Origin: Idiomarina fontislapidosi
GTDB lineage: Bacteria > Pseudomonadota > Gammaproteobacteria > Enterobacterales > Alteromonadaceae
DNA: 64,000 bases
Reading direction: 5' to 3'
Assembly (NCBI RefSeq): GCF_003226255.1
Contig: NZ_QJST01000003.1
Location: 147,764 to 211,763 of the forward strand
The notes under the pieces are model-generated. The model did no database searches. It was given only the letters and a program-made list of their open reading frames with translations, and was not told where the DNA came from. The first letter of the stretch is position 1; every line of letters begins with the position of its first letter. The position numbers were made by a program, and so were the translations under genes. Below are positions 1-64,000 of the stretch, in pieces.

Positions 1-949
1 TGGGCGATGCGGCACCGCCGACGCAGACGCGTTGTAGTGATGGCACCGATTGTTGCGTGTTTGACAAGTAGTTATGAAGCGTCAGCCAAATGGTGGGGAC
101 ACCCAACCCGACGGTAACATGTTCTTGATTAATCAGTTCACTCATCACCTCGCCCGATGTACCGTCACCACTGAACACCAGTTTTGTGCCCGCCAATGGC
201 GCTGCATAAGGCGCGCCCCACGCGGCAACGTGATACATGGTGACCATTGGCAAGAGCACCGTATTCTCATCAAGCGCTAACATATCTTTGCCCATGGTGG
301 CTTGCGCGTGCAACACCATCGCCCGATGGGACGCGAGCACGCCTTTAGGATGCCCCGTAGTGCCAGAGGTATAGCAAAGTAATGCTGCACTGTGTTCATC
401 AATATCGGGCCACTCAAACTGAGCCGGTTGATTGGCGATGATCGCTTCGTAGTTGTGAATATCCTTTGCTACATCGCTCAACACGTTGGGTGGCATCTGC
501 GCTTCATCAATCATAACGACAATGCCTTTGACATTTTTTAGTGCTGGGGCAATCTGTTCAACCAGCGCTAAGAATGAAATGTCGACAAAAAGCCAAGTGC
601 TTTCGGCGTGATTTAATATCCAAGCAATCTGATCTTCGAACAAACGTGGGTTGACGGTGTGCATAACCGCACCGATACCGCTAACTGCATAATAAAGTTC
701 CATATGCCGATACGTGTTCCACGCCAGACTCGCGATACGCTCGCCGGGTTGAATCCCCAGCGCTTTAAGGCCATGAGCGAGCTGACAGGTGCGCTGATAG
801 CACGTTTGGTAACCGTAGCGGTGATAGTCCCCCTCTAAACGGCGTGTGACAATTTCTGTATTTGGGTAGCGTTCGGCTGCGTAGCGCAACATATCAATGA
901 TCTGTAGCGGACGTTGCATCATGTTGCCGGTAAGTTCAGTGGTTAACAT
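1..949 (-). CDS. AMP-dependent acyl-CoA ligase, DmdB/fatty-acid type (3' end cut off)
   Basis: Activates a carboxylic acid with ATP to an acyl-adenylate and then to acyl-CoA. About 316 codons are open from ATG 949 to the window edge; the full protein should be near 540 residues, so the C-terminal lid domain is missing. The P-loop signature YTSGTTGHPKG is present, as is the YHVAAWG stretch typical of the superfamily. The N-terminus (EIVTRRLEGDYHRYGY, LAWNTYRHMELYYAVSG, HTVNPRLF) resembles the medium/long-chain and 3-methylthiopropionate-CoA ligase (DmdB) branch. An SD (GAGAGG) precedes the ATG. It lies 16 bp downstream of the GntP permease, so permease then ligase form one operon: import followed by activation. 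The substrate cannot be fixed from sequence. The family is secure; the DmdB assignment is inference. Confidence 0.85.
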   Translation of the reverse strand, partial: MLTTELTGNMMQRPLQIIDMLRYAAERYPNTEIVTRRLEGDYHRYGYQTCYQRTCQLAHGLKALGIQPGERIASLAWNTYRHMELYYAVSGIGAVMHTVNPRLFEDQIAWILNHAESTWLFVDISFLALVEQIAPALKNVKGIVVMIDEAQMPPNVLSDVAKDIHNYEAIIANQPAQFEWPDIDEHSAALLCYTSGTTGHPKGVLASHRAMVLHAQATMGKDMLALDENTVLLPMVTMYHVAAWGAPYAAPLAGTKLVFSGDGTSGEVMSELINQEHVTVGLGVPTIWLTLHNYLSNTQQSVPSLQRVCVGGAASP

Positions 950-965
950 TGTAATAGCCTCTCGA

Positions 966-2261
966 TTAAAACAGCATAAAGAGTGCGATAGCTAAGCTGA
1001 GTCCAATCAGCGGCACTGCAACAGTGACAGCCGCTACGGCCGGGTATGCATCTTTGTGACTTTGTTTACAAATAGCGCGGATAGTGGTTACGACATAGCC
1101 GTTGTGAGGCAATGAATCCAACGCCCCTGACGATATGGACACGATACGGTGCAGTTGTTCTGGATTAACGCCTGCATTCATGTAGTGAGGGCCGACCTCA
1201 GGCAGTGCGATTGCTTGACCGCCCGAAGCTGAGCCGGTGAGGCCCGCAATAACACTGACCGCGACCGCTGCACCAACAAGCTCGTTACCTGGCAGGCTGG
1301 TCATGGCATTGACCGCGGTATCAAATGCTGGGGTAATTTTGGCGATGCTGCCAAAACCCACCACCGCAGCAGTGTTACCAATAGCAACTAATGCGCCTGT
1401 GGTCGCGTCTGAAATGGCTAATTGTGGCTTGTAAAAGTAGTTGTAATTGATAATCGCTATGGCAATCACTCCGCCAAGTAACGCAACGATAAGCGCATTT
1501 TGTGCGAGTTGTTCATGAAACGAAAATGACAGACCCAATACAACTAACAGTGGCACTAAACTGGCTAATGGATTGGGCAATGTGCGCTCGCGAAGCACAG
1601 GATCGTGTTCTTCAGCCTCAAAGCGTTCTCCTTTAGCCACGGCACGGTTGATAATTTTGGTGAGCCACCAATAGCCAAACACGGCCATAAAGATGGCGAC
1701 GACTAAGCTGACTTCCCAGGCGGCATAGGGAGAGGTGCCCAAATACTTGATGGGAATCCAGTTTTGAATTTCCGGTGAGCCTGCCGATGTCATGGTAAAG
1801 GTCACCGATCCAAATGCTAATGCTGCGGGAATAAAGCGACGTGGCAGGTTAGCGTCTTTAAATAAGCTGAGCGCCATTGGATAAACAGAGAAAGCGACGA
1901 CGAACACACTGACTCCGCCGTAGGTCAAAATAGCACAGGCTAATACGACCGCTAACACCGCTTGCTTTTTGCCGAGTCGGTCAATGATCCACTTGGCGAC
2001 ACTGTCGGCAGCGCCAGTATCTTCCATAAACTTGCCGAACATAGAACCGAGCAAGAACATAAAAAACCAGGCGGCGACAAAGCCAGCGAATCCATCCATG
2101 TAGGCTGCTACAAAGTTAACATCCCCGGTAAACAGTGGGATGCCGCTGCATAGCGCTACGACAACAGCACAGAGTGGTGCACTGATAAAGAGGTTCATTC
2201 CTCTTAAGGTGAGTACAATGAGTAGCAGCAAACCACCCACTAATCCGATCATACTTAACAT
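966..2261 (-). CDS. GntP-family organic-acid permease
   Basis: A 431-residue polytopic inner-membrane protein with about 12 hydrophobic segments. It matches the GntP/gluconate:H+ symporter superfamily, which also includes 3-hydroxybutyrate and other hydroxy-acid permeases. Family-like features are the early glycine-rich segment (MIGLVGGLLLLIVL), the MFLLGSMFGKFMEDTGAA motif and the C-terminal GLTGSASGGQAIALPE and SSGALDSLPHNG motifs. ATG 2261 has a good SD (GAGG). It is transcribed first, followed after 16 bp by the acyl-CoA ligase, which suggests its substrate is a carboxylate that becomes a CoA thioester. It is divergent from the TonB-dependent receptor. Its closeness to a CrbSR-like pair supports a short-chain carboxylate role, but that is inference. 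Confidence 0.85.
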   Translation of the reverse strand: MLSMIGLVGGLLLLIVLTLRGMNLFISAPLCAVVVALCSGIPLFTGDVNFVAAYMDGFAGFVAAWFFMFLLGSMFGKFMEDTGAADSVAKWIIDRLGKKQAVLAVVLACAILTYGGVSVFVVAFSVYPMALSLFKDANLPRRFIPAALAFGSVTFTMTSAGSPEIQNWIPIKYLGTSPYAAWEVSLVVAIFMAVFGYWWLTKIINRAVAKGERFEAEEHDPVLRERTLPNPLASLVPLLVVLGLSFSFHEQLAQNALIVALLGGVIAIAIINYNYFYKPQLAISDATTGALVAIGNTAAVVGFGSIAKITPAFDTAVNAMTSLPGNELVGAAVAVSVIAGLTGSASGGQAIALPEVGPHYMNAGVNPEQLHRIVSISSGALDSLPHNGYVVTTIRAICKQSHKDAYPAVAAVTVAVPLIGLSLAIALFMLF

Positions 2262-2342
2262 GAAATACCTCGCAACGAGTTAATAACGGGCCATGTTCTG
2301 GTCGTTGCATGACTCTATTGTGCGTCAACACCGATCGTTAAC

Positions 2343-2356
2343 CCATAGTACTATGG
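2343..2356. promoter_or_regulatory. Perfect 14-bp palindrome in the divergent promoter region
   Basis: CCATAGTACTATGG is an exact inverted repeat with no central spacer. It lies in the 209-bp gap between the divergent GntP permease and TonB-dependent receptor starts. Its size and symmetry suit a dimeric regulator. The neighbouring LuxR-type response regulator is the obvious candidate, but no site for that family can be confirmed from sequence alone. Confidence 0.4.
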
Positions 2357-2470
2357 TACAGATCACTTTTTTAACATTTTGCGCTAGGTTAATTAACAGC
2401 CATGATTCTGGTGCGTGATGCACAGCTAATAATTGCAATAACAATGACACTAAATGTCAGGGGAAACACC

Positions 2471-4687
2471 ATGAACAACAAAGGATTTAAACTGTCGCTG
2501 TTAACACTGGCGATGACAGGCGTGCTTGGGAGTGCGTCGGTGTGGGCGCAGGATACCGCCGAGCAAGACGAACAACAAGCATCTGACAAACTCGAACGAA
2601 TTGAAGTCACAGCGCGACGCACCAGTGAGAGTCTCCAAGAAGTGCCTGTGGCTGTCAGCGCATTTGGAGAACAAGAACTCGAACGGGACGGCATCGAAGA
2701 CATTACCGAATTACAGTACAAGATGCCTAATACGACGTTTCAAGTCAGCCGAGGTACCAACTCAACCTTAACGGCATATATTCGAGGGATTGGTCAGCAG
2801 GATCCATTGTGGGGTTTTGAACCGGGTGTCGGCATCTATATTGATGATGTCTACGTCGCTCGCCCACAAGGCGCCGTGTTGGAAGTATTAGACGTACAAC
2901 GCGTTGAAGTGCTGCGTGGTCCTCAGGGCACATTATATGGCAAGAACACCATCGGTGGTGCGATGAAGTACGTCACCCGCGATTTAACAGGTTACAATGA
3001 ATTTGAAATTAAAGGCACGGTGGGTACTTACAATCAAACGGACCTCAAAGTCGCGGGACAAACCGCGTTGAGCAATAACTTCTATGTGGGAGGTGCATTT
3101 GCAACGCTTAATCGTGATGGTTACGGAGAGTTCGTTAATACGGGTGCTGAAAACTACAATAAAGAGCTAATGACAGGACGTTTTAATGCGCGTTGGTTAG
3201 CAAGTAAAGATATCGATGTGAAGTTTGCCGCTGATTGGACTCAAGACGACTCGAATGCGCGCGGAGGACATCGACTATTACCCTCACTGTTAAGTGACGA
3301 ACCCTATCTTGAAGATGTGTTTGACGCCTATACCGCTATGCCGACAGATAACTCGGTTGAAACCGAAGGGTATTCTTTGACTGTCGATTGGGATGTGGAT
3401 GCTCAGTGGGGCTTCAAGTCGATTACTGCTTACCGCGAAGGTAGCACCGATACCAATATCGACTTTGACTCGACCGTAAACCCAGTGTTGTTGGTACCCG
3501 CATACTACGATGACGACCAAACAACGCAAGAATTTCAGCTAACCTACTCGGATGATCGCTTAAACTTTATCGGTGGTCTGTATTTTTATGATGGCACAGC
3601 CTGTGGTGTCTTTGGCACCGTGTTGGGCTTGTTAAACCTAACCATTGATAACGGTGGCTGTGTTGACACCACCAGCGAAGCAGTTTTTGGTCAAGCAAGC
3701 TACAAGTTAGATGACCAGTGGTCTGTGACTGTAGGTGGACGCTATACGCGCGATGAGAAAGATGCGGACGTGTATCGCTATACTTTCGCGGGAGTGAAGT
3801 TCTTAGATCGCGGCGACTACTCGGCTGATCCTATCGTCATCAATTCAGACTTCACTACCAAAGAGGACTGGAGTAAATTTTCACCTCACGCGAGTGTGAG
3901 TTACCAAATGACACCTGACATGATGTGGTATAGCAGCTATAGCAATGGCTTTAAATCAGGTGGTGTAGACATGCGTGCCGATGTCAGTTTAAACCCCGAT
4001 GCCGCGAATCCCTATGACCCTGAAATTGTTGATACCTTCGAGTTTGGTGTTAAAAGCGAGTGGCTTGATAGCCGGTTACGCTTAAATGCAGCTGTATTTT
4101 ACTCGGATTATCAGGACATGCAGGTGACCGTTCAACGTGCTGTCGAAAGTGGTGGTGTTGCATCGCAAGTGTTAAATGCGGCGGACTCAACAGTGCAAGG
4201 GGTTGAGCTTGAGTCGACCTTCGCAGCAACTGAGACACTCAATTTTACTGGCTCTATTGGTTACATCGACGCAGAGTTTGACGAGGTCGCGTTTTTTAAT
4301 CCACAAACTCAACAAGTTGAGGACGTTTCAGATACTTGGTCATTTGCTAATACGCCTAAACTCACGGCAAACTTGGGCTTCACCAAAGAGTTCGTGCTCG
4401 ATAGCGGTTCGTTAGTGTGGTCGAGTTCGATGTCTTATCGCGATGATACCCAGATTTTTGAGGTACCGTCACCGTTGGATGAGGATGCGTATAGCCTAGC
4501 GAATACCAGCTTAGTGTGGTACTCAACCAGTGGTCAGTGGAACATCGGATTGCACGCAAAAAATGTATTCGACGAAGAATATCGCTTAGCAGGATATAAC
4601 TTCGGCTCGACCTTCGGAGAGAACATTGTAACTGGATACTATGGCGATCCACGTACGGTATCTCTGACAGTCGGATATCGCTTTTAA
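2471..4687 (+). CDS. TonB-dependent outer-membrane receptor
   Basis: A 738-residue TonB-dependent transporter. I place the start at ATG 2471, with SD AGGGG, because it gives a clean signal peptide cut after residue 26 (VWA|QD); an upstream in-frame ATG at 2402 would add 23 residues before it. A TonB-box-like LERIEVTARR follows at about 41-50, then the plug (YIRGIGQQD, VEVLRGPQGTLYGKNTIGG), then a long beta-barrel ending in VGYRF with the usual terminal Phe. Two cysteines about 21 residues apart in the barrel (TACGVF, GGCVD) may bridge an extracellular loop. The substrate is unknown. It is flanked by a carboxylate permease/ligase and a CrbSR-like pair, which hints at an organic ligand rather than a siderophore. 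Confidence 0.9.
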   Translation: MNNKGFKLSLLTLAMTGVLGSASVWAQDTAEQDEQQASDKLERIEVTARRTSESLQEVPVAVSAFGEQELERDGIEDITELQYKMPNTTFQVSRGTNSTLTAYIRGIGQQDPLWGFEPGVGIYIDDVYVARPQGAVLEVLDVQRVEVLRGPQGTLYGKNTIGGAMKYVTRDLTGYNEFEIKGTVGTYNQTDLKVAGQTALSNNFYVGGAFATLNRDGYGEFVNTGAENYNKELMTGRFNARWLASKDIDVKFAADWTQDDSNARGGHRLLPSLLSDEPYLEDVFDAYTAMPTDNSVETEGYSLTVDWDVDAQWGFKSITAYREGSTDTNIDFDSTVNPVLLVPAYYDDDQTTQEFQLTYSDDRLNFIGGLYFYDGTACGVFGTVLGLLNLTIDNGGCVDTTSEAVFGQASYKLDDQWSVTVGGRYTRDEKDADVYRYTFAGVKFLDRGDYSADPIVINSDFTTKEDWSKFSPHASVSYQMTPDMMWYSSYSNGFKSGGVDMRADVSLNPDAANPYDPEIVDTFEFGVKSEWLDSRLRLNAAVFYSDYQDMQVTVQRAVESGGVASQVLNAADSTVQGVELESTFAATETLNFTGSIGYIDAEFDEVAFFNPQTQQVEDVSDTWSFANTPKLTANLGFTKEFVLDSGSLVWSSSMSYRDDTQIFEVPSPLDEDAYSLANTSLVWYSTSGQWNIGLHAKNVFDEEYRLAGYNFGSTFGENIVTGYYGDPRTVSLTVGYRF

Positions 4688-4707
4688 TTAGTCAGCAACC
4701 CGCAGTG

Positions 4708-4734
4708 ACCAGTGCGAGCATCACTCGCACTGGT
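4708..4734 (+). terminator. Hairpin downstream of the TonB-dependent receptor
   Basis: An 11-bp perfect stem (ACCAGTGCGAG with CTCGCACTGGT) and a 5-nt loop begin 20 bp after the receptor stop codon. The T-tract is poor (ATCTTCC), so termination may be partial, or the hairpin may serve to stabilise the mRNA 3' end. Confidence 0.5.
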
Positions 4735-4773
4735 ATCTTCCTATAAAACTGGTTAGCATGGTGGCATCAACAA

Positions 4774-5442
4774 ATGCTTAACACGGTATTTAGCTCCATG
4801 GCACGCGCCATCATCGCAGATGACCATCCTATATTTCGCGCCGCGATCAAACAGGCATTGGGTGAAACGCTCGAATCAGATGTATTAGAAGCATCAACTT
4901 TTGCTCAATTAGAAACACAACTCAAGCAGAACCCACAACTCGAACTGGTGTTTCTTGATCTATCGATGCCCGGTAATGAGGGGCTGACGAGCTTAACTTT
5001 ATTACGCAGTCAGTTTCCTGATGTGCTCGTGGTGATTGTATCGGCGAATGAAAACGCACATATCATTCGTCAGGCGATGGCACTCGGTGCAAGTGCGTAC
5101 ATTCCTAAATCAGTTCCCTTACCGGAATGGGCGGCCGCAGTCGAAACGGTGTTAGCAGGTGATAATTGGTTGCCTGAAGGACTCGTCGATCTCACCGAAA
5201 CTGATCACGAAGTCGTCAAGTTTGCCCGTAGTTTAGAGAGCTTAACGCCGCAACAACTTAAAGTATTAAAAGCCATCGCCGATGGACGGCTTAATAAGCA
5301 AATTGCCTTTGATCTCGGTGTGCAGGAGACTACGATTAAACAACATGTTTCAGCCATCCTAAGAAAGCTACATTGTGTAAACCGAACCCAAGCAGGTATT
5401 TTATTCCGCCAGATGTTATCCGCCTCGGATCCGCTTGAGTAA
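4774..5442 (+). CDS. CrbR-like LuxR/NarL-family response regulator
   Basis: A 222-residue DNA-binding response regulator. The receiver domain has the acidic pair D16-D17, phosphoacceptor D62 (VFLDLSMPG) and K112 (IPKS). The C-terminal LuxR-type HTH spans about 155-215 (LTPQQLKVLKAIADG, then ETTIKQHVSAILRKL). ATG 4798 is an alternative start (214 residues); neither has a strong SD. Its pairing with the adjacent PutP-like sensor kinase matches the CrbS/CrbR system, which in Vibrio and Pseudomonas controls acetyl-CoA synthetase and related carboxylate genes. It is convergent with the kinase gene and overlaps its 3' end by 27 bp. The family is secure; the CrbR name rests on context. Confidence 0.85.
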   Translation: MLNTVFSSMARAIIADDHPIFRAAIKQALGETLESDVLEASTFAQLETQLKQNPQLELVFLDLSMPGNEGLTSLTLLRSQFPDVLVVIVSANENAHIIRQAMALGASAYIPKSVPLPEWAAAVETVLAGDNWLPEGLVDLTETDHEVVKFARSLESLTPQQLKVLKAIADGRLNKQIAFDLGVQETTIKQHVSAILRKLHCVNRTQAGILFRQMLSASDPLE

Positions 5443-8400
5443 GCGCTTGAGTGCGCCAACCTTAAGTGGTTTAGGTATAAAGTACGCTTCTACAGCCATC
5501 GCAGCTTGACGCACTGACTCTGTGGGATCGGCAGAATTGATGATCGCAGGTGTGTCACATGACCACTTTTCGCGAAGTGTTTGTATGACATCGACACCCG
5601 TCAAGCCTCGATTTAAATGATAGTCGGCGAAAATTAAATCACAGGGCTTAAGCGACGAAACATCGCTTAGGCTCTCTGCCGTCGTAATTTGTGCTCCCCA
5701 TCCCTTGAGTAGCTCGCTTGTAGCAAGTAATACTTGCGGATCGTTATCAATAATTAACACATGAAAATCGCTCAGTATCAGTTCGGCGGTATCAAATTCT
5801 TCTGCTATTTTAGTTTTAGATTCATTTGGTAGAGGAGGAAGCGCGTCAAACGAGATGCCAAAAGCTGTTCCTTTTCCAACCATCGAGCGCAGTGTTAAAG
5901 GCAACTCCATTAAGCGACATATACGCTCCACAATAGATAAGCCCAGACCTAGCCCTGGGTTGTCGCTGTCGCTTTGTAATTGGTGAAACTCTCGGAAAAT
6001 CTCACGTTGCTTGTGCTCAGGGATACCCGGTCCAGTGTCGATGACCCAAACTGTAATTTGGTTATTGGTACGTTTACAGCCGACTGTAACGCGCCCCGAA
6101 TGGGTGTAGCGTAGCGCATTAGATAATAAATTCTGAAACACCCGAGTTAACAACCGTCGATCACTGCGCACACGCACGCGACTATCGATGTAATGAAATC
6201 TGAGCTGCTTCTCATGCGCGGTATAGCGGTAGCGCTCTACTAACGGCTGTAAGACTGAGCCGATATCAAAGCTTTGGTATTCCGGTTTTAGGTGTCCGCT
6301 GTCGAGTTTAGTCATGTCGAGCAGCATGGTTAACAACTCTTCAGCTTGTTCAAGCGACTGCTTTAAATGTGCGGCAATCGGTCGTTGCGAATCAGTTGAT
6401 TTAGCGACTAACATTTCGGTGAACAGACTCGCTGCATTAAAGGGTTGCATCAAGTCATGACTTACGGCAGCAAAAAAACGTGATTTACTCCGATGAGCAT
6501 ACTCCTCGGCTTGCTTTGCGAGCAACAATTGCTCTGTACGTTCGGCGACTCGCTGCTCCAGCTCTTCGTTCACTTGTCGGAGTTGGTTTTGTGCGGCGAT
6601 TTTTTCGGTGATATCACTGTAGGTCGTGACAAAGCCACCACCTGGCATCGGGTTCCCATGTAGTTCAATGATGCGTGTGCCTTGCTGGCGCTGGTACGAA
6701 TAAGCACTGCCTGAGCGAAGGTAATCTAAGCGCTTTTGTATTTCCTTCTCGATATCCGTTTCGTGCGAGCTTAACAGCCCCCGGTGGGCGTTAAATCGCA
6801 GCAGTTTTTCAACGGGAATACCTGTCTCTAACATACCTGTCGGATAATCGAATATGTCAGCGTAACGTTGGTTCCAAGCGACTAACCGAAGCTTTTGATC
6901 GACTACACTGATGCCTTGTGGAATATTCTCGACCGAAGCCTGTAGTAATTCTCGGTTGAAACGGTAGAGCTTTGATGCTTCAGCTGCCCAGTCAACCATA
7001 CGGTCAACCGAGAGCGAGTGCTGTTCTGAAACAGATTCGAGAAGCAGTCGACTGGCAGAAGTGCCAATTACCGCAGATAGCTCGCGCTCTACACGAACCA
7101 TAACGTCGGCGGGCACGGTAGCGTGATTATCTTGAGAGAATAAATCAATATCGAGTCGGCGCTGGACGATCCGCAACTGGGCATCGCTGTAAAAAGTCGA
7201 CAGTACTGTGTATAAACGAGCCCAAGTCAGGCTGCTCGTCTCGATTGAATCTCTTAAGTTAGGAACGGAGACGTGCGGAATTTGGGGGCGCAACATAGAC
7301 ACCACCCAAAACACTGAAAAGTTTAGTATAAGGCTTAATACAACGCCATCGGCAAGGTCTGTATCAAGCATGGGCTGATGGGTATTTAATGCAGGTAGGA
7401 GCAGCTGCCAGAACCAGACTATCCAACCCATGAGAAGTCCAGCTATGACCCCAAGACCACTGGCCCGGGGCCATAGAATGGTGGCAAGGATACCCGGCGC
7501 TAATTGCGCTAAAAGGGCTAATGCGATGAGACCAGAATTAACTAATGGCAGCGACTCTAAGGTTAGCTGGTAATATCCATATGCTAACAGCATCACAACG
7601 ATGATGGTTGCTCGGCGAATGTTGAGTACCAGCCGAGGAGAAAGCCGTCGGCTTGGGTGTTTAAACAGGTGCAACCAACTGGGAATAACAACATCGTTGG
7701 CCATCATGATGCTCAGTGCTAATAACGCAATAAGTACCATACTGGTTGATGCTGAGAGTCCGCCGATAAATGCAACTGTGCTGATATCGGGTCGTTCAGC
7801 AATGATCGGCAGAGACAACATAAACATGTCGGTATGCGCGTACTCAGGTGCGACAACCAGACCCGCTAATGCGATCGGTAGAATGAAAAAGTTGATCGCA
7901 AATAAATAGAGCGGAAAGGCCCAGCGCGCGACTTTGAGCTCATCGGGATGGTTACACTCGATGTAGCTTACATGAAACTGGCGTGGCAAACAGAACATTG
8001 ATAATGCACCTAAGCACGCGTGCACAATAAAAATATAGATGCCGTCTGGGCGACCCTCTAGTATCGTTTTGATCGAAGCCTGAGCTAAGCTTTGTTCAAC
8101 TAAGTCAACCACGCCATCAAACAAAGACCAGCATGCAAAGGCACCGATAATCATAAAGGCAATTAGTTTTACCATGGATTCAAAGGCAACGACATCCATC
8201 AGACCATTATGCTGTTCCGCTAAGGATAGGCGACGTGTACCAAATAGAAATGCAAAGCTGACCATCGCTAAAGTAACTAGTAGCGCTAGATCAAAGAATG
8301 TATTTGAGCCAGTCGCTACACCTGTCAGTGTTGTCACGCTCGCCGTCACGGCGCGTAGTTGCAATGATATGTAAGGTACTACGGCAACCAGTGCAGTAAT

Positions 8401-8751
8401 GGCGATAAACCCAGATAAAATCGATGAGCGACCGAAATGGCTGCCGACCAAATCGGCAATTGAAGTGATATTTTGCTGCTTACAATAGCTAAGTAAACGC
8501 AACTGAACGCGATGAAATACCAGGAACACAACAATCGCACCGATATAGGTGGGGGCGAACGACCAGCCATAAATAGCGGACTGTGTGACGGTGCCAAAGA
8601 ATGCCCATGAGGTGCAATGTACCCCCTGAGCTAACGCATAGCGATAAGGCTTTACGCGTTTACGGCTAAGATTATCACCACGATAAGCAATCAAAAATAG
8701 CAAGCAAAGGTAAGTCACCGCGATGGTGATAATCCAGCCGATGGATAGCAT
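5416..8751 (-). CDS. CrbS-like hybrid histidine kinase fused to a Na+/solute symporter domain
   Basis: An 1111-residue sensor. Residues 1 to about 510 form a sodium:solute-symporter (PutP-like) domain with about 13 membrane segments. A PAS domain starts near 605 (NIPQGISVVDQ). Then come a short coiled coil, the HisKA box with H765 (AAVSHDLMQPFN), an HATPase domain (NLLSNALRYT, DTGPGIPE, GLGLGLSIVE) and a C-terminal receiver with D1043 (FADYHL). This is the CrbS/MxtR architecture, which is thought to sense or move a small carboxylate and to phosphorylate CrbR. The start codon lies 2 bp after the TRIC gene stop, with no clear SD, so translation is probably coupled. The 3' end overlaps the response regulator gene tail to tail. 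Confidence 0.88.
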   Translation of the reverse strand: MLSIGWIITIAVTYLCLLFLIAYRGDNLSRKRVKPYRYALAQGVHCTSWAFFGTVTQSAIYGWSFAPTYIGAIVVFLVFHRVQLRLLSYCKQQNITSIADLVGSHFGRSSILSGFIAITALVAVVPYISLQLRAVTASVTTLTGVATGSNTFFDLALLVTLAMVSFAFLFGTRRLSLAEQHNGLMDVVAFESMVKLIAFMIIGAFACWSLFDGVVDLVEQSLAQASIKTILEGRPDGIYIFIVHACLGALSMFCLPRQFHVSYIECNHPDELKVARWAFPLYLFAINFFILPIALAGLVVAPEYAHTDMFMLSLPIIAERPDISTVAFIGGLSASTSMVLIALLALSIMMANDVVIPSWLHLFKHPSRRLSPRLVLNIRRATIIVVMLLAYGYYQLTLESLPLVNSGLIALALLAQLAPGILATILWPRASGLGVIAGLLMGWIVWFWQLLLPALNTHQPMLDTDLADGVVLSLILNFSVFWVVSMLRPQIPHVSVPNLRDSIETSSLTWARLYTVLSTFYSDAQLRIVQRRLDIDLFSQDNHATVPADVMVRVERELSAVIGTSASRLLLESVSEQHSLSVDRMVDWAAEASKLYRFNRELLQASVENIPQGISVVDQKLRLVAWNQRYADIFDYPTGMLETGIPVEKLLRFNAHRGLLSSHETDIEKEIQKRLDYLRSGSAYSYQRQQGTRIIELHGNPMPGGGFVTTYSDITEKIAAQNQLRQVNEELEQRVAERTEQLLLAKQAEEYAHRSKSRFFAAVSHDLMQPFNAASLFTEMLVAKSTDSQRPIAAHLKQSLEQAEELLTMLLDMTKLDSGHLKPEYQSFDIGSVLQPLVERYRYTAHEKQLRFHYIDSRVRVRSDRRLLTRVFQNLLSNALRYTHSGRVTVGCKRTNNQITVWVIDTGPGIPEHKQREIFREFHQLQSDSDNPGLGLGLSIVERICRLMELPLTLRSMVGKGTAFGISFDALPPLPNESKTKIAEEFDTAELILSDFHVLIIDNDPQVLLATSELLKGWGAQITTAESLSDVSSLKPCDLIFADYHLNRGLTGVDVIQTLREKWSCDTPAIINSADPTESVRQAAMAVEAYFIPKPLKVGALKRLLKRIRGG

Positions 8752-8753
8752 GG

Positions 8754-9376
8754 TTAGTGGTGCTCGTGCTCTTTAAAAACGGGCAACGACCATTGATAAC
8801 GAATTGCACCAAGACGCACGACCAAAGTAACCAGCATGCTCGCAGCGAGCGCCGTGACAGGAAAGTAAGGAACAAGGACCGTGTATATGGTCGCGCCGAT
8901 AATACAGGTTGTTGCATAGAGTTCACTTTTTAATACCATCGGGATATCACGCGCTAACACATCGCGCAACATACCGCCAAAACACGCTGAGACGGTGCCC
9001 ATGATAACGGCAATGAACGGTGTAAAGCCGGCTGCTAGTGTTTTTTGTGCCCCCATTGTGGCAAAAAATGCTAAACCGACAGCATCCGCAATTAACAGAG
9101 TATTAATTGGGATATATGATTTGAACCGAAGCCAAATAATCGTGAGTAACGCAGCCGCAATGATGACATAAATGTATGTCGGGTCGTGCGTCCAGAATAC
9201 GGGTAGATCTAAAATCAGGTCTCGCGTTGTACCGCCACCAATCGCTGTTGCAGAAGCGAGAATTATGACACCAAAGCCATCCATTTTTTTACGGAACGCA
9301 AGTAAGGTACCTGCTACCGCAAATACGGCGACACCCGCTAAATCAGTCAGGTAGAATATTAAGTCAATTGAGGACA
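8754..9376 (-). CDS. Trimeric intracellular cation channel (TRIC/UPF0126) family protein
   Basis: A 207-residue inner-membrane protein with two repeated three-helix units, as in YadS/YicG. The first unit carries GGGTTRD and the second FGGMLRDVLARDIP; these match the two conserved glycine-rich GG..RD motifs of the family. Bacterial TRIC homologues conduct K+ or act as small-molecule channels; the physiological role is mostly unknown. I chose ATG 9376 (MSSIDLIFYL) because family members begin just before the first helix. A GTG at 9401 would add 8 residues; neither start has a strong SD. It is the first gene of a two-gene unit with the CrbS-like kinase 2 bp downstream. The C-terminus is His/Glu rich (EHEHH). 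Confidence 0.85.
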
Positions 9377-9509
9377 TTTTGATCGAGGCGCTATTGGACA
9401 CAAAATAAAGCCAACAGTGCCACAGATTCGACTAGAAATGTAGCAGTTTTTAAGACAGCACAGTATTATGGTAAAAGTGACGCCGACAATGCTTAAGGAC
9501 TAGCAAACT

Positions 9510-11030
9510 ATGGATATAGCCGACATTAAGACACAGCACGCGCATGACTCTTTGGACAAGCAGCAATCTGTTGTTCCGATGTTAGTGATCGCGCTTCATC
9601 CAAACGTCAACCGTGTTGGCGAGGTAGCCCCACTGTTAGATTTGGACCGTGAGGGACGGGGCTACGTGAGTCGTAATCGACCTGAATTTTCTAAAAATGG
9701 TTATGCTGGGAAACCGCTCGCTGACCCACACATCAGTCGGTCGCCATTAATTATACAAAAGGATTCCGAAGAACTTTATCGAATTCGCGCACACAGCACG
9801 AGCACCCAAGTTACCATTCCGGGGCGCTCGGAGCAGCAGGAGTATTTGCTAACCGCGGACGATCTGCACGAAGGCATTATCCTTACCTTGAGTCAAAAAG
9901 TAGTATTGTTGTTTAAGTTTTTGCCGCTGCAACACATGCTGGTGCCTGATGACAATCTTATTTTAGGTATCAGCCCCGATATAGCTGCCGTTAGAGACAA
10001 AGCAAAGAATATTGCCAGACTCAATTTGCCAGTAATGATTAGAGGTGCCGCAGGGGTCGGAAAAGAACATGTCGCTCGCAGCATTCATGACTACAGCGAT
10101 CAATCTAATGAGCCTTTTGTTTCGGTGAATGTGGCTGCTATTCATGATGCTGTGGCGGAGGAAGAACTGTTTGGCACGGTGCGCAATGGGCAACGTCGCA
10201 AAGGTTGGTTAGAACAAGCAGGGCAGGGCTCGATTTTATTAGAAGATCTGGAAGACGCCTCAGAAAAAGTACATGAGTTAATATTTAAAGCGTTTAAAGC
10301 ACAAAAAGTATTGGCTATCAATGATTCGACGCCAGTGCCTGTTAAATGTCGGTTCATGCTTACAAGCACTTACGACAACTGTCCTGAGAATAAAAGTTCG
10401 TTACTGTGGCGCCTGAATAATTTATTGTCTGCTTATCAATTGTTCGTTCCGAGTTTGGTTGATAGACGAGAGGACATCGGTCTGCTATTTACTCACTTTG
10501 TCGAGGAACAGTGGTCTAGGGTCAATGTGAAGAAGCGTTTTAATGCCGAGATACCGACCGATTTGATGGTGCAGCTGTTGCTATTTAATTGGCCGGGCAA
10601 TGTGCGACAGTTGCGTAATGTGGCGCGCCAAATTGTGATTGATAGCCGCGAACAAGAGCGTCTATATTTGGACCCTCAACTGCTGAGTATCCTTGCATCA
10701 AAGCAAGAACTACCTAACGCGAGTAACAGTAAAAAGGTGACTAAATCTCGCAAACCTAATAGCGTGAGCAAAGATGAGTTAATAGAGTCGTTACAAAACA
10801 ATCGATTTGAGTTGCAAGCGACCGCTCGAGAACTCAATATTTCTCGTGCATCCGTATACCAGCTGATTCAACGGTTTGACGGCATTAATACTGCACAAGA
10901 TCTGTCAGAAACGGCTATTCGCGAGCACTATGAACGATACAAAGGTGACACAGAAAAAATGATGTGGGCACTGAAAGTTTCGCAAGTTGGATTACGGCGA
11001 CGTTTAAAAGCGATGGGGCTTGAGATTTAG
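9510..11030 (+). CDS. FHA/AAA+ transcriptional regulator, sigma54-activator type without GAFTGA
   Basis: A 506-residue regulator. Residues about 25-140 look like an FHA domain (GRGYVSRNRPEF, LADPHISRSPLII), though the usual SRxH histidine is Pro. An AAA+ domain follows, with Walker A GAAGVGKE at 179-186. The stretch between ELFG and the Walker B region reads ELFGTVRNGQRRKGWLE, so the GAFTGA loop that contacts sigma54 is gone, and Walker B is the unusual SILLEDLED. The R-finger/sensor segment (WPGNVRQLRNVARQ) is kept. A Fis-type HTH (LQATARELNISRASVYQLI) is followed by a second HTH-like repeat ending RRRLKAMGLEI. It probably regulates without sigma54. SD AAGGA lies 10 bp before the ATG. The target genes are unknown. 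Confidence 0.8.
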   Translation: MDIADIKTQHAHDSLDKQQSVVPMLVIALHPNVNRVGEVAPLLDLDREGRGYVSRNRPEFSKNGYAGKPLADPHISRSPLIIQKDSEELYRIRAHSTSTQVTIPGRSEQQEYLLTADDLHEGIILTLSQKVVLLFKFLPLQHMLVPDDNLILGISPDIAAVRDKAKNIARLNLPVMIRGAAGVGKEHVARSIHDYSDQSNEPFVSVNVAAIHDAVAEEELFGTVRNGQRRKGWLEQAGQGSILLEDLEDASEKVHELIFKAFKAQKVLAINDSTPVPVKCRFMLTSTYDNCPENKSSLLWRLNNLLSAYQLFVPSLVDRREDIGLLFTHFVEEQWSRVNVKKRFNAEIPTDLMVQLLLFNWPGNVRQLRNVARQIVIDSREQERLYLDPQLLSILASKQELPNASNSKKVTKSRKPNSVSKDELIESLQNNRFELQATARELNISRASVYQLIQRFDGINTAQDLSETAIREHYERYKGDTEKMMWALKVSQVGLRRRLKAMGLEI

Positions 11031-11165
11031 CTAACGCACTAGGCATATTAAACACGTTGAAAATCCGATAAACTGTGCGTTTAGCACTTGCAATTAAGAA
11101 ATCAGCCCTCATCTGATATGAGTGGCGTTCAATTATTATAAAGCAACATCAATTGAGGAAACATT

Positions 11166-11501
11166 ATGAGTTTTTTTATTAGCCCTGCATACGCGCAAGA
11201 TGGTGCAGCTGCTCAAGGTGGCGGCATGGAACTAATCATCATGCTGCTATTATTCGGTTTGGTATTTTATTTCTTGATCTACCGTCCACAAGCCAAACGC
11301 ATGAAGCAGCATAAAGAGCTCATTAGTTCGCTCAGCAAGGGCGATGAAGTCCTTACGCAAGGCGGTATGGTCGGCAAAATTACCAAAGTGAGTGACGACA
11401 AAGATTTTATCGTCATCGCTTTAAGTGAAGAAATCGAAGTGACTGTACAAAAAGCGGCAGTTACCTCAGTTCTTCCTAAAGGTACAATGAAGTCTCTCTA
11501 A
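11166..11501 (+). CDS. yajC: Preprotein translocase subunit YajC
   Basis: A 111-residue single-pass inner-membrane protein that joins SecD-SecF to support Sec-dependent export. It has one strong helix at about 22-42 (MELIIMLLLFGLVFYFLIY), then the family signature RPQAKRMKQHKEL and a small cytoplasmic beta domain (GDEVLTQGGMVGKI). Its length matches E. coli YajC (110). It has an excellent SD (GAGG) before ATG 11166. It is followed by secD after 24 bp and then secF, the classic order. In many gammaproteobacteria tgt precedes yajC; here the FHA/AAA+ regulator lies there instead. Confidence 0.97.
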   Translation: MSFFISPAYAQDGAAAQGGGMELIIMLLLFGLVFYFLIYRPQAKRMKQHKELISSLSKGDEVLTQGGMVGKITKVSDDKDFIVIALSEEIEVTVQKAAVTSVLPKGTMKSL

Positions 11502-11525
11502 TAGAAAATGTAAGGTAGGCACGAC

Positions 11526-13370
11526 GTGTTAAATAAATACCCGTTGTGGAAAAACCTGCTCGTAATTTTCGTTATTTTGTTGGCAGCGCTGTATGCGCTG
11601 CCTAACATTTACGGCGAAGATCCCGCAGTACAAATTTCCGCAGATCGTCAAGCAACAGTAGATGCCTCAACGCTTGATCTAGTTCGTGAAACGCTGAAGT
11701 CAGAAGACATCTCACCCAAATCCGTTGCGCTTGAACAAGAGCAAGTATTGGTTCGACTCAGTTCAGATAAAGAGCAGTTGCAAGCGCGTGAAGCGCTTAA
11801 TAAGCGCTTAGGTGAGCACTATATTGTAGCCCTTAACTTAGCTCCGGCAACGCCAGGATGGCTAAAGTCTATTGGTGCAGAGCCAATGAAATTGGGCCTA
11901 GATTTACGTGGTGGCGTTCATTTTTTGATGGAAATCGATATGAACGAAGCCATGCGCAAAATACTCGATGGTATGAAAGATACTATTCGCAGTTCTTTGC
12001 GCGAAGAGCGTATTCGCTATACCAATGTCAGCGTAGAAGATGATGCGATCAATGTTGAGCTTCGTTCAGACGAAGACTTCCAACAGGCCGAAGCGTACTT
12101 AGATGGACGTTATCAAGGCTACCAGATGTTTGCGGATGCAGAGACCAACACGGTTCGCATGCAAATGACTGAGCAAAAACTCGCGGAAACACGTGACTAT
12201 GCCGTATCGCAAAACATCACCATTATGCGTAATCGTGTTAATGAACTCGGTGTGGCTGAACCGGTAATTCAACGCCAAGGTGCGAATCGTATCGTTGTCG
12301 AGTTGCCTGGCGTGCAAGACACGGCGCGCGCGAAAGAAATTTTGGGTGCGACAGCAACGCTTGAGTTTCGTTTAGTGGACACCGAAAACGACGTGCGTGA
12401 CGCGATGAATGGTCGCGTGCCGTTTGGTAGTCAATTATTGCCTTCACGTGATGGCGGACCGCAGTTGCTCAAAGAAGATGTGATTTTGACGGGCGACCAC
12501 ATTGTGAATGCTGGCGTTGGGTACGATGAGTACAATCGACCACAGGTTAATATCGAGCTTGACGGTGTTGGAGGTGATAAAATGTCACTTGCGACCAAAG
12601 ACAATGTCGGTAAACCAATGGCGACTGTATTTATGGAATACGAGTCAACGGGCGAGCGTGATGCTGAGGGCAATCTGCAATTTAACAAGAAAGCAGAAGT
12701 CGTCAGTGTGGCTACGATCCAATCGCGTTTGGGTAGTAGCTTCCGTATCACGGGCGTAGGACCGCAAGAAGCACAAAACTTATCGTTATTGCTACGAGCA
12801 GGTGCCTTGATCGCGCCGATTCAAATTGTTGAAGAACGCACCGTCGGACCGAGCCTTGGTCAACAGAACATTGATGCAGGGACCCAGGCAATTATCTGGG
12901 GTCTGGTGTTAGTACTGCTGTTTATGGTGTTGTACTACAGAAAGTTCGGTATTGTTGCGGATATCGCATTGGCGACCAACATCATTTTGATTATCGGTGT
13001 GATGTCGATGATTCCAGGCGCAACGCTGACTTTACCAGGTATGGCGGGTATCGTACTGACGGTGGGTATGGCCGTGGATGCGAACGTGTTGATATTTGAG
13101 CGAATTCGAGAGGAAATTCGTGCTAAGCGTAGCCCTCAGCAAGCGATTCATCACGGCTATGATAGTGCGCTATCGACCATCGCCGATGCGAACATCACCA
13201 CGTTGATTGCAGCGATCATCCTGTTTGCCGTGGGTAATGGTCCGGTAAAAGGCTTCGCGATTACATTGGCAATCGGTATTATCACATCAATGTTTACCGC
13301 GATTGTCGGTACGCGAGCGATTGTTAACTCCGTCTGGGGTGGCAAGCGTCTTAGCAAGTTATCAATTTAG
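11526..13370 (+). CDS. secD: Protein translocase subunit SecD
   Basis: A 614-residue RND-type protein that uses proton motive force to pull exported proteins through after SecYEG. One N-terminal helix ([16 protein letters not shown]) is followed by a large periplasmic P1 domain, then five helices. Conserved motifs: [50 protein letters not shown], and [17 protein letters not shown], which includes the helix-4 Asp needed for proton transfer. The start is GTG 11526 with an AAGG-type SD. Length equals the E. coli protein (615). secF follows after 5 bp. Confidence 0.98.
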
Positions 13371-13375
13371 GGTGA

Positions 13376-14326
13376 ATGATGAGACAGTTAATTAATACAA
13401 AAGAACGCATAGGATTCATGCGGTTTCGTGGAGTATTTGCACTCATCAGTGGCTTGCTCCTTCTTGCGTCAATCGTGTCACTATCGGTAAACAAACTGAA
13501 TTTTGGTTTAGATTTTACTGGCGGAACCTTGATTGAAGTCGGCTTTCCTCAAGCAGCCGATCTCGATCAAGTACGTGGTACCCTAGAGGCGGGTGGATTT
13601 GCCGATGCCGTTGTCCAGAACTATGGTACTCAGCAAGACCTGCTGATTCGGCTTGAACCGCGCGAGGGTGTTAAAGCCGAAGAACTTGGTACGCAGATCT
13701 TAACGACTTTGCGCGACAATATTGATTCGTCCATTGAGATGCGTCGTATTGAGTTCGTTGGCCCTAACGTAGGCGACGAGTTCGTCGAGCAGGGTGGCCT
13801 AGCTATGCTGACCGCATTGATATGTATCCTGATTTATATCGCAATGCGATTCGAATGGCGACTAGCTGTCGGTGCTGTGGCGGCGTTGGCTCACGATGTC
13901 ATTTTGACTTTAGGTCTTTTCTCAGTGCTCGGGCTCGAATTCGACCTGACTGTACTGGCTGCATTACTCGCGGTCATCGGTTACTCAATAAACGATACCG
14001 TGGTGGTTTCCGACCGCGTGCGAGAAACCTTCCGCAAGTACGCTAAATTGACACCTACGCAGGTTATTAACCGTGCATTAACGGATACCATGAGCCGAAC
14101 CCTAATTACTTCATTAACCACTATTTTAGTGTTGTTAGCGTTGTTCTTTGTCGGTGGGCAATTGATCCATGGATTCGCGACTGCGTTATTATTTGGTGTG
14201 ATTGTTGGTACGTACTCATCGATTTTCGTAGCCAGTAGCGTAGCACTTACACTCGGTGTGAGTCGTGAAGACCTGATGCCAACAGAAGTTGAGAAAGAAG
14301 GCGCGGACCAAGATCCGCTGCAATAG
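13376..14326 (+). CDS. secF: Protein translocase subunit SecF
   Basis: A 316-residue partner of SecD with six membrane helices and a short periplasmic domain after helix 1. Signatures: NFGLDFTGGTLIEV at the start of the periplasmic domain, RIEFVGPNVGDEF, and AVIGYSINDTVVVSDRVRE in the membrane core. The start is ATG 13376, immediately followed by a second ATG (MMRQL), 5 bp after the secD stop. Length fits the family (E. coli 323). It is the last gene of the yajC-secD-secF unit; yaaA begins 16 bp later and may be co-transcribed. Confidence 0.98.
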   Translation: MMRQLINTKERIGFMRFRGVFALISGLLLLASIVSLSVNKLNFGLDFTGGTLIEVGFPQAADLDQVRGTLEAGGFADAVVQNYGTQQDLLIRLEPREGVKAEELGTQILTTLRDNIDSSIEMRRIEFVGPNVGDEFVEQGGLAMLTALICILIYIAMRFEWRLAVGAVAALAHDVILTLGLFSVLGLEFDLTVLAALLAVIGYSINDTVVVSDRVRETFRKYAKLTPTQVINRALTDTMSRTLITSLTTILVLLALFFVGGQLIHGFATALLFGVIVGTYSSIFVASSVALTLGVSREDLMPTEVEKEGADQDPLQ

Positions 14327-14342
14327 TCGATAGGAGAACATT

Positions 14343-15125
14343 ATGCTCGCGGTACTTTCACCCGCCAAGAATTTAGATTATGAATCGGACTATCTTGCGG
14401 TAGAAGCAACGCAACCTCGGTTGCTAGATGAGGCTGAAACACTGGTTCAGCGTTGCCGCGAGCTCACTCCTCAGCAACTCGGCTCGTTAATGAAGATCAG
14501 CGATAAACTGGCGGGTCTAAATGCTGCGCGCTTTACCGAGTGGAGCCTGCCTTTTACTGAAGACAATGCGCGTCCTGCTATCTACGCGTTTAATGGCGAT
14601 GTCTATGCAGGCTTGGATGCGGAGTCAATGACTCATGATGATGTCCGCTCAGCACAGCAGCAACTGCGAATTTTATCTGGTTTGTACGGTTTACTCCGTC
14701 CGCTTGACCTGATGCAGCCCTATCGGTTGGAGATGGGCACCAAGTTAGATAATGAGCGTGGTAAAAATCTGTATGAGTTTTGGGGTGATGAAATCACCGA
14801 GTTGCTCAACGCCGATCTGGCTCAGACAGACAGTGATGTATTGGTGAATTTAGCGTCGAATGAATACTTTTCATCCGTCAATAAAAAGGCGCTCAAAGCC
14901 CAGTTAGTCACGCCCGTATTTAAAGATGAGAAGAACGGTCAGTTCAAGGTCATCAGCTTTTATGCAAAGAAAGCGCGTGGACTGATGGCTCGCTTTATGG
15001 TGAACCAAAAGCCGAACAGCGTGTCTGATTTAAAAGCATTTGACTATGCAGGCTATCGCTTCTCAGCATCGGAATCGAGTGACAAAGAACTCGTGTTTAA
15101 ACGCGCTGAAAGCGATCGACCTTAA
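14343..15125 (+). CDS. yaaA: Peroxide stress protein YaaA
   Basis: A 260-residue soluble protein of the UPF0246/YaaA family. In E. coli YaaA lowers free intracellular iron during hydrogen peroxide stress and binds DNA; the exact biochemistry is unsettled. Family hallmarks are the N-terminal [15 protein letters not shown], the middle [25 protein letters not shown] and the C-terminal [15 protein letters not shown]. Length equals the family norm (about 258). SD AGGAG precedes ATG 14343. It lies 16 bp after secF and 28 bp before a DUF3014 gene, so it may be read through from the sec operon. Confidence 0.96.
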
Positions 15126-15153
15126 CCTATTGTAACAATGAGGACCGCAGGGC

Positions 15154-16029
15154 ATGGCAGAACAAGATAACTATCCTGACAAAGAGAACAGTAGCAGTGC
15201 TGCACGATGGATCGTTGCCGTTATTGTTATCGTTATTATTATTGGCGGCGGCAGTTGGTGGCTTTTATCGGGTTCTAATGAGTCCGAACCAAAGCAGACT
15301 CAGTCGATGGATATGCCAAAACAGCCCGAAGAAGCACCTGCGGTTGAACCGAAAGAGCCGGAGCCAACGCCTGAACCTGAGCCAGAGCCTGAACCGGTCG
15401 TATCGCCAGAGACCAGTACAGAGGAGCCAGTAGAGCCCGAACCTGCTATTACGCTTCCTGAATTGAACGAAAGCACACCAACCGTGTTGCAAGAATTGGA
15501 TAATAGCGGTCTTGAGATTCAACCGCTTAAAAGTTCTCAATTGATTAAAGATGCAGTGGTTATCATCGATAATTTGCGAAACGGCATGCTTGTCACTGAT
15601 CGCACCGTTGTACAACGTCCAGATGGTCGTTTCTCGGTCATTGAGGTTGAGGGTGAGCTATACATTGATGAGCAAAGTTATCAACGCTACGATCCAATTG
15701 TCGATTGGTTTACGAGCCTTGATGCAAGTGCATTGGTAGATAACTATGAACTGTTTAAGCCACTGTTCCAAGAGGCTTACGGTGAAATCGGTTACCCAGA
15801 CAGTGATTTTGAGAACGCCGTTATCGAAGCGATTAATGTGTTGTTAGAAACTCCCGTTCCTGAATCACTTGTACGAGTAGATGACGACAGTGTCATGTAT
15901 ACTTATCATGATTCGTCACTTGAAGCATTACCGCCGGCGCAAAAGCAACTTTTGCGCATGGGGCCAGAAAATATTAAGCGAATCAAAGCTAAATTAAGAG
16001 ATGTAAAAGCAGCGTTTCGAGACAATTAA
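15154..16029 (+). CDS. DUF3014 domain protein, membrane-anchored
   Basis: A 291-residue protein of unknown function. A short cytoplasmic N-terminus precedes one helix at about 18-40 (WIVAVIVIVIIIGGGSWWLL). A Pro/Glu-rich linker follows at about 45-110, with EPEP-type repeats much like a periplasm-spanning spacer. The C-terminal half (about 125-285) matches DUF3014, with ELYIDEQSYQRYDPIVDWF and a Lys/Arg-rich tail. The architecture predicts an inner-membrane anchor with a periplasmic domain. Its stop overlaps the next start by one base (TAATG), so it is translationally coupled to a PlsC-type acyltransferase, which suggests a role at the envelope. No catalytic motif is visible. Confidence 0.8.
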   Translation: MAEQDNYPDKENSSSAARWIVAVIVIVIIIGGGSWWLLSGSNESEPKQTQSMDMPKQPEEAPAVEPKEPEPTPEPEPEPEPVVSPETSTEEPVEPEPAITLPELNESTPTVLQELDNSGLEIQPLKSSQLIKDAVVIIDNLRNGMLVTDRTVVQRPDGRFSVIEVEGELYIDEQSYQRYDPIVDWFTSLDASALVDNYELFKPLFQEAYGEIGYPDSDFENAVIEAINVLLETPVPESLVRVDDDSVMYTYHDSSLEALPPAQKQLLRMGPENIKRIKAKLRDVKAAFRDN

Positions 16030-16625
16030 TGACAGAAAATAAAGATGTAATACCAAGTAATTTAGAAGGCGATTTCCCATCACAAGGAAATCGCTTTTCG
16101 CGTTGGGTCGGACGTGTAGGCATGCGTCTGATGGGAGGCTGGAAAATCAACGGTTCAATGCCGGATACACGCCAGGCTATCATTCCAATTGCGCCGCACA
16201 CCTCTAACTGGGATTTTCCTGTTGGGGTGTTTGTGATGCTCGCTATGGGGCTTAAGTTAAATTATTTGGGTAAAGCGAGTCTTTTTCGTTTTCCGATTAA
16301 AAGTTTGATGCTTAAGCTTGGTGGCATTCCTATCGATCGCTCCGCCGCCAATGGTGTTGTTGGCAAGATGGTCGAGGAGTTTAAAACCAAGCATGAATTA
16401 GTGCTGGTGATTACGCCTGAAGGCACGCGTAAAAAAGTCAAACAGTGGAAGTCAGGATTTTTACATATTGCTAAGCAAGCTAATGTGCCTGTCGTTCCTG
16501 TGGCAATGGACTTTGCTCGCAAGGCGATTGATATTGGACCGGCGATGATGATTAATGGCGAGATTGAGCGCGAGCTTGAACGCGTTAAGGGATTTTTTGC
16601 ACACGCTCAAGGAAAGCGAGCATAA
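16029..16625 (+). CDS. PlsC-type 1-acylglycerol-3-phosphate acyltransferase family protein
   Basis: A 198-residue acyltransferase of the PlsC/LPLAT superfamily, which moves acyl groups onto lysophospholipids or related glycerides at the inner membrane. The catalytic HX4D motif is HTSNWD, the substrate-binding block is GGIPIDR, and a third block is PEGTRKK. At 198 residues it is smaller than housekeeping PlsC (about 245) and lacks a clear N-terminal helix, so it is a second LPLAT rather than the essential enzyme; its acceptor is unknown. It is coupled by one-base overlaps to the DUF3014 gene before it and the GNAT gene after it. Confidence 0.85.
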   Translation: MTENKDVIPSNLEGDFPSQGNRFSRWVGRVGMRLMGGWKINGSMPDTRQAIIPIAPHTSNWDFPVGVFVMLAMGLKLNYLGKASLFRFPIKSLMLKLGGIPIDRSAANGVVGKMVEEFKTKHELVLVITPEGTRKKVKQWKSGFLHIAKQANVPVVPVAMDFARKAIDIGPAMMINGEIERELERVKGFFAHAQGKRA

Positions 16626-17278
16626 TGATTGTTAAGCGCATAGCGACAACCATCATTTTAGCTTTCTTTATTGCCATGAGCTGGAGTTTATCAGCAGTCG
16701 AGTTCTGGCAAGATGATTTGTCGATGGCGAAGACCACGGAATCATCCCGATTAAAGATCGAGGCATTGAAGCCTTCCGATGCAGCTGAAATCTACACGTC
16801 CTATATGGATTCACAACCTTGGCTCTACGAACAGTTGGGTTGGAGTTGGCCAAGTAGCAAGACGTCAGAAGAACAAAATGGCTCAATGATCCAGCACTTG
16901 CTGAAACAAATGAAAGAAAAAACAGCCTTTAGTTTTGTCGTTATTGATAAACAGTCAAAGCAAATTGTGGGTATGGTCTACTTTGCTCCAGTCGCTTCTG
17001 ACCGTGCTAGCGGTGCGGCATTGGATACGAGCAACTTCCAAGCAGAAATTACCTGGTGGCTTGGGCAGGATGCGGTTGCTAACAGCCTCCATAATGACTT
17101 ATTTGCGTTAACGACTGATTGGTTGAGATCCAGTTGGCCGTGGTCACAAGTGCTATTCCCCGTGTCGGACTCGAATCATTCGGCACTTGCCGTGTTAGAG
17201 AATAGCGCGGCACGCAAGGTAGCGACGAATAGGGACACACAGGAAGTATTTTATTCCTACACGTTAGCCCGAAAATAA
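16625..17278 (+). CDS. GNAT-fold N-acetyltransferase-like protein with a signal-like N-terminus
   Basis: A 217-residue protein. From about residue 43 it follows the RimJ/RimL-type GNAT layout: [18 protein letters not shown] (beta1-alpha1), [18 protein letters not shown] (beta2-3), [12 protein letters not shown] (beta4), and [17 protein letters not shown] near the acetyl-CoA site. Oddly, residues 1-24 are a signal-peptide or anchor-like hydrophobic stretch ([20 protein letters not shown]). GNATs need cytosolic acetyl-CoA, so it is either membrane-anchored on the cytosolic side or a repurposed exported fold. An internal ATG at 16724 would remove this stretch, but it has no SD, while ATG 16625 is coupled by a one-base overlap (TAATG) to the upstream acyltransferase. 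Confidence 0.65.
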
Positions 17279-17331
17279 CGGTAAAATGTGGTATTATTGA
17301 CGCATTATTGAGATTACAAGGAATTCCTAGC

Positions 17332-17796
17332 ATGCATATCATTGAAGGTGGCATCAACGCACCTGGCAAAAAATTTGCCATTGTCGTGTCTCGTTTTAAT
17401 CATTTTGTCGTTGAGAGCCTTTTACAGGGTGCGGTCCAGACGCTAAAACAATATGGTCAAGTCGCAGACGACGACATCACCGTTGTACGCGTACCGGGTG
17501 CTTATGAAATCCCCGTCGCAGCAAAGCGTCTAGCCGAGTCTGGCAAGTATGACGCAATTATTGCAGTGGGCGCTGTTATCCGTGGTGGAACGCCTCATTT
17601 TGACTTTGTTGCTGGCGAGAGCAACAGCGGCTTAGGTCGTGTCTCAATGGAATTCGGTTTGCCGGTGGCGTTTGGTATCATTACTACGGATACTTTAGAG
17701 CAAGCGATTGAGCGCAGTGGCTCAAAAGCTGGAAACAAAGGCTCTGAAGCGGCATTGAGCGCGTTAGAGATGGTTAACGTCTTAGACAAGATTTAA
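17332..17796 (+). CDS. ribH: 6,7-dimethyl-8-ribityllumazine synthase
   Basis: A 154-residue enzyme that condenses 5-amino-6-ribitylaminouracil with 3,4-dihydroxybutanone phosphate, the penultimate step of riboflavin synthesis, as an icosahedral assembly. Signatures: [14 protein letters not shown], the phosphate-binding [15 protein letters not shown], and [10 protein letters not shown] with catalytic H89. I chose ATG 17332 with an SD (AAGGA) rather than an in-frame TTG at 17308, because the product then matches the usual 154-156 residues. It heads ribH-nusB-thiL-pgpA, a standard gammaproteobacterial order. The other rib genes are not in the window, and I see no FMN riboswitch in the 53 bp upstream. 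Confidence 0.97.
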
Positions 17797-17812
17797 CAGG
17801 AACGTAATAAGA

Positions 17813-18232
17813 ATGAAACCAGCAGCACGCAGAAAAGCGAGAAAGCTTGCAGTACAAGCGGTTTACTCATGGCAGTTATCGCAAAATACGTTCAACGAGA
17901 TCGAAGCGCAATTTTTAACCGACAACGACACCAGCAAGGTGGACGTTGATTATTTTCTAGAATTGCTTCGTGGCGTTGGCGCTTTTTATAAAAGTTTAGA
18001 TGAGGCGATCGCACCTTATTTGGATCGTCCGATTAGTGAACTCGATCCGGTGGAACTGGCCGTCTTACGTATCGCCGCTTATGAATTGCGCGAACGCTAT
18101 GATGTCCCTTATAAAGTTGCTATCAACGAAGCCATTGAACTTGCGAAGTCGTTCGGCGCGGATGACAGCCACCGTTTCGTTAATGGTGTGCTCGACAAGG
18201 CCGTCGATGCACTCAGACCTGCTCGCCAATAA
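17813..18232 (+). CDS. nusB: Transcription antitermination factor NusB
   Basis: A 139-residue all-helical RNA-binding protein that pairs with NusE (S10) on boxA RNA to assemble antitermination complexes on rRNA operons. Typical motifs: N-terminal [56 protein letters not shown] and the C-terminal [12 protein letters not shown]. Length equals E. coli NusB (139). It lies 16 bp after ribH. A terminator-like hairpin follows its stop and runs into the thiL start codon. Confidence 0.98.
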
Positions 18233-18237
18233 TATAA

Positions 18238-18259
18238 GAGCGGTACGCCGCTCTTTTTT
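18238..18259 (+). terminator. Intrinsic terminator/attenuator between nusB and thiL
   Basis: A 6-bp GC-rich stem (GAGCGG with CCGCTC), a 4-nt loop (TACG) and six T residues follow immediately. The thiL ATG is 3 bp after the T-tract, so the hairpin occupies the space where a thiL SD would be. It should end part of the ribH-nusB transcripts and could also limit thiL translation. Confidence 0.75.
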
Positions 18260-18262
18260 CTT

Positions 18263-19258
18263 ATGAAACAGACTCCGAAACTCGACGAATTTAATCTCAT
18301 TGAGCATTATTTCAAAGCCAAGTCGTATCGTGGTGATGTGATAGTTGGTGTAGGAGATGATGGCGCAGTGACAGAAGTGCCTGCCGATCATCAGTTAGTA
18401 ACTGTTACTGATACCATGGTGGAGGGGGTTCATTTTGATAAAACAACCCCCCCGCGTGCCATAGGGCACAAACTCGTAGCGGTTAATCTAAGTGATCTAG
18501 CGGCAATGGGGGCGGCACCGAGTTGGGGCAGCCTAGCGCTGACTTTACCTACGATCGACGAAGATTGGCTGCACGACTTTAGTGGCGGTTTGAAGGAGAT
18601 TTCAAACTACTATGAGTGCGATTTAATTGGCGGCGATACAACACGCGGTCCGTTGACGTTGACCTATACGGCTCAGGGCGTTGTGCCTAATGGCACGGCG
18701 ATTAGGCGAGACCAAGCTAAAGCGGGTGACTGGCTGTATGTGAGTGGTTCACTGGGTGACGCTGGTTTAGCATTAAGACTTTTACAGGGTGAGCTCTCTG
18801 CCACACATGGTCATTTGCAATCTTTAGTCAATCGTTTGCATTACCCGACGCCTCGCGTCGCATTAGGTCAATTACTACGTGGTGTGGCTAATAGCTGTAT
18901 TGATGTCTCAGATGGCTTACTCGCCGACTTAAATCATCTGCTGCCAAAGAAAGGTCAAATGGGCGTTCAACTCGAACTCGATAAATTGCCACTATCGTTG
19001 GCTTTGACAGAAACGCTCGACTTGGATGAGGCTTTTGCGCTCGCGTTAACCGCAGGTGATGACTACGAACTGCTATTTACCGTGCCAGAGCAAAACAGAG
19101 GTCGCTTAGAAACCATCACCTCTCACTTAAAAGATAAACCGGTATGCATCGGACGTATTGTTAAAGATGAACAGCGGCAAGTTAAGATGACCTATCAAGG
19201 CGAACATTGGCAAATGCCAGATATTAAGCTGGGCTATAACCATTTTGGAGCGCCTTAG
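18263..19258 (+). CDS. thiL: Thiamine-monophosphate kinase
   Basis: A 331-residue kinase that converts thiamine monophosphate to thiamine pyrophosphate, the cofactor used by Dxs encoded nearby. Signatures: EFNLIEHYF at the start, VGDDGAV, VTVTDTMVEGVHFD, GHKLVAVNLSDLAAMGA, LIGGDTTRGP and CIDVSDGLLADLNHL. Length is near the family norm (E. coli 325). The ATG at 18263 has no SD because the T-tract of a hairpin sits directly before it. pgpA starts 1 bp after the stop. Confidence 0.97.
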   Translation: MKQTPKLDEFNLIEHYFKAKSYRGDVIVGVGDDGAVTEVPADHQLVTVTDTMVEGVHFDKTTPPRAIGHKLVAVNLSDLAAMGAAPSWGSLALTLPTIDEDWLHDFSGGLKEISNYYECDLIGGDTTRGPLTLTYTAQGVVPNGTAIRRDQAKAGDWLYVSGSLGDAGLALRLLQGELSATHGHLQSLVNRLHYPTPRVALGQLLRGVANSCIDVSDGLLADLNHLLPKKGQMGVQLELDKLPLSLALTETLDLDEAFALALTAGDDYELLFTVPEQNRGRLETITSHLKDKPVCIGRIVKDEQRQVKMTYQGEHWQMPDIKLGYNHFGAP

Positions 19259-19259
19259 T

Positions 19260-19760
19260 ATGCGTCGTTTTCCTGGGCTCTCTTTGCGCAACCCTATCGA
19301 TTTATTGGCACTGGGTTTGGGCTCTGGTCTAGCGCCTAAAGCGCCGGGTACATTCGGTACATTAGCGGCTGTGCCATTGGTTTACGCCATGTTGCTGCTT
19401 GATGTGACAAGTTATACGGTGGTGATGCTACTGTGCACACTGGTGGGTATTTATATCTGTCGCAGTGCGGCAGATAAAATGGGCGTACATGACCACCCAG
19501 CTATCGTGTGGGACGAGTTTGTCGGATTAATGTTTACGATGTGGGCGTTGCCCGCAAACTTTGGGCTACTAGTGCTCGGATTCTTGGTTTTTCGTGTGTT
19601 TGATATTCTCAAGCCGTGGCCCATTAGTTGGCTTGATAAACGCTTGCATGGCGGGACAGGGATTATGCTAGATGATGTACTTGCTGGTGTTGCGAGTCAT
19701 ATTGTTTTGCAACTCATACTCGCAACCTCGGTCGGCAGCGACTGGCTGGCAGCCGCCTAA
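19260..19760 (+). CDS. pgpA: Phosphatidylglycerophosphatase A
   Basis: A 166-residue inner-membrane enzyme that dephosphorylates phosphatidylglycerophosphate to phosphatidylglycerol. Motifs: the N-terminal LGLGSGLAPKAPGTFGTLAA and the acidic metal-binding cluster MGVHDHPAIVWDEFVG, plus FRVFDILKPWPISWLDK and MLDDVLAGV. I use ATG 19260 (SD GGAG inside the thiL 3' end) rather than TTG 19245, which would overlap thiL. It ends the ribH-nusB-thiL-pgpA unit and faces dxs, with 9 bp between the two stop codons. Confidence 0.96.
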   Translation: MRRFPGLSLRNPIDLLALGLGSGLAPKAPGTFGTLAAVPLVYAMLLLDVTSYTVVMLLCTLVGIYICRSAADKMGVHDHPAIVWDEFVGLMFTMWALPANFGLLVLGFLVFRVFDILKPWPISWLDKRLHGGTGIMLDDVLAGVASHIVLQLILATSVGSDWLAAA

Positions 19761-19769
19761 ATTAACCTG

Positions 19770-21614
19770 TTATGCTAGGTGATGCTGGATACGCGCTGTA
19801 ATCGCGTCAGCAGTTAAACCAAGCTCTTCTTTAACTTCTGTCTGGCTACCATGCTTAATAAACTCATCGGGTAAGCCAATGTTGAGCGTTGACACACTGA
19901 TTTGAGCTTCTGCAAGAGCTTCATTAACCGCACTACCTGCACCACCCGCAACAGCATTTTCTTCTAATGTTACTAGCAGTTTATGACGTTTAGCCGCTTC
20001 GATGATGGCGTGCGTATCAAGAGGCTTAACAAACCGCATATCGATCACACTGGCATCGATGCTTTCGGCAACAGCTAGTGCCTCCGGTAGTAGGGTACCA
20101 AAGTTCAAGATGGCAACCTCATTGCCTTCATGAACTGCACGTGATTTGCCGATCTCGAGCAGCGTATCTTGTTCTCTAAGCTTAACGCCTGTTCCACTGC
20201 CGCGTGGATAGCGAACCGCAGCAGGACCTAGGTGACAGTAACCCGTATACAGCATATCGCGACACTCTTGTTCATCGCTCGGGGTCATCACGACCATGTT
20301 TGGAATACACCGCAGATAGCTTAAATCAAATGCACCTTGGTGGGTTGGGCCGTCGGCACCGACAATACCCGCGCGATCGACCGCAAATAACACATCAAGG
20401 TTCTGAAGTGCGACATCGTGAATTACTTGGTCATAAGCACGTTGCAAGAATGTCGAGTAAATCGCTACAACGGGCTTAAGTCCAGCGATGGCAAGTCCCG
20501 CCGCATAAGTGACACTGTGTTGTTCAGCAATAGCGACGTCAAAATACTGATCTGGATAAAGTTTTGAAAACTTCACCATGCCCGAGCCCTCGCGCATAGC
20601 CGGTGTAATCGCCATGAGCTTCGCATCGGATTGGGCGTGGTCGCATAGCCAATCACCAAACACCTCGGAGTAGCTGGGAATGCCAGGCTTTTTGCTTGGT
20701 AATGTTGACTGCGCCGGGTCAAACTTAGGCACGCCATGGTAGCCAATTGGATCAGCCTCGGCTGGACGATACCCTTTACCTTTTTGAGTGACGACATGAA
20801 GCAGCTGAGGACCACGCAGGTGCTTCATATTTTTTAGTGTCTCGACTAAGGTATCAATATCGTGACCATCAATAGGTCCGATATAATTAAAACCGAGCTC
20901 TTCAAAAATCGTACCTGGTGCCATCATGCCTTTCATGTGCTCTTCGGCGCGGCTCGCCAAGTGATGAATAGGGGGCAATGGCTTCAGTAATTTTTTGCCT
21001 TGTTCGCGTATCTTGGTATAAAAACGACCCGATAAAAGGCGTGCAAAATGTTGGTTGAGGGCTCCAACGTTTTCTGAAATAGACATATCATTGTCGTTTA
21101 GCACAACCAACATATCCGGCTTAATGTCACCCGCATGGTTCATGGCTTCAAATACCATGCCTGCTGTCATTGCGCCATCCCCGATAACTGAAACGACTTT
21201 CTCGTTTGAGCCTGAGCGCTGTGCGGCGACAGCCATCCCCAGTGCTGCCGAGATAGATGTACTCGAATGCCCTACTGACAACACATCATATTCACTCTCT
21301 TCGCGCCAAGGGAAGGGATGCAATCCATCTTTTTGACGGATTGTATGGAGTTGATGTTTACGACCTGTCAGTATTTTATGAGGGTAGGCTTGGTGACCTA
21401 CATCCCATACCAGTTTGTCTTTGGGGGTGTTGTAAACATAATGCAGTGCCACTGTAAGTTCAACGGTGCCAAGCCCCGATGCCAAGTGACCACTACTACG
21501 GCTAACCGAATCGAGTAAGTAAGCGCGTACTTCGTCGCATACTGCCTTCAATCGATGAGTCGGAAGCTTGCGCAGATCTGTTGGGTATTCAATACCGTCT
21601 AATAATTTGGTCAT
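19770..21614 (-). CDS. dxs: 1-deoxy-D-xylulose-5-phosphate synthase
   Basis: A 614-residue thiamine-pyrophosphate enzyme that makes DXP from pyruvate and glyceraldehyde 3-phosphate, the entry step of the MEP isoprenoid pathway. Motifs: [28 protein letters not shown], the TPP/Mg motif GDGAMTAGM with [22 protein letters not shown], and the transketolase-like [18 protein letters not shown] use ATG 21614, which gives the normal N-terminus [11 protein letters not shown]; an in-frame TTG at 21632 would overlap ispA. It follows ispA by 14 bp in the xseB-ispA-dxs operon. Confidence 0.98.
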
Positions 21615-21628
21615 ATGTCTCGTATAGC

Positions 21629-22516
21629 TCAATGATCTCGTTGCAGCAAGATCTCAGAAAATGTTTTTAGTTTTTGAGTATTGTACGGGATCTTGTTGAG
21701 TGACAGTAGTGCTTGTTGGTGCAATGACATCAGTTTTTTGTTAGCGCCGTCAAGTCCAAGTAACGCGACGTAGGTCGCTTTATGGTGGGCCTGGTCAGAG
21801 CCTTGCGGCTTGCCCATCACCTCAGTATTACCGACAACATCAAGAATATCGTCGTAAACTTGATATGCCAGGCCTATCCAACTGGCAAAGTCGCAGAAGT
21901 CATCTAGGTATTGCTGGCTGTCCTCACTGCCCGAGAGGGCTCCCAGTGCTGCAGCCGAGCGGATAAGTGCACCGGTTTTATGGCGGTGGATGGTCTCTAA
22001 TGCCTGTTCATTAATCGATTGACCTGTCGCATTAAGGTCTAATGCTTGCCCTAAGCACATTCCCTTGGCGCCACTGGCCGTAGCAAGCTGATGGATCATC
22101 TGAATACGACGCTCAGCAGGCAAGCGTTCGCTTTTCATTTGGCTCAAGACTTCGAAAGCGAGTGTTTGTAACGCATCACCTGCTAGAATAGCCGTCGCTT
22201 CGCCAAACTTGATATGACAAGTAGGGTGCCCGCGGCGAAGTTCATCGTCATCCATTGCTGGGAGGTCATCGTGAATTAATGAATAAGCATGGATCAGCTC
22301 GACGGCACATGCAGCGTCAAGCGCGTCGTCAGAGTCAGCGCCACACAGCTCTGCGACCGTCATGGTTAGAAACGGGCGAATTCGTTTACCGCCGAGTAGC
22401 ACACCGTAAGCCATCGCTTCTTTTAAATCGCTCGGAGCAAGATGGGTTGCGATCAACTGATCAAGTCGCTTATCGACGCTCGTTCTGACATCAGCTGTAA
22501 ACTGCTTAATGTTCAC
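21629..22516 (-). CDS. ispA: Farnesyl diphosphate synthase (geranyltranstransferase)
   Basis: A 295-residue all-helical prenyltransferase that makes C15 farnesyl diphosphate from DMAPP and IPP for ubiquinone and undecaprenyl chains. The first aspartate-rich motif is [14 protein letters not shown] (DDx4D, bacterial FPPS type) and the second is [21 protein letters not shown] and [12 protein letters not shown] bind the diphosphates. The start is GTG 22516, overlapping the xseB stop (GTGA), with SD GAGG in the xseB tail. Length matches E. coli IspA (299). Confidence 0.97.
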
Positions 22517-22755
22517 TCCGACGCCTCACCCTGCTGTTCACTCAATTCTTGTTCGCCGTTTTTTTCTAGTAACGTTGAAACTTTTTGTTCGGCACTTTGT
22601 AGTTGAGTTTGACTTAAACGCGACAGTTTCACCGCCTGTTCAAACTTTTCTAGTGACGTTTCCAATGGAAGGTCGCCTTGTTCAAGCTCATTAACTAACT
22701 GTTCGAGTTGTTGTAGTGCTTGTTCAAAAGATAGGTTTTCTTCCTGTTTAGTCAT
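22513..22755 (-). CDS. xseB: Exodeoxyribonuclease VII small subunit
   Basis: An 80-residue helical protein that binds the XseA catalytic subunit to form a single-strand DNA exonuclease. The signature is LSFEQALQQLEQLVNELEQGDLPLETSLEKFE, quoted here as its halves FEQALQQLEQLV and GDLPLETSLEKFE. Length equals E. coli XseB (80). It is first in xseB-ispA-dxs and overlaps ispA by 4 bp. It is divergent from pomA across 172 bp. xseA is not in the window. Confidence 0.96.
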   Translation of the reverse strand: MTKQEENLSFEQALQQLEQLVNELEQGDLPLETSLEKFEQAVKLSRLSQTQLQSAEQKVSTLLEKNGEQELSEQQGEASE

Positions 22756-22795
22756 AGTGTATCGCCTTTAGTCTCAACATAGCGTCATTATCATA

Positions 22796-22822
22796 TAAAG
22801 AAACTCGAATGTCAGCCGATGA
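22796..22822 (+). promoter_or_regulatory. Sigma28 (FliA) flagellar promoter for pomAB
   Basis: TAAAGAAA, an 11-bp spacer, then GCCGATGA. The FliA consensus is TAAAGTTT-N11-GCCGATAA, so 13 of 16 positions match with exact spacing. It reads towards pomA, whose GTG start lies 105 bp downstream of its end. Motor stator genes are classic late-class flagellar genes, which supports the assignment. Confidence 0.8.
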
Positions 22823-22927
22823 TCAATGCGTGGTTTACTTAATTTTACAATATAGGTTGCTACGTTGAGTGGGATGTTTAAAATTGAGGTTCTAGCCAAA
22901 TTTACCGCGTCAAGTGGAGGAAACTGA

Positions 22928-23695
22928 GTGGATATAGCAACGCTGGTAGGGATCATTGGAGCTATAGGCTTTGTCGTTGCCGCGATGGTACTTGGTGGTG
23001 ACCCCGGTCTTTTTATCGACACTCAGTCAATATTGATTGTTGTGGGCGGTTCACTGTTTATTGTCATGGCAAACTTTCCGCTACAGCAATTCTTTGCCAC
23101 AGGTAAGGTCGTGGTGAAAGCTTTTTTCTTTAAGATTGAGCATCCGCAAGAATTGATTGATAGCGCGGTCGAAATGGCTGATTCAGCACGTAAAGGCGGC
23201 TTTTTGGCACTTGAAGAAGCTGAGATTCCCAACCCATTTTTTCGTAAAGGGGTTGATATGCTGGTCGATGGGCACGATGCCGACGTGGTTAAGCAGACTT
23301 TGAGTAAAGATATCGGAATGAGCTTTGCACGTCACGAAGAGGGCGCTCGTTTTTTCAAAGTATTAGCTGACGTTGCTCCTGCCATGGGGATGATTGGTAC
23401 GTTGATAGGTTTGGTGGCGATGCTGGCGAACATGGATGATCCAAAGGCAATCGGGCCTGCTATGTCCGTGGCTTTGTTGACAACCCTATATGGTGCGTTC
23501 CTTGCTAATGTGATTGCGATCCCAATTGCCAACAAGCTTGTTTTGCGTGCCGAACAAGAGAAGCTTAATCGCCAACTCATTCTTGACGCCATACTGGGTA
23601 TTCAAGATGGACAGAACCCTCGTGTTATCGAAGGTTTACTTCGTAACTACCTCGCTGAATCTAAGCGTGTTAACGAAGGCAACGAGGAAGAATAG
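22928..23695 (+). CDS. pomA: Flagellar motor stator protein PomA (sodium type)
   Basis: A 255-residue inner-membrane protein with four helices that surrounds PomB to form the ion channel and pushes on FliG. Motifs: MDIATLVGIIGAIGF at the N-terminus, the large cytoplasmic loop between helices 2 and 3 with charged residues, then APAMGMIGTLIGLVAML and the helix-4 LLTTLYGAFLANVIAIPIANK. Length equals Vibrio PomA (253). The start is GTG 22928 with a strong SD (GGAGGA). pomB follows after 5 bp. A sigma28 promoter lies upstream. Confidence 0.96.
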   Translation: MDIATLVGIIGAIGFVVAAMVLGGDPGLFIDTQSILIVVGGSLFIVMANFPLQQFFATGKVVVKAFFFKIEHPQELIDSAVEMADSARKGGFLALEEAEIPNPFFRKGVDMLVDGHDADVVKQTLSKDIGMSFARHEEGARFFKVLADVAPAMGMIGTLIGLVAMLANMDDPKAIGPAMSVALLTTLYGAFLANVIAIPIANKLVLRAEQEKLNRQLILDAILGIQDGQNPRVIEGLLRNYLAESKRVNEGNEEE

Positions 23696-23700
23696 CGCTT

Positions 23701-24630
23701 ATGGCTGCTGCAGACGACCAAGAAGAATGCCGTTGCCCGCCACCGGGGTTGCCGATGTGGATGGCGACCTTTGCTGATCTGATGACGCTATTAATGTGCT
23801 TTTTCGTATTGTTGCTGGCGTTTTCCGAAATGGATGTTTTGAAGTTTAAACAGATTGCCGGCTCAATGAAGTATGCGCTGGGTGTGCAAAATAAAATTGA
23901 AGTTAAAGATATTCCAAAAGGTACGAGTGTTATTGCCCAAGAGTTCCGTCCAGGGCGGCCTGAGCCCACCCCCATTGAAACCATACAGCAACAAACCGTT
24001 GAGATGACTCAGCAGATGTTAGAGTTTCAAGAAGGCGAATCTGACTTTGCTGGTGGAAAGCAGACAGAGCGTGGTGGTCAGCAAGCAGATAGTGCGGATG
24101 ATAAGAAAGCGGCTGAAAGCTCAAAATCGGAACCCGCGATGGAAGACGAAGTTAAGGAGTTAATGGAGCGTATTCGCGAACAGCTTAATGAGAATATTCA
24201 AGCGGGAACACTCGAACTCGAGCAACTTGGGCAGCAAATTATCATTCGGATTAAGGAAAATGGTTCGTTTCCTGAGGGTTCAGCTTTCTTACAACCGCAA
24301 TTTAAACCGGTTATTCGTGAGGTCGCTGAGGCGTTAAAGGATATTCCCGGTGAAGTGACCATTTCGGGACATACCGATAACCAGCCGCTGATTTCTGAGA
24401 TGTATAGCTCTAAATGGGACTTGTCGGCTAAACGAGCAGTGGCGGTCGCTGAAGAAATGACGTCAGTCGAGGGATTCGACCAGTCGCGTTTAGTGACGAT
24501 GGGATATTCGGATACTAAGCCGATTGTGCCAAATAACTCGGCCTCTAATCGGGCGCTTAATCGACGGGTCGATATCGCGATTATGCAAGGTAAGGCGAAA
24601 GAGTCTGACCCCGTTGATGTGATTGAGTAG
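23701..24630 (+). CDS. pomB: Flagellar motor stator protein PomB (sodium type)
   Basis: A 309-residue stator subunit. The short N-terminus CRCPPPGLPMWMATFADLM leads into one helix; D26 is the expected ion-binding aspartate. The stretch LMCFFVLLLAFSEMDVLKFK and the plug-region KDIPKGTSVIAQEFRPGRPEP closely resemble Vibrio PomB, which points to Na+ rather than H+. The C-terminal OmpA-like peptidoglycan-binding domain (about 190-295) has TISGHTDNQPL and NRALNRRVDIAI. It forms an operon with pomA. The start is ATG 23701. Confidence 0.96.
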   Translation: MAAADDQEECRCPPPGLPMWMATFADLMTLLMCFFVLLLAFSEMDVLKFKQIAGSMKYALGVQNKIEVKDIPKGTSVIAQEFRPGRPEPTPIETIQQQTVEMTQQMLEFQEGESDFAGGKQTERGGQQADSADDKKAAESSKSEPAMEDEVKELMERIREQLNENIQAGTLELEQLGQQIIIRIKENGSFPEGSAFLQPQFKPVIREVAEALKDIPGEVTISGHTDNQPLISEMYSSKWDLSAKRAVAVAEEMTSVEGFDQSRLVTMGYSDTKPIVPNNSASNRALNRRVDIAIMQGKAKESDPVDVIE

Positions 24631-24701
24631 CTACGCTAGCTCGCAGGAGCAAAAAATCGTATAATTGGTGGTTTTTATATCAAGCGGAAACTGAGGCCAC
24701 C

Positions 24702-26159
24702 ATGAAGTTTGTTGTACGGTTGCATGCCGAAATCACGATTAAAAGCCGATCTGTTCGGAAGCGCTACGGCAAAGTGCTTACTAACAACCTACGTAAAGTG
24801 TTAGCCGATATCGATTCAGATCTGTATGTAAAGTGGTTGTGGGACCGTATCGAGGTGACCTGCGAATCCGATCATGAGCAGACACGTCAGACGATCATCG
24901 ACAAACTGGCATGTACGCCCGGAATTTCTTGGTTTGCCGAGGTTATTGAACGCCCCCTAGACGAGTTCGAAGTGTTGTCTGAATGGGTGGCTGGATTCTG
25001 GTTAGAGAAAATTGCCCGACAAACCTTTGCCGTGCGAGTAAAACGAAAAGGGCATCATGACTTCTCCTCGCAGCAACTCGAACGTTATCTTGGCGGATAC
25101 CTACTTCAGCACGAGCCAACCGCGCAGGTGCAACTCAAAGCGCCGGACCACGAAATCACATTGCAAATCATCGAGCAAAATATCCAGTTAGTGGGTGAGC
25201 GTAGACTCGGCTTGGGTGGATTTCCTATTCCAACCCAAGAGACAGTGATAAGCCTGATGAGTGGCGGCTTTGATTCGAGTGTTGCAAGCTTTGAATTTAT
25301 TCGCCGTGGCGCGCGTACGCATTTTTGTTTCTTTAACTTAGGTGGTGATGCACATGAAGTTGCCGTTAAACAAATCTGCCATTATCTGTGGGAGCGCTAT
25401 AGTAAATCGCACCCCATTAAGTTTGTCAGCGTAGACTTTGCGCCGATTGTCGAAGATATCTTAACAAAGGTCGATAATGGAGCCATGGGTGTAGTGCTCA
25501 AGCGACAAATGCTGAGAGCGGCGACACGTGTCGGCTACTTCCTAAAAGCCCAAGCCTTAGTGACCGGTGAAGCCATAGGGCAAGTATCCAGTCAAACATT
25601 GGCGAACCTGCAGGTAATCGATAAAGCGACTGAAACCCTCGTTTTACGCCCGCTGATTACCGCTGATAAACAAAGCATCGTTGATCAAGCTAAACGTATT
25701 GGCACTGAAGCACTTGCTAAGACTATTCCTGAGTATTGCGGTGTCATCTCCAACAAGCCAACCGTAAAAGCCGATGAGCAAGCTATTTTGGCGGAGGAAG
25801 ACAAGCTGGATATGAGCTTGATAGAGCAAGTGGTGCGTAATGCTCAAGTATTGAGTATGCAAGATATTGCGGATGCGGCGCAGCAACAGGTTCAATTAAA
25901 GCAGACGGCGTCCGCCAAGCCTAAAGTCATTATCGATATTCGCACCGATGAAGAAATTGAAGAACACCCATTGTCGACGTCGCTGGACGTTATTGAAATG
26001 CCGTTTTTTAAGGTGCAGTCAGAGTTTGTAAAACTGGATGACTCGAAACATTATCTATTATATTGTTCGCAGGGAGTGATGAGTAAAATGCAAACGTTAT
26101 TACTGCAGGAAGCGGGTTACGATAACGTTTCGGTGTATGAAGGACAGGACGTTGAGTAA
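24702..26159 (+). CDS. thiI: tRNA 4-thiouridine synthase / thiamine sulfurtransferase ThiI
   Basis: A 485-residue protein that makes 4-thiouridine at tRNA position 8 and passes sulfur to ThiS for thiamine. Order: N-terminal ferredoxin-like domain, THUMP domain, PP-loop ATPase (LMSGGFDSSVASFEF), and C-terminal rhodanese domain (about 385-485). The two working cysteines are present: C346 (PEYCGVI) and rhodanese C455 (LYCSQGVMS). Length equals E. coli ThiI (482). The gene order pomAB-thiI beside xseB-ispA-dxs is that of Vibrio. Its 3' end overlaps the VanZ-like gene by about 20 bp. Confidence 0.97.
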   Translation: MKFVVRLHAEITIKSRSVRKRYGKVLTNNLRKVLADIDSDLYVKWLWDRIEVTCESDHEQTRQTIIDKLACTPGISWFAEVIERPLDEFEVLSEWVAGFWLEKIARQTFAVRVKRKGHHDFSSQQLERYLGGYLLQHEPTAQVQLKAPDHEITLQIIEQNIQLVGERRLGLGGFPIPTQETVISLMSGGFDSSVASFEFIRRGARTHFCFFNLGGDAHEVAVKQICHYLWERYSKSHPIKFVSVDFAPIVEDILTKVDNGAMGVVLKRQMLRAATRVGYFLKAQALVTGEAIGQVSSQTLANLQVIDKATETLVLRPLITADKQSIVDQAKRIGTEALAKTIPEYCGVISNKPTVKADEQAILAEEDKLDMSLIEQVVRNAQVLSMQDIADAAQQQVQLKQTASAKPKVIIDIRTDEEIEEHPLSTSLDVIEMPFFKVQSEFVKLDDSKHYLLYCSQGVMSKMQTLLLQEAGYDNVSVYEGQDVE

Positions 26160-26511
26160 CTTAAGTGCCTCCCGCGTGATAGCGCGTGCAATTTTTTTAA
26201 GTTTGTTAGTCGCGATCACTTTTGCATTCTTGTGGCAGGTGCCGAGCCACGAGGCGAGCCGTATGCTACCCCACGCCGATAAGTGGGTGCACTTTACTGC
26301 GTTTTTCTTGCTAAGTTTCACCCTGCATAAGGCGTTCGACCTATCTGGCAAAGTCGCGATTGCGTTATTGCTGATATATGGCTGCGCGATTGAAGTGATC
26401 CAGTATTATATTCCTGGCAGAGGCTCGGACGTGATGGATTGGCTTGCTGATGCAGCAGGCGTTGTCGCCTACTTCTCACTACTGTGGATATTTCGAAAGC
26501 GCCGTCATTAA
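26137..26511 (+). CDS. VanZ-family small membrane protein
   Basis: A 124-residue protein with about four hydrophobic segments. VanZ-like features are HADKWVHFTAFFLLSFTLH, the YGCAIEVIQYYIPGRGSDVMDW motif (quoted as AIEVIQYYIPGR and SDVMDWLADAAGV) and a short basic C-terminus. VanZ relatives confer low teicoplanin resistance in some bacteria, but the general function is unknown. The start is uncertain: ATG 26137 lies inside thiI, and TTG 26152 is an alternative with AGGAC upstream. Its stop codon overlaps the srmB stop on the other strand, inside the loop of a hairpin. Confidence 0.8.
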   Translation: MKDRTLSNLSASRVIARAIFLSLLVAITFAFLWQVPSHEASRMLPHADKWVHFTAFFLLSFTLHKAFDLSGKVAIALLLIYGCAIEVIQYYIPGRGSDVMDWLADAAGVVAYFSLLWIFRKRRH

Positions 26512-26525
26512 CGGCGCTTTTTAGT
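26496..26525. terminator. Terminator hairpin shared by the VanZ-like gene and srmB
   Basis: A perfect 10-bp stem (AAAGCGCCGT with ACGGCGCTTT) and a 5-nt loop, followed on the plus strand by further T residues (TTTTTAG overall). Both convergent genes end inside it: their stop codons, TAA on plus and TAA on minus, overlap within TTAA at 26508-26511. The A/T flanks make it usable in both directions, although the minus-strand T-tract is only three bases. Confidence 0.75.
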
Positions 26526-27722
26526 TTTCTTAGCTTGTTTTTTCTTTTTGACACGCTTTTTATCGGTCGATGGAAATTTATACTGAGGTTTGAGTCCCTC
26601 AATAACTCGCCTATCAAGGCGGTGTTCCATGTAGCGCTCAATTTTACCCAGTAGCAGTGCGTCATGTGCCTCGACTAACGAAACCGCCAATCCTTTTTGT
26701 CCTGCGCGTGCTGTGCGACCAATACGGTGAACATAGACATCGGCTTGTTTAGGTAAATCGTAGTTGATGACCAATTTAATATCATCAATATCGAGACCCC
26801 GAGAAGCAACATCAGTGGCGACCAACACGACATTATCGCGACGTTTGAATTCGATAATCTTTTGCTGCCGCTCCGCATGCGGTAAGTCACCCCGCAAGAA
26901 CATAACGGGAACCTCTTGTGACTGCAAATAGCTCGCCAAGGCTTGTACACGCTCGCGAGTACGCGCAAAAATGATAGAGCGTCCAGGGTGTTGTTGCAGT
27001 AATGCCATCAGCAACTGGCGTTTATGGTCGTCGGTATCAGCAAGGTACGCTTGCTCGATAATCTTGCCTCGTTCACGCTTAGGAGGTGTGACTTCAACCA
27101 ACTCAGGCTCATTAAGCAGTGAACGCGAGAATGCGGCAACACCTTCGCTGTCAATCGTTGCTGAGCAAAGAATCGCGTGTTGGCGATTACGCGCGTGCAT
27201 CGCAATATCTTTAACAACGTCTTTGAAGCCCATATCCAACATGCGATCGGCTTCATCAATAACAAGCCACTCGACGGTTTCAAGCGCATATTGTTCGGCT
27301 TCTAAGAGGTCGAGTAAACGACCCGGTGTCGCAATCACAATATCATGGCTTTTTTCGAGGCGATTCAGTTGGCTACCATAGTTAACACCACCGGTGACTA
27401 CGATAGAGGATAAGTTAGTGAGCTCTCGAAACATCTCTGCTTGCTGATAGATTTGCTCGGCAAGTTCGCGCGTCGGTGCCATAATCAGCGCACGCGCCGC
27501 GCCCGGTTGCTTGCGCGGAAAATCTATCATGTGTTGCAACACCGGCAGCAAAAACGCCAACGTTTTACCAGTGCCTGTTGGCGAGCTGATAAGCAAATCG
27601 TGTCCGTCCATTGCCGCGGGTAAAGCCGCTTGCTGAACTTTAGCAGGCTTATTTAGGCCTGCTGCTTTTAGCACCGAAATCAGTGCGTCATCGAGCTCTA
27701 GTTCTTGCCAGTCTGGCGTCAT
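26508..27722 (-). CDS. srmB: DEAD-box ATP-dependent RNA helicase SrmB
   Basis: A 404-residue helicase that aids early 50S ribosome assembly and RNA remodelling. Motifs: Q-motif region FxxLxLxD-like WQELELDDALISVL with VQQAALPAA, motif I SSPTGTGKT, Ia PTRELAEQ, II VIDEADRML (DEAD), III SAT, V ATDVASRGLDI, VI HRIGRTARAG. The stretch LQHMIDFPRKQPG is characteristic of SrmB rather than RhlE or DeaD. The C-terminus is a Lys/Arg-rich tail (KKKQAKKTKKRR) for RNA binding. It starts 26 bp after the usp stop, so it may be read from the sulP-usp transcript. Confidence 0.93.
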   Translation of the reverse strand: MTPDWQELELDDALISVLKAAGLNKPAKVQQAALPAAMDGHDLLISSPTGTGKTLAFLLPVLQHMIDFPRKQPGAARALIMAPTRELAEQIYQQAEMFRELTNLSSIVVTGGVNYGSQLNRLEKSHDIVIATPGRLLDLLEAEQYALETVEWLVIDEADRMLDMGFKDVVKDIAMHARNRQHAILCSATIDSEGVAAFSRSLLNEPELVEVTPPKRERGKIIEQAYLADTDDHKRQLLMALLQQHPGRSIIFARTRERVQALASYLQSQEVPVMFLRGDLPHAERQQKIIEFKRRDNVVLVATDVASRGLDIDDIKLVINYDLPKQADVYVHRIGRTARAGQKGLAVSLVEAHDALLLGKIERYMEHRLDRRVIEGLKPQYKFPSTDKKRVKKKKQAKKTKKRR

Positions 27723-27748
27723 TCAATGCATTCCTAAGATGTTTAAAT

Positions 27749-28597
27749 TTAACGGAGTAATAATACCGGTGTTTTGGCGCGTGAGAGCACTTTTGAAGTC
27801 GTGCTGCCCATAAACAACTGGCGTAATTTTGAGTGGCTATAAGCCCCCATGATCAGCATGTCGATATTACGCTCTTGCTGAATATCACGCAAAGTCGATT
27901 CGACTTCGCCTGCTCTGATCTCGTAACTTACTTGGTGACGGTACTCTTGCAAGTGGCTTACAGCGGCCTCGACAGAAGCGTTTGCATCCGCCGTCGCGGC
28001 TCCCACCATGACGACATGGATCGGCATGCCAACGAATAGCGGGGACTCAGCTAACATTTTAACACCTTTGCGAGATACGTCGCTGCCGTCGAAAGCAAGC
28101 ATCACATTGGTAGGTGCTTTATACTGCTCAGGAACCGCTAAGATCGGACGACGGACATTGCGTACGATGGTTTCGATTTGATGACCCAAACGGTCGCTGT
28201 CGCAGGTTTTAGTGCCGTGCAAACCAATCACGAGCAGTCTTAGCTCATCTTCGAGGGTACCCAATGACTCGGCTAAATCACCGTGGCGCTGACGCAGGTG
28301 GACATCGGTTGCACCCAGCTCTTCTGCGTGGCTTTTAGCCGCTTCAAGTAAATGATGGCCGTGCTCCAAGGCAAGTTTATTACGACGTTCATCGAGCTCT
28401 GCAAGTTCCTCGAGTAACGACTCACGACTCCCTAAGCCGATGTTTCCAGTCATGTCGGAGTTGACTGGGTAGCGCAGTTCATCGAGAACATGAAAAAGCG
28501 TCAGCGGTGTTTGTAGCCGTTGCGCAGACCATGTCGCATACTGAGTAACAGCATGCGCTATGCGCGATTCATCTATACAAGCGATAACGTGTTTCAT
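27749..28597 (-). CDS. Tandem universal stress protein (UspA family)
   Basis: A 282-residue cytoplasmic protein with two UspA folds in tandem (about 1-145 and 150-282), like UspE. The second domain has the ATP-binding-type ending GAYSHSKLRQLFMGSTTSKVL (cited as GAYSHSKLR and MGSTTSKVL), followed by TPVLLLR. The first domain has a more degenerate loop (GLHGTKTCDSDRLGHQ). It lies 13 bp downstream of sulP. SulP-Usp gene pairs are common in marine bacteria, where the Usp is thought to adjust the transporter; that link is inference here. Confidence 0.9.
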   Translation of the reverse strand: MKHVIACIDESRIAHAVTQYATWSAQRLQTPLTLFHVLDELRYPVNSDMTGNIGLGSRESLLEELAELDERRNKLALEHGHHLLEAAKSHAEELGATDVHLRQRHGDLAESLGTLEDELRLLVIGLHGTKTCDSDRLGHQIETIVRNVRRPILAVPEQYKAPTNVMLAFDGSDVSRKGVKMLAESPLFVGMPIHVVMVGAATADANASVEAAVSHLQEYRHQVSYEIRAGEVESTLRDIQQERNIDMLIMGAYSHSKLRQLFMGSTTSKVLSRAKTPVLLLR

Positions 28598-28610
28598 TCG
28601 TGTACCCTAA

Positions 28611-30095
28611 TTAATGTCCAATCAAATCCTTGGCTTCACTTTGGTTATGTTCTCCAAAGCGGTCAACGATGGTGGCACTTGCTTTGTTCAGTCCGATGAC
28701 GTCAACCTCGGCACCTTCGCGTCTAAATTTAATGACTACGCGGTCGAGTGCGTTAACGGCAGTGATATCCCAAAAGTGTGCTTCGCTCAGGTCGATGACG
28801 ACTTTATCAACGCCCTCTTTAAAGTCGAACGCGGCGATAAATTTCTCAGAGGAACTGAAAAATACCTGGCCGGCGACTTTGTATGTACGACAAAATGAAG
28901 CCTCGTCTAGACTGGACGTCACAGCCATATAATGACCCACTTTATTAGCAAAGAATATAGCGGCTAATAGTACGCCGACAAAAACCCCGAGTGCTAAGTT
29001 ATGCGTCGCCACAACAACCGCAACGGTCGCCAACATAACTATGTTGGTAGACAGTGGGTGTTGTTTGAGGTTCCTAATTGAATCCCAACTGAATGTGCCG
29101 ATAGACACCATAATCATTACCGCGACCAGCGCCGCCATTGGAATTTGCTTTAACCACTCGTCTAAAAAGAGAATCAGAACAAGTAAAAATACACCGGCAA
29201 TCAAAGTCGAGAGTCGCGTGCGGCCCCCTGATTTCACATTAATAATGGATTGACCGATCATTGCACAGCCTGCCATACCGCCTAAGAGGCCTGAACCAAT
29301 GTTGGCAATACCTTGACCTTTACATTCACGGTTACGATCACTGGTGGTATCGGTAAGGTCATCGACGATGGTGGCTGTCATCAATGACTCAAGCATACCC
29401 ACTATTGCTAACCCGAGTGAATAAGGGAAAATAATGGCGAGTGTCTCAAAGTTAAGCGGTACATCGGGCCATAAAAAGACAGGTAACGTATCAGGAAGTT
29501 CGCCCATATCACCCACAGTGCGCACATCAATACCGAAGTAAATTGCGATAATGGTCAGTGAAAGGATACAAATTAACGGTGATGGCAGGATACGACCAAT
29601 CACAGGAATGTATGGAAACCCGTAGATAATTGCGAGTCCAGCGACCGTCATCACATAAACATGCCAAGTGACATTGGTGAGTTCAGGTAACTGAGCCATG
29701 AAAATAAGTATTGCCAAGGCGTTAACGAATCCGGTAACCACCGAGCGCGATACAAAGCGCATAAGTTCGCCCAACTTCAAATAGCCCGCGATTATTTGCA
29801 GCACACCGGTTAGCAAGGTAGCGGCGAGAAGGTACTCTAGCCCATGCTCTTTAACCAAGGTCACCATTAACAGTGCCATTGCACCTGTCGCCGCCGAGAT
29901 CATACCCGGACGACCGCCCGTGAACGAGATGATGACCGCGATAGCGAATGATGCGTAGAGACCGATTTTGGGATCGACGCCGGCAATTATTGAGAAAGCA
30001 ATGGCTTCAGGAATCAGCGCTAGAGCGACTACAATACCTGAAAGTACATCGCCACGCAGATTCGAGAACCAGTTTGCCTGGATAGACTTCCACAT
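28611..30095 (-). CDS. SulP-family anion transporter with STAS domain
   Basis: A 494-residue inner-membrane transporter (SLC26/SulP family) for sulfate, bicarbonate or dicarboxylates. The membrane domain carries the family signature [20 protein letters not shown] and [10 protein letters not shown] near the N-terminus, with about 10-14 helices. A C-terminal STAS domain (about 400-494) has [21 protein letters not shown] use ATG 30095 ([10 protein letters not shown]) instead of TTG 30107. The substrate is not deducible; short SulP proteins paired with a Usp include bicarbonate transporters. A PhoB-box-like repeat lies about 90 bp upstream. Confidence 0.9.
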
Positions 30096-30144
30096 AAACG
30101 TTACCAAATTAAAAATTTAATGAGATGGAGTGCATCTAGTTTGT

Positions 30145-30220
30145 ATGTCACATGTATGGAGCATGCAGTATATTTGAATGACCTGACACGTATGTGACAT
30201 TGTGGTTAAAGTTCAACCAC
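30145..30220 (-). promoter_or_regulatory. Inverted repeats and a Pho-box-like element upstream of sulP
   Basis: ATGTCACAT (30145-30153) and ATGTGACAT (30192-30200) form a perfect 9-bp inverted repeat 47 bp apart. Read on the minus strand, towards sulP, positions 30200-30183 give ATGTCAC-ATAC-GTGTCAG. This is two PhoB-type heptamers at 11-bp spacing, with 11 of 14 heptamer bases matching CTGTCAY. A further repeat, GTGGTT/AACCAC, lies at 30202-30220. The region is clearly structured, but the regulator is uncertain. Confidence 0.35.
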
Positions 30221-30266
30221 TGAAGCGCGCGGATTCTAGCACAAGGTAGGATGGTAGGCAAAGATG

Positions 30267-30294
30267 ATAGCGTGCGTGAGGACACGCACGCTAT
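30267..30294 (-). terminator. Hairpin after the M49 peptidase gene
   Basis: A perfect 12-bp stem (ATAGCGTGCGTG with CACGCACGCTAT) and a 4-nt loop, 12 bp beyond the peptidase stop codon. The T-tract on the minus strand is weak (CATCTTTG). Confidence 0.55.
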
Positions 30295-30306
30295 GGGTGA
30301 GTTGAT

Positions 30307-31992
30307 TTAGAGCCCGAGTTCAGAGCGGCCTTGCTTAAAGGTAACGTCCACAGGAATACCCGCGCTCGACAGCTTATCCAAATCCGTCTGTAGTTGTGTG
30401 CTAATTACGCCAAGGCGCTCAACGAGTTCACTCACTCCTTGATAATTGCCGTCACCTTGAAGTTCGAGAATCTTCTCAGACAAACTCGTCATCGCTGCAC
30501 GCATCTTCTCCATATCAATCGCGTATTGTCCCTCTGCATTACGGGTAAATGCACCTGCATTGGCAAAATAGTTAAAGCGAATCATATTGGCTTTACCGTG
30601 CGCACTTGAGGCGCCAAACCGGACTGAGCGGAAGATGCTCGCCATAAAGGTGGTGTAATAGTCTTCGAGTTTACCTGTCGACAGTTCCCCTTTTTCGAAC
30701 AACTGAGTGACCATGTACAGGCCTAAGATGTCGGCTTTGCCTTCTTCAAGTGCCGAGGCATGTTCTTTTAAGGCGGCACGTACGGTGCCCTTATCGTTAA
30801 TTGTATTTTTAATGCCTAAACCGTGTGCCACTTCATGAAACATAGTATTGGCAAAAAACGCATCAAACGTAATGTTTTCACGCTGTTCAGGAACAATAAG
30901 TTGCTCGGCAATTGGACGTAGAATTTTGTCAAACTTGGCGCGCATCGCATTTTTAAGTTGCAGACGGCGTGTACCTTTTTCTAGCTGAACATACTCATCG
31001 TTAGGCAGGTTAATCGCGATGGTTTTGCTACCTGCATTAGAATGACCCGCAAAATAGACAGCATCATACGCATTTAACTGAGCGTTAGCGCCAGGCATTT
31101 CTTGCTTATATTTGTTGTCGACAGGCAGACCGCGTTGCAGTTCTGGTAAAAACTGGGCGTACTTTGCAAGCCGGTCGCTCCACTCTTTATCCTTTATTAG
31201 GACGTATGCTTCAAACGCGGTTTTATAACCAAACAGCTGGTCTTCATAGGTTTCGATGGGACCAATAACCACATCGATATCATTATTTTGCATATCCATC
31301 CAAGCGAGATCAGATGGTCGGTATTCGTTGCTTAAGAAGGCATCGGCTCTTAGGTTTAAGTACTTAGCAAAGTCTGGGTCTTCAGCCAGTTCTGCTGCCT
31401 GCCGTAGTAATTTCGCGGCCTGCTTGAGTTCATCTGCATAGGCTTCGGCGTATGGAACGACAGTGAGTTGGCCGGACCCATCTCGACGAATGAGGGTGTA
31501 CTCACTGTCTTTCTCTTCGTTATTGAAGTCATTGAACTCAGCTTTTGTCATGTCCGCTGGGTAAAAATTGGCGCCCGAGGGTTTTTGACTGAATTCGCGC
31601 AAAAACGGTTTATCACCGTCGAGTCTATCCCAAGGACCATAATTAATATTCGCAAAGGATTGCGCTTGCTCCGGCACTGCACTTAAAAATGACCGTTTAC
31701 TGTGAGCGAATGCCTGTTGCCAGAACAGGTCGTCCATGATTTTCGCTGCTTCAATCAGTAACCCGAGCATCTCCTTTTGATTGGCAGATAAGTGGGAAAT
31801 GTCAGAGCTAAGCGTGTAATCGGTGTAGATGCCGAAGCGTCGTTGTGCACCATCTACAACAGAATAGTCAGAAGTTTGCTGCGCCGTCGAGCTGCCCGCT
31901 TGCTGTGCTTGAGTGTCTTGTGATGTTGCTTGTTCAGAGCAGGCAGCGAGTGCAAGGACTAACGGTGCAATGGTGAAAATTTGTTTTAACAT
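30307..31992 (-). CDS. M49-family zinc metallopeptidase (dipeptidyl-peptidase III type), lipoprotein
   Basis: A 561-residue peptidase predicted to be a lipoprotein. I use ATG 31992 because it yields a clear lipobox signal (LVLALAAC, Cys at about 17); the longer open frame upstream overlaps the divergent HDOD gene. A Thr/Gln/Ser-rich linker follows. The zinc site is HEVAH (H386, E387, H390), a pentapeptide instead of the HELLGH hexapeptide of eukaryotic DPP III, with the second motif EEGKAD (E416/E417) in place of EECRAE. Some bacterial M49 enzymes share this pentapeptide form. DPP III removes dipeptides from short peptides; a lipid anchor would place this one in the periplasm. It has no operon partner. 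Confidence 0.82.
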   Translation of the reverse strand: MLKQIFTIAPLVLALAACSEQATSQDTQAQQAGSSTAQQTSDYSVVDGAQRRFGIYTDYTLSSDISHLSANQKEMLGLLIEAAKIMDDLFWQQAFAHSKRSFLSAVPEQAQSFANINYGPWDRLDGDKPFLREFSQKPSGANFYPADMTKAEFNDFNNEEKDSEYTLIRRDGSGQLTVVPYAEAYADELKQAAKLLRQAAELAEDPDFAKYLNLRADAFLSNEYRPSDLAWMDMQNNDIDVVIGPIETYEDQLFGYKTAFEAYVLIKDKEWSDRLAKYAQFLPELQRGLPVDNKYKQEMPGANAQLNAYDAVYFAGHSNAGSKTIAINLPNDEYVQLEKGTRRLQLKNAMRAKFDKILRPIAEQLIVPEQRENITFDAFFANTMFHEVAHGLGIKNTINDKGTVRAALKEHASALEEGKADILGLYMVTQLFEKGELSTGKLEDYYTTFMASIFRSVRFGASSAHGKANMIRFNYFANAGAFTRNAEGQYAIDMEKMRAAMTSLSEKILELQGDGNYQGVSELVERLGVISTQLQTDLDKLSSAGIPVDVTFKQGRSELGL

Positions 31993-32095
31993 AAGTTCAA
32001 CTTTATCGGTATAGTAGTAAAATAAGTCAAAACAATTTAATGCGATGCGGAAAATATCGCAAGTTAGGTAACAAATAAGGGTATGGAAACGAGTC

Positions 32096-32947
32096 ATGAC
32101 GGCAACCAACGCACTGTATTTACTGATTGAAGACCGAATCCAACGGGATGAGCTCAAACTGCCTGGATTGCCTGAGACAGCAGAGCGGATTCGCACAGCA
32201 ACCAGTAACCCTGATACCAACTTACAGGAGTTGGCTGCCATTATTCAGCATGACACGGCATTAAGTGCGCGATTGATTCGTTTAGCTAATAGTGCGTATT
32301 TGAGCGGGCGTGCACGCGCTGAGAGTTTGATGCAAGCGCTGACGCGTATAGGCTTACGCCGTATCCGAACGTTAGTGGTTGCGATGGCGGTGGAGCAGGT
32401 TTTTGATCCCAAAAATGACATCGTGAAACAGTATGCGCAGAAGTTTTTGACGGAGTCGCGTGATATTGCCGCTGCCGCGGTGATTGTCACTCAGCATTTG
32501 CATGATCGAGGTTACTGCAATCGCCTGCATCAAGATGTATCGCTTTTGGCGGGGATGGTATGTCGGATTGGTGTTGCGCCGATTTTGAAAATAGCTGATG
32601 AGTTTGACGATAGCTTCGCCAACCCCTCATTTATGACACAAACCATTACTCATTTTGACCGCAGTTTGGGCGTGAGTGTTTTGGAGCATTGGCGCTTTGC
32701 TCCTAACCTCATCAAGGTGCCGTACTTTTATAATCGAGGGCGCTTTGAAGATCTGAATGACCCACTGGTCGTAAACTACTGCGATATCGTGCATATCGCG
32801 AGCCTTCTAACGGGACACTCTAAGCCGATTGATGGCGCAATGACCTTGGCGGAATACCAACAACGCGAAATCATTCCTGTGCATAACTTCTGGGAGGACG
32901 ACGCCACCCAGAAGCGTTTTCAGGAGCTACGTGCGTCACTTAGCTGA
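32096..32947 (+). CDS. HDOD-domain signalling protein
   Basis: A 283-residue single-domain protein of the HDOD family, a degenerate HD-type metal-dependent hydrolase fold used in signalling rather than catalysis. Typical features: LPGLPETAERIRTATSNPDT near the N-terminus (seen as LPGLPETAERIR), IIQHDTALSARLIRLANSAYL, and ALTRIGLRRIRTLVVAMA. HDOD proteins often act with chemotaxis, c-di-GMP or two-component systems; no such partner is adjacent, although the orphan histidine kinase lies about 900 bp away. The 3' end overlaps rdgC by 12 bp, tail to tail. The function is unassigned. Confidence 0.88.
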   Translation: MTATNALYLLIEDRIQRDELKLPGLPETAERIRTATSNPDTNLQELAAIIQHDTALSARLIRLANSAYLSGRARAESLMQALTRIGLRRIRTLVVAMAVEQVFDPKNDIVKQYAQKFLTESRDIAAAAVIVTQHLHDRGYCNRLHQDVSLLAGMVCRIGVAPILKIADEFDDSFANPSFMTQTITHFDRSLGVSVLEHWRFAPNLIKVPYFYNRGRFEDLNDPLVVNYCDIVHIASLLTGHSKPIDGAMTLAEYQQREIIPVHNFWEDDATQKRFQELRASLS

Positions 32948-33829
32948 AATACTGAATAAATCGTCCAGTAATGCACCGAGTTCGGCAGAGACGAGTGCGA
33001 GGTCACTGTCGAGCTTTTGTTCAGGAGAAGCATCGTTCCAGTCGTCTTGATCATCAAGCAGTTGGTCAGTTGCTTTTAAGCGTTTAAGTGCCCAATCAGC
33101 CTCGATTACACACTCAATGTGCTCGTTCCATACCAGACCAAGTTTAACGACTTGCTTACCGGCGGCAGCATGTGCTTGCACATCTTCACGGGTAAGATCC
33201 TCTTGTTTACAGCGAATAATGCCACCGTCTGCTTGGGGTGAACGCAGCTCCAGTTCATCACCGAGGTCGAAGCGATCGGGCAATGCCTGTGTCGTCAACC
33301 ATTCGGTTAATAGCACTTCCGCAGACTCCGCAAGTGCAATCGGTTTAACGGGTAGCGAGCCCAAGCTGGCACGTAATAAACCCAGTAGGTCTTCTGCTTT
33401 ATTGGCACTTGATTCATCAACAATGACGAGTTGACGTTTTAAATCAATATAGGCCCAGGTTTTGCGGAACTTGCTAAACGCCTGTGGCACTAATTGGTGG
33501 GTAATATCTTCTTTCAGGTTTTTCTTCTCTTTACCGTTGACCGGGCGACCTTCGGTTTCCTGAATAGCCTGCACTTTTTGCTCCAGTTCGGCATTAACGA
33601 CCGCTGCAGGCAAGACTTTTTCTTCACGTTGAGCGCATACTAAATAGCTTTGCTCGACCGCATGATGAAGCACTTCACTTTGCGCGCCAAACACTGAAAC
33701 CCAACCAAAACTGGTCATATCCTGCCGACCGCAGGGTTTAAATGCGTGTGCCTGAAGTTGTGATTCGAAGTCTTCAGGCAATTGGAATGATTCGCCAAAA
33801 CGATATACGCGGGCGTTTTTAAACCACAT
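32936..33829 (-). CDS. rdgC: Recombination-associated protein RdgC
   Basis: A 297-residue protein that forms a ring around double-stranded DNA and restrains RecA filaments. Family motifs: MWFKNARVYRF at the N-terminus, HAFKPCGRQDMTSFGWVSVFG (as FKPCGRQDM and SFGWV), LPAAVVNAEL and RPVNGKEKKNLKEDI. Length matches E. coli RdgC (303). ATG 33829 starts 12 bp after the end of the upstream histidine kinase gene on the same strand. It overlaps the HDOD gene at its 3' end. Confidence 0.97.
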   Translation of the reverse strand: MWFKNARVYRFGESFQLPEDFESQLQAHAFKPCGRQDMTSFGWVSVFGAQSEVLHHAVEQSYLVCAQREEKVLPAAVVNAELEQKVQAIQETEGRPVNGKEKKNLKEDITHQLVPQAFSKFRKTWAYIDLKRQLVIVDESSANKAEDLLGLLRASLGSLPVKPIALAESAEVLLTEWLTTQALPDRFDLGDELELRSPQADGGIIRCKQEDLTREDVQAHAAAGKQVVKLGLVWNEHIECVIEADWALKRLKATDQLLDDQDDWNDASPEQKLDSDLALVSAELGALLDDLFSISAK

Positions 33830-33841
33830 AATTAAGCGCCT

Positions 33842-35590
33842 TTATCTTAAGATAATAATTGGGAAGGAGAACCGATAAGTTAAGCCGTGCCCCGGTTCAC
33901 TCGATGCAGTGATTTCGCCATCCAATGTTTGTGTGACCAGGTTGCGCACGATATGCGTGCCCAAGCCACTGCCACCTTGGTTTAGCTTAGTTGTAAAGAA
34001 TGGGTCAAACAGCTTTTCGAGTTGTTCTTCGTTCATACCGTGACCATTGTCAGAGTATACCACATAGAGTTTATCGGTCTGCTCATCATCGGTTGCGGTG
34101 CTGATCACGATACGCATTTCCCCTTCGCTGATCCCCTCGAAACCATGCAGTATCGAATTCATAATCAAGTTAGTAAAAATTTGCGAAAGTGCGCCCGCGG
34201 TACAGCGAACATATAAGTTATCGGGACAATCAATGATGACCCGATGGTTTTGCTTCTTAAGCTGCGGCTGCAAAGACTGCACCAAGTCACCGATATAACG
34301 CTTTAAATCAATATCGCGAACCGCGTCTGAAGTTTGGTCAACGGCAACTTGCTTAAAGCTACTGATAAGCTCGGAAGCACGGTTGAGGTTATTTTCGAGT
34401 AGTTGAATACTCTCGTGGCTCTCTTGGATGTATTTACCTAGTTGTGCCTGGGTCAGCGTTTTGTCGTTTAACATACGCTCGAGATTTTCGAGTTTTTCTT
34501 TCAAAAACGAGTTGGCCGTTACACTAATACCGATCGGGGTATTTACGTCATGCGTGATGCCTGCAACAAGGCCCCCCAATGAGGCCATTTTTTCAGACTC
34601 AATCAATTGCTGTTGAGTATTCTTTAAGTGGTCAAGGGACGCTTGTAAACGCTCGTTGGATTCCCTCAGGTTGGTTTCCATAGTTCGGCGTTGACTGATT
34701 TCTCGTTCTAATTTTTCTTGACGTATTTCTAACTCGTTTTTGCGCTGTTCAAGGTCTAACATCACCTGACTTAAACGAGATGTCTTACGTGCAACTTCCT
34801 GTTCGAGGATCGCGTTTTGCTCATCCAACTGTCGATTGGCGAGTTTAAGCTTATGCTGCGTGCGCTCAAGATCCTCTTGGTAATCCTCGATATTATCGAT
34901 CAATTGGTTATAGGCCTGCTCAATAAGCACGAGCTCATTGTGATGACGTTCATCGAGCTTGATCCGTGATGCGTCTAAGTTATCGAGTCGGAAACTATTA
35001 ATTTGGCGCGTCAGGTCATTCAATGGCTGGTTCAGCATACGTTGAAACGCAATGCTGAAGAGAATAAGTAAGAACGCGCTCTTGATAATGGCGTTACCCA
35101 CGATAAATGCCAAACTGATCTTAATGCGGTCGATGGCGATATCACGCGTGGTAAAAAGTGATACATCGCCAACGCGCGTCGAGTGACCTGAAAATTCAAA
35201 TATAAGCGCATTATAAAAGCCGAAGGTGCCATTTTGTTCTGGCAACACGTACCCTTCAGAGGCTCGTTCGGGCAAATCTTCCACTGATAGTGTCTCACCA
35301 ATTTGAATAACCGGCTTACCACTTTCGTCTCTTATTAGGACACCGGCAATCGCTGGGATGCTAATGAGGCCGTCAGCAATGGTTTCAATTTGCGGGGTGT
35401 TAAATTCCCACAACGAACGCGTTAATGAGCCATTAAAGGTGCTCTGTTGGTTTTGCAGCTCGGCTACCAACACGCGTTTAGTGTCAAAGTATTCTGCGCC
35501 AATTTGTACCGCAGTGACTGTAAGCGTCAGTAAAAAATAGACAGACAGAACGCGGGTGAGGAGCGAATAAGATATGCTTTTATAAGCCAT
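33842..35590 (-). CDS. Orphan membrane sensor histidine kinase (NtrB/HisKA-type)
   Basis: A 582-residue kinase. Helix 1 (about 9-30) and helix 2 (about 175-200) bound a periplasmic sensing domain of about 145 residues. A HAMP-like segment (PLNDLTRQINSF) and a long coiled coil (about 235-325) come next, then the H-box with H347 (AGITHDVNTPIG), an N box (NLIMNSILHG), G1 (DNGHGM), F box (LFDPFFTTK) and G2 (GSGLGTHIV). No response regulator lies next to it, so its partner is elsewhere. It is divergent from the TonB2 operon across 199 bp that holds PhoB-like repeats, and upstream of rdgC. Confidence 0.88.
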   Translation of the reverse strand: MAYKSISYSLLTRVLSVYFLLTLTVTAVQIGAEYFDTKRVLVAELQNQQSTFNGSLTRSLWEFNTPQIETIADGLISIPAIAGVLIRDESGKPVIQIGETLSVEDLPERASEGYVLPEQNGTFGFYNALIFEFSGHSTRVGDVSLFTTRDIAIDRIKISLAFIVGNAIIKSAFLLILFSIAFQRMLNQPLNDLTRQINSFRLDNLDASRIKLDERHHNELVLIEQAYNQLIDNIEDYQEDLERTQHKLKLANRQLDEQNAILEQEVARKTSRLSQVMLDLEQRKNELEIRQEKLEREISQRRTMETNLRESNERLQASLDHLKNTQQQLIESEKMASLGGLVAGITHDVNTPIGISVTANSFLKEKLENLERMLNDKTLTQAQLGKYIQESHESIQLLENNLNRASELISSFKQVAVDQTSDAVRDIDLKRYIGDLVQSLQPQLKKQNHRVIIDCPDNLYVRCTAGALSQIFTNLIMNSILHGFEGISEGEMRIVISTATDDEQTDKLYVVYSDNGHGMNEEQLEKLFDPFFTTKLNQGGSGLGTHIVRNLVTQTLDGEITASSEPGHGLTYRFSFPIIILR

Positions 35591-35676
35591 AATAAGTTAT
35601 AATTTTAACGCTGCTTACCAAGTTTAAAGAGTCTTTTTAAACTAATTCATTAGGCGAGCAGACGCAATCTTTATTC

Positions 35677-35738
35677 CTGTCACAAATATGACATATTTGC
35701 GTCATTAAGCTGTCACGAAAAATCACTAAAGTTGTCGC
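35677..35738 (+). promoter_or_regulatory. Candidate PhoB-box array upstream of the TonB2 operon
   Basis: Six heptamers lie at exact 11-bp steps: CTGTCAC (35677), ATGACAT (35688), GCGTCAT (35699), CTGTCAC (35710), AATCACT (35721) and TTGTCGC (35732), each separated by an AT-rich 4-mer. The PhoB consensus is CTGTCAT-AWAW-CTGTCAY. The pair at 35699-35716 shares the string GCGTCATTAA with the array before pstS. The DUF3450 start is 52 bp downstream. Weaker copies at 35721 and 35732 may be chance. Confidence 0.6.
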
Positions 35739-35789
35739 ATCTTTCATCTGGGTGTTTAAAAATTCACCAACCTAAGTAAAGGGTCACAT

Positions 35790-36575
35790 ATGAAGTTGCT
35801 AGCGACAAGTACAGCCATTGCGATGGCTTGCGTTCTATCAACATCGGCATTGGCACAGGATAAAACCTTAGAGCCAGTCGTTGAGAACGCCTCCGATATC
35901 AATGAGTCTGCACGCGAGGCTCAGCTCACTGTAGACAAAATCTCTGACTCCATGCAAGAGCGCATGCAGCAGTACAAGCAGATCATGAAAGAAATTGAAG
36001 GTCTGCAAGTTTACACCAACCAACTTCAAAACCAGATCAACGACCAACAGGTTGAGATGGCTGACTTGAATCAATCAATTGACCAAGTGAGCTACGTTGA
36101 ACGCCAAATCACACCGTTGATGATTCGTATGGTTGATGCACTCGATAACTTTATCGAACTTGATGTGCCGTTTTTAGAGCAAGAACGTGAAGAGCGTATT
36201 GCAGAATTGCGCGAACTGATGGGCAAAGCCAACGTCGATGTATCTGAGAAGTTCCGTCGCGTTATGGAAGCTTATCAAGTCGAAACTGATTATGGTCGTA
36301 ACATCGAAGCGTATACTGCTGAGCATTCCGTTGATGGCGATGTGCAAGACGTTACTTTTTTACGTGTAGGTCGCGTTGCGTTGATCTACAAATCACGTGA
36401 CGGTCAACACCTCGGTGTTTGGGATAACGACAGCAAACAGTGGATGGAACTTGACCAGGCTCATCGTCCAGCTGTTGAAACTGCCATCCGTATCGCACGT
36501 AAGCAGGTCGCTCCCGATATGTTGATGCTACCGCTCGTCGTGAATAAAACTGCGTCAACTAACGCTGCCGATTAA
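35790..36575 (+). CDS. DUF3450 periplasmic coiled-coil protein of the TonB2 operon
   Basis: A 261-residue exported protein: signal peptide cut near residue 22 (STSALA|QDK), then a long coiled coil (about 35-100, with VDKISDSMQERMQQYKQI) and a C-terminal domain ending LMLPLVV. It matches DUF3450, always seen beside TtpC-ExbB-ExbD-TonB. The motif VGRVALIYKSRDGQHLGVWD is typical (as VGRVALIYKSRDG). Its role is unknown; the context suggests it helps TtpC couple the ExbB-ExbD motor to the cell wall or outer membrane. It is the first gene of the operon, 11 bp before ttpC, behind a PhoB-like array. Confidence 0.87.
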   Translation: MKLLATSTAIAMACVLSTSALAQDKTLEPVVENASDINESAREAQLTVDKISDSMQERMQQYKQIMKEIEGLQVYTNQLQNQINDQQVEMADLNQSIDQVSYVERQITPLMIRMVDALDNFIELDVPFLEQEREERIAELRELMGKANVDVSEKFRRVMEAYQVETDYGRNIEAYTAEHSVDGDVQDVTFLRVGRVALIYKSRDGQHLGVWDNDSKQWMELDQAHRPAVETAIRIARKQVAPDMLMLPLVVNKTASTNAAD

Positions 36576-36586
36576 GGAGTCCCAAG

Positions 36587-37963
36587 ATGTCGATGAAACC
36601 AATGAAACTATTAATCAGCGCAGCACTAACATTAGGTTTGGTAGCTGGCGCGCAAGCGGCACCTAAACCGCAAGATCCTATCAACCTTGATCAGTTGCTT
36701 GAGCAGCTAGAGCAAGGCAAGTACGCACAGTCGGAAGAAAACAAAGCCCGCTTAGAGCGTTTCCGTCAGCAGGAGCAAGAGCAAAAGCAAATGTTGCGTG
36801 ATGCCATCGCTCAGCGTGAGGCGCTTGAACAACAGGCTTCTGATTTAGAGACACGTTTTGAAGGCAACGAGACTAAGTTAGGTAACCTTCAAGACACGTT
36901 AACGCAAAGCATGGGTTCACTGAAAGAACTGTTTGGTGTGCTTCAACAAGTCACCAACGACGCTGCTGGTAGCTTCCAAAACTCTGTTATTTCTGCGCAG
37001 TATCCAGGACGTGCTGACGAACTGAAGCAGTTATCAGAGCAAATCAGTAATTCATCTAAGCTGGCTTCTATCGAAGACATCGAGAAAGTATGGCTGGCGC
37101 TTCAGAAAGAGATGACTGAGTCAGGTAAAATTGCTGAATTCTCAGCTTCAGTCATTGAAGCCGATGGTGAGAAAGAAGTCGAAGACGTTGTACGCGTCGG
37201 TTCATTCAACCTTGTCTCTGATGGTGCGTATCTTGAGTACAACGCCAGTACAGGCAACATTGCTGAACTAGTCCGTCAGCCTGCAGGTCGTTTCACTGAA
37301 AGTGCAGAAGAATTGCAAGATGCGTCGAATGGCGTTGTGACGTTCGGCTTGGATCCAACCGGTGGTTCGATTCTTGGTTTATTAGTACAGGCGCCTAGCT
37401 TGAAAGAGCGCGTCGACCAAGGTGGTACGGTTGGTTACATCATTCTTGGCTTAGGTTTAATCGGTTTACTTATCGCACTTGAGCGTTTCGTCTCACTGAT
37501 GCTGATTGGTAACAAAGTGAAACGTCAGCTTAAAGCGCCACAGCCAAAAGAAGACAACCCATTAGGTCGTGTGATGCTTATCAAAGATAAGTTCCCTGAT
37601 GCGGATACCGAAACGCTTGAGCTTAAATTAAGCGAAGGCATCTTACGTGAAGTGCCTAAGATCACGCGTAACCTTACCTTCATCAAGATCATCTCGGTTG
37701 TCGCTCCGTTGATGGGTCTATTAGGTACGGTCACGGGTATGATTAATACCTTCCAAGCGATTACCTTGTTTGGTACTGGTGACCCGAAAATGATGGCTGG
37801 TGGTATCTCGCAAGCATTGGTAACCACAGTACTTGGTCTGGTTGTCGCAATTCCTATGACATTGTTATTCGCAATGTTGCACACACGCAGTAAAAACATG
37901 ATCCATATTTTGCAGGAGCAAGCATCAGGCATTATCGCTGAACGCTCTGAGCGAGGAGAATAG
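36587..37963 (+). CDS. ttpC: TtpC: MotA/TolQ/ExbB-family protein with extended periplasmic domain
   Basis: A 458-residue protein. A signal peptide (cut near 25, AQAA) precedes a periplasmic coiled-coil region (about 30-130) and a beta-rich segment (about 140-270). The C-terminal ExbB-like domain (about 280-450) has three helices (VGYIILGLGLIGLLIALERF; VAPLMGLLGTVTGMINTF; ALVTTVLGLVVAIPMTLLF, each under the family pattern). In Vibrio, TtpC is required for TonB2-dependent iron uptake. ATG 36587 has an SD (AAGGAG). exbB follows after 2 bp. Name by family and position. Confidence 0.88.
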   Translation: MSMKPMKLLISAALTLGLVAGAQAAPKPQDPINLDQLLEQLEQGKYAQSEENKARLERFRQQEQEQKQMLRDAIAQREALEQQASDLETRFEGNETKLGNLQDTLTQSMGSLKELFGVLQQVTNDAAGSFQNSVISAQYPGRADELKQLSEQISNSSKLASIEDIEKVWLALQKEMTESGKIAEFSASVIEADGEKEVEDVVRVGSFNLVSDGAYLEYNASTGNIAELVRQPAGRFTESAEELQDASNGVVTFGLDPTGGSILGLLVQAPSLKERVDQGGTVGYIILGLGLIGLLIALERFVSLMLIGNKVKRQLKAPQPKEDNPLGRVMLIKDKFPDADTETLELKLSEGILREVPKITRNLTFIKIISVVAPLMGLLGTVTGMINTFQAITLFGTGDPKMMAGGISQALVTTVLGLVVAIPMTLLFAMLHTRSKNMIHILQEQASGIIAERSERGE

Positions 37964-37965
37964 TC

Positions 37966-38496
37966 GTGTTATTTCTGATTGAATTCAGCAATGCGATTAG
38001 AGATTTTATCGAGGCCGGCGGGAATGTCCTGCTGGTCATCGGAATCCTAATCTTCAGCATGTGGCTGATGATACTCGAGCGAATTTTCTACTTTTTTAAT
38101 GGCCACCGCAAAGCCGTAAAAGATGCACGTAAACGTTGGAAAGCGCGTGAAGACAAATCATCTTGGAACGCGGAGCAAATTCGCCAAGCGATGATTTCTC
38201 GAGTTGCGTTGGGGTTAGGCGGTAACTTGCCAGTAATTAAGGCGTTGGTTGCCTTATGTCCGCTACTTGGCTTGATGGGTACAGTGACCGGCATGATCGA
38301 AGTGTTCGATGTGATGGCTATCACTGGTACCGGGAGTGCTCGCTCAATGGCATCGGGTGTTTCTAAAGCAACAATCCCTACTATGGCCGGTATGGTCGGA
38401 GCACTATCTGGAGTATTTGCCGCGACTTGGTTGCAACGCACAACGCGCCGCGAGCGAATGAAACTAGAAGATCGAATTTTATTGGAGCGTCACTGA
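37966..38496 (+). CDS. exbB: Biopolymer transport protein ExbB (TonB2 system)
   Basis: A 176-residue inner-membrane motor subunit that with ExbD turns proton motive force into TonB movement. Helix 1 is at about 18-38 (NVLLVIGILIFSMWLMIL) with LERIFYFF after it; helices 2 and 3 hold ALCPLLGLMGTVTGMIEVF and ATIPTMAGMVGALSGVFAA. The start is GTG 37966 behind SD GAGGAG. The gene is 2 bp after ttpC and 1 bp before exbD. The small size and its pairing with TtpC are typical of the Vibrio ExbB2 class. Confidence 0.93.
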   Translation: MLFLIEFSNAIRDFIEAGGNVLLVIGILIFSMWLMILERIFYFFNGHRKAVKDARKRWKAREDKSSWNAEQIRQAMISRVALGLGGNLPVIKALVALCPLLGLMGTVTGMIEVFDVMAITGTGSARSMASGVSKATIPTMAGMVGALSGVFAATWLQRTTRRERMKLEDRILLERH

Positions 38497-38497
38497 T

Positions 38498-38905
38498 ATG
38501 AAACAGCATTTTGCCAACTTAGTTGAAGAAGAAGAGAGCGCCATCGACATGACGCCGATGCTCGACGTGGTCTTTATCATGTTGATCTTCTTTATCGTGA
38601 CAGCCTCATTCGTGAAAGAGTCAGGTATTGATGTGAACCGCCCAGACGCGGCGACCGCGGTGCAAAAGAACCGTGCCAACATCCTTGTCGCTATCAGTGA
38701 CTCAAACGAAGTTTGGATTAACAAACGTGAAGTTGATTTGCGCGCGGTTCAAGCAAACATTGAACGTTTATATGCTGAAAATCCGCAAGGCTCAGTTGTT
38801 ATCCAAGCCGATGAAGAGTCAAATACCAAAACTCTGATTGAAGTCATGGATGCCGCGCGAGCAGCGGGCGTATTTGATGTTTCAGTAGCAACGGATGAGC
38901 AGTAA
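38498..38905 (+). CDS. exbD: Biopolymer transport protein ExbD (TonB2 system)
   Basis: A 135-residue protein with a short cytoplasmic N-terminus, one helix at about 22-42 and a periplasmic domain. The helix contains the functional aspartate in the motif DMTPMLDVVFIMLIFFIV (D of MLDVVF), as in ExbD/TolR. The periplasmic domain carries SVVIQADEESNTKTLIEVMD (as VVIQADEESNT). ATG 38498 starts 1 bp after the exbB stop, with SD GGAG in the exbB tail. tonB follows after 2 bp. Confidence 0.95.
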   Translation: MKQHFANLVEEEESAIDMTPMLDVVFIMLIFFIVTASFVKESGIDVNRPDAATAVQKNRANILVAISDSNEVWINKREVDLRAVQANIERLYAENPQGSVVIQADEESNTKTLIEVMDAARAAGVFDVSVATDEQ

Positions 38906-38907
38906 TT

Positions 38908-39510
38908 ATGAGATATATTGCCGCGCTATTAGTTGCCGCCGCTGTCACCATCGGGCTGTTTTATTTGATGCAGTCATTAATTAGCTCGGGTGAGGGCGCG
39001 ATATCGGAGCCGGTAAAGGGTAGCGTTTTGGATTTTGTGCGCACACCTGAACCTGAAGAGGTGCAGGAGAAAGAGCGTAAGCCAGAGCGCCCACCGGAGC
39101 CTGAACAGCCACCGGAAGATTTGCCTCAGCCGGACATGAGCTCAGAAGTGGATTCTGATAGCTCAGGGTCGTACGACTTCAGTGCTGATGTTAGTGCCAG
39201 TGCGGACATTGGTAACGGTGCATCACTGCAAGCCAGCGATGGTGAATATTTACCGATCGTTAAAGTACAAGCAACGTACCCACGACGCGCGCTGCAACGC
39301 GGTATCGAAGGGTATGTCGTGGTTGAGTTTACTGTGACTAAACAAGGCTCGGTGAGAAGCCCTGTTGTCGTCGAGGCAGAACCACAAGGCATCTTCGAAG
39401 ATTCAGCGATGGAAGCGGTGATGAAGTTCAAGTATAAGCCGCGTGTTATCGATGGTGAGCCGGTTGAAGTAGAAGGTGTGCGTAACCGCATGACTTTCGA
39501 AATGAATTAA
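38908..39510 (+). CDS. tonB: TonB family energy-transducing protein (TonB2)
   Basis: A 200-residue protein: an N-terminal membrane helix (about 3-26, YIAALLVAAAVTIGLFYLMQ), a Pro/Glu-rich periplasmic spacer (about 48-75), a Ser/Asp-rich stretch, and a C-terminal TonB domain (about 112-200) with YPRRALQRGIEGYVVVEF and MKFKYKPR. The spacer is short compared with TonB1 proteins, as in Vibrio TonB2. It transmits energy from ExbB-ExbD to outer-membrane receptors such as the one at 2471-4687, though the actual partners are unknown. It starts 2 bp after exbD. Confidence 0.93.
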   Translation: MRYIAALLVAAAVTIGLFYLMQSLISSGEGAISEPVKGSVLDFVRTPEPEEVQEKERKPERPPEPEQPPEDLPQPDMSSEVDSDSSGSYDFSADVSASADIGNGASLQASDGEYLPIVKVQATYPRRALQRGIEGYVVVEFTVTKQGSVRSPVVVEAEPQGIFEDSAMEAVMKFKYKPRVIDGEPVEVEGVRNRMTFEMN

Positions 39511-39523
39511 GGTGAGGTGAGCA

Positions 39524-40789
39524 ATGAAACATCTGTTATTAAGTAGCGTAATTGCTTGGGTGTTGGGAACGACACTGGTTCAACCCGTGTTGGCCCAAAG
39601 CACCGAGCGTGTGCCTGCACTACGTGAAAAAGTGTATAGCCAACTGGCTCGTGCTCAACAAGAAGCCGAAGATAACGGCGTGCAAGCCGGCTTAGCTGCG
39701 CTCAAATCGGTAGAGGAACGTGCCGATAGCATGAACAGCTACGAGCGCGCGATGCTGTGGAACTTCTACGGATACACCTACTACGATAATGAGCAAGTGG
39801 ATAAGGCAATTGAATACTTTGATAAGGTTGTTCAAGAGTCGCCCATTCCTGAGTCATTAAAAAAGAGCACATTGTTTAGCTTGGCTCAATTAAGCCTGAC
39901 TCAAGGAAATTTCGAAGAGACGTTAAGCTATTTGGATAGCTGGGAAAAAGTCGCTAATGCAGACGAGTTGAATAAAGCGTGGGTGTTAAAAGCACAAGCG
40001 TTGTATCAAGCCGAACAGTTTGCTGAGGCGCTCCCATTTATTGAGAAAGCGATTGCCGCTGCAGATAAAGAAGATAAAGCGCCGCAAGAGAACTGGTTGA
40101 TCCTTGCACGCGCTATTCACTATGAGCTTAAGCAAACTGAACAAGTAGCGGCTGTCCTTGAGCGATTAGTGAAGCTCTACAGCAAGCCGGAGTATTGGCT
40201 TCAGTTAGCGGGTGTCTTCGGTCAACTTGATCAAACTAAGAAACAACTTGCTGTACTTGAGGCGGCGAATCAACAAGGCTTTATCAATACGCCAGGTGAA
40301 CTCCGTAATTTGGCCCAGGTTTATTACATCAATCAGCTGCCGTACAAAGCCGCAAAAACGATGCAAGAAGGTTTTGACGCCGACAAGATTGAAACTAACT
40401 TGGCTAACCGCAAGTTCTACGCGCAAAGTTTGATGCAAGCCCGTGAGTATCAGCAAGCACTGGACGCCTATTTGTGGGCGGACGAAGTCAGCGAAGATGG
40501 CGAAATGTTGGCTCAAGCGGCTCATGTTGCGCTTAACTTAGATGAAAACGAACGTGCTACAACGCTTGCCAAAAAGGCGCTCGATAAGGGCGAAGTGCGT
40601 AATGAAGGCAACTTGTGGTTATTGCAGGGCATGGCTGCGGTGAACCAGCGCGAGTACAAGCAAGCGGTTGAATCTTTTGAGAAAGCGATTGAGTTCCCAG
40701 AGAGTAAAGCAGCCGCTCAACAGTGGCAACGTTATGCAAAAAGCCAAGTTGACTATCAAGCGCGTGTTAACGAAACCGCAATGAATTAG
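39524..40789 (+). CDS. Periplasmic tetratricopeptide-repeat protein of the TonB2 operon
   Basis: A 421-residue exported protein. The signal peptide is cut near residue 24 (PVLA|QST). The rest is helical TPR-like repeats (for example AMLWNFYGYTYYDNEQVDKAIEYFDKV, seen as FYGYTYYDNEQVDKAI, and LLQGMAAVNQREYKQAVESF). TPR proteins scaffold complexes; homologues end TonB2/TtpC operons in many marine gammaproteobacteria. Its likely place is the periplasm beside TtpC, TonB or DUF3450, but no partner is proven. It lies 13 bp after tonB and is the last gene; no clear terminator follows. Confidence 0.85.
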   Translation: MKHLLLSSVIAWVLGTTLVQPVLAQSTERVPALREKVYSQLARAQQEAEDNGVQAGLAALKSVEERADSMNSYERAMLWNFYGYTYYDNEQVDKAIEYFDKVVQESPIPESLKKSTLFSLAQLSLTQGNFEETLSYLDSWEKVANADELNKAWVLKAQALYQAEQFAEALPFIEKAIAAADKEDKAPQENWLILARAIHYELKQTEQVAAVLERLVKLYSKPEYWLQLAGVFGQLDQTKKQLAVLEAANQQGFINTPGELRNLAQVYYINQLPYKAAKTMQEGFDADKIETNLANRKFYAQSLMQAREYQQALDAYLWADEVSEDGEMLAQAAHVALNLDENERATTLAKKALDKGEVRNEGNLWLLQGMAAVNQREYKQAVESFEKAIEFPESKAAAQQWQRYAKSQVDYQARVNETAMN

Positions 40790-40827
40790 TCACACTTTTG
40801 CAATAAAAGGTACATAAAGTAAGAAAA

Positions 40828-40845
40828 CTGTAATAAAATCTACAC
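40828..40845 (+). promoter_or_regulatory. Weak PhoB-box-like sequence upstream of the porin
   Basis: CTGTAAT-AAAA-TCTACAC: the first heptamer matches the PhoB half-site CTGTCAT at six of seven bases with an ideal AT spacer, but the second matches at only three. The porin start lies about 90 bp downstream. Its place beside phoBR and pst makes PhoB control plausible, not shown. Confidence 0.3.
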
Positions 40846-40934
40846 GATGTTTTAATTAAACATTCATTTTCACGCGTGGTTCACGGTAGACATCGTAGAC
40901 TGCGCCAATGACTGAAAACAATCGTGTGGATTTT

Positions 40935-41867
40935 ATGCTTCGTTACGTTTTATGTGCAGCACTCATGTGTGGCTCGGTGAGCGCACTCGCTGACACCCAA
41001 AGTGATGCGTTAACTGTTTATGGCCGCGCAAACGTGGGCCTGCTTTACAGTGACATTGCTGATCAAGATGATACGGAAGTCAAAAGCTATACATCCCGCT
41101 TTGGCTTAAAAGGTCAACAGAACCTCGATAATAACCTCGAAGTTTTCTATCAATTTGAGTGGGGCGTCGACCTCGCAGGCTTTGATGAGGACGACTCCAT
41201 AAGTGATCGTAACCAAATCGTTGGTTTACGTGGCGACTTTGGTACTGTCATGCTGGGCCGTTACGATACCTTCCTGAAAGACTCTCAAGGCGCTATTGAC
41301 CAGTTCAAAGACTATACCGCAGACCTTAAGTACTTGTTCGAAGGTGAAGTTCGCGCTGATAACAGTCTGACTTATTACTCGCCCGCCTATAAAGGCTTCA
41401 AACTGGGCTTTACCTACGTATTTTCGGACGATGATAGTATAGACGACGGTCAATCGTTTGGCCTCATTTACGGGGATGAAAAGCTCAAAAAGAGTAACGT
41501 TTATGCCGCGTTAGCATTTGATAACGAAGTGGACGGCTTTGATATCGTACAACTTTCCGTTGCCACTAAAGTCACTGGTTTTAAGTTAGGTTTTGCTGCA
41601 CAAGATTATCGGTCAGTAGATGGCTTAATCAGCGCCCAGGGCGTTTTGTTGAGTGCCGCTAAACGCTATGGCGCATGGGTGCCTAAGGTTCAGTATCAAG
41701 TTATTAAAGATGATGAGCGAGATCATTCGATCTCTATCGGCAGTGATTACTACCTCGGTGATAACACACGTTTGTTTGCCTTTTACACCGCTCGTAACCG
41801 CGACATTCAGCAGCAGATAACAGAAGACTACCTTTCTGTTGGTATACGCCACGATTTTTCTTGGTAA
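40935..41867 (+). CDS. Gram-negative general porin (trimeric, 16-strand type)
   Basis: A 310-residue outer-membrane porin. I use ATG 40935 because MLRYVLCAALMCGSVSALA|DTQ is a clean signal peptide; the upstream in-frame ATG 40908 would add nine polar residues. Mature features: LTVYGRANVGLLYSD at strand 1, RFGLKGQQNLDNNLEVFYQFEWG (as RFGLKG and VFYQFEWG), VGLRGDFGTVMLGRYDTFLKD with the loop-3 region, and a C-terminal strand YLSVGIRHDFSW ending in Trp instead of the more common Phe. It lies just before phoBR-pst and may pass phosphate or phosphorylated compounds under phosphate limitation; that is inference. Confidence 0.88.
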   Translation: MLRYVLCAALMCGSVSALADTQSDALTVYGRANVGLLYSDIADQDDTEVKSYTSRFGLKGQQNLDNNLEVFYQFEWGVDLAGFDEDDSISDRNQIVGLRGDFGTVMLGRYDTFLKDSQGAIDQFKDYTADLKYLFEGEVRADNSLTYYSPAYKGFKLGFTYVFSDDDSIDDGQSFGLIYGDEKLKKSNVYAALAFDNEVDGFDIVQLSVATKVTGFKLGFAAQDYRSVDGLISAQGVLLSAAKRYGAWVPKVQYQVIKDDERDHSISIGSDYYLGDNTRLFAFYTARNRDIQQQITEDYLSVGIRHDFSW

Positions 41868-41935
41868 GATAGATGGGGCATGAGTAGCCGACCGATGGCT
41901 GTTCAGTCTATTGAGCCAGATAACCGAGTGATGCC

Positions 41936-42865
41936 ATGACGAATCTTATCGTACTTGCGATTTATTTACTTATTGGTGTGGTGATTAAACGCGCTGGAAA
42001 GTTCCCCGATAATACCGCGCAAGTACTCAACTTGTATGTCATCTACGCCGCTTTGCCCGGCGTTATTTTCACTAAAATTCCTGATTTACACTTTTCCTCT
42101 GATTTAATTATCCCAATTATTACGCCGTGGTTATTGCTGGCGATGAGCGCTGCGATGGTCTTGGTACTAAGTCGTTGGTTTAAGTGGCGCCGCGAAGTGA
42201 CCGGCGCTTTGTTAATCTGTGTACCGCTCGGTAATACATCATTCTTTGGCTTTCCGATGATCGAGGCGTTTTATGGTAGCGATGCCATTGTTTACGGTTT
42301 GCTTTATGATCAGTTTGGCTCATTTTTCGGTTTAGCAATCTACTCGACGATTATCATTGCGTTCTATCGTCCAAGCGCAGAGGGCGAACCGGTACAACGC
42401 CCAAGTGTCATAGACATCATTAAAAAAATTGTTTTATTTCCACCCTTTATTGCACTCATCATCGCGTTGCTGATTAAAGACATGGCGTACCCAGAGGTAT
42501 TCTCGGTATTAACCGAGTCCTTAGCGGTAACCTTGGTGCCGGTTATTATGGTGGCGGTCGGATTCCAATTAAAATTTCGTCTGCCAAAGGGCAGTAAAAC
42601 ACCGCTGACCGTAGGGTTGTTAGTTAAGTTATTGGTGATGCCCGCGGTGACTTTACTGGTGTTAGCATCGACAACGGGATTGGACGATATACTGGTGCAA
42701 GTCACCATTTTTGAAGCGGCGATGCCACCGATGATTACGGCAGGTGCCGTGGCTATTATGGCTGGGCTCGCGCCGATTTTGTCCGCTGCAATGGTGGGGT
42801 ACGGAATCTTGTTCGCGTTTGTTACTTTGCCTCTTCTACATCAATTATTGCAGTGGCTGCAATGA
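41936..42865 (+). CDS. AEC-family (auxin efflux carrier-like) transporter
   Basis: A 309-residue inner-membrane protein with about ten helices in two five-helix repeats. The family pattern is seen in NLIVLAIYLLIGVVIKRAG at the start, VPLGNTSFFGFPMIEAFYG in the first crossover (as LGNTSFFGFPMIEAFYG), and EAAMPPMITAGAVAIMAG in the second. Bacterial AEC carriers move malonate, malate or similar organic anions; the substrate here is unknown. It sits between the porin (68 bp upstream) and phoB (98 bp downstream). Confidence 0.88.
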   Translation: MTNLIVLAIYLLIGVVIKRAGKFPDNTAQVLNLYVIYAALPGVIFTKIPDLHFSSDLIIPIITPWLLLAMSAAMVLVLSRWFKWRREVTGALLICVPLGNTSFFGFPMIEAFYGSDAIVYGLLYDQFGSFFGLAIYSTIIIAFYRPSAEGEPVQRPSVIDIIKKIVLFPPFIALIIALLIKDMAYPEVFSVLTESLAVTLVPVIMVAVGFQLKFRLPKGSKTPLTVGLLVKLLVMPAVTLLVLASTTGLDDILVQVTIFEAAMPPMITAGAVAIMAGLAPILSAAMVGYGILFAFVTLPLLHQLLQWLQ

Positions 42866-42905
42866 ACTCGTGACAATGTCACAAAAGTGACCTAGTTTAA
42901 TAAAA

Positions 42906-42924
42906 ATGTCACAATAATTGTTAA
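42906..42924 (+). promoter_or_regulatory. Candidate Pho box and promoter of phoBR
   Basis: ATGTCAC-AATA then TTGTTAA, two PhoB-type half-sites at 12-bp spacing, with a -10-like TACTAT at 42925-42930 right after it. phoB begins 34 bp further on. A second ATGTCAC lies at 42876. PhoB normally activates its own gene, which fits. Confidence 0.5.
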
Positions 42925-42963
42925 TACTATGTCGCATAGTTTAACGAGTCAGGAAACCAATCA

Positions 42964-43650
42964 ATGCCGCGTAGAATTCTCATAGTAGAAGATGAAGCAC
43001 CTATTCGCGAAATGCTGAGTTTTGTTATGGAGCAGCACGGCTATCAAGCCGTAGAAGCAAAAGATTACGACAGTGGTCTTGCCAAAATTGCCGAACCTTA
43101 TCCCGATATGGTTTTGTTAGATTGGATGCTACCCGGTGGTTCAGGTATTCAGTTAGCTAGAAAGATTAAAAGCGATGACTTCACACGTAATATCCCGATT
43201 ATTATGCTGACTGCGCGTGGCGAAGAAGAAGATAAAGTACGTGGACTTGAAGTCGGTGCCGACGATTACATTACCAAACCGTTTTCACCAAAAGAGTTAA
43301 TGGCTCGGATGCGTGCGGTATTCCGCCGCGTTGCACCAACGGTACTTGATGAACCGTTAGAAATTGAAGGCTTAAAACTCGATCCAGTTTCCCATCGTAT
43401 TTCGACACAAGACCACAGTATCGATATGGGGCCAACCGAGTTTAAACTGCTACACTTTTTTATGACTCACCCAGAGCGCGTCTATAGCCGTGAACAGCTG
43501 CTAGACCAAGTCTGGGGTACAAATGTTTACGTTGAAGACCGCACTGTTGATGTGCATATTCGTCGCTTACGCAAAGCATTGCATGAGCATGGTTACGATC
43601 GTTTAATTCAAACGGTACGTGGCGTCGGCTATCGCTTTTCAAGCCGGTAA
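42964..43650 (+). CDS. phoB: Phosphate regulon response regulator PhoB
   Basis: A 228-residue OmpR-type response regulator activated at low phosphate. The receiver domain (1-120) has E9-D10-E11, phosphoacceptor D53 (VLLDWMLPG) and K105 (YITKPF). The winged-helix domain (about 128-226) has [31 protein letters not shown] (as [12 protein letters not shown] and [11 protein letters not shown]) and [12 protein letters not shown]-like [15 protein letters not shown], the DNA-recognition helix. Length equals E. coli PhoB (229). phoR follows after 10 bp. Confidence 0.98.
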
Positions 43651-43660
43651 TTAGACGTTT

Positions 43661-44968
43661 ATGGATAGGGAATACAGCAGCTTTGGTGCGCTTAAAGGAT
43701 TAGTACTTTATTTGTTGCCCTTTGCCATTATTGGCGCCATATTGGGCATCTTTTGGCAGGCGATGTCCCTATCCATGGCTGGCCTCTTGGTCTGGCATTA
43801 TTATTACCAACAAAAGCTCACCGATTGGCTTTGGAATAGCCGCAACATGATGCCTCCGACTGCGCCTGGCAGTTGGTCTTATATCTACGATGGCATCTAC
43901 CGAAATCAGCGTCGTAGCCAACAGCGTCGTCGCTCTCTTGCACAGTTGTTACGCCGTTTCCGTGAAGCCGCCGAGGCACTGCCTGATGCCGCTATCGTGT
44001 TTCGTCGCGATGGTTCTTTACTGTGGAGTAACCAGCTCGCACAGTTTTACTTTGGCTTGAAGTGGCCCGATGATGCGGGGATGCGTTTATCAAACTTAAT
44101 TCGCCACCCGGAATTTTTCAGCTATTTGAGTAAAGGTAACTTCGAGGAAGCGCTTACCATACCCTCGCCGGCACGTGATTCGCTTGATATCGAAATTCGC
44201 GTCATGCCTTACAGTGATGATCAGTACTTACTCGTTGCGCGTGACGTCACGCAAATTAAGCAGTTGGATAACTTGCGAAAAGATTTTGTGGCCAATGTCT
44301 CGCACGAATTGAAAACACCTTTGACGGTGCTGCAAGGCTATCTCGAGATGGTGGAAGACCCGTCTATGACGCCGCCCGGTATGATGACTAAGGCGGTGGG
44401 TGAAATGCAGCGTCAAAGTGAGCGCATGCGCTTGCTTATTGACCAGTTATTGGAGCTTTCCCGCATGGAGACGCCTTCTCATGACGTGTTTGATCGCGTT
44501 GTCGATGCGCCGGTGCTGCTGCAACAACTGCAAACCGAGGCCGAGAAGCTAGGTAAAGCAAAATCGATTAACGTTCATTTTGATATCGCACCGATTAAAG
44601 TTTACGGCAAAGAGGATGCGCTAAGAAGCGCTATGCAGAACCTCATCACTAACGCGATTCGATATAACCACGAAGGCGGTGATATCAGAGTGACGTGGCA
44701 AATGGTGGGCAGTGAAGTTGAGTTCAGTGTTGAGGATACCGGACCCGGTATCGCGTCTGAGCACTTACCTCGTTTGACCGAGCGCTTTTATCGCGTTGAT
44801 AAAGATAGAAACAGTGAGCGAGGCGGCACCGGGTTGGGTCTGTCTATCGTTAAACAGGCACTGCAACATCATAACTGCGAATTGCAAGTTAACAGTGCGT
44901 TAGGTAAAGGTTCGCGCTTTTGGTTTAGGTTGCCGGCGGGATTGAGAGTTACAAATAAGCGTCATTAA
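43661..44968 (+). CDS. phoR: Phosphate regulon sensor histidine kinase PhoR
   Basis: A 435-residue membrane kinase/phosphatase for PhoB. The N-terminus has two close helices (about 10-50) with almost no periplasmic loop, as usual for PhoR, followed by a basic stretch (RNQRRSQQRRRSL). A PAS domain spans about 95-200, then the H-box with H215 (FVANVSHELKTPLT), N box (QNLITNAIRYN), G1 (VEDTGPGI), F box (ERFYRVD) and G2 (GGTGLGLSIVK). It senses phosphate through the PstSCAB-PhoU complex encoded just downstream. Its stop codon overlaps the first element of the pstS Pho-box cluster. Confidence 0.97.
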   Translation: MDREYSSFGALKGLVLYLLPFAIIGAILGIFWQAMSLSMAGLLVWHYYYQQKLTDWLWNSRNMMPPTAPGSWSYIYDGIYRNQRRSQQRRRSLAQLLRRFREAAEALPDAAIVFRRDGSLLWSNQLAQFYFGLKWPDDAGMRLSNLIRHPEFFSYLSKGNFEEALTIPSPARDSLDIEIRVMPYSDDQYLLVARDVTQIKQLDNLRKDFVANVSHELKTPLTVLQGYLEMVEDPSMTPPGMMTKAVGEMQRQSERMRLLIDQLLELSRMETPSHDVFDRVVDAPVLLQQLQTEAEKLGKAKSINVHFDIAPIKVYGKEDALRSAMQNLITNAIRYNHEGGDIRVTWQMVGSEVEFSVEDTGPGIASEHLPRLTERFYRVDKDRNSERGGTGLGLSIVKQALQHHNCELQVNSALGKGSRFWFRLPAGLRVTNKRH

Positions 44969-45018
44969 ACTGACTTTTTTTTGTCATAATTGTCATTAAA
45001 CTGTCACACAATTCTCAT
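44959..45018 (+). promoter_or_regulatory. Pho-box cluster upstream of pstS
   Basis: Heptamers in two 11-bp-phased sets: GCGTCAT (44959), CTGACTT (44970), TTGTCAT (44981); and TTGTCAT (44990), CTGTCAC (45001), TTCTCAT (45012). The core TTGTCAT-TAAA-CTGTCAC at 44990-45007 matches the PhoB consensus at nearly every position. pstS starts 57 bp after the cluster. This is the best Pho box in the window. Confidence 0.85.
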
Positions 45019-45074
45019 AAACTGCTATCAATCCGATCAACTCGTTTCGTGACGGTCACGTAAGGATAAACACC

Positions 45075-46058
45075 ATGAACAGGTTCAACAAGGCAGTGAA
45101 ACAAGTTCTAGGACTGAGTGCAATCATTGCACTAACAAGTCCTGCTTATGCCACGGATGACTTACCTAAATACGAGAAAGTATCAGGTTTGTCGGGTAAC
45201 TTGTCTTCGGTCGGCTCAGATACACTCGCTAATTTGATGACGTTTTGGGGTGAAGAGTTCAAACGCATGTACCCCAGCGTAAATATTCAAATTCAGGCGG
45301 CCGGTTCGTCGACCGCGCCTCCCGCACTTACCGAAGGCACCGCGAGCTTCGGTCCCATGAGTCGGGCAATGAAGTCAAAAGAGATTGAAGCGTTTGAACA
45401 GCGTCATGGATATAAGCCAACACCTATTCGAGTCGCAATCGATGCGCTGGCAGTGTTTGTTCATAAAGATAACCCGATAGAGGGTTTATCAATCGCAGAA
45501 GTGGATGGCATTTTTTCCTCCACTCGCAAGTGTGGCTTTCCAGAGCCGGTTACGCGTTGGGGTCAGTTAGGCTTAGAAGGCGAGTGGGCGACTAAAGATT
45601 TGCAACTTTACGGTCGCAATTCTGTATCTGGAACCTATGGTTATTTTAAAGAAGCGGGTTTGTGCGACGGTGACTTTAAAGCCAATGTAAACGAGCAGCC
45701 GGGCTCTGCTTCAGTGGTGCAATCAATATCAACGTCGTTGAACGCGGTAGGTTATTCAGGTATCGGTTATGTGACTTCGGGTGTTCGCACGGTGCCTATC
45801 GCACGCGGCGATGGCCATGAGTTTGTCGAAGCGACACGAACTAACGCGTTAGCCGGTAAATATCCGCTGTCACGTTTTTTATATGTGTATGTAAATAAGC
45901 ACCCTAATCAACCGCTCAGTAAAGCAGAAGGCGAGTTCGTAAAAATGATTCTGTCGCGGGAAGGACAGGATATTGTTGATAAGGACGGTTACATCGCGCT
46001 TCCGCGCGCCGTCGTCGATGTGGAATTAAAAAAGTTAGGCTTACACAACGCCGATTAA
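45075..46058 (+). CDS. pstS: Phosphate ABC transporter substrate-binding protein PstS
   Basis: A 327-residue periplasmic phosphate-binding protein. The signal peptide is cut after residue 26 (AYA|TDD). Phosphate-binding motifs: [11 protein letters not shown] (near 46-56), [11 protein letters not shown], and the [14 protein letters not shown] loop. It belongs to the PstS class common in marine gammaproteobacteria and pairs with long PstC/PstA. Strong Pho boxes lie upstream. A hairpin separates it from pstC, which fits higher expression of the binding protein than of the membrane parts. Confidence 0.96.
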
Positions 46059-46078
46059 AATCGTATTAGAATGTCAAT

Positions 46079-46100
46079 AGCCAGCGCCTTTGCGCTGGCT
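46079..46100 (+). terminator. Stem-loop between pstS and pstC
   Basis: A perfect 9-bp GC-rich stem (AGCCAGCGC with GCGCTGGCT) and a 4-nt loop, 20 bp after the pstS stop, without a T-tract. It is more likely an mRNA-stabilising or processing element that sets the PstS:PstC ratio than a full terminator. Confidence 0.55.
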
Positions 46101-46121
46101 TAACACGTTAATAGGAAAGGT

Positions 46122-48395
46122 ATGCAAGGTCAGACAGAACGGCAACTTAAAGCGAGTCGATCACGCTTATTAAAAGATAGGCTTGCGCGTGTCGGTGTTA
46201 CCACTGGCGGTGTGTTAGTGCTCGTTGCACTGCTGTTGATATTCTTTTACCTCCTATATGTTGTCCAACCAATTTTTGAGTCAGCATCGGTCAAGCCGCT
46301 ACACAGTTTTAACATTGATGCGGATGACAAGACACTCGCATTAGGCATGGAAGAGCAAGCAGAGATCGGTTATCGGTTTGGCGATTCGGGTGTAGCAGAA
46401 TTTTTTGCGTTGAAGGACAATAGCCTTGCCGAGCGCAAAACGGGTGATACTATTGAGCAAAAGTCGCTCGCTAGAGCAGAGCAAATCACCAGCTTCGCAC
46501 GGTCATTGCCTGTCCACCAACAATTCGTTTATGGCCTAAATAATGGTCAAGCCATTATCGTTCAGCCTAAATTCCAAGTTACGTTTCCTGAAACCGCACG
46601 CACGCAAGGCACTCGCCAAGTAGAACGACTGATTATGCCGAGGTTTGAGACGCTTAATGAGGGCGAACCTCTGCAGGTCGACGAACAGGGGCGACCTCTT
46701 GAACAACTCGCCTATGCAACCGATGGTGAGGGTATGCTGCTGACCGCTGTGACAGCGTCAGATACTTTGCTCATCACCAAGTTTGTGGCAGAGCAAAACT
46801 TTCTCACTGGAGCCGTGTCACTTACGCCACGATTCGAACAGCGTGTGCTGACCTCTGCTATTCGTGATATCGCGGTAACACCTGATTTGAATAAGGTTTT
46901 TGTGCTAATCAATAACCGTATCGTGGTGTACTCAGTCAGCATGAGCGGGGCAGTCAGCGAAAGCCAAGTGATTCCTCTGAATGGTCGTGAATTTGGCCAG
47001 GCGCAAGCACTTAATTTGATGCCAGGTGCAGCGACGGTGCTTGTGAGCCACGAACAGGGCATTATCTCACAATGGTTTGAAGTGCCCACTGATGATGGAC
47101 GCACCTTTAAATATATTCGTCAGTTTGACGCGGGCGGTGCGATAGTTGATCTTGAGGTCGAGGACTATCGCCGTACATTCTACGCGGTCACGGTTGACGG
47201 ACAGCTCAACGTGTTTCATACCACGTCTGAAGCGGATCTCTACAGTGAAGCGTTACCGAACGAAAATACCCAAGCAATTGCGATCGATCCGCGAGCGAAT
47301 CATTTATTAGCTGAAGCTGGTAATGAGCTGACGTTATTCGAATTGAGCAATGAGCACCCTGAGGTGACTTGGAGTGCACTATGGCAGGAGGTTTGGTACG
47401 AGGGCTATCCAGAACCCTCGTATACGTGGCAGTCGACGTCGGGCTCAGATGATTTCGAATCGAAATTTAGCTTAGTGCCGATCTCATTTGGCACAATTAA
47501 GGCGGCGCTTTACGCCATGTTATTTGCCGTACCTATTGGTGTCGCTGCCGCGGTTTACACGGCCTACTTTATGTCACCGTCAGTACGAAAAGTCGTGAAG
47601 CCGACGGTAGAAATCATGGAAGCGCTACCAACGGTCATTTTGGGCTTTTTAGCCGGCTTATGGCTAGCGCCGATTGTTGAAGCCTATTTACCCGGGGTGA
47701 TCGCCGTTATTGTTCTGACACCGCTCGCAATTATTGGCTTTGCAGCGTTGTGGCAGCTGTTGCCAACGGCGATTCGCAGTATCCTAGGCGAGGGGCGTGC
47801 TTCACTTATCTTGGTACCCATCGTATTACTGGTTGGCTGGTTATCTTTCTCAATGAGTCCATGGGTTGAAGCGACCTTGTTCGATGGCAATGTGCGTGGC
47901 TACTTAACCAACGAGTTGGGTATCACCTTTGATCAACGCAACTCACTCGTGGTCGGAATTGCCATGGGATTCGCGGTGATACCAACGATTTTCTCGATTG
48001 CCGAAGATGCCGTTTTTAGTGTGCCTAAGCATCTTTCTAATGGCTCGTTAGCGCTGGGAGCGACGCCTTGGCAAACCCTGACTAAAGTGGTGTTGTTAAC
48101 CGCCAGCCCCGGTATTTTCTCAGCGATTATGATGGGCCTGGGGCGTGCCGTCGGCGAGACGATGATTGTATTAATGGCAACCGGCAATACACCGATTATG
48201 GACTGGAATATTTTTGAAGGTATGCGCACACTGTCGGCTAACATTGCGGTTGAAATGCCCGAATCAGAAGTCGGTAGTTCACACTACCGCATCTTGTTCT
48301 TGGCTGCGTTCGTGCTGTTTATCTTCACGTTTTTCTTTAACACCATCGCCGAATTTGTCCGTCAACGCTTACGTGACAAATACAGTTCGATGTAG
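46122..48395 (+). CDS. pstC: Phosphate ABC transporter permease PstC (long form)
   Basis: A 757-residue permease, more than twice E. coli PstC (319). After helix 1 (about 27-50, TTGGVLVLVALLLIFFYLLY) comes a periplasmic insertion of about 390 residues with beta-propeller-like repeats (for example GEGMLLTAVTASDTLLITKF, seen as GMLLTAVTASDTLLI). The last 300 residues are the normal ABC permease core, with the EAA-type loop SNGSLALGATPWQTLTKVVLL (as LALGATPWQT) and GLGRAVGETMIVLMATGNTP. Long PstC forms occur in other gammaproteobacteria. pstA follows after 22 bp. Confidence 0.95.
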   Translation: MQGQTERQLKASRSRLLKDRLARVGVTTGGVLVLVALLLIFFYLLYVVQPIFESASVKPLHSFNIDADDKTLALGMEEQAEIGYRFGDSGVAEFFALKDNSLAERKTGDTIEQKSLARAEQITSFARSLPVHQQFVYGLNNGQAIIVQPKFQVTFPETARTQGTRQVERLIMPRFETLNEGEPLQVDEQGRPLEQLAYATDGEGMLLTAVTASDTLLITKFVAEQNFLTGAVSLTPRFEQRVLTSAIRDIAVTPDLNKVFVLINNRIVVYSVSMSGAVSESQVIPLNGREFGQAQALNLMPGAATVLVSHEQGIISQWFEVPTDDGRTFKYIRQFDAGGAIVDLEVEDYRRTFYAVTVDGQLNVFHTTSEADLYSEALPNENTQAIAIDPRANHLLAEAGNELTLFELSNEHPEVTWSALWQEVWYEGYPEPSYTWQSTSGSDDFESKFSLVPISFGTIKAALYAMLFAVPIGVAAAVYTAYFMSPSVRKVVKPTVEIMEALPTVILGFLAGLWLAPIVEAYLPGVIAVIVLTPLAIIGFAALWQLLPTAIRSILGEGRASLILVPIVLLVGWLSFSMSPWVEATLFDGNVRGYLTNELGITFDQRNSLVVGIAMGFAVIPTIFSIAEDAVFSVPKHLSNGSLALGATPWQTLTKVVLLTASPGIFSAIMMGLGRAVGETMIVLMATGNTPIMDWNIFEGMRTLSANIAVEMPESEVGSSHYRILFLAAFVLFIFTFFFNTIAEFVRQRLRDKYSSM

Positions 48396-48417
48396 GGCTG
48401 ACAGTTAGAGGTTATTC

Positions 48418-50079
48418 ATGAAGCAATGGTTTAGAACTGGAAAGCCTTGGATTTGGTTGACAGCCGGCGCGGTTACCGTGAGCTTAGTTGCGGTTATTGG
48501 CTTGGTGCTGATGATTGGCTGGCGCGGTCTATCATTTTTTTGGCCGACCGCGATTCATCAAATGACGGTCGAAACAACGAGCGGCGAGACGCGAACGCTC
48601 ATTGGTGAAATCTACGATAGCGAAGAAGTACCGATTGATCGCGTACGGCAATCGGGTGTTGAGTTAGCCAATGATGAAGGCGAACTCATTACCCGCTATC
48701 TGATGAAAATTGGCAACCGCGAATACGTACCGCTTGATTTCACCTGGGTTGTTGAGCCGACGATTGTGGACGATCAGATCCCTGCCGATATGGCAATTAT
48801 TGAACGCACAAAAGATGGCAACTTTTACGGGCGTATTGTCGCTATTGAGCAACAAGGTGAGACAGTTGCTACGCATGGGGATGAAAACTTTCGTGATGTG
48901 CTATTCGAGCGCGTTGAGCGTGCTGTCGAATTGCACAAGCAAGGTCAGCAGTTGCAAGAAGGCGAGATTGGGCGCATTAACTTCCAGTTAAGTGAACTTA
49001 CCTTAGAAGAGCGCCGTCTTAAGCTAGAGGGCAAACTTACTGAGTCGGCCATAGCGGAGCTTGATGCCGAGCGACAGCGGTTACAGGCGGAGTATCAGGA
49101 CCTTGAGAAAACGCTTTTTTCGATTCGCGACAGCGCGTATCGGGACGCTTTAATGGTCGAGGACTTCCGCGGCGAAATCGTCGCGGTGCCAATGTACCGT
49201 GTACTCGATGTTAACTTCCCTAACGATATGCACCTGCTGGCAAAGATCGGGCATTTCTTCCAGCAAATTGGCAAGTTCGTTTCTGAACCGCCAAGGGAAG
49301 CAAATACCGAGGGTGGGGTATTTCCTGCAATATTTGGTACGGTGTTCATGGTACTGTTGATGTCTGTCATCGTGACACCCTTTGGTGTGGTAGCCGCCGT
49401 CTATTTGCATGAGTATGCGGGTAAAAACCCGGTGACGAAGTTGATACGCATCGCGGTGATTAACCTCGCTGGTGTGCCCTCCATTGTTTATGGTGTGTTT
49501 GGTTTAGGCTTCTTCGTCTATATGGTGGGCGGCAGTATTGACCAAATCTTCTACCCCGAGGCGTTGCCGAATCCAACCTTTGGTACACCAGGCGTGCTTT
49601 GGTCGGCGATTACGCTGGCTATTTTAACGCTACCTGTCGTGATTGTATCGACCGAGGAAGGCCTTGCACGTATTCCGAGTACGCTGCGAGAGGGCTCGCT
49701 GGCGCTAGGAGCAACCAAATGGGAGACGATTTGGCGGATTATCGTGCCAATGGCATCGCCTGCAATTATGACGGGCCTGATCCTAGCGGTCGCGCGGGCA
49801 GCCGGGGAAGTCGCGCCGCTAATGCTAGTGGGTGTGGTTAAGTCAGCACCGATGTTACCCGTGGATGGTAACTTCCCGTACTTTCACCTTGATCGCAAAT
49901 TTATGCATCTCGGTTTCCATATTTACGATGTCGGCTTTCAAAGCCCGAATGTTGAGGCGTCGCGTCCTCTGGTTTATGCGACTTCGTTTTTACTGATTAC
50001 TGTGATTGTTGGGCTCAACCTGACCGCGATCGGTGTGCGCAATCACTTGCGTGAGAAATACCGTGCACTTGAGCAATAG
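48418..50079 (+). CDS. pstA: Phosphate ABC transporter permease PstA (long form)
   Basis: A 553-residue permease against 296 in E. coli. Helix 1 (about 14-40) is followed by a periplasmic insertion of about 250 residues. That insertion includes a charged coiled coil (about 165-245, SELTLEERRLKLEGKL, ELDAERQRLQAEYQDLEK). The ABC core holds GGVFPAIFGTVFMVLLMSV, TPFGVVAAVYLHEYAGKNP, the EAA-like loop REGSLALGATKWETIWRI and GLILAVARAAGEVAPLMLVG. Both pst permeases are thus expanded on the periplasmic side, presumably forming a matched dock for PstS. pstB follows after 27 bp. Confidence 0.95.
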   Translation: MKQWFRTGKPWIWLTAGAVTVSLVAVIGLVLMIGWRGLSFFWPTAIHQMTVETTSGETRTLIGEIYDSEEVPIDRVRQSGVELANDEGELITRYLMKIGNREYVPLDFTWVVEPTIVDDQIPADMAIIERTKDGNFYGRIVAIEQQGETVATHGDENFRDVLFERVERAVELHKQGQQLQEGEIGRINFQLSELTLEERRLKLEGKLTESAIAELDAERQRLQAEYQDLEKTLFSIRDSAYRDALMVEDFRGEIVAVPMYRVLDVNFPNDMHLLAKIGHFFQQIGKFVSEPPREANTEGGVFPAIFGTVFMVLLMSVIVTPFGVVAAVYLHEYAGKNPVTKLIRIAVINLAGVPSIVYGVFGLGFFVYMVGGSIDQIFYPEALPNPTFGTPGVLWSAITLAILTLPVVIVSTEEGLARIPSTLREGSLALGATKWETIWRIIVPMASPAIMTGLILAVARAAGEVAPLMLVGVVKSAPMLPVDGNFPYFHLDRKFMHLGFHIYDVGFQSPNVEASRPLVYATSFLLITVIVGLNLTAIGVRNHLREKYRALEQ

Positions 50080-50106
50080 TCACTTACTAATAGAAGGTTA
50101 GCATTG

Positions 50107-50922
50107 ATGATTTCGGTTAGTTCTAATAGTGCCAGTGAAAAATTAGATTTGGCGAATTTAACAGATGAGCAGCGCGCACTCGAAATTAAGAATTTAAGTC
50201 TATACTATGGACAAGATCGTGCGCTACACGATATCTCTATGAGCGTGCCTAAGCACGGCGTCACCGCATTCATTGGCCCGTCAGGTTGTGGTAAATCGAC
50301 CCTTTTGCGTTGTATCAATCGCATGAACGACCTTGTGGAAACCTGCAAAGTGCAGGGTGATATCTTGTTGCATGGTAAGAATATCTATGACAAAGGCGTC
50401 GACGTGGCGGCGCTGCGCCGTCGCATTGGGATGGTGTTTCAACGACCTAACCCGTTTCCTAAGTCGGTTTATGAGAACGTCGTTTATGGCTTGCGGTTAC
50501 AAGGCATTAAAGATCGCCGGGTACTCGATGAAGCGGTTGAACGGTCGTTGCGTGGTGCCGCATTGTGGGATGAGGTAAAAGACCGTCTCAACGCGAGCGC
50601 CTTTAGTCTATCCGGTGGTCAGCAACAACGTTTGGTCATTGCACGTTCAATTGCCATCGAACCTGAGATTTTGTTGCTCGATGAGCCGACCTCGGCACTC
50701 GATCCAATCTCAACGTTGACGATTGAAGAACTGATTACAGATTTAAAACAGAAATACACGGTAGTGATAGTCACTCACAACATGCAACAGGCAGCGCGAG
50801 TATCTGATCAAACAGCATTTTTGTATATGGGCCAGCTCATTGAATATGCCAATACTGACACACTATTTACCACGCCAATGGAAAAGCGCACGGAAGACTA
50901 CATCACTGGACGGTACGGTTAA
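50107..50922 (+). CDS. pstB: Phosphate ABC transporter ATP-binding protein PstB
   Basis: A 271-residue ATPase that powers phosphate uptake. Walker [11 protein letters not shown]-loop [17 protein letters not shown], signature LSGGQQQRL, Walker [14 protein letters not shown] and the switch His ([15 protein letters not shown]). I use ATG 50107 with an AAGG-type SD; a TTG directly before it (50104) is also in frame. Length is close to the family norm (257), with an N-terminal extension of about 30 residues. phoU follows after 11 bp. Confidence 0.98.
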
Positions 50923-50933
50923 GGAGTAAAGGC

Positions 50934-51656
50934 ATGGATAAATTGAATATGGGTAAGCACATCTCCAACAAGTTTAATGAAGAGTTGGAAGCTGTGCGTA
51001 ATCGCGTACTGAGCATGGGCGGATTAGTTGAACAACAACTGAGTGATGCGCTGACCGCGATCCAAACAGCCGATGTTGAGCTTGCAGAAAAAGTGCTGAC
51101 GAACGATCACAAAATCAATAAGCTCGAAGTTCAGATCGACGAAGAGTGTGTGCACATTATCGCCAAGCGTCAGCCAGCCGCCAGTGATTTGCGACTGGTT
51201 ATCGCAATTATAAAAACTATTGCTGACTTAGAGCGTATCGGTGATGAGGCAGAACGTATTGCCAAAGTGGCTAAAGAAAGCTTTAGTAATGACCAACAGC
51301 AGCTGCTCGTCAGTCTAGAGAACTTAGGTCACCAGATTCTGATCATGTTACGAAAAGTGCTCGATGCGTTCGCTCGCATGGATTTAGACTCGGCATACGA
51401 AGTGCACCGTCAAGATGAACAGGCGGATCGTCAGTACGAAGCACTCACTCGCCAGTTGATGACTTATATGATGGAAGACTCGCGCTCAATTCCAAAGATC
51501 ATGAACGTATTGTGGTCAGCGCGTTCGTTAGAGCGAATGGGCGATCGTTGCCAAAATATTGCCGAGTACATCATCTTCTTCGTTAAAGGAAAAGATGTGC
51601 GCCATGTCTCTCCCGAGAGCATTGAGCGCACAGTCAAAGGTGATAGAACCTCTTAA
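50934..51656 (+). CDS. phoU: Phosphate signalling complex regulator PhoU
   Basis: A 240-residue protein of two three-helix PhoU repeats. It links the Pst transporter to PhoR and keeps the Pho regulon off when phosphate is plentiful. Family motifs: [22 protein letters not shown] near the start (as [17 protein letters not shown]), [20 protein letters not shown], the metal-binding [12 protein letters not shown], and the second-repeat [19 protein letters not shown]. Length equals E. coli PhoU (241). Its stop overlaps the serA stop on the opposite strand (TTAA). Confidence 0.98.
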
Positions 51657-52882
51657 AATAATTGCCGGGCGCGGATAGTGCCCGGTATCGCCTTCATTTT
51701 CTCTAAAATCTCTGTGCCGTTGTCAGTATCAATATCCATTACGACGTAACCGACGTTTTCATCGGTTTGTAAGTACTGACCTGCGACGTTAATTTCGAAG
51801 TCACTTAAAATCTTGTTAATGGCATTCATCATGCCCGGCTGGTTCTTATGGATATGCAGCAACCGGCGCGCTGTTGCGTGCTGTGGCAAAGAGACCTCTG
51901 GGAAGTTGACCGCAGACAACGTTGAACCATTATCCGAATAGTGGACTAATTTACCCGCGACTTCGATGCCTATGTTTTCCTGTGCTTCAACGGTAGAGCC
52001 ACCGATATGAGGCGTTAGTAAACAGTTTTCGATACCACACAAGGGGGATTCGAAGCGGTCTTGATTGCTTTGAGGCTCAACTGGAAACACATCGATTGCA
52101 GCACCGGCTAAATGACCTTGTTTTAATGATTCAGCAAGCGCATCAATATCAACAACTGTGCCGCGTGATGCATTAATCAATAAGCTATTGGGCTTCATTT
52201 TGGCCAGTTGTTTAGTACCTATCATCCATCGTGTGGATGGCGTCTCGGGAACGTGTAAGCTGACCACGTCAGCCTTGGCCAACAAGTCATCTAAGCGTTT
52301 AGTCGAGCGCGCGTTACCCATCGGTAGTTTGGTTTCAACATCATAATAGATAACCTGCATACCAAGCTGCTCAGCTAATACGCTTAGCTGGCTACCGATA
52401 TGTCCATAGCCAACGATACCGAGTACCTTACCGCGCACCTCGTAGGCGTTAGTCGCAGATTTAAGCCAGCCACCTTGGTGTGCTTGTGCGTTTTTTTGCG
52501 GGATACCGCGTAATAGCATAATGGTTTCTGCAAGAACCAGTTCAGCAACACTACGGGTGTTAGAAAAGGGCGCATTGAAGACCACTACGCCGTGCTTTTG
52601 CGCGGCCTTTAAGTCCACCTGATTCGTACCAATACAGAAGCAGCCTACAGCAATTAGTTTTTCTGCTGCGGCGAATACTTTTTCGGTAAGTTGCGTGCGC
52701 GAGCGGATGCCCACCATGTGCACGTCTTTGATCTTTTCACACAGCTCGTCTTCATCAAGCGAGCCTTTGAGGATTTCTAGCTGATGATAGCCATGTTGCT
52801 TGAGTAATTCGATAGCGCTTTCATGAACACCCTCAAGCAGTAAAATTTTAATTTTGTCTTTTGCGAGTGACTTAACCGACAT
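51653..52882 (-). CDS. serA: D-3-phosphoglycerate dehydrogenase
   Basis: A 409-residue NAD enzyme for the first step of serine synthesis. Motifs: IGIRSRT-like [24 protein letters not shown], the NAD fold [21 protein letters not shown] (as [11 protein letters not shown]), [13 protein letters not shown] and the catalytic His in [19 protein letters not shown]-terminal ACT domain (about 335-409, [13 protein letters not shown]) gives serine feedback. Length matches E. coli SerA (410). It is adjacent to rpiA, whose TAG stop touches the serA ATG. Serine made here can feed glycine and the gcv system further along. Confidence 0.98.
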
Positions 52883-53551
52883 CTAATTTCCCCACTTAAG
52901 CTCTTTAACACCGTCGGCTGTTGCCAACAAAGCGACATCGGCAGAACGGGCCGCAAACAGCCCATTAGTGACTACACCCACCACATTATTGAGTTGTTCT
53001 TCGAGTTCGACCGCATTAAGAATATCAAGGTTGTGTACGTCCAGTATCCAGTTGCCATTATCGGTAGTCACACCTTGGCGCCAGACTGGGTCGCCGCCGA
53101 GCTTAACGATTTGCCGCGCGACATAAGAGCGTGCCATGGGAATGACTTCAACGGGCAGTGGGAATTGGCCTAGCCGACCAACCAGTTTAGTTTCGTCGGC
53201 GATACAAACGAACTTTTTGGCGACCGCAGCAACAATTTTCTCGCGTGTAAGAGCCGCACCGCCGCCTTTAATCATTTGTCCATGCTCATCAATTTCATCA
53301 GCACCATCAATGTACACAGGGACCTCAGGCGCGTTGTTCAGCTCAAATACCTCGATACCATGTTGTTTTAGTCGCTCGGAGGAGGCCTCAGAGCTCGATA
53401 CGGCTCCTTCAATGTCGTCTTTCATCTTGGCAAGTTCATCGATGAAAAAGTTAACAGTCGAACCTGTTCCAACACCAACAATAGTGCCTTTCTCGACATA
53501 TTTGATTGCGGCTTGAGCAGCTTGTTGTTTTAGTTTATCTGAAGCGGACAT
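52883..53551 (-). CDS. rpiA: Ribose-5-phosphate isomerase A
   Basis: A 222-residue enzyme that interconverts ribose 5-phosphate and ribulose 5-phosphate. Motifs: [20 protein letters not shown] (as [12 protein letters not shown]), [14 protein letters not shown], the catalytic region DGADEIDE and [16 protein letters not shown] use ATG 53551 ([10 protein letters not shown]) by homology; ATG 53569 would add six residues, and neither has a strong SD. The rpiA-serA pairing, with fau nearby, is conserved with E. coli. It touches serA without a gap. Confidence 0.97.
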
Positions 53552-53621
53552 AGCGGGGTTCCCATGCAAATTATTGTGGTCATTGATGGCACATCAGTAT
53601 AACGACTTTGACGGCGCATCG

Positions 53622-54221
53622 CTAAGAAAACTTAGGTTGATTGTTAAAGTGCCAGTGCCGAGTGGGCGTGATGACCTCTGGAATCGCAACATCCCAAGGC
53701 TCGGTAGGTAAATGCTCAACATACTGCTCATCGTAAGCGAGACCAATGGGGTGCAAGTCGGGTAAGCGTCCTGCCTGCCAGCTGGCGAGGGTGCGGTCAT
53801 AATAACCACCGCCCATACCTAAGCGATTACCATACTGGTCAAAGCCTACGAGAGGCATGAATAGACAACCGATTTGATGCAGGGGGACAACCTGATCAGC
53901 ACGTAACGGCGGCTCTTGGATGCCATACCGATTGTGGATGAGCGGCGTATCAGGCGTTAATGATAAAAATAATAAGTGACCTTTGCTGAAGGGATGCAGT
54001 ACCGGCACAACGGTTGGCATATTGAGTTGCCATAACGCTTCAATCGCTGGGCGCGTGTTAAGCTCGTTGGCGAAGCTAAGGAAAATAGCCGCATGACCCG
54101 CTGAGTGCTTAGCACGCTCTGTAATACGAGCCGCCACTTGTTGGCTTGCCTGCTGTTGGTCGGGGGTAGAAACTGCGGCTCGGCGAGCTTTTAACTTGCG
54201 TCGCCATTCATCTCGGGTCAT
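53622..54221 (-). CDS. fau: 5-formyltetrahydrofolate cyclo-ligase
   Basis: A 199-residue enzyme that converts 5-formyl-THF to 5,10-methenyl-THF with ATP, clearing a folate side product of the glycine/serine pathway. Motifs: RDEWRRKLKARRAAVS at the N-terminus, FLSFANELNTRPAIEALW, LLFLSLTPDTPLIHNRYGIQEP (as HNRYGIQEP), and the nucleotide-binding GNRLGMGGGYYDRTLA. I use ATG 54221, 5 bp after SD GGGAG. In E. coli the gene directly follows 6S RNA; here an exported amidohydrolase on the other strand separates them. Confidence 0.95.
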   Translation of the reverse strand: MTRDEWRRKLKARRAAVSTPDQQQASQQVAARITERAKHSAGHAAIFLSFANELNTRPAIEALWQLNMPTVVPVLHPFSKGHLLFLSLTPDTPLIHNRYGIQEPPLRADQVVPLHQIGCLFMPLVGFDQYGNRLGMGGGYYDRTLASWQAGRLPDLHPIGLAYDEQYVEHLPTEPWDVAIPEVITPTRHWHFNNQPKFS

Positions 54222-54261
54222 GCTTACTCCCATCTTTGTTACATGAAATAGAGCATACCTT

Positions 54262-55830
54262 ATGAAAATGATAAAAACGATATGCCTTTTGTGTGGTTTC
54301 GTCCTAGCGTCAAGCGCGCTAGCGCAGCAGGGACCGCCGAAAGCACCTGAACGTGATCGCGGTGAAGGGCCTTATGAGCGCTTGATTTTGCGGGGTGCAA
54401 CCCTAGTCACGGGTGAGGGCGCTCCGCCACAAGGCCCCGTGGATATTGTGATAGAAGACGACCGCATCGTAAATATTGTCAGCGTAGGGCATCCAGGCGT
54501 GCCGATTAAGCCCGAGGGACGACCTGTCGCTCAGTCTGGTGATAAAGAAATGGACCTCAGCGGACATTATATTTTGCCAGGCTTTGTTGATATGCATGCG
54601 CATATTGGTGGCTCGGCTGAGGGTATTCCTGCCGAATACGTGCTTAAACTATGGTTGGCGCACGGGATTACCACGATTCGTGAACCCGGCAGCTTTAATG
54701 GACTCGACTGGGTGAAATGGCACCAGCAACGTGCGGCCGATAACCGTATCACGGCACCACGCATTGTGCCTTACTTAGGCTTTGGTATGGGGCGCGATGA
54801 GCCGATTTATAATGCTGAGCAGGCGCGAGAATGGGTGCGCGATATTAAGTCGCAAGGCGCATCGGGCATTAAGTTCTTTGGCGCATCAAGAAGCGTTATG
54901 GAAGCGGCACTGGATGAGGCGAATAAGCAAGGGCTCGGTACCATGATGCACCACGCTCAACTCAATGTGAAATCGATGAACGCGCTCGATTCAGCGCGCC
55001 TTGGTCTGACATCGATGGAGCATTGGTATGGCTTACCCGAGGCATTGTTCGAAGAGCAAACCATCCAAAACTATCCAGCAGACTATAATTACAACGATGA
55101 GCAGGATCGATTTGAGGAGGCGGGTCGGTTGTGGAAACAATCTGCCGAGCCTGGATCTGAAAAATGGAATGCCGTTCGCGATGAGTTGATCGCGCTCGAT
55201 TTTACTATTAATCCGACATTAACGATTTACGAGGCTTCACGTGACTTAATGCGTGAACGCCAAGCGGTATGGCATGAAGATTACACATTACCGCGGTTAT
55301 GGGATTTCTTTGAACCGAGCCGTTATGCCCATGGTTCATACTGGTTTGACTGGACAACTGAAGATGAGATTGCTTGGAAACGCAATTATCAAAAATGGAT
55401 GACGTTCTTAAGTGATTTCCATAATCACGGCGGTCGTCTCACGCTCGGTTCTGATGCGGGCTATATCTATAAGATTTATGGCTTTGGCTATATCCGTGAG
55501 ATGGAGCTACTGCAGGAAGCTGGATTAAATCCTTTAGAAGTGGTGTACGCCGCCTCAATGGGCGGAGCCGAGGCGTTGGGCATGGATGATGAGATTGGGA
55601 GTATTGCCATTGGCAAAAAAGCGGACATGGTTGTCGTAAAAGAGAATCCGTTGGCAAACTTTAAAGTCCTGTATGGAACAGGTCACTTTAAGCTCAATGA
55701 GGATAACCAACCGATTCGCACCCAAGGCATCCGTTATACCATCAAAGACGGTATTATTTTTGATGCTCAGCAGTTGCTCAAGGATGTGCGCGAGATTGTA
55801 ACCAAAGAAAAAGCCTCACGCGAATCGTGA
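54262..55830 (+). CDS. Exported amidohydrolase (metal-dependent, imidazolonepropionase/prolidase-like)
   Basis: A 522-residue amidohydrolase-superfamily enzyme with a signal peptide (cut near residue 22, SALA|QQG), so it acts in the periplasm or outside. The metal site is HxH in VDMHAHIGG, with later ligands in GIKFFG (Lys), MMHHAQ (His), SMEHWYG (His) and LTLGSDAGY (Asp). The C-terminus has GSIAIGKKADMVVVKENPL, normal for the family. Substrates of secreted members include Xaa-Pro/Xaa-Arg dipeptides and acyl-amino acids; none can be chosen here. It is inserted between fau and the 6S RNA gene on the opposite strand, and its last codons form one arm of a terminator hairpin. Confidence 0.85.
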   Translation: MKMIKTICLLCGFVLASSALAQQGPPKAPERDRGEGPYERLILRGATLVTGEGAPPQGPVDIVIEDDRIVNIVSVGHPGVPIKPEGRPVAQSGDKEMDLSGHYILPGFVDMHAHIGGSAEGIPAEYVLKLWLAHGITTIREPGSFNGLDWVKWHQQRAADNRITAPRIVPYLGFGMGRDEPIYNAEQAREWVRDIKSQGASGIKFFGASRSVMEAALDEANKQGLGTMMHHAQLNVKSMNALDSARLGLTSMEHWYGLPEALFEEQTIQNYPADYNYNDEQDRFEEAGRLWKQSAEPGSEKWNAVRDELIALDFTINPTLTIYEASRDLMRERQAVWHEDYTLPRLWDFFEPSRYAHGSYWFDWTTEDEIAWKRNYQKWMTFLSDFHNHGGRLTLGSDAGYIYKIYGFGYIREMELLQEAGLNPLEVVYAASMGGAEALGMDDEIGSIAIGKKADMVVVKENPLANFKVLYGTGHFKLNEDNQPIRTQGIRYTIKDGIIFDAQQLLKDVREIVTKEKASRES

Positions 55831-55838
55831 GGCTTTTT
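55808..55838. terminator. Bidirectional terminator of the amidohydrolase and 6S RNA genes
   Basis: A perfect 13-bp stem (AAAAAGCCTCACG with CGTGAGGCTTTTT) and a 5-nt loop. T5 tails exist on both strands. The amidohydrolase stop codon (55828-55830) lies inside the 3' arm, so the hairpin is also coding sequence. On the minus strand it lies just beyond the 6S RNA 3' end. Confidence 0.88.
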
Positions 55839-55848
55839 ATGAAAGGGT

Positions 55849-56034
55849 GGTTTCCCGGTGACGCCGCTATCTGACGGTAGCCCTTGAACCCATTGGTTCA
55901 AGGCGGGGAGCAAGTGGGATCCATCGTAGGCTTCCCGGTGCGTGCCGGGCTTGCTCATGACGGGCCAGTGATCCCCTTAAGTAAAAGCATCGGCTCAGGG
56001 ACATACGTCTATTAGCGTACGACCCAGGAAACCC
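55849..56034 (-). ncRNA. ssrS: 6S RNA
   Basis: About 186 nt on the minus strand between zapA and the amidohydrolase. Conserved blocks read on that strand: GTCCCTGAGCCGAT, and the hairpin CCTTGAACC-AAT-GGGTTCAAGG followed by GCTAC, as in E. coli 6S RNA. The ends pair (GGTTTCC at the 5' side with GGGAAACC at the 3' side) to close the long stem around the central bubble. 6S RNA mimics an open promoter and binds sigma70 RNA polymerase in stationary phase. The position after zapA is the usual one. The ends are estimated to within a few bases. Confidence 0.92.
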
Positions 56035-56041
56035 TAAACTG

Positions 56042-56359
56042 TTAGCGCTGCGGCCCGCGGTGAGCGCGTTGTTCGCTCATCGCTTGTTCGATTGTCGCCT
56101 GCAGCAACTGAATCTTTTCTTCAAGCTTAGCCGTTTTAACGGCTTGCTCTTTTTGATCGTTCATCCACTCATGACACAGATTAAGCGCTGTCATCACTGC
56201 AATTTGCTCAACATTATGCAAATTTGTGCGCTCTTTAGTGTCATTCAGCCGCTCATTCAATGCATCAGCCGCCTCTTGCAAAGCACTTTCTTGACCCACC
56301 GGGCAGTTCACCCGATAGCTACGGTCCAATAAAGTGATATCCATCGTGCGACTCGTCAT
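56042..56359 (-). CDS. zapA: Cell division protein ZapA
   Basis: A 105-residue protein that cross-links FtsZ filaments at the division ring. The N-terminal domain is TMDITLLDRSYRVNCPVGQE, matching the ZapA beta-hairpin region; the C-terminal half is a coiled coil (AVKTAKLEEKIQLLQATIEQA). ATG 56359 is 8 bp after an SD-like AGGGAG and is preferred to ATG 56344. Length is near E. coli ZapA (109). 6S RNA follows directly downstream, and ygfB is divergent across 152 bp, the E. coli arrangement. Confidence 0.96.
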   Translation of the reverse strand: MTSRTMDITLLDRSYRVNCPVGQESALQEAADALNERLNDTKERTNLHNVEQIAVMTALNLCHEWMNDQKEQAVKTAKLEEKIQLLQATIEQAMSEQRAHRGPQR

Positions 56360-56511
56360 GATGCCGACTCCCTGCTATACATTGCGTTCAATGCATGCTC
56401 TACATGCGTTCTAGTGCCTATTATGGCATGTCTTGGCAATGTTTGTCAGCTAGCGAATTGCAAAGCCGAGTGTTAGGATGACAACACCAGATTTTAATTA
56501 GAACGATATCT

Positions 56512-57081
56512 ATGACAGCTCGATTTAACTATGATCGCATTTCATCGCTTTACGCGCAACATGATGTGACGCCACAAGCAGCCGAAGTACAAGGCATTTT
56601 ATCAGGACTCGTAGCAACAGGCACGCAACCTGACTCAGCGGATCTTGATGCCTTGTTGAGCGACCTTATTTATGACGGCCAGCAACTGCCTGCTGAGCTT
56701 GCCAAATTATTAAAGCAGCAAGCCACAGAAATTCAGCACGCAATGGCGGATCGCGAACTCGGCTTCCAGCTACTTTTGCCAGAAGATAATGCACCACTGC
56801 AGGAACGTTTAAATGCGTTAGCGGGCTGGGTGCAATCATTTTTAGTGGGCTTTGGTGTTAACCAAGCGAATATTGCCGCAACCAGTGGCGATTTACGCGA
56901 GGCACTCGATGACATGATCGAGATCGCTAAACTCGAGTTTGAGGTCGATGATTCGGATGAATCCGAGCGTGCTTACTTTGAAATTGTTGAGTATCTGCGT
57001 GTATCGGCAATGATGTGTTTTACAGAACTCGGTGCACGTGAGCTAGCTCAAACTCAGAATGATTCAAAAACGTTACATTAA
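56512..57081 (+). CDS. ygfB: UPF0149 family protein YgfB
   Basis: A 189-residue helical protein of the YecA/YgfB (UPF0149) family. It lacks the C-terminal SEC-C zinc motif found in YecA, as is typical of YgfB. Motifs: AAEVQGILSGLVATG near the N-terminus, LNALAGWVQSFLVGFGV in the middle and EYLRVSAMMCFTEL at the C-terminus. In Pseudomonas YgfB modulates ampDh3 expression and beta-lactam resistance; the role elsewhere is unclear. It has no strong SD. It lies 23 bp before pepP in the conserved ygfB-pepP-ubiH-ubiI order. Confidence 0.94.
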   Translation: MTARFNYDRISSLYAQHDVTPQAAEVQGILSGLVATGTQPDSADLDALLSDLIYDGQQLPAELAKLLKQQATEIQHAMADRELGFQLLLPEDNAPLQERLNALAGWVQSFLVGFGVNQANIAATSGDLREALDDMIEIAKLEFEVDDSDESERAYFEIVEYLRVSAMMCFTELGARELAQTQNDSKTLH

Positions 57082-57104
57082 GCACTGACTTCATAGGAGC
57101 AGCT

Positions 57105-58427
57105 ATGCAACCGGTTATTCCTCAAGATGAGTTTTTACAGCGCCGTGAACGAGTACTATCTCGTATGCCCTCAAATACCGTCGCTATTGTATCGGGGCAC
57201 AGTGAACTGACTCGCAGTAACGATACGGAATATCCGTTTAGGCAGAACAGTTACTTTCATTATTTAACAGGATTTAATGAACCAGATGCCGTATTGGTGC
57301 TGAGTAAAATTGAGGGACAACCGCGTACGCTGCTATTTTGCCAGAACAAGGATCCAGAAGCCGAGGTTTGGCACGGGCTGAGATTGGGCTTTCACAACGC
57401 AGTGCACGCCTTAGCCGTTGACGAAGGGCGTGATATCGACGCCTTTGAAGAAGATATTAGTGAGCTTTTGAACGGCGCCTCGAGTGTGTTGGTGTTGATG
57501 GGCGAGGACAGTGTGCTCGAGGCACAGGTACGGGATGCGATTGATTTTTTAAGGGCAAATGAGCGTAAGGGCTACAGTGCGCCTCATCGGATCGAGGATT
57601 TACGTCCGACACTAGATACCATGCGGCAGTTTAAATCATCGCAGGAACTTGCCGTAATGCGGGAAGCAGCGCGTATCAGCAGTGATGCATTTAAGCGCAT
57701 TATGAAGTTCTGTAAACCTGGGGCAATGGAGTATCAACTTGAAGCCGAACTGCAGCATGAGTTTGCGATGCAAGGCGCGCCGGCTCCTGCCTACGGTATT
57801 ATTTGTGGCGGCGGCGCCAATGCGTGCATCCTGCATTACACCGATAATCGTGACGTGTTGCACGATGGTGATTTAGTGCTGGTTGATGCAGGGGCAGAAT
57901 ACCAAGGCTACGCAGCCGATATTACTCGTACTTTTCCGATTAACGGACGCTTTTCGGAAGAGCAAGCGATGATTTACACCATCGTATTGAAAGCGCAACA
58001 GGCAGCGTTTGAGCACATTAAGCCTGGCGGCACGCTAAAGGCGGCGACAGAGGCCGCCGCTAAAGTGATCAATGATGAGTTGACGTTGCTTGAGATATTG
58101 TCCGGCGACGCGGAGGAAAACTTTGCCAATAACCGCTGGAAGAAATTCTTTATTCACGGTCTCGGGCATTGGCTTGGGCTCGATGTCCATGACGTAGGAC
58201 GTTATAAATCAACGGACGGTGAGCCACTGACATTTCAGCCGGGTATGGTGTTGACCGTTGAACCCGGCATATACATTTCACGCGAGTCGGGTGTCGATGA
58301 ACGCTGGCGCGGCATTGGCGTGCGAATCGAAGACGATTTGATTGTGACCGAGGACGGCTTTGAAAACATGACTCAAGCCGTGCCGAAAACCATTGAAGAG
58401 ATAGAATCTTGGATGCAAAACAAGTAA
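57105..58427 (+). CDS. pepP: Xaa-Pro aminopeptidase II
   Basis: A 440-residue cytosolic metallopeptidase that removes an N-terminal residue before proline. The N-terminal creatinase-like domain (FLQRRERVLSRM, NSYFHYLTGFNEPDAVL as NSYFHYLTGF) is followed by the pita-bread catalytic domain. Metal ligands are visible in LVDAGAEYQGYAADITRTFP (two Asp), HGLGHWLGLDVHDVG (His), LTVEPGIYI (Glu) and RIEDDLIVT (Glu). Length equals E. coli PepP (441). ubiH starts inside its 3' end, overlapping by 19 bp. Confidence 0.97.
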   Translation: MQPVIPQDEFLQRRERVLSRMPSNTVAIVSGHSELTRSNDTEYPFRQNSYFHYLTGFNEPDAVLVLSKIEGQPRTLLFCQNKDPEAEVWHGLRLGFHNAVHALAVDEGRDIDAFEEDISELLNGASSVLVLMGEDSVLEAQVRDAIDFLRANERKGYSAPHRIEDLRPTLDTMRQFKSSQELAVMREAARISSDAFKRIMKFCKPGAMEYQLEAELQHEFAMQGAPAPAYGIICGGGANACILHYTDNRDVLHDGDLVLVDAGAEYQGYAADITRTFPINGRFSEEQAMIYTIVLKAQQAAFEHIKPGGTLKAATEAAAKVINDELTLLEILSGDAEENFANNRWKKFFIHGLGHWLGLDVHDVGRYKSTDGEPLTFQPGMVLTVEPGIYISRESGVDERWRGIGVRIEDDLIVTEDGFENMTQAVPKTIEEIESWMQNK

Positions 58428-59575
58428 CAGCTGATGTTGTTATTGCGGGTGGCAGTTTAGTTGGCGCACTCACTGGTGTGATGCTGGCGCGGCAACGCCC
58501 CGACTGGCGCATTGCCGTGTGTGAGCCGCGCCTTGAAGGTCCCCCCAATGATAAGCGTATTATTGCTTTGGCGGCTGCTTCGGCAGCCAGACTTCAGCGC
58601 CTTGGCGTGTTGGGTGAGTTGAGCGATGCGACAGCGATTCGCCATATCCATATTAGCGATAAAGGTTATTTAGGCGCGACGGAAATTCATGCTGAGCAGG
58701 AGCACGTAGACGCACTCGGGTATGTGGTCTCTGCGGCGGAGTTAGTGAATCGCTTTTATGTCGCCTGCCAGCGTTTAGATAATGTCACATGGTTAGCCGG
58801 TGAATCTGTTGAGGCGCTGCACCACGATATCGATAAGGTGCGGGTCGAAACGGCTAATGGGTTGCAAATCGAGACTCGATTGGTGATTGGCGCAGATGGA
58901 CAAAATTCAAAAATTCGAACTTTATGCCGATTGCCATGGCAGGTCGAGGACTATCAACAAATAGGTTGCATTAGCACGGTTAAACTCGACCGAGACTCAC
59001 AAGGGTGGGCTTACGAGCGGTTTACCGAATGGGGGCCGATGGCATTACTACCGATGGCCAACCAACAGGCTTCGTTAGTGTGGACTTTTAACCCAGAGCA
59101 GGCGGACATTGCTAAACAGTGGAGTAGCTCAGACTTTTTAAGACACTGCCAGCAAGCCTTTGGTTATCGTGCGGGTCGTTTGGTCGCGCGTTCCGAACCA
59201 GTATTTTATCCATTACAGTTGAAAAAGGCATTACGCTCAATTTATCACCGTACTGTGATTATTGGTAATGCATCGCATGCGTTACACCCCATCGCAGGAC
59301 AAGGCTTTAATTTGGGTTTACGCGATGTTGAATGTCTTGTGCAGGGTCTTTCAGCAGCCGTTGACCCGGGAGCCTTTGCGGTACTTGATGATTATCAGCA
59401 GTCACGAACAAAAGACTACAACGCTATTATTAACCTGACTGATGGACTCGTGCGCGGCTTTTCGAGCAGCAACCGCTTGTTGGTTGTGCCGCGTAACCTC
59501 GCGTTAATGACCTTACAGCATTGTTCTCCATTGCGCAGCCGCTTTGCACGTTTAACCATGGGAATGAAATCATGA
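58409..59575 (+). CDS. ubiH: 2-octaprenyl-6-methoxyphenol hydroxylase UbiH
   Basis: A 388-residue FAD monooxygenase for C1 hydroxylation of the ubiquinone ring. The dinucleotide fold is at the N-terminus (ADVVIAGGSLVGALTGVML), DG motif VIGADGQNSKIR in the middle and the FAD-binding GNASHALHPIAGQGFNLGLRDV (as ASHALHPIAGQGFNLGL) at the C-terminus. The start is TTG 58409: an in-frame stop at 58394-58396 lies upstream and the Rossmann strand follows within ten codons, so no ATG is possible. It overlaps pepP by 19 bp and ubiI by 4 bp (ATGA). Confidence 0.94.
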   Translation: MDAKQVTADVVIAGGSLVGALTGVMLARQRPDWRIAVCEPRLEGPPNDKRIIALAAASAARLQRLGVLGELSDATAIRHIHISDKGYLGATEIHAEQEHVDALGYVVSAAELVNRFYVACQRLDNVTWLAGESVEALHHDIDKVRVETANGLQIETRLVIGADGQNSKIRTLCRLPWQVEDYQQIGCISTVKLDRDSQGWAYERFTEWGPMALLPMANQQASLVWTFNPEQADIAKQWSSSDFLRHCQQAFGYRAGRLVARSEPVFYPLQLKKALRSIYHRTVIIGNASHALHPIAGQGFNLGLRDVECLVQGLSAAVDPGAFAVLDDYQQSRTKDYNAIINLTDGLVRGFSSSNRLLVVPRNLALMTLQHCSPLRSRFARLTMGMKS

Positions 59576-60738
59576 ACTATGATGTGATCGTCGTTGGCGG
59601 CGGCATGATCGGTCTGACTATGGCGCTGGGGCTGAAACGGCAAAGGCGCTCAGTGATGGTGATTGAGCAGCACGCTCAGCCTGATTTACCGGATGCTTTA
59701 GAGTTACGTGTTAGTGCATTGAATCACCGCAGTCGCGCTTTACTTGATGAGCTCGGTGTTTGGCAGCAGGTCAGTGAGTTTCGAGTCGGTCCGTACACCG
59801 ATATGCATGTGTGGGATAAAGACAGCCCTGCGGACATTCATTTTTCAGCCGCCGAAGCCAATGCCGATGATTTAGGTGCGATTACTGAAAATCGTGCCTT
59901 AGAACACTTTTTGTGGCAAGCGGCGCAAACCGCGGGTGTTGTTATAACGCAAACTGAGCAATGGCGTCTGCGTCACTGCGGTGACGATCAGCAAGCGGCA
60001 GAAATTGAGTATGGAGAGCAACAACGAGCGCATGCGCAACTGGTCATTGCGGCTGACGGTGGGCGCTCGCGATTACGTCAACAGGCGGGTTTAGCGGTGC
60101 GTTTTTGGGATTACGAACAAGTGGGTGTCGTCGCCAATTTGCGGATGGATACACCACACGAAGGCGTCGCACGACAAGTATTTTTGCCGACCGGCCCCTT
60201 AGCGTTATTGCCAACACCCGATGCGCACGTGGTTTCGATCGTGTGGAGTATGGATGCTTCACTGGCGCAGACGCGCTTGGCCAATAAGGCGCAGTTGGCA
60301 CAATTTGTCACATCAGAGAGCGGTCGCTGCTTAGGTAAAGCTGAGCTGATCTCTGAAGTGAAAGGCTTCCCCTTGCGTATGCAGTATGCGCAAGAGTGGC
60401 ATCAGCAGCGCATTGTTTTGGTAGGCGATGCGGCGCACACGATTCATCCCCTTGCCGGTCAAGGCGCCAATTTGGGATTTGCAGACTGCGTATCGTTACT
60501 CGCGCACCTGCAGCAAAGCGAGTTCGCTGATTTGTCGAATCTAACGCGTTGCTTGGGGCGTTATCAGCGCGAGCGCAAAGCGGATACACAAACTATGATC
60601 GCGGCGATGGAGCTGTTTAAACGAGGCTTTGGTACGTCGAATCCGTTAATCAAAGCGGTTCGCTCGCTTGGGTGTCTCGCCGCAGAGCGAATCACGCCGC
60701 TCAAACAAAAGTTAGCAGAGGTCGCGCTCGGTCGCTAA
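59572..60738 (+). CDS. ubiI: 2-octaprenylphenol hydroxylase UbiI (VisC)
   Basis: A 388-residue FAD monooxygenase for C5 hydroxylation of the ubiquinone ring. The N-terminal fold is YDVIVVGGGMIGLTMALGL; the DG motif is VIAADGGRSRLRQQAG; the FAD motif is GDAAHTIHPLAGQGANLGFADC (as GDAAHTIHPLAGQGANLG). ATG 59572 overlaps the ubiH stop (ATGA) and gives the normal N-terminus, unlike the longer frame from 59521. UbiI rather than UbiF is inferred from the pepP-ubiH-ubiI-gcvTHP order shared with E. coli. Confidence 0.93.
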   Translation: MNYDVIVVGGGMIGLTMALGLKRQRRSVMVIEQHAQPDLPDALELRVSALNHRSRALLDELGVWQQVSEFRVGPYTDMHVWDKDSPADIHFSAAEANADDLGAITENRALEHFLWQAAQTAGVVITQTEQWRLRHCGDDQQAAEIEYGEQQRAHAQLVIAADGGRSRLRQQAGLAVRFWDYEQVGVVANLRMDTPHEGVARQVFLPTGPLALLPTPDAHVVSIVWSMDASLAQTRLANKAQLAQFVTSESGRCLGKAELISEVKGFPLRMQYAQEWHQQRIVLVGDAAHTIHPLAGQGANLGFADCVSLLAHLQQSEFADLSNLTRCLGRYQRERKADTQTMIAAMELFKRGFGTSNPLIKAVRSLGCLAAERITPLKQKLAEVALGR

Positions 60739-60746
60739 GCGCGCGG

Positions 60747-61589
60747 TTAAATACGTGCGCTTAGGTACTCGGCAAGCTGTTTTGCTGCGGATGACGCACG
60801 ACTATCTAAGCGTAATACGATATTAATATCGCCTGGCGAAGGTAATCGCTCTTTCAACTGTGGACTACTGATTAAGCTTTGGCTATCTGGAATGGTACTT
60901 TTGGCGAGCACCGTAACACCTAAGTTACTGTTTAGGGCGGCGGTTAAGCCGGAGTAGTCTGAGTTGGTATAGCTAATGCGATAATCAATACGTGCACGCT
61001 GCAACGCTTGTTCAGCCCGTTTACGATAGATACAGCCCTCCGGTGCAACAACCAATGGTAGCGGGCGTTGCTCAAATGCAGCGGGTGTGCCCACCCAGAC
61101 TAAGGCATCATTTTGTAGCAGCATGTCATTGGGGTTACGTTGTTCTCTGAGCGCCAAAATCATATCAAAACGTTCACCTAAGCCCGCGAAGAGATCCTTG
61201 CTCAATGCCGATGTGACCTGCAATGCGATTTGTGGATAAACCTGCGCGAACTGACCCAGCACGTTGGGTAACAAGCTCGAAGCGAATTCGCTGGTAATCC
61301 CCAGTCGAATATCACCGGATACCGCCTGCGGCTGAAACTGCGCGAGCAGTTGCTCATGTAAACTAATAATACGTTGCGCGTAATCGTAAACGCGCTCGCC
61401 ATCGGGTGTAAGCGATAACCGTTGCCCTTGGCGCTGCAATAATTCAGCCCCTAATTGTTGCTCCAGTTTTTTGATTTGGATCGAGATGGCCGGTTGTGAG
61501 CGACCTAAACGTTCGCCGGCAGCGGTAATGCCGCCAAACTCAATCACTGCAACGAAACTGCGCAGGGCATCAGTCGATAAATGTTTCAT
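60747..61589 (-). CDS. LysR-family transcriptional regulator
   Basis: A 280-residue regulator. The winged HTH (about 5-64) reads LRSFVAVIEFGGITAAGERLGRSQPAISIQIKKLE (as GITAAGERLGRSQPAISIQI), and the effector domain (about 90-280) has SGDIRLGITSEFASSLLP and PSPGDINIVLRLD. It is not clearly GcvA. It is divergent from gcvT across 142 bp and convergent with ubiI (8 bp between stop codons). A LysR gene at this point is absent from the E. coli order and may be an insertion. LysR proteins usually act on their divergent neighbour, so gcvT is the first candidate target; the effector is unknown. Confidence 0.9.
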   Translation of the reverse strand: MKHLSTDALRSFVAVIEFGGITAAGERLGRSQPAISIQIKKLEQQLGAELLQRQGQRLSLTPDGERVYDYAQRIISLHEQLLAQFQPQAVSGDIRLGITSEFASSLLPNVLGQFAQVYPQIALQVTSALSKDLFAGLGERFDMILALREQRNPNDMLLQNDALVWVGTPAAFEQRPLPLVVAPEGCIYRKRAEQALQRARIDYRISYTNSDYSGLTAALNSNLGVTVLAKSTIPDSQSLISSPQLKERLPSPGDINIVLRLDSRASSAAKQLAEYLSARI

Positions 61590-61634
61590 AAATTAAATGC
61601 TTAAATAGTTAACGTTTCGGGTATTTAAAAAATA

Positions 61635-61687
61635 AATGCAATTATAAGCATTATTGATTTTAAACTTAAGTGCAAGACGCCTATAAT
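61635..61687 (+). promoter_or_regulatory. Putative gcvT promoter with upstream inverted repeat
   Basis: TATAAT at 61682-61687 is a perfect -10 hexamer, with TTTAAA 17 bp upstream as a weak -35. AATGC-N8-GCATT at 61635-61652 is an inverted repeat of LysR-operator size just upstream. I see no glycine riboswitch in this 142-bp gap. Confidence 0.45.
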
Positions 61688-61731
61688 TTGCGCCCATATT
61701 ACTGGCTAAATTTAAAGCAAAAGGATGTCTT

Positions 61732-62811
61732 ATGGGCAGCAGAACTCCGCTCTATGATGCGCACGTCGAAGCCGGCGCAAAAATGGTCGATTTTCACGGT
61801 TGGGATATGCCGTTGAACTATGGCTCACAAATTGAAGAGCACCACGCCGTTCGCCGTTCTTGCGGCATGTTCGACGTATCGCACATGACCATTGTTGATG
61901 TAGCGGGGCAGCAAGCCCAAGCGTTCTTACGCTACTTGTTAGTCAACGACGTTGCTAAATTAAAAACCGAAGGTAAGGCGCAGTACACCAGCATGCTCAA
62001 CGAGCAGGGTGGCGTAATTGATGACCTCATCGTTTATCATTTTAGCGACACCTCATACCGTTTGGTGGTTAACTCAGCCACCCGCGAACGTGACCTCGGT
62101 TGGATCGAAAAAGTCGCGGCTGATTTTGATGTCACCATTAATGAGCGTGATGACATGGCGATGATCGCTGTTCAGGGCCCCGAGTCAGAAGCTAAGTTAA
62201 ACGCCGTGTTGAGCAGCGAAGACTTCGCAACCATTGAAGGCATGAAGCCTTTCTTAGGTAAGCAAGTGGGCGATTTATTTATCGCTACCACTGGCTATAC
62301 GGGCGAAAAAGGTTACGAAATTATTGTGCCAGCCGAGCAAGTCAATGATTTGTGGAAGCAACTCATCGCTGCTGACGTAGCCCCCTGTGGTTTAGGCGCG
62401 CGCGATACATTGCGTTTAGAAGCCGGTATGAACCTGTACGGACAAGATATGGATGAGACGGTCACCCCACTTGAGTCAAATATGGGCTGGAGTGTTGCAT
62501 TTGAACCGATTGACCGCGACTTTATTGGCCGCCAAGCGCTCGAACAACAAAAACAAGCCGGTCACCACAAACTGGTTGGCTTGGTGATGGAAGACAAAGG
62601 CGTCTTGCGCCACGGTCTGAAAGTGATCGTTGATGGTGGCGAGGGTGTCATCACTTCTGGTACATTCTCACCATCACTTGGTTTTTCAATCGCAATGGCA
62701 CGCGTGCCTGCGAACGTGGGTGATACCGCACAAGTTGAGATGCGCAAAAAACAGGTCACTGTGAAGGTTGTTAAACCTGCATTCGTGCGAAACGGTCAAT
62801 CTGTTTTATAA
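61732..62811 (+). CDS. gcvT: Glycine cleavage system aminomethyltransferase (T protein)
   Basis: A 359-residue THF-dependent enzyme that takes the methylene carbon from aminomethyl-lipoyl-GcvH, yielding 5,10-methylene-THF and ammonia. Motifs: [30 protein letters not shown] (as [18 protein letters not shown]), the [10 protein letters not shown] segment typical of T proteins, [29 protein letters not shown] and [20 protein letters not shown] (catalytic Asp in GARDTLR). Length matches E. coli GcvT (364). SD AAGGA precedes ATG 61732. gcvH follows after 68 bp. Confidence 0.98.
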
Positions 62812-62879
62812 TAGCGTCAGAATTTAGTTAAATAGTCAGACAATCTGCCAGCGGCAGTTGGATTGAGAAGGATAGAGTT

Positions 62880-63269
62880 ATGAGCAACATTCCAGCGGAT
62901 CTTAAATATGCGTCAACTCACGAGTGGGTGCGTGATGAAGGCGATGGCACTTTCACTATCGGTATCACCGAGCACGCGCAAGACCTTTTGGGCGACATGG
63001 TGTTTGTTGAGTTGCCCGAAGTGGGTGACAAAGTGTCAGTCGGCGATGACGTAGCGGTTGCGGAGTCTGTTAAAGCAGCTTCAGACATCTACGCACCGAT
63101 TAGCGGTGAAGTTATCGCGATTAATGAAGATCTTGAAGACGCGCCAGAAAACGTCAACAACGACCCGTATGGTGACGGTTGGTTGTTCCGCATTAAAGCG
63201 GAAGACAGCGGTGAGCTAGGTAACTTGCTCGACGCCGACGCGTATGAAGCGTCTATCGACGAAGATTAA
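62880..63269 (+). CDS. gcvH: Glycine cleavage system H protein
   Basis: A 129-residue lipoyl carrier that shuttles the aminomethyl group between P, T and L proteins. Lipoylation site K65 lies in [12 protein letters not shown]. Other conserved parts: [37 protein letters not shown] (as THEWVRDEG and [12 protein letters not shown]), and [14 protein letters not shown]. Length equals E. coli GcvH (129). A terminator-like hairpin separates it from gcvP. Confidence 0.99.
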
Positions 63270-63299
63270 GCGTTAATGTAACGGCACAAGGAAAGTGAT

Positions 63300-63334
63300 G
63301 GACCCCGGCATGCTCCGGGGTTCCGTGTTTTTTT
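63300..63334 (+). terminator. Intrinsic terminator/attenuator between gcvH and gcvP
   Basis: The stem is GGACCCCGG with CCGGGG-T-TCC (one bulged T), with a 6-nt loop; a run of seven T residues starts three bases after the stem. It lies 30 bp after the gcvH stop and 38 bp before the gcvP ATG. It should end part of the gcvTH transcripts, so that T and H proteins exceed P. Confidence 0.72.
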
Positions 63335-63372
63335 GCACTGTTCGATTCCCAATTTGTACGAGGCCGAGGTAA

Positions 63373-64000
63373 ATGACCAGTACTACCCTTACGCAGTTAG
63401 AACATCACGATGAATTTATTGGCCGTCATATCGGTCCGAGTCATGATGAGCAGCAAGCCATGCTCAAAGAGCTTGGCGTAGATACTTTAGAAGCGTTGAC
63501 CAAAGATACGGTTCCAGGCTCTATTTTACGCGACCCTTTTTTAAAAGTCGGCGAGCCTAAAACGGAGCGTGAAGCATTGGCTGAACTCAAAGCCATTGCG
63601 AAAAAGAACCAGATCTTTACCTCGTACATTGGTATGGGCTACTACGATACGGTAACGCCTAACGTTATTTTACGTAACGTATTAGAAAACCCAGGTTGGT
63701 ATACTGCATACACGCCTTACCAGCCCGAAATCGCACAAGGTCGCTTGGAAGCCTTATTGAACTTCCAACAAATGACCATGGATCTAACCGGTTTAGATCT
63801 TGCGAGTGCCTCATTGCTTGATGAAGCAACGGCAGCTGCCGAAGCAATGGCGATGGCGAAGCGGGTATCGAAAAACAAAAAATCAAACGCGTTTTACATT
63901 GCGGACAACGTGTACACGCAAACCATCGACGTGGTTAAAACACGTGCTGAATACTTCGGCTTTGACATTATTGTCGGCCCGGCGCGTGAAGCATCTGACC
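63373..64000 (+). CDS. gcvP: Glycine dehydrogenase (decarboxylating), P protein, N-terminal part
   Basis: The first 209 codons of a PLP enzyme of about 960 residues, cut by the window end. It decarboxylates glycine and loads the aminomethyl group onto GcvH. Motifs: [65 protein letters not shown] (as [28 protein letters not shown]) and [21 protein letters not shown]. The PLP lysine lies beyond the window. SD GAGG is 3 bp before ATG 63373. It is downstream of gcvT-gcvH, past a terminator-like hairpin. Confidence 0.98.

Follow-up and report, generated by a model that had tools for sequence, protein, structure and literature searches.

The region in front of the DUF3450-TtpC operon of Idiomarina fontislapidosi is very probably a PhoB-activated promoter of a second TonB2-type energiser, which in turn most likely powers Pho-controlled receptors, in the first place a conserved pair of surface lipoprotein and TonB-dependent receptor. 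That this operon (hereafter the ttp operon) stands under Pho control is a conclusion in which, judging from genome comparison, we place high confidence; PhoB would bind the array described below and low phosphate would induce the operon. All positions refer to the window, i.e. the whole stretch of 64,000 nucleotides analysed.

The ttp operon consists of six genes on the plus strand, assigned by Pfam: a DUF3450 protein (TtpD-like, 35790-36575), TtpC (36587-37963, assigned also by tree), ExbB (MotA/ExbB, 37966-38496), ExbD (38498-38905), TonB (TonB_C, 38908-39510) and a TPR protein (TtpB-like, 39524-40789). TtpC combines a DUF3450-like N-terminal part with a MotA/TolQ/ExbB domain, the DUF3450 match before this domain being weak. 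Equating the DUF3450 protein with TtpD and the TPR protein with TtpB is our own reading of PMC6957404. The host genome possesses a second ttp operon on contig C7, with 44% identity between the two TtpC proteins. When 38 TtpC proteins were placed in a tree, the window-type sequences (21 rows) came out as one side of a branch with 100/100 support. Given this separate clade and the 44% identity, the window operon is of TtpC type but not the ortholog of the second copy.

The array in front of the operon is composed of four half-sites on the plus strand, CTGTCAC (35677-35683), ATGACAT (35688-35694), GCGTCAT (35699-35705) and the promoter-proximal CTGTCAC (35710-35716), delimited by the window letters and an alignment of the genus; the second of them carries its TGTCA half-site on the minus strand. 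As in a pho box, 7-bp direct repeats are separated by 4-bp AT-rich spacers, giving a period of 11 bp. The TGTCA match summed over four consecutive units amounts to 18/20, a value that did not come up when the intergenic region was dinucleotide-shuffled 5000 times, and the sum over six units (22/30) came up once in 5000; neither sum occurs a second time in the window when both strands are scanned. The array is beyond chance. A previous sequence-only reading of this DNA had listed six heptamers at exact 11-bp steps from 35677, and letters, positions and steps are all as it gave them. Its observation that the array before pstS shares GCGTCATTAA with the ttp array is equally correct, the second copy being located at 44959.

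The description of the array as six-part was nevertheless not borne out. Units 5 (AATCACT at 35721) and 6 (TTGTCGC at 35732) were rejected as repeats because they fall on the spacer, on the -10 hexamer TAAAGT and on the bases 3' of it: unit 5, made of spacer and the first T of the hexamer, matches none of the five TGTCA core bases. Across the genus alignment of the ttp promoter, which has 15 distinct rows from 19 genomes, units 2 to 4 hardly vary in their cores and unit 1 reads TGTCA or TGACA in 17/19; the latter, which is TGTCA on the other strand and is found in unit 2, occupies unit 1 in 10/19. Unit 6 is TTGTCGC in 6/19 and TTGCCAC, TCGCCAC or TCGCCAT in 10/19. What remains are four units (35677-35716), that is two tandem pho boxes, plus a -10 element.

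This predicted -10 hexamer (TAAAGT, 35727-35732, plus strand) begins 10 nt after the last TGTCAC, in the register of pstS promoters. No sigma-70 pair of -35 and -10 elements was found on the plus strand in a scan of 35500-41000, and the box takes the place of a -35 at a fixed gap of 10 nt to the -10, again as in known pho boxes. Strict spacing between pho box and core promoter is needed according to the available part of PMC10294691.

For scoring we used a weight matrix trained exclusively on 29 pstS promoters, the 34-mer version of which covers the 18-bp pho box, the spacer and the -10; after weighting, the 18-mer rested on an effective 4.8 sequences and the 34-mer on 14.3. Within the window, the 34-mer exceeds 14 at four places: two before pstS (37.1 and 14.4), the ttp array (16.8, beginning at half-site 3) and a site before a SulP-type permease gene (15.6). 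A matrix built on pst promoters does recognise the ttp site, a check that the sequence-only reading had proposed, with a score far below that of the reference promoter of pstS (44990-45023, plus strand, 37.1). A pho box of 18-mer score 13.7 precedes phoB (42876-42893, plus strand, with a register match at 42877), which points to probable autoregulation. Independently of any matrix, the register was described by the pattern TGT[CA]A[TC]-N10-TANNNT. Both the N10 pattern and the -10 portion of the seed for the 34-mer were picked after promoters had been seen. One locus, L060, where no box was seen, did not enter the training of the matrix and is still counted among the 30 pstS promoters examined for the register.

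Conservation was followed in two sets. The relatives set comprises 40 genomes (the host genome and its relatives), 23 of them with a window-type operon; the wider set holds the best 80 of 559 confirmed loci in named genomes. Among these best 80 of 559, the closest are Idiomarina sp. MD25a (98%) and I. baltica (96%), and the genera include Idiomarina, Pseudidiomarina, Alteromonas, Pseudoalteromonas, Glaciecola, Salinimonas, Bowmanella, Lacimicrobium, Catenovulum, Rheinheimera and others. Seven Idiomarina genomes are common to the 23 relatives and the 80 loci, so the counts overlap. The complete gene set ttpD-ttpC-exbB-exbD-tonB-ttpB was detected by tblastn in all of the best 80 of 559 loci.

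In the relatives set, all 23 window-type ttp promoters resemble the pst boxes of the same lineage, with 34-mer scores of 16.4-27.7; in several of them the best-scoring register falls on another unit of the array. Promoters of the second copies score at most 1.5 (n=20, after L229 had been dropped from 21), and those of other ttp operons (L024-L030, n=7) between -9.9 and 3.6. The best 80 of 559 loci reach at least 14 in 50 cases and at least 10 in 57, the former consisting of 45/47 loci outside Pseudoalteromonas and 5/33 within this genus. Pseudoalteromonas arrays keep four units in 11-bp phase, yet their matrix scores are low because the middle two have diverged (often to NGACTT or TGTATT, then GCGCAAC). 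These promoters are the weakest part of the case for Pho control. Control ORF upstreams of the best 80 of 559 loci score at least 14 in 20 of 608 cases, every one of them before pstS, pstC, phoB or the lipoprotein gene (as identified by sequence and tblastn), and four more fall between 10 and 14.

The register pattern is present in 23/23 relatives and in 75 of the best 80 of 559 loci, including all 33 from Pseudoalteromonas; the five misses are L147, L160, L164, L195 and L211. It is found in 24/30 pstS promoters, in 10/587 control upstreams and in neither the 20 second-copy nor the seven other ttp promoters. When the gap was varied from 5 to 15 with 10 excepted, the maximum among the best 80 of 559 loci was 17/80, at gap 7. 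As the pattern had been picked after the promoters had been seen, this sweep and the controls are its safeguard. Related genomes do show the phased repeats (at least 14 in 50/80, register in 75/80); the second TtpC operon has neither box nor register (0/20). Comparison gives good support to the proposal of the sequence-only reading that the ttp operon is part of the Pho response. Good Fur boxes are lacking in most promoters of both ttp types, where the best matches are 10-12 of 19, with one window-type promoter at 15; the comparison does not set the two types apart.

Next to the operon lie genes of the Pho system itself. The presumed activator gene phoB (ORF 42964-43650, plus strand) is matched once per genome, at E<=1e-60, in 37/40 genomes of the relatives set, and is followed by an ORF named phoR, for a sensor kinase, from context and sequence (43661-44968, plus strand). 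In all 19 genomes of the genus, ttpC, phoB and pstS are located on one contig within about 10 kb. Of the best 80 of 559 loci, 28 contain phoB, phoR or pstS in the examined flank, among them 16/18 from Alteromonas, and in L192, L194 and L206 the gene order is phoB-phoR-pstS-lipoprotein-receptor-ttp operon. Among the non-Pseudoalteromonas loci of the best 80 of 559 which lack pho genes in the examined flank, 17/19 still score at least 14, so the ttp box is not merely riding with pho genes.

On its other side, at a distance of 87 bp, the array faces a divergently transcribed sensor kinase gene (33842-35590, minus strand) with an HATPase_c domain and a CHASE5 match below cut-off. A divergent promoter for the kinase was considered and rejected, the best divergent 34-mer being 6.0. 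Relatives of this kinase adjoin the module elsewhere, either divergent before phoB (L168, L194) or before the lipoprotein gene (Pseudidiomarina, e.g. L143). No partner regulator was seen beside the kinase gene.

Near the ttp operon, 67 of the best 80 of 559 loci encode a receptor that has a relative in the host genome. It adjoins a lipoprotein beginning much like MELKxLFKxSAIAxALxLAGCGGDINI, with the lipobox LAGC at residues 18-21, and itself has TonB-dependent receptor domains. Among the best 80 of 559 loci, the pair is situated downstream of the operon in Pseudoalteromonas and mostly upstream elsewhere, and it is not near the operon in the seven Idiomarina loci. In the host genome it resides on contig C12, away from the ttp operon, and has a pho box of its own (19.6). 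Among relatives, the promoter of the lipoprotein gene shows the N10 register in 20/21 cases, and 19/21 score at least 14 with the 34-mer. In the wider set the lipoprotein start was missed in 9/67 loci by one rule and a second rule gave 66 scored loci (from the best 80 of 559), of which 60 show the register. At E 1e-60 or better, the receptor is found in 22/23 genomes with window-type ttpC versus 2/17 without it. The exceptional genome, G014, a member of the genus, lacks the receptor and has an in-frame stop in ttpC and a shortened DUF3450 open frame, a pattern that looks like joint decay of the module.

By its fold the lipoprotein seems to be a beta-helix surface protein, and with its receptor it resembles ElpS and the receptor beside it. 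A profile search found relatives of the lipoprotein in 30/299 genomes of the phylum. In one locus of ten, L320 from another class, lipoprotein and receptor are followed by type II secretion system (T2SS) genes (Secretin, T2SSF, T2SSG, T2SSL). Searching solved structures with the lipoprotein profile gave no match at E 0.01, and the two lipoproteins tried against NCBIfam had none. The model of the Glaciecola protein (L206) has a mean pLDDT of 81.6, and its fold search returned weak matches to right-handed beta-helices, the best being a polygalacturonase (E 3e-4, TM 0.17); because these matches are weak, we accept only the fold class.

These data can be put together in the following model. Two tandem pho boxes (35677-35716) would take the role of the -35, with exactly 10 nt between their end and the -10 (35727-35732). 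When phosphate is scarce, the phosphorylated form of PhoB, whose gene lies 7 kb downstream, would occupy the boxes and recruit RNA polymerase, leading to transcription of DUF3450(ttpD)-ttpC-exbB-exbD-tonB-TPR(ttpB). Lipoprotein and receptor would catch a phosphorus-bearing compound at the cell surface, and a private TtpC-type TonB motor, made in response to the same inducing signal, would drive it through the outer membrane. We lean towards the ttp motor being in dedicated service to the pair; the window TonB would then couple to the lipoprotein-linked receptor, and phosphorus compounds would be imported.

With Pho control taken as real, the main rival to the dedicated-service half of this model is that the motor forms a general reserve for whatever receptors are present. 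The host genome offers 32 receptor plug matches versus just two for TonB_C that exceed the family cut-off, other receptors (two Oar-like and one beside a phytase) have pho-like boxes as well, which makes more than one cargo likely, and the lipoprotein/receptor pair of this genome does not adjoin the ttp operon. Against a reserve of this sort speak the closeness of the operon to one receptor pair in 67 of the best 80 of 559 loci and the distribution that the two share (22/23 versus 2/17 genomes), and we rate it as rather doubtful.

Alternatives to Pho control itself fare considerably worse than dedicated service of the motor. Tandem direct repeats are bound by many OmpR-family regulators, and with TGACA and CGTCA variants among its half-sites the array might be used by another member of the family that recognises 11-bp direct repeats. 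It would then be hard to see why a matrix built on pstS alone picks the ttp site among four window places above 14, why all 20 control upstreams scoring at least 14 around the best 80 of 559 loci precede genes of the Pho module, and why the -10 register coincides with the one before pstS; such a regulator is very unlikely. TonB motors are discussed mostly for iron, and the operon could be an ordinary iron TonB2 system, with boxes that in fact serve the adjacent Pho genes or the divergent kinase gene, before which the array stands at 87 bp. The six-gene TonB2 system known from Vibrio vulnificus does serve siderophores, according to the available text of PMC6957404. We find this possibility hardly credible in our case, since window-type TtpC is a separate clade, the box persists in the absence of flanking pho genes (17/19 non-Pseudoalteromonas loci of the best 80 of 559), and the -10 register points into the operon, with 6.0 as the best divergent score.

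Returning to a Pho-controlled motor serving the pair, alteromonads could own a complete Pho-controlled phosphorus importer made of a beta-helix lipoprotein at the surface, the TonB-dependent receptor that goes with it and a six-part TonB motor of its own, an idea we advance tentatively. If true, phosphorus-bearing polymers could be scavenged without competing with iron uptake for TonB, and the system would be a gammaproteobacterial counterpart of the Bacteroidota Pus systems, with a TtpC-type motor dedicated to phosphorus. Idiomarina, Pseudidiomarina, Alteromonas, Pseudoalteromonas and relatives share this motor clade, which has a predicted pho-box promoter of its own and usually lies near the receptor pair. 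Which motor drives outer-membrane phosphorus import in marine heterotrophs thereby becomes a question open to direct testing, and a role is suggested for those second TtpC systems that do not work for iron.

Several elements of the model are already known: PhoB-controlled TonB genes from Pseudomonas, and Pho-controlled receptors or lipoproteins from Caulobacter and Flavobacterium. A close case is the PUMA3 regulon promoter of Pseudomonas aeruginosa (phdA-pdtB-exbB2D2-tonB4), which, as predicted for the window promoter, drives a Pho-controlled TonB motor operon; exbB2D2-tonB4 is induced at low phosphate and needs PhoB and a pho box as well as the sigma factor VreI. Its pho box sits upstream of a -35 region, whereas the window boxes replace the -35, and the accessible part of the paper names no TtpC, DUF3450 or TPR genes, the partners being PdtA and PdtB instead (PMC4971064). 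The V. vulnificus TonB2 system has the same six components (TonB, ExbB, ExbD, TtpB, TtpC, TtpD) but is iron-regulated and serves siderophores, a likeness by description and not by Vibrio sequence. Its TonB3 system, compared in the same manner, has six components, no iron-transport activity and a receptor gene at the start of the operon, and is reported to be active in serum or minimal medium with glycerol (PMC6957404, available portion).

On the receptor side, Caulobacter crescentus has ElpS, a low-phosphate surface lipoprotein, encoded beside the TonB-dependent receptor CC0171 and T2SS genes (PMC2996285, PMC11208175, both in part). The order in L320 matches this elpS-cc0171-gsp layout (PMC2996285, partial text), a likeness of layout and not of Caulobacter sequence. 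The PhoB regulon of Caulobacter includes receptors, a phytase and T2SS; no TonB motor is mentioned together with the pair, the words 'exbB' and 'exbD' being absent from the text of PMC11208175 examined. Pus clusters of Flavobacterium johnsoniae likewise unite a low-phosphate receptor with a surface lipoprotein, and the low-phosphate lipoproteins FI/FII of Flavobacterium are described as polygalacturonase-like and related to the Caulobacter one. They belong to another phylum, and the accessible text describes no dedicated TonB motor (PMC8115612). A literature search, mostly by title and abstract and short of most subscription papers, yielded no report of a Pho-controlled TtpC-type operon and none of a TonB motor beside an ElpS-type pair.

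Pho-like promoters were also encountered elsewhere in the genome and genus. Pho boxes before receptors in general were rejected: few of the 30 receptor loci scored (of 32 matches) carry one, the forward 34-mer reaching at least 10 in two (L105 10.9, L118 14.4) and the inverted 18-mer 16.2 in one (L109), and one of the two remaining loci has 16.2. A phytase gene (PF02333) stands beside a TonB-dependent receptor gene on contig C2 (L127, 1323-5715) with an inverted pho box (18-mer 16.2), and the inverted box reaches at least 16 in 5/9 receptor loci of the genus. On contig C14 (L217, 923-9033), a gene of the exonuclease/endonuclease/phosphatase family is divergent from two Oar-like receptors with promoter scores of 16.2 and 14.4. 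The SulP-type permease gene of the window (28611-30107, minus strand), named by sequence, has its pho-like box at 30200 (minus strand, 34-mer 15.6), which in two close relatives scores only 9.7 and 10.5. Five Idiomarina loci (L138-L142) have a second pho-like promoter behind pstS and before pstC, at about 19570-19691 on the plus strand (34-mer 19.9-23.7). A pho-like promoter precedes gspC (T2SSC), the first T2SS gene (C4:18886-19764 in the host genome and its kin L335-L350); with 20 of 24 rows scored, it reaches at least 14 in 14/16 loci of the genus and 0/4 outside it, the N10 register being present in only 1/16. This parallels Caulobacter, where the PhoB regulon takes in the T2SS (PMC11208175). 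Finally, a PhoD-type phosphatase gene on contig C2 (L218, 4890-6638) has a pho-like promoter with a 34-mer score of 19.8.
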